DNA from: an uncultured Acidimicrobiia bacterium
GTDB lineage: Bacteria; Actinomycetota; Acidimicrobiia; UBA5794
Direction of reading: 5' to 3'
Length of the DNA: 6,250 bases
Assembly (NCBI GenBank): GCA_905480055.1
Contig: CAJQOW010000250.1
Coordinates: 1 to 6,250, forward strand
The position numbers and the translations under genes were made by a program. Under the pieces are notes generated by a model. That model had not been told where the DNA came from and ran no database searches. It worked only from the letters and a program-made list of their open reading frames with translations. Positions 1 to 6,250 of the stretch are shown in pieces. The stretch's first letter is position 1. Each line of letters begins with the position of its first letter.

Positions 1-1
1 C

Positions 2-1051
2 TGGGATCGATCGTGCGGTGGATGGGAGTTCATCGGAAACAGTGAGACCATCTTCCACGCAGAAGACGAGGGCCATGTTCGGCTGTACACCCGATCGCTC
101 GAGGGCGGCATGCTCATGCCCCAGACGGCAACGGGGTCTAACCACGGCGCCCGCGTTGGGCTCGATTGCTTCTGGCGTCGGCACGAGTCGATGTCCGCAC
201 CGCCGGAGGTGGCCATCACCCGCGGAGGCCACACCGAAGTCGTCTCGGCATTCAACGACGATTTGATGGCCGACCTCGAGCTGCGGCCTGCTGAGGAGAT
301 TCGGTTCGAGGCATCGGACGGGGCTCAGATCCAGGCGTTCGTTGTTGAACCACCCGGATTCGACTCCGACGAGACCTGGCCGCTCCTCCACAACGTGCAT
401 GGCGGGCCACACAACGGCGTCACCGACTCGTGGCATTGGCGATGGAATCCCCAGGTCATGGCGGCGCCCGGTCGCGTTGTCGTGTCCGTGAACTTCCATG
501 GGTCGTCGTCGTTTGGGGATGCATTTACGCGATCCATTCGGGGAGCCTGGGGTGACAAACCAGCACAGGACATCGAAGCAGCAACCGACCACATGCTGTC
601 GCTCGGCTATATCGATGAGGACCGCATGGCGATCGCTGGCGGATCGTACGGCGGCTACCTCGTGACATGGTTGACCACCCTCACCGACCGATATGCCGCA
701 TCAATCTGCCATGCGGGTGTGACCGACCTCCTCGGCCAGTACGCCTCCGACCACACCGAGGGCAGGGACGCTGCGATGGGTGGAAGCGCATGGGAGGACA
801 TGGATGCCGTCCAACGGTGGTCCCCTCTGGCCCACACGCACGACATCGTCACGCCAACCCTGGTGATCCACGGTGAGCTCGACTACCGAGTGGTGATCGA
901 TCAGGGCCTCTCGCTCTACGGCCTCCTCAAGGCCAAGGGCGTGCCGTCACGGCTGGTGTACTTCCAGGACGAGGGGCACTGGATCGAGGACCGCACGAAC
1001 GCCATGTTGTGGTGGGACGAGTTCTTGGGATGGCTCGACCGCTGGGTTTGA
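2..1051 (+). CDS. S9 family (prolyl oligopeptidase/DPP5-like) serine peptidase, C-terminal part
   Basis: The frame is open from the left edge, so the N-terminus and most of the beta-propeller lie outside the window; 349 codons are visible. The first ~85 residues look like last propeller blades (a segment like AEDEGHVRLYTRSLEGG). An alpha/beta-hydrolase domain follows. Visible family marks are the oxyanion motif HGGPH, the NFHGSSSFG segment typical of S9C/DPP5-like enzymes, the nucleophile motif GGSYGGY (Ser codon 644-646), the catalytic Asp in HGELDYRV (881-883) and the catalytic His in DEGHWIE (977-979). The triad is therefore complete and in the usual order. The family cleaves short peptides or acyl-peptides; whether this member is secreted cannot be judged without its N-terminus. 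An ATG at 110 is internal and unlikely to be the start, because the propeller-like sequence continues upstream. The gene converges on the decarboxylase gene with a 25-bp gap and no strong terminator. Exact substrate specificity is unknown. Confidence 0.9.
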   Translation, partial: WDRSCGGWEFIGNSETIFHAEDEGHVRLYTRSLEGGMLMPQTATGSNHGARVGLDCFWRRHESMSAPPEVAITRGGHTEVVSAFNDDLMADLELRPAEEIRFEASDGAQIQAFVVEPPGFDSDETWPLLHNVHGGPHNGVTDSWHWRWNPQVMAAPGRVVVSVNFHGSSSFGDAFTRSIRGAWGDKPAQDIEAATDHMLSLGYIDEDRMAIAGGSYGGYLVTWLTTLTDRYAASICHAGVTDLLGQYASDHTEGRDAAMGGSAWEDMDAVQRWSPLAHTHDIVTPTLVIHGELDYRVVIDQGLSLYGLLKAKGVPSRLVYFQDEGHWIEDRTNAMLWWDEFLGWLDRWV

Positions 1052-1076
1052 TCCAAGCTACGCGGTATCGACGCGT

Positions 1077-2468
1077 TCAGCCGAGCCTGTCGATCATCGC
1101 CCACAGCGCTTCGACATGGCGACGCTCGGTGTAGCTCTGGCCGATCGACACCCTTATGAAATCTGTGCCATCGATCGTGGATGGCGTCACGGCCACCTTG
1201 CCGGATTCGTTGAGTGCGGCAGCGAGACGCCGGGTGGCATCGTTGCCAGAACGGTGGGTGAAGCACACGAGGCCGAAGGGATGCGGTGCGAGGAGGTCGA
1301 AACGGTCATCGTCGAGCACCTGTTGCCCGAGCCATTCGGCGAGTTCGACATGTGTCCTAACGGCGTTGCGGAGTCCCTCGGCACCGTATGACCGGATCAC
1401 CCACCACAGTTTGAGAGCTCGGAACCGCCTTCCCAGGGGTACATGCCAGTCGCGGTAGTCGATGACATCGCCTGAGTCGGTGGCCTCGTTGCGCAGATAC
1501 GGCGGGAGGATGCTCATAGCATCGATGAGCTGGGTCCTGTCGGCGACCCACATCACGTTGCAGTCGAAGTTCACCATCATCCACTTGTGCGGGTTGAACG
1601 TGTAGCTGTCTGCCATGTGAAGCGCGGGCTGATGTCCCCGGAACTCCTCGCAGATCATGGCGGTCCCCGCATAGGCGGCATCGACGTGGTGCCACATCCC
1701 GAACTCGCGAGCGAGCTCGCCGATCGCTTCGGTGTCGTCCACAGCCGTCGTCGCTGTCGTTCCGATTGCCGACACGACAGCAATCGGTGCCAGCCCAGCG
1801 TCGATGTCGTCCTGCACCATCGAACGAAGTGCCTCCACATCCATCGCAAATGCTCCATCGACCGGCACCAACCTGCAGTGTCCGATGTTGGCGACCGAAG
1901 CGCCCTTCTCTATCGAGGAATGCGCCTGATCTGAGACGTAGACGACCATGGCCGCTGCGTCCGCATCGTCACGTCTGGCATGTCTCGCGACCACGAGGGC
2001 AATGTGGGTGGCGTCTGAAGCGCTCATCTGGATCACGCCGCCCCCAGGCCCATCGCTCTTCCATCCCTCGGGAAGCCCCATGAGCTCGACGAGCCAATCG
2101 AGGACCTTCGACTCGATCTCCGTGGCGGCCGGAGACGTCGACCACAGCATCCCTTGTTGGCCAAGGCCTGCGGACACAAGCTCTGCGAGCATCGATGGCG
2201 GAGACGCATTCGCAGGGAAATAGGCAAACCAGTTCGGAGATTGCCAGTGCGTGATGCCCGGCATGACGACACGGTCCAGATCCTCGAGCAGCGCAGAGAA
2301 GTCCTCGCCGGCCTCAGGGGCCGATGGTGGCAGCATCGCCGAGATATCGCCGGGCTCGACCTGGGCCATCACCGGATAGGACTCCACGGTTTCGAGGTAG
2401 TTGGCTATCCAGTCGACAACGGCATACCCATTGCGGCGGAACTCCTCGGGCGTCATGTGCTGGCTCAT
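1077..2468 (-). CDS. Aromatic-L-amino-acid decarboxylase (PLP-dependent, group II)
   Basis: The predicted 463-residue enzyme removes the carboxyl group of an aromatic amino acid (Trp, Tyr, Phe, DOPA or 5-HTP type) to give the amine, in the cytoplasm. It aligns through almost its whole length with animal DOPA decarboxylase: a THWQSP..FAYFP active-site segment, HSS with the PLP-stacking His (residue 183), HVDAAYAG with the Asp that binds the pyridine nitrogen (263), NPHKW with the Schiff-base Lys (295, codon 1584-1586), and DYRDWHVPLGRRFRALKLW. Tyr324 sits 29 residues after that Lys, exactly as Tyr332 follows Lys303 in the human enzyme. With the conserved His this favours true decarboxylation over aldehyde-synthase activity. 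I chose the ATG at 2468 because it precedes the family-like start MSQHMTPEEFR and leaves 28 bp after the Nudix gene. A TTG at 2531 would add 21 unconserved residues and overlap that gene. No clear Shine-Dalgarno sequence is visible. The substrate cannot be fixed from sequence; histidine- or glutamate-type group II decarboxylases fit less well. Confidence 0.93.
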   Translation of the reverse strand: MSQHMTPEEFRRNGYAVVDWIANYLETVESYPVMAQVEPGDISAMLPPSAPEAGEDFSALLEDLDRVVMPGITHWQSPNWFAYFPANASPPSMLAELVSAGLGQQGMLWSTSPAATEIESKVLDWLVELMGLPEGWKSDGPGGGVIQMSASDATHIALVVARHARRDDADAAAMVVYVSDQAHSSIEKGASVANIGHCRLVPVDGAFAMDVEALRSMVQDDIDAGLAPIAVVSAIGTTATTAVDDTEAIGELAREFGMWHHVDAAYAGTAMICEEFRGHQPALHMADSYTFNPHKWMMVNFDCNVMWVADRTQLIDAMSILPPYLRNEATDSGDVIDYRDWHVPLGRRFRALKLWWVIRSYGAEGLRNAVRTHVELAEWLGQQVLDDDRFDLLAPHPFGLVCFTHRSGNDATRRLAAALNESGKVAVTPSTIDGTDFIRVSIGQSYTERRHVEALWAMIDRLG

Positions 2469-2492
2469 GCCACTGATGTTGCCACAGCGTGC

Positions 2493-2507
2493 TGGGTCAA
2501 TGACCCA
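2493..2507. promoter_or_regulatory. Perfect 15-bp palindrome upstream of the decarboxylase gene
   Basis: The sequence TGGGTCA-A-TGACCCA has two 7-bp arms around one central base. It overlaps the Nudix stop codon (2497-2499) and lies 24 nt before the chosen decarboxylase ATG. The symmetry and size suit a dimeric repressor operator (GntR or MarR style). It could also form a small 6-bp RNA hairpin with a 3-nt loop in the leader. There is no U-run after it, so a terminator is unlikely. The symmetry is seen directly; the regulatory role is inferred. Confidence 0.35.
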
Positions 2508-3048
2508 ATCCTTCGCCTCGCAAGTGATCAAGCAGCTCTCGCATCATGAACGCCGTTGCCCCCCACAGAATCCCCTCATCGAACTCGAAGAACCACAATC
2601 GGTGCCCGAACCAGTCCCGTTCAACCCATCGTTCCTCGTCGAGGAGCTCATCGAGGGTTGGCTCGATGATGGCGGCAACTTCCCTGTGATCGGGGACCAA
2701 CTCGGCCGGACGGTCGATACGAGCGACCACTGGCACAATCGGTCTCGTTCGATCCCTTGTGGTAACCGGCGTGAGACCTCCGAAGACCTCGACCACGTTC
2801 TCCCGCGGCAGTGCGATCTCTTCCTCGGCTTCCCTGAGCGCAGTCGAAATCGGCTCCTCGCCGTCCTCCCTGTGGCCACCGGGAAAGACGACGTCGCCGG
2901 GATGGGTCGGCATGTCGTCCGGGCGCTTCGTCAGCACAATCCGGACATCGCCGTCCTCATCGACATACAGCGGGACGAGCACCGCATATTCCGCTCCAGG
3001 GGGATCCTGCACAGGGGGCAACGATCGCAATGCTCTCCATGTTTCCAT
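2497..3048 (-). CDS. Nudix hydrolase, CoA pyrophosphatase (NudL/UPF0035)-like
   Basis: The predicted 183-residue cytoplasmic hydrolase would cleave a nucleoside diphosphate linked to another group, most likely CoA or a CoA derivative, to 3',5'-ADP and a phosphopantetheine product. The Nudix box runs from residue 58 to 80: G-x5-E at 58-64, then REAEEE at 72-77, which supplies the metal-binding glutamates. The Gly that normally falls near the end of the box is Ala79. Just before it is the sub-family signature LTKR (39-42) followed by THPGDVVFPGG (48-58), as in the CoA-specific group. Near the C-terminus ILWGATA (160-166) is also typical of that group. The ATG at 3048 follows an in-frame TAA three codons upstream, so the start is secure, although no good Shine-Dalgarno precedes it. 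The decarboxylase follows on the same strand after 28 bp, so the two are probably co-transcribed. Activity on other dinucleotides is possible. Confidence 0.88.
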   Translation of the reverse strand: METWRALRSLPPVQDPPGAEYAVLVPLYVDEDGDVRIVLTKRPDDMPTHPGDVVFPGGHREDGEEPISTALREAEEEIALPRENVVEVFGGLTPVTTRDRTRPIVPVVARIDRPAELVPDHREVAAIIEPTLDELLDEERWVERDWFGHRLWFFEFDEGILWGATAFMMRELLDHLRGEGLGH

Positions 3049-3079
3049 TCGACGAGCTTATCCAGATAGGCTGGGGCCA
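3049..3079. promoter_or_regulatory. 31-bp divergent gap between Nudix and acetyltransferase starts
   Basis: Both genes start outward from this very short gap. A GGGG run about 3 nt before the + strand ATG could serve as its ribosome-binding site, while the minus-strand start has none. TANNNT hexamers sit close to both starts (TAGGCT at 3067-3072 on +, TAAGCT on -), which would give nearly leaderless transcripts, but I see no matching -35 element. At least one promoter probably lies inside the opposite gene. No promoter is clearly supported. Confidence 0.25.
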
Positions 3080-3679
3080 ATGGCGACCTCAGTCCACAGC
3101 CAACCGCGCTACTCGCGCAGGCTCATGATCCGACCCTTCCGCCGGAGGGACGTCGGTCCGCTTCACGATGCCATTTCCGTATCCCTGGCAGACCTGCAAC
3201 CGTGGCTGCCATGGGTCGAGGGCTACGACCGCGGCGTTGCGCAGCGGTTTGTGCGTGAGTCGGTGTCGGCGTGGGCAGAGCGCAGGGCGTACGACTTCAC
3301 GGTGAGGACCATCGACGACCCCAACCGCCACATCGGCAACGTGTCCATTTGGCACACGTCGACGGCGAACGACATCGGTGAGGTTGGCTACTGGATCAGA
3401 TCGGACGAAACGGGCAACGGCTACGGGGCCGAAGCCACGACGCGTGCGACCCAGGTTGGATTCGAGGAAATGCGCCTCCACAAGGTGCAATTGCGCATCG
3501 CTGTTGGGAACGTGCGATCAGAGCAGATTGCCCGACGTATCGGATTCGTGCACGAGGGCACGCTGCGCGACGAAGTGAAGGTCGGCGATCGTTGGCTCGA
3601 TCACACGGTCTGGTCGTTGCTGGAGTCCGAATGGTGGACTCAACGTGACCGCCTCCGCTCCGAGGGCACCATCGCATAG
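3080..3679 (+). CDS. GNAT family N-acetyltransferase, RimJ/RimL type
   Basis: The predicted 199-residue enzyme transfers acetyl from acetyl-CoA to an amino group, in the cytoplasm. In the RimJ/RimL sub-family the target is the N-terminus of a ribosomal protein, but many members act on other proteins or small molecules. The fold markers are the opening RRLMIRPFRRRDV (13-25), LQPWLPW (39-45), the strand EVGYWI (101-106), the acetyl-CoA pyrophosphate loop ETGNGYGAEA (110-119, the Q/R-x-x-G-x-G/A motif), and NVRSEQIARRIGF (144-156) followed by HEGTLRDEV, the usual C-terminal helix and strand. The ATG at 3080 has a GGGG stretch just upstream and gives normal family length. The frame stays open further upstream, but that sequence is the reverse of the Nudix gene. 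ATG 3125 would remove the first strand. The gene ends 3 nt before an inverted repeat and is probably monocistronic. Confidence 0.9.
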   Translation: MATSVHSQPRYSRRLMIRPFRRRDVGPLHDAISVSLADLQPWLPWVEGYDRGVAQRFVRESVSAWAERRAYDFTVRTIDDPNRHIGNVSIWHTSTANDIGEVGYWIRSDETGNGYGAEATTRATQVGFEEMRLHKVQLRIAVGNVRSEQIARRIGFVHEGTLRDEVKVGDRWLDHTVWSLLESEWWTQRDRLRSEGTIA

Positions 3680-3682
3680 CTT

Positions 3683-3718
3683 GGGCATCGGACAACAGAT
3701 ATCCGTTGCCCGATGCCC
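3683..3718. terminator. Long inverted repeat between convergent genes, probable bidirectional terminator
   Basis: The arms GGGCATCGGACAAC (3683-3696) and GTTGCCCGATGCCC (3705-3718) pair over 14 positions with a single A-C mismatch and an 8-nt loop. The repeat starts 3 nt after the acetyltransferase stop codon and ends 9 nt before the stop of the SHOCT gene, so it fills the convergent gap. That position fits a terminator serving both strands. Neither side has a T-run, so it is not a classic intrinsic terminator. U-tract-less hairpins are often proposed in actinobacteria. It could also be one copy of a dispersed intergenic palindrome. Confidence 0.6.
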
Positions 3719-3724
3719 GATGCC
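3709..3724. repeat. Two tandem copies of a CCCGATG heptamer
   Basis: CCCGATG occurs at 3709-3715 and again at 3716-3722, followed by CC. Both copies can pair with the single ATCGG-containing left arm at 3683, so the hairpin can form in two registers. The arrangement resembles slippage in an intergenic palindrome, or the edge of a larger repeat element. Confidence 0.6.
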
Positions 3725-3727
3725 TGA

Positions 3728-4114
3728 CTACATCCCGAGGATTTGTGCCTTCTTGGCCGCAAACTCCTCATCGGTGAGGATCCCCGCGGCATGCAGTTCT
3801 CCGAGCTTCTGGAGCTGGTCCAGGTCGGTGCCGCCACCTGATGCGGGAGCCGCCTCGGCTTGTGGAGCAGCAGCCGACTGCTGGTCCTCGGCCGTGACGG
3901 CCTGCTTCTCGATCCCGAGCTGATCCATCGCCTGGGCGAGTTCCTCGTCGGTCATCTCTTCGGGGTCAACTCCTGTTGATTGCTGGATGCGATCAGCATC
4001 CTTCTGGGACATCTTGTAGGCGCCATACCCGATCATGCCGCCGACCAGTATCACGCGGCGTCGACGTCTGCGACGTCGCCGCCTTCGAGGTGCTCCTCGT
4101 CTCATTGGGGGCAT
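3728..4114 (-). CDS. SHOCT-domain protein with poly-arginine N-terminus and short hydrophobic segment
   Basis: This 128-residue protein has four visible parts. Residues 1-20 carry 13 arginines, with eleven in a row at 10-20. Residues 21-34 (VILVGGMIGYGAYK) are hydrophobic and glycine-rich, somewhat short for a full membrane helix. Residues ~37-70 form an acidic, probably helical region with DPEEMTDEELAQAMDQLG. An Ala/Gln/Pro-rich linker follows (~76-95). The end (DLDQLQKLGELHAAGILTDEEFAAKKAQIL) is a clear SHOCT domain, a short C-terminal module of poorly known role, perhaps in oligomerization. The architecture recalls uncharacterized actinobacterial proteins. If membrane-bound, the arginines should keep the N-terminus cytoplasmic. 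Alternatively the basic tract binds nucleic acid or anionic lipid. The start is firm: AAGGAG lies 8 nt before the ATG. ATG 4105 is a weaker alternative. The gene follows the PRMT-like gene by 25 bp and is probably co-transcribed. Biological function is unknown. Confidence 0.85.
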   Translation of the reverse strand: MPPMRRGAPRRRRRRRRRRRVILVGGMIGYGAYKMSQKDADRIQQSTGVDPEEMTDEELAQAMDQLGIEKQAVTAEDQQSAAAPQAEAAPASGGGTDLDQLQKLGELHAAGILTDEEFAAKKAQILGM

Positions 4115-4122
4115 GTCTGGAT

Positions 4123-4128
4123 CTCCTT
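4123..4128 (-). promoter_or_regulatory. Strong ribosome-binding site of the SHOCT gene
   Basis: On the minus strand AAGGAG stands 8 nt before the ATG at 4114 and 11 nt after the stop codon of the upstream methyltransferase gene. It is the best Shine-Dalgarno sequence in the window, fixes the start, and suggests high translation of the downstream gene from the shared message. Confidence 0.8.
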
Positions 4129-4139
4129 GCTCGCTTCGG

Positions 4140-5066
4140 TCATGTGGGCCCTGGCCGCGTCAACGCACCATCGCTGGTGGACAGGCGTTGATCGCCAACC
4201 CGCCAATCCCATTGCGAACCATCGTAACTGGCCACGAGCTCGATCGGCACGGTGTCCCCTCGGCTCACGGAGAATGGTTCATCAACGGCCAGGAGGCCTT
4301 GGTCCCAGCTCGGCACGCCATTCGGAGGTGCGTTGGAAATCGTGATGCCTGGCGCAAGATCGGCGGTGAACCACACGCCGATGCCATGCACGACGCCGTC
4401 CTTCCGAACGAACGCCTCCGCCGACTCGGTTTCCAAGGAGTAACTCCCCACGGCGCCTCGAATCATCGTGGAAGCCTCCGACATGACAGCCGCAGGGCTG
4501 ATCTCGGCCCACATGACGCTGTTGACGACGATGCGCCGGAGGGCACTGAAGTCAAGGGTCAACAACCGGTTGGACCAACGGTTTATCGGCTCGAAGTCTC
4601 TCGGAACGTCTACGAGGGCTGCTCGGACATCGACTTGGCTGGGGATGAAGGCAGCGTCTGGCTTGGCGAGCCGCCTCCGGGCGTCGGCGGCCCACACCAT
4701 GATGCCCTCGTCGAGCCCAATGCTGCCGACCGTCTCGGAGACGACCACATCAGCGAGTTCCGGTAGTTCCACATCCTGGGACGAGCCTTCGATGAACGTG
4801 ATCTTGTCGGCAAGACCATTGGTCGCTGCGATCTCCCTCGCAACATGGATGATGGGTTCGCGCTCGATGGCGTAGACCATGCGTGCTCCTGCCATTGCGG
4901 CGAACATCGACAGCACACCTGTGCCAGAGCCGATGTCGACGACAACGTCGCCGGCCTTGACGGTCGCCATGATGGCCTTGAGGAACGACTCGGTCCTCTG
5001 AACATCCGCGAGCATCGAATCGTGGAAGTCGAAGCTCCCAATTGCACTGTCGTCGTAGCCGCTCAC
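4140..5066 (-). CDS. Protein arginine methyltransferase (PRMT1)-like SAM-dependent methyltransferase
   Basis: The 308-residue protein resembles eukaryotic type I PRMTs from end to end, not only in the SAM fold. An N-terminal part [20 protein letters not shown] (4-23) followed by RT aligns with the PRMT1 region around YFDSYAHF and the DEVRT helix. Motif I is [21 protein letters not shown] (41-61) and Glu68 ends strand 2 as the ribose-binding acid. The double-E loop is [14 protein letters not shown] (110-123) with Glu111 and Glu120, the pair that holds the substrate guanidinium. A C-terminal beta-barrel-like region follows, with PSWDQ (252-256) in the place of the THW loop; the loop His is replaced by Ser and the second Tyr of the N-terminal motif by Ala. 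The expected reaction is methylation of arginine side chains from S-adenosylmethionine; catalysis or product type may differ because of those changes. The GTG start at 5066 is supported by AAGGGGAG 3 nt upstream. It heads a unit with the arginine-rich SHOCT gene. A ribosomal or small-molecule methyltransferase remains possible. Confidence 0.85.
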
Positions 5067-5188
5067 GGTCTCCCCTTGGTGTCGGTCGCCACCCTACCCC
5101 TGCATCGTGGACGTCTCCGAAGGCCCTTCTGGTGCGTTTCGGTTGGGGCTACCGTAGGACCCGGCCATATCAGCAAACTGGAGTCACC
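5067..5188. promoter_or_regulatory. Divergent intergenic region between the PRMT-like and phosphofructokinase genes
   Basis: The 122 bp must hold the start signals of both genes. On the minus strand AAGGGGAG (5070-5077) is the ribosome-binding site of the methyltransferase. On the plus strand GGAG (5180-5183) lies 5 nt before the phosphofructokinase ATG. A weak plus-strand promoter candidate is TTCTGG (5127-5132), a 17-nt spacer and TACCGT (5150-5155). A small palindrome GAAGG-C-CCTTC (5119-5129) overlaps that -35 position and could be an operator. The ribosome-binding sites are well supported; the promoter and operator are guesses. Confidence 0.45.
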
Positions 5189-6250
5189 ATGAAGATCGGC
5201 ATCCTGACAGGCGGCGGCGACGTCCCAGGCCTCAACCCATGCATCAAGGCGGTCGTGAACCGTGTGGCCCATGAAGGTCACGAGGTTGTCGGCTTCCGAC
5301 GGGGCTGGGGCGGACTCTTATACACGAATCCGGACGACCCGGCTTCCATTGCGGAGAACACGATTGACCTGACCCCGTCCAATGTTCGTACTGTCGACCG
5401 GACGGGTGGAACGTTTCTCCATACGAGTCGCACGAACCCCGGCCGCGTTCGCACCGCAGAGATCCCCGACTTTCTCGGTGAACCGCCTGCCGATCAGGAG
5501 AGCCCGTACGACTACACCCCCCACGCCCTCAGGGTCCTCGACGCACTTGACGTCGATGTCCTCATCCCCATCGGCGGCGACGACACGCTGTCATACGGCC
5601 TTCGCATGCACGAGGAGGGCGTTCCCGTCATCGCCGTGCCAAAGACGATGGACAACGACGTCAACGGCACCGACTACTGCATTGGGTTCTCCACGGCAGT
5701 AACCCGCGGTGTCGAGTTCATTCACAACCTGCGCACGAGCACCGGTAGCCACGAGCGCATCGCCGTGGTTGAGCTCTTCGGACGGTATTCGGGTGAGACC
5801 AGCCTCATCACCGCATATCTGGCTGGCGTCGACAGGGCGATCATCTCTGAGGTCCCGTTCAGCGTTGAGCGTCTGGCAGCAATGCTGGTGGAGGACAAGA
5901 AGAAGAACTCCTCGCACTACGCCATGATGACCATTTCCGAGGGTGCCCAGTTCGAGGAGGGCGAAATGGTGCTGTCTGGCGAGGAGGACGCCTACGGCCA
6001 TCGCAAACTCGGAGGGATTGGTTCCCAGACAGGGGCAATGCTCACCGAACTCACCGGTCAGAACATCATCTATCAGCAGGTCGCCTACCTGATGCGGTCA
6101 GGTAACCCTGACTCGCTCGACCTCATGGTTGCCACCAACTACGCAAACATGGAAGCAGATCTGGCTCTGGAGGGCATGTCCGGCCGCATGGTTGCCCTTC
6201 GTGGCGGGACGTACACGAACGTCCCGATCACCGAGACCAGCGAAGGCGTC
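5189..6250 (+). CDS. 6-phosphofructokinase, probably pyrophosphate-dependent, N-terminal 354 residues
   Basis: The frame runs off the right edge, so the C-terminus is missing; related enzymes are about 350-420 residues, so little may be absent. It phosphorylates fructose 6-phosphate to fructose 1,6-bisphosphate in glycolysis, in the cytoplasm. Motifs in order are [13 protein letters not shown] (5-17), [12 protein letters not shown] (73-84), GGDDT (129-133), PKTMDND (151-157) with the catalytic base Asp155, [10 protein letters not shown] (195-204, equivalent to MGRYCGD of E. coli PfkA), SEGA (250-253), and [12 protein letters not shown] (300-311). Asp132 replaces the Gly104 of ATP enzymes and Lys152 replaces Gly124. 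In this family that pair indicates PPi rather than ATP as phosphoryl donor, and the reaction is then readily reversible. Residues ~86-110 form an insertion relative to E. coli PfkA. The ATG at 5189 has GGAG 5 nt upstream and starts with the expected [11 protein letters not shown]. Donor specificity is a prediction. Confidence 0.92.

Follow-up and report, generated by a model that had tools for sequence, protein, structure and literature searches.

Arginine methylation by protein arginine methyltransferases (PRMTs) has been studied mostly in eukaryotes. Proteins with RGG/GAR boxes are substrates of PRMT1, and a THW loop is typical of the type I PRMTs and variable in other PRMTs. The SHOCT domain proteins are likewise a known family (PMC3581485); in the main text of that paper neither 'arginine' nor 'methyltransferase' occurs. 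For prokaryotes, a passage of PMC8466066 describes the evidence of arginine methylation as increasing. Among the matches listed from the open PMC literature (subscription papers and preprints lie outside it), we found no description of a PRMT paired with a poly-arginine SHOCT protein and no paper on the substrates of a bacterial PRMT.

Such a pair is present in the window, by which we mean the whole stretch of 6,250 nucleotides that was analysed, from an uncultured Acidimicrobiia bacterium. A first-pass annotation had placed the two genes on one strand, 25 bp apart, and the coordinates bear this out:

4140..5066 (-), PRMT-family methyltransferase gene; 308 aa, GTG start, predicted pI 4.45
4707..4736 (-), double-E loop, enzyme residues 111-120; both Glu kept
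4305..4313 (-), PSW at the THW-loop position, enzyme residues 252-254; His replaced
4115..4139 (-), spacer between the PRMT and SHOCT genes; 25 nt, Shine-Dalgarno-like AAGGAG at 4123-4128
3728..4114 (-), poly-Arg SHOCT protein gene; 128 aa, ATG start
4055..4114 (-), Arg tail, SHOCT protein residues 1-20; 13 Arg
4055..4087 (-), 11-Arg run, SHOCT protein residues 10-20
4016..4054 (-), short Gly-rich hydrophobic segment, SHOCT protein residues 21-33, VILVGGMIGYGAY
3737..3820 (-), SHOCT domain, residues 99-126; Pfam match

The AAGGAG of the spacer sits 8 nt upstream of the SHOCT ATG, and a common message for the two genes is plausible from the sequence. Neither a terminator-like nor a sigma-70-like site turned up between 3500 and 5300, a result of little weight since shuffled sequences average just 0.8 and 0.4. 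Below, G, L and P numbers denote surveyed genomes, loci and listed proteins; the order of G001 is Acidimicrobiia-type and that of G005 belongs to the Chloroflexota.

The two proteins

The larger protein is a PRMT homologue, as the first-pass annotation held. It matches the Pfam family PRMT_C (31.2 bits, cut-off 27, E 2.6e-7), and a PDB sequence search places PRMT6 at the top (E 1.7e-27). The predicted structure contains the SAM domain and beta-barrel of the PRMT fold. With the eukaryotic PRMTs (PRMT1, PRMT3, PRMT6, PRMT8 and CARM1) the protein has in common the whole predicted fold, the double-E motif and the SAM-site residues; it differs from them in being bacterial, in sharing 22-26% identity, in carrying PSW for THW and in adjoining one small gene, and it is at this point a candidate enzyme. 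The two glutamates of the double-E, E111 and E120, lie nine residues apart as the PRMT family requires, and both are found in all 120 listed homologues (of 248 matches). At the THW loop the Trp alone is retained; the His is missing in 20 of 20 aligned homologues, and on this sequence criterion the protein is not assigned to the type I subgroup of PRMT1 and PRMT6. Two putative dimerisation-arm helices (155-163 and 174-181) fall in lower-confidence blocks of the predicted structure. From sequence and model together we regard the protein as a PRMT-family member with an intact double-E and as a candidate arginine methyltransferase.

The smaller protein runs from the Arg tail through a 13-residue hydrophobic segment and an acidic conserved core to a C-terminal SHOCT domain, which, as in described SHOCT proteins, scores above the Pfam cut-off (44.2 bits against 27, E 1.4e-11). 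Its tail matches the earlier description: 13 of the first 20 residues are Arg (positions 5, 6 and 10-20), 11 of them uninterrupted, with one RRG. The run is encoded with all six Arg codons, a mix that rules out simple repeat slippage as its origin. A search for SHOCT relatives gave 1062 matches, of which 120 were listed and 72 of those have a tail readable by script. Arg and Lys number 986 and 9 in these 72 tails, as against 143 and 492 in the remainder of the same proteins, which indicates that Arg itself is conserved. The ratio disfavours plain positive charge as the selected property; Arg-specific phosphate binding would yield the same ratio. Gly is the second residue after Arg in the tails, and RG or GR occurs in 57 of the 72. 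The likeness to the RGG/GAR-box substrates of PRMT1 thus lies in an Arg-rich tail with some RG; the window tail differs in being mainly an unbroken Arg run with a single RRG, and RGG boxes are found in a few relatives (P0196, P0228, L034 and L012, for example). The predicted structure of the SHOCT protein (pLDDT 74.5, pTM 0.39) is too weak to interpret. Many listed relatives, P0124, P0127 and P0130 among them, begin within or past the Arg tract; their predicted starts probably conceal the tail.

Distribution and arrangement of the pair

A scan of genome contigs using the PRMT alignment turned up seven loci, in four of which a SHOCT gene adjoins the PRMT gene. A near full-length SHOCT match is present somewhere in six of the seven genomes; that of G003 is interrupted by stops. 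Across the 138 available genomes of the order of G001 (one search scoring the best 16 candidates) the SHOCT protein is matched in 11; six genomes, all within the 11, have a close PRMT. In G304 and G305 there is a PRMT-fold gene, distantly related, without a SHOCT match. Five of the six have the genes adjacent. In the sixth, G003, the SHOCT gene lies on a separate contig and is a relic, interrupted by two in-frame stops. Among 56 genomes of the order of G005, for which all candidates were scored, 18 have the SHOCT protein, 10 a PRMT-fold gene and seven both (Fisher p 0.008, uncorrected for kinship); the genes are adjacent in all seven, and G005 itself has two pairs. Wherever both genes are intact in these two orders they are adjacent and on the same strand (12 of 12 genomes).

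Wider draws were scored on the best seven PRMT and best 14 SHOCT candidates per genome. The class of G001 (296 genomes) gave PRMT-fold matches in 11, near full-length SHOCT matches in nine and both in four. The corresponding figures for the class of G005 (298 genomes) are eight, 15 and four (Fisher p 2.6e-4, again uncorrected for kinship). Outside the two orders, this second draw holds one adjacent pair (G636) and one genome with the genes apart (G425). A phylum-wide Chloroflexota draw found the SHOCT protein in two of 231 genomes, both known from the other surveys. L004 and L006 are annotated as Acidobacteria; a genome search places them in the same order as the Acidimicrobiia-annotated record, and the annotations are probably wrong.

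Counting the window, 15 pairs fall into 10 neighbourhood groups, with no flanking homologue seen between groups in the 0.4 to 5.5 kb compared on each side. Likeness within groups is evident: the window and G001 have a wider neighbourhood in common, shared among the fetched loci by L001 (Acidimicrobiia) alone, G004 and G006 are almost the same, and some flanking genes recur among G005a, G636, G849 and G857. Contigs of equal size in the PRMT and SHOCT protein lists gave seven matches, three of them above 7 kb, with about 2.2 expected by jitter; at least five matches arose in 122 of 2000 jitters, so this is weak support for adjacency. Five proteins in the enzyme tree are labelled adjacent solely from equal contig size. 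A survey of adjacency in related genomes had been proposed with the first-pass annotation. In it the pair recurs in both the Acidimicrobiia-type order and Chloroflexota, an outcome in favour of a functional link. The PRMT-SHOCT pair is a well-supported, conserved two-gene unit, and its repetition in several bacterial lineages means that the two proteins probably work together.

The pair comes in two arrangements. In seven cases (window, G001, G002, G004, G006, G269 and G005a) the PRMT gene precedes the SHOCT gene and the enzyme has a double-E. The other eight, all from Chloroflexota (G005b, G435, G636, G848, G849, G857, G871 and G872), have the reversed order, and every one of their PRMT-fold partners is without the double-E of canonical PRMTs: Asp stands at the first Glu place and no Glu at the second. 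The SAM-site Glu is retained in the partners of all 15 pairs. In the enzyme tree, which holds three of the eight reversed partners (the other five were assigned by motif), those three form their own supported clade (100/96) apart from that of the window. In the SHOCT tree eight of nine Chloroflexota proteins, from both arrangements, fall in one weakly supported group (88/75), with G857 beside it; this suggests one SHOCT lineage with two kinds of enzyme partner. By eye, four PRMT-fold proteins (L005:6004-7191, L043:2087-3250, L071:1219-2373 and L014:266-1432) carry a PqqD-like C-terminal extension, for which a sub-threshold Pfam match was seen in L005 only.

Possible roles of the pair

For the double-E pairs the simplest reading is methylation of the Arg tail by the PRMT, to which we assign a probability of about 0.5. 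The acidic PRMT would bind the basic tail and move methyl groups from SAM onto some of its arginines. The charge of the tail would be kept and its hydrogen bonding weakened, which could tune its grip on nucleic acid, the ribosome or an anionic membrane. The tail may well have a basic function without methylation, with the PRMT as an optional added control, given the many relatives in genomes where no PRMT was found. Of the enzyme-substrate pair first proposed, the functional link has gained from recurrent adjacency, and tail methylation keeps its standing as a proposal.

Several observations count against a strict enzyme-substrate pair. The first-pass annotation had warned that Arg-rich SHOCT proteins may occur without a PRMT neighbour, and they do: across the two orders 29 genomes have the SHOCT protein, and 16 of these lack a PRMT match and retain Arg-rich tails, G202 having the richest RGG tail in the order of G001. 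A search with PRMT_C (PF22528) found none in 16 SHOCT-only genomes (five from the order of G001, 11 from the class of G005); the family was present in eight of 24 chosen genomes, the same eight with a known PRMT-fold gene, and in none of 14 controls. The order of G005 has 11 SHOCT-only genomes, in eight of which the PRMT absence comes from a single search. Some absences may be assembly gaps. Conversely, PRMT-fold genes are often found without the SHOCT protein (seven of 11 PRMT genomes in the draw from the class of G001, four of eight in that of G005, three of 10 in the order of G005), and window-clade double-E enzymes too are found with no intact SHOCT gene next to them (G003, G005c, G425 and G090). 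The lack of the double-E in eight of 15 partners points the same way. Against tail methylation itself stands the absence of the THW His from all 20 aligned homologues.

The main rival, which we consider appreciably less probable, is that the two are partners of another kind: the PRMT-fold protein would bind the tail or methylate a different site, and the SHOCT protein would anchor or position the enzyme. Pairing is kept where the double-E is absent and the usual arginine chemistry is unlikely, which speaks for this rival; the SAM-site Glu suggests that even such a partner may be an enzyme, and a mere binder would not need the two glutamates found in all 120 listed homologues of the window protein. 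It is unlikelier still that the PRMT has its substrates among other cell proteins and the tail, unmodified, binds nucleic acid, the ribosome or a membrane, the genes staying together only through a pathway that both serve. The persistence of Arg tails without a PRMT match and of PRMT-fold genes without the SHOCT protein (G846, G622 and G874, for example) fits that arrangement; adjacency repeated across groups without a common third gene favours a direct relation. Accidental adjacency inherited by descent would explain the likeness within groups, and is made very improbable by 10 neighbourhood groups, two gene orders and two enzyme clades, so many contexts in which the pair is conserved.

Returning to tail methylation, we suggest, more tentatively than for the double-E pairs by themselves, a bacterial arginine-methylation cassette in which a stand-alone PRMT has the poly-Arg tail of its neighbour as dedicated substrate. 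The cassette would recur in neighbourhoods unrelated to one another, and a PRMT-fold enzyme with a remodelled active site would have taken the place of the PRMT in Chloroflexota, acting on the same partner. If true, such a two-gene system would offer a minimal setting, one enzyme and one tail, in which to test the effects of arginine methylation, and might shed light on older uses of the PRMT family. The reversed pairs would serve as a test for PRMT-fold action beyond arginine chemistry.

Arg-run length was considered as a marker of the PRMT. We compared 29 of 33 Chloroflexota SHOCT loci, leaving aside L054, L055, L056 and L059 (cut-off or partial matches, runs 3-4), the relic L013, and L015, L037 and L038, which are paralogues or fragments. 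The nine PRMT-adjacent loci have runs of 5, 8, 8, 10, 10, 10, 10, 11 and 11; of the 20 non-adjacent loci 18 have runs of 3-4 and the others 8 and 9. The tie is clear in Chloroflexota, where two independent pairs lie behind it, and absent in the order of G001, where run length is unrelated to the PRMT (p 1.0) and SHOCT-only runs are equally long. We do not count it as evidence, and its narrow base weighs against the methylation reading.

Two further observations concern the SHOCT protein. Paralogues at L015:1474-1740 and L037:1459-1728 combine the poly-Arg tail with the same core and lack the SHOCT domain, so tail and core may be a unit of their own. One family, putatively DUF6325, is common to five loci with SHOCT-domain genes (L034:1929-2657, L047:1905-2567, L001:9925-10461, L035 and L036).
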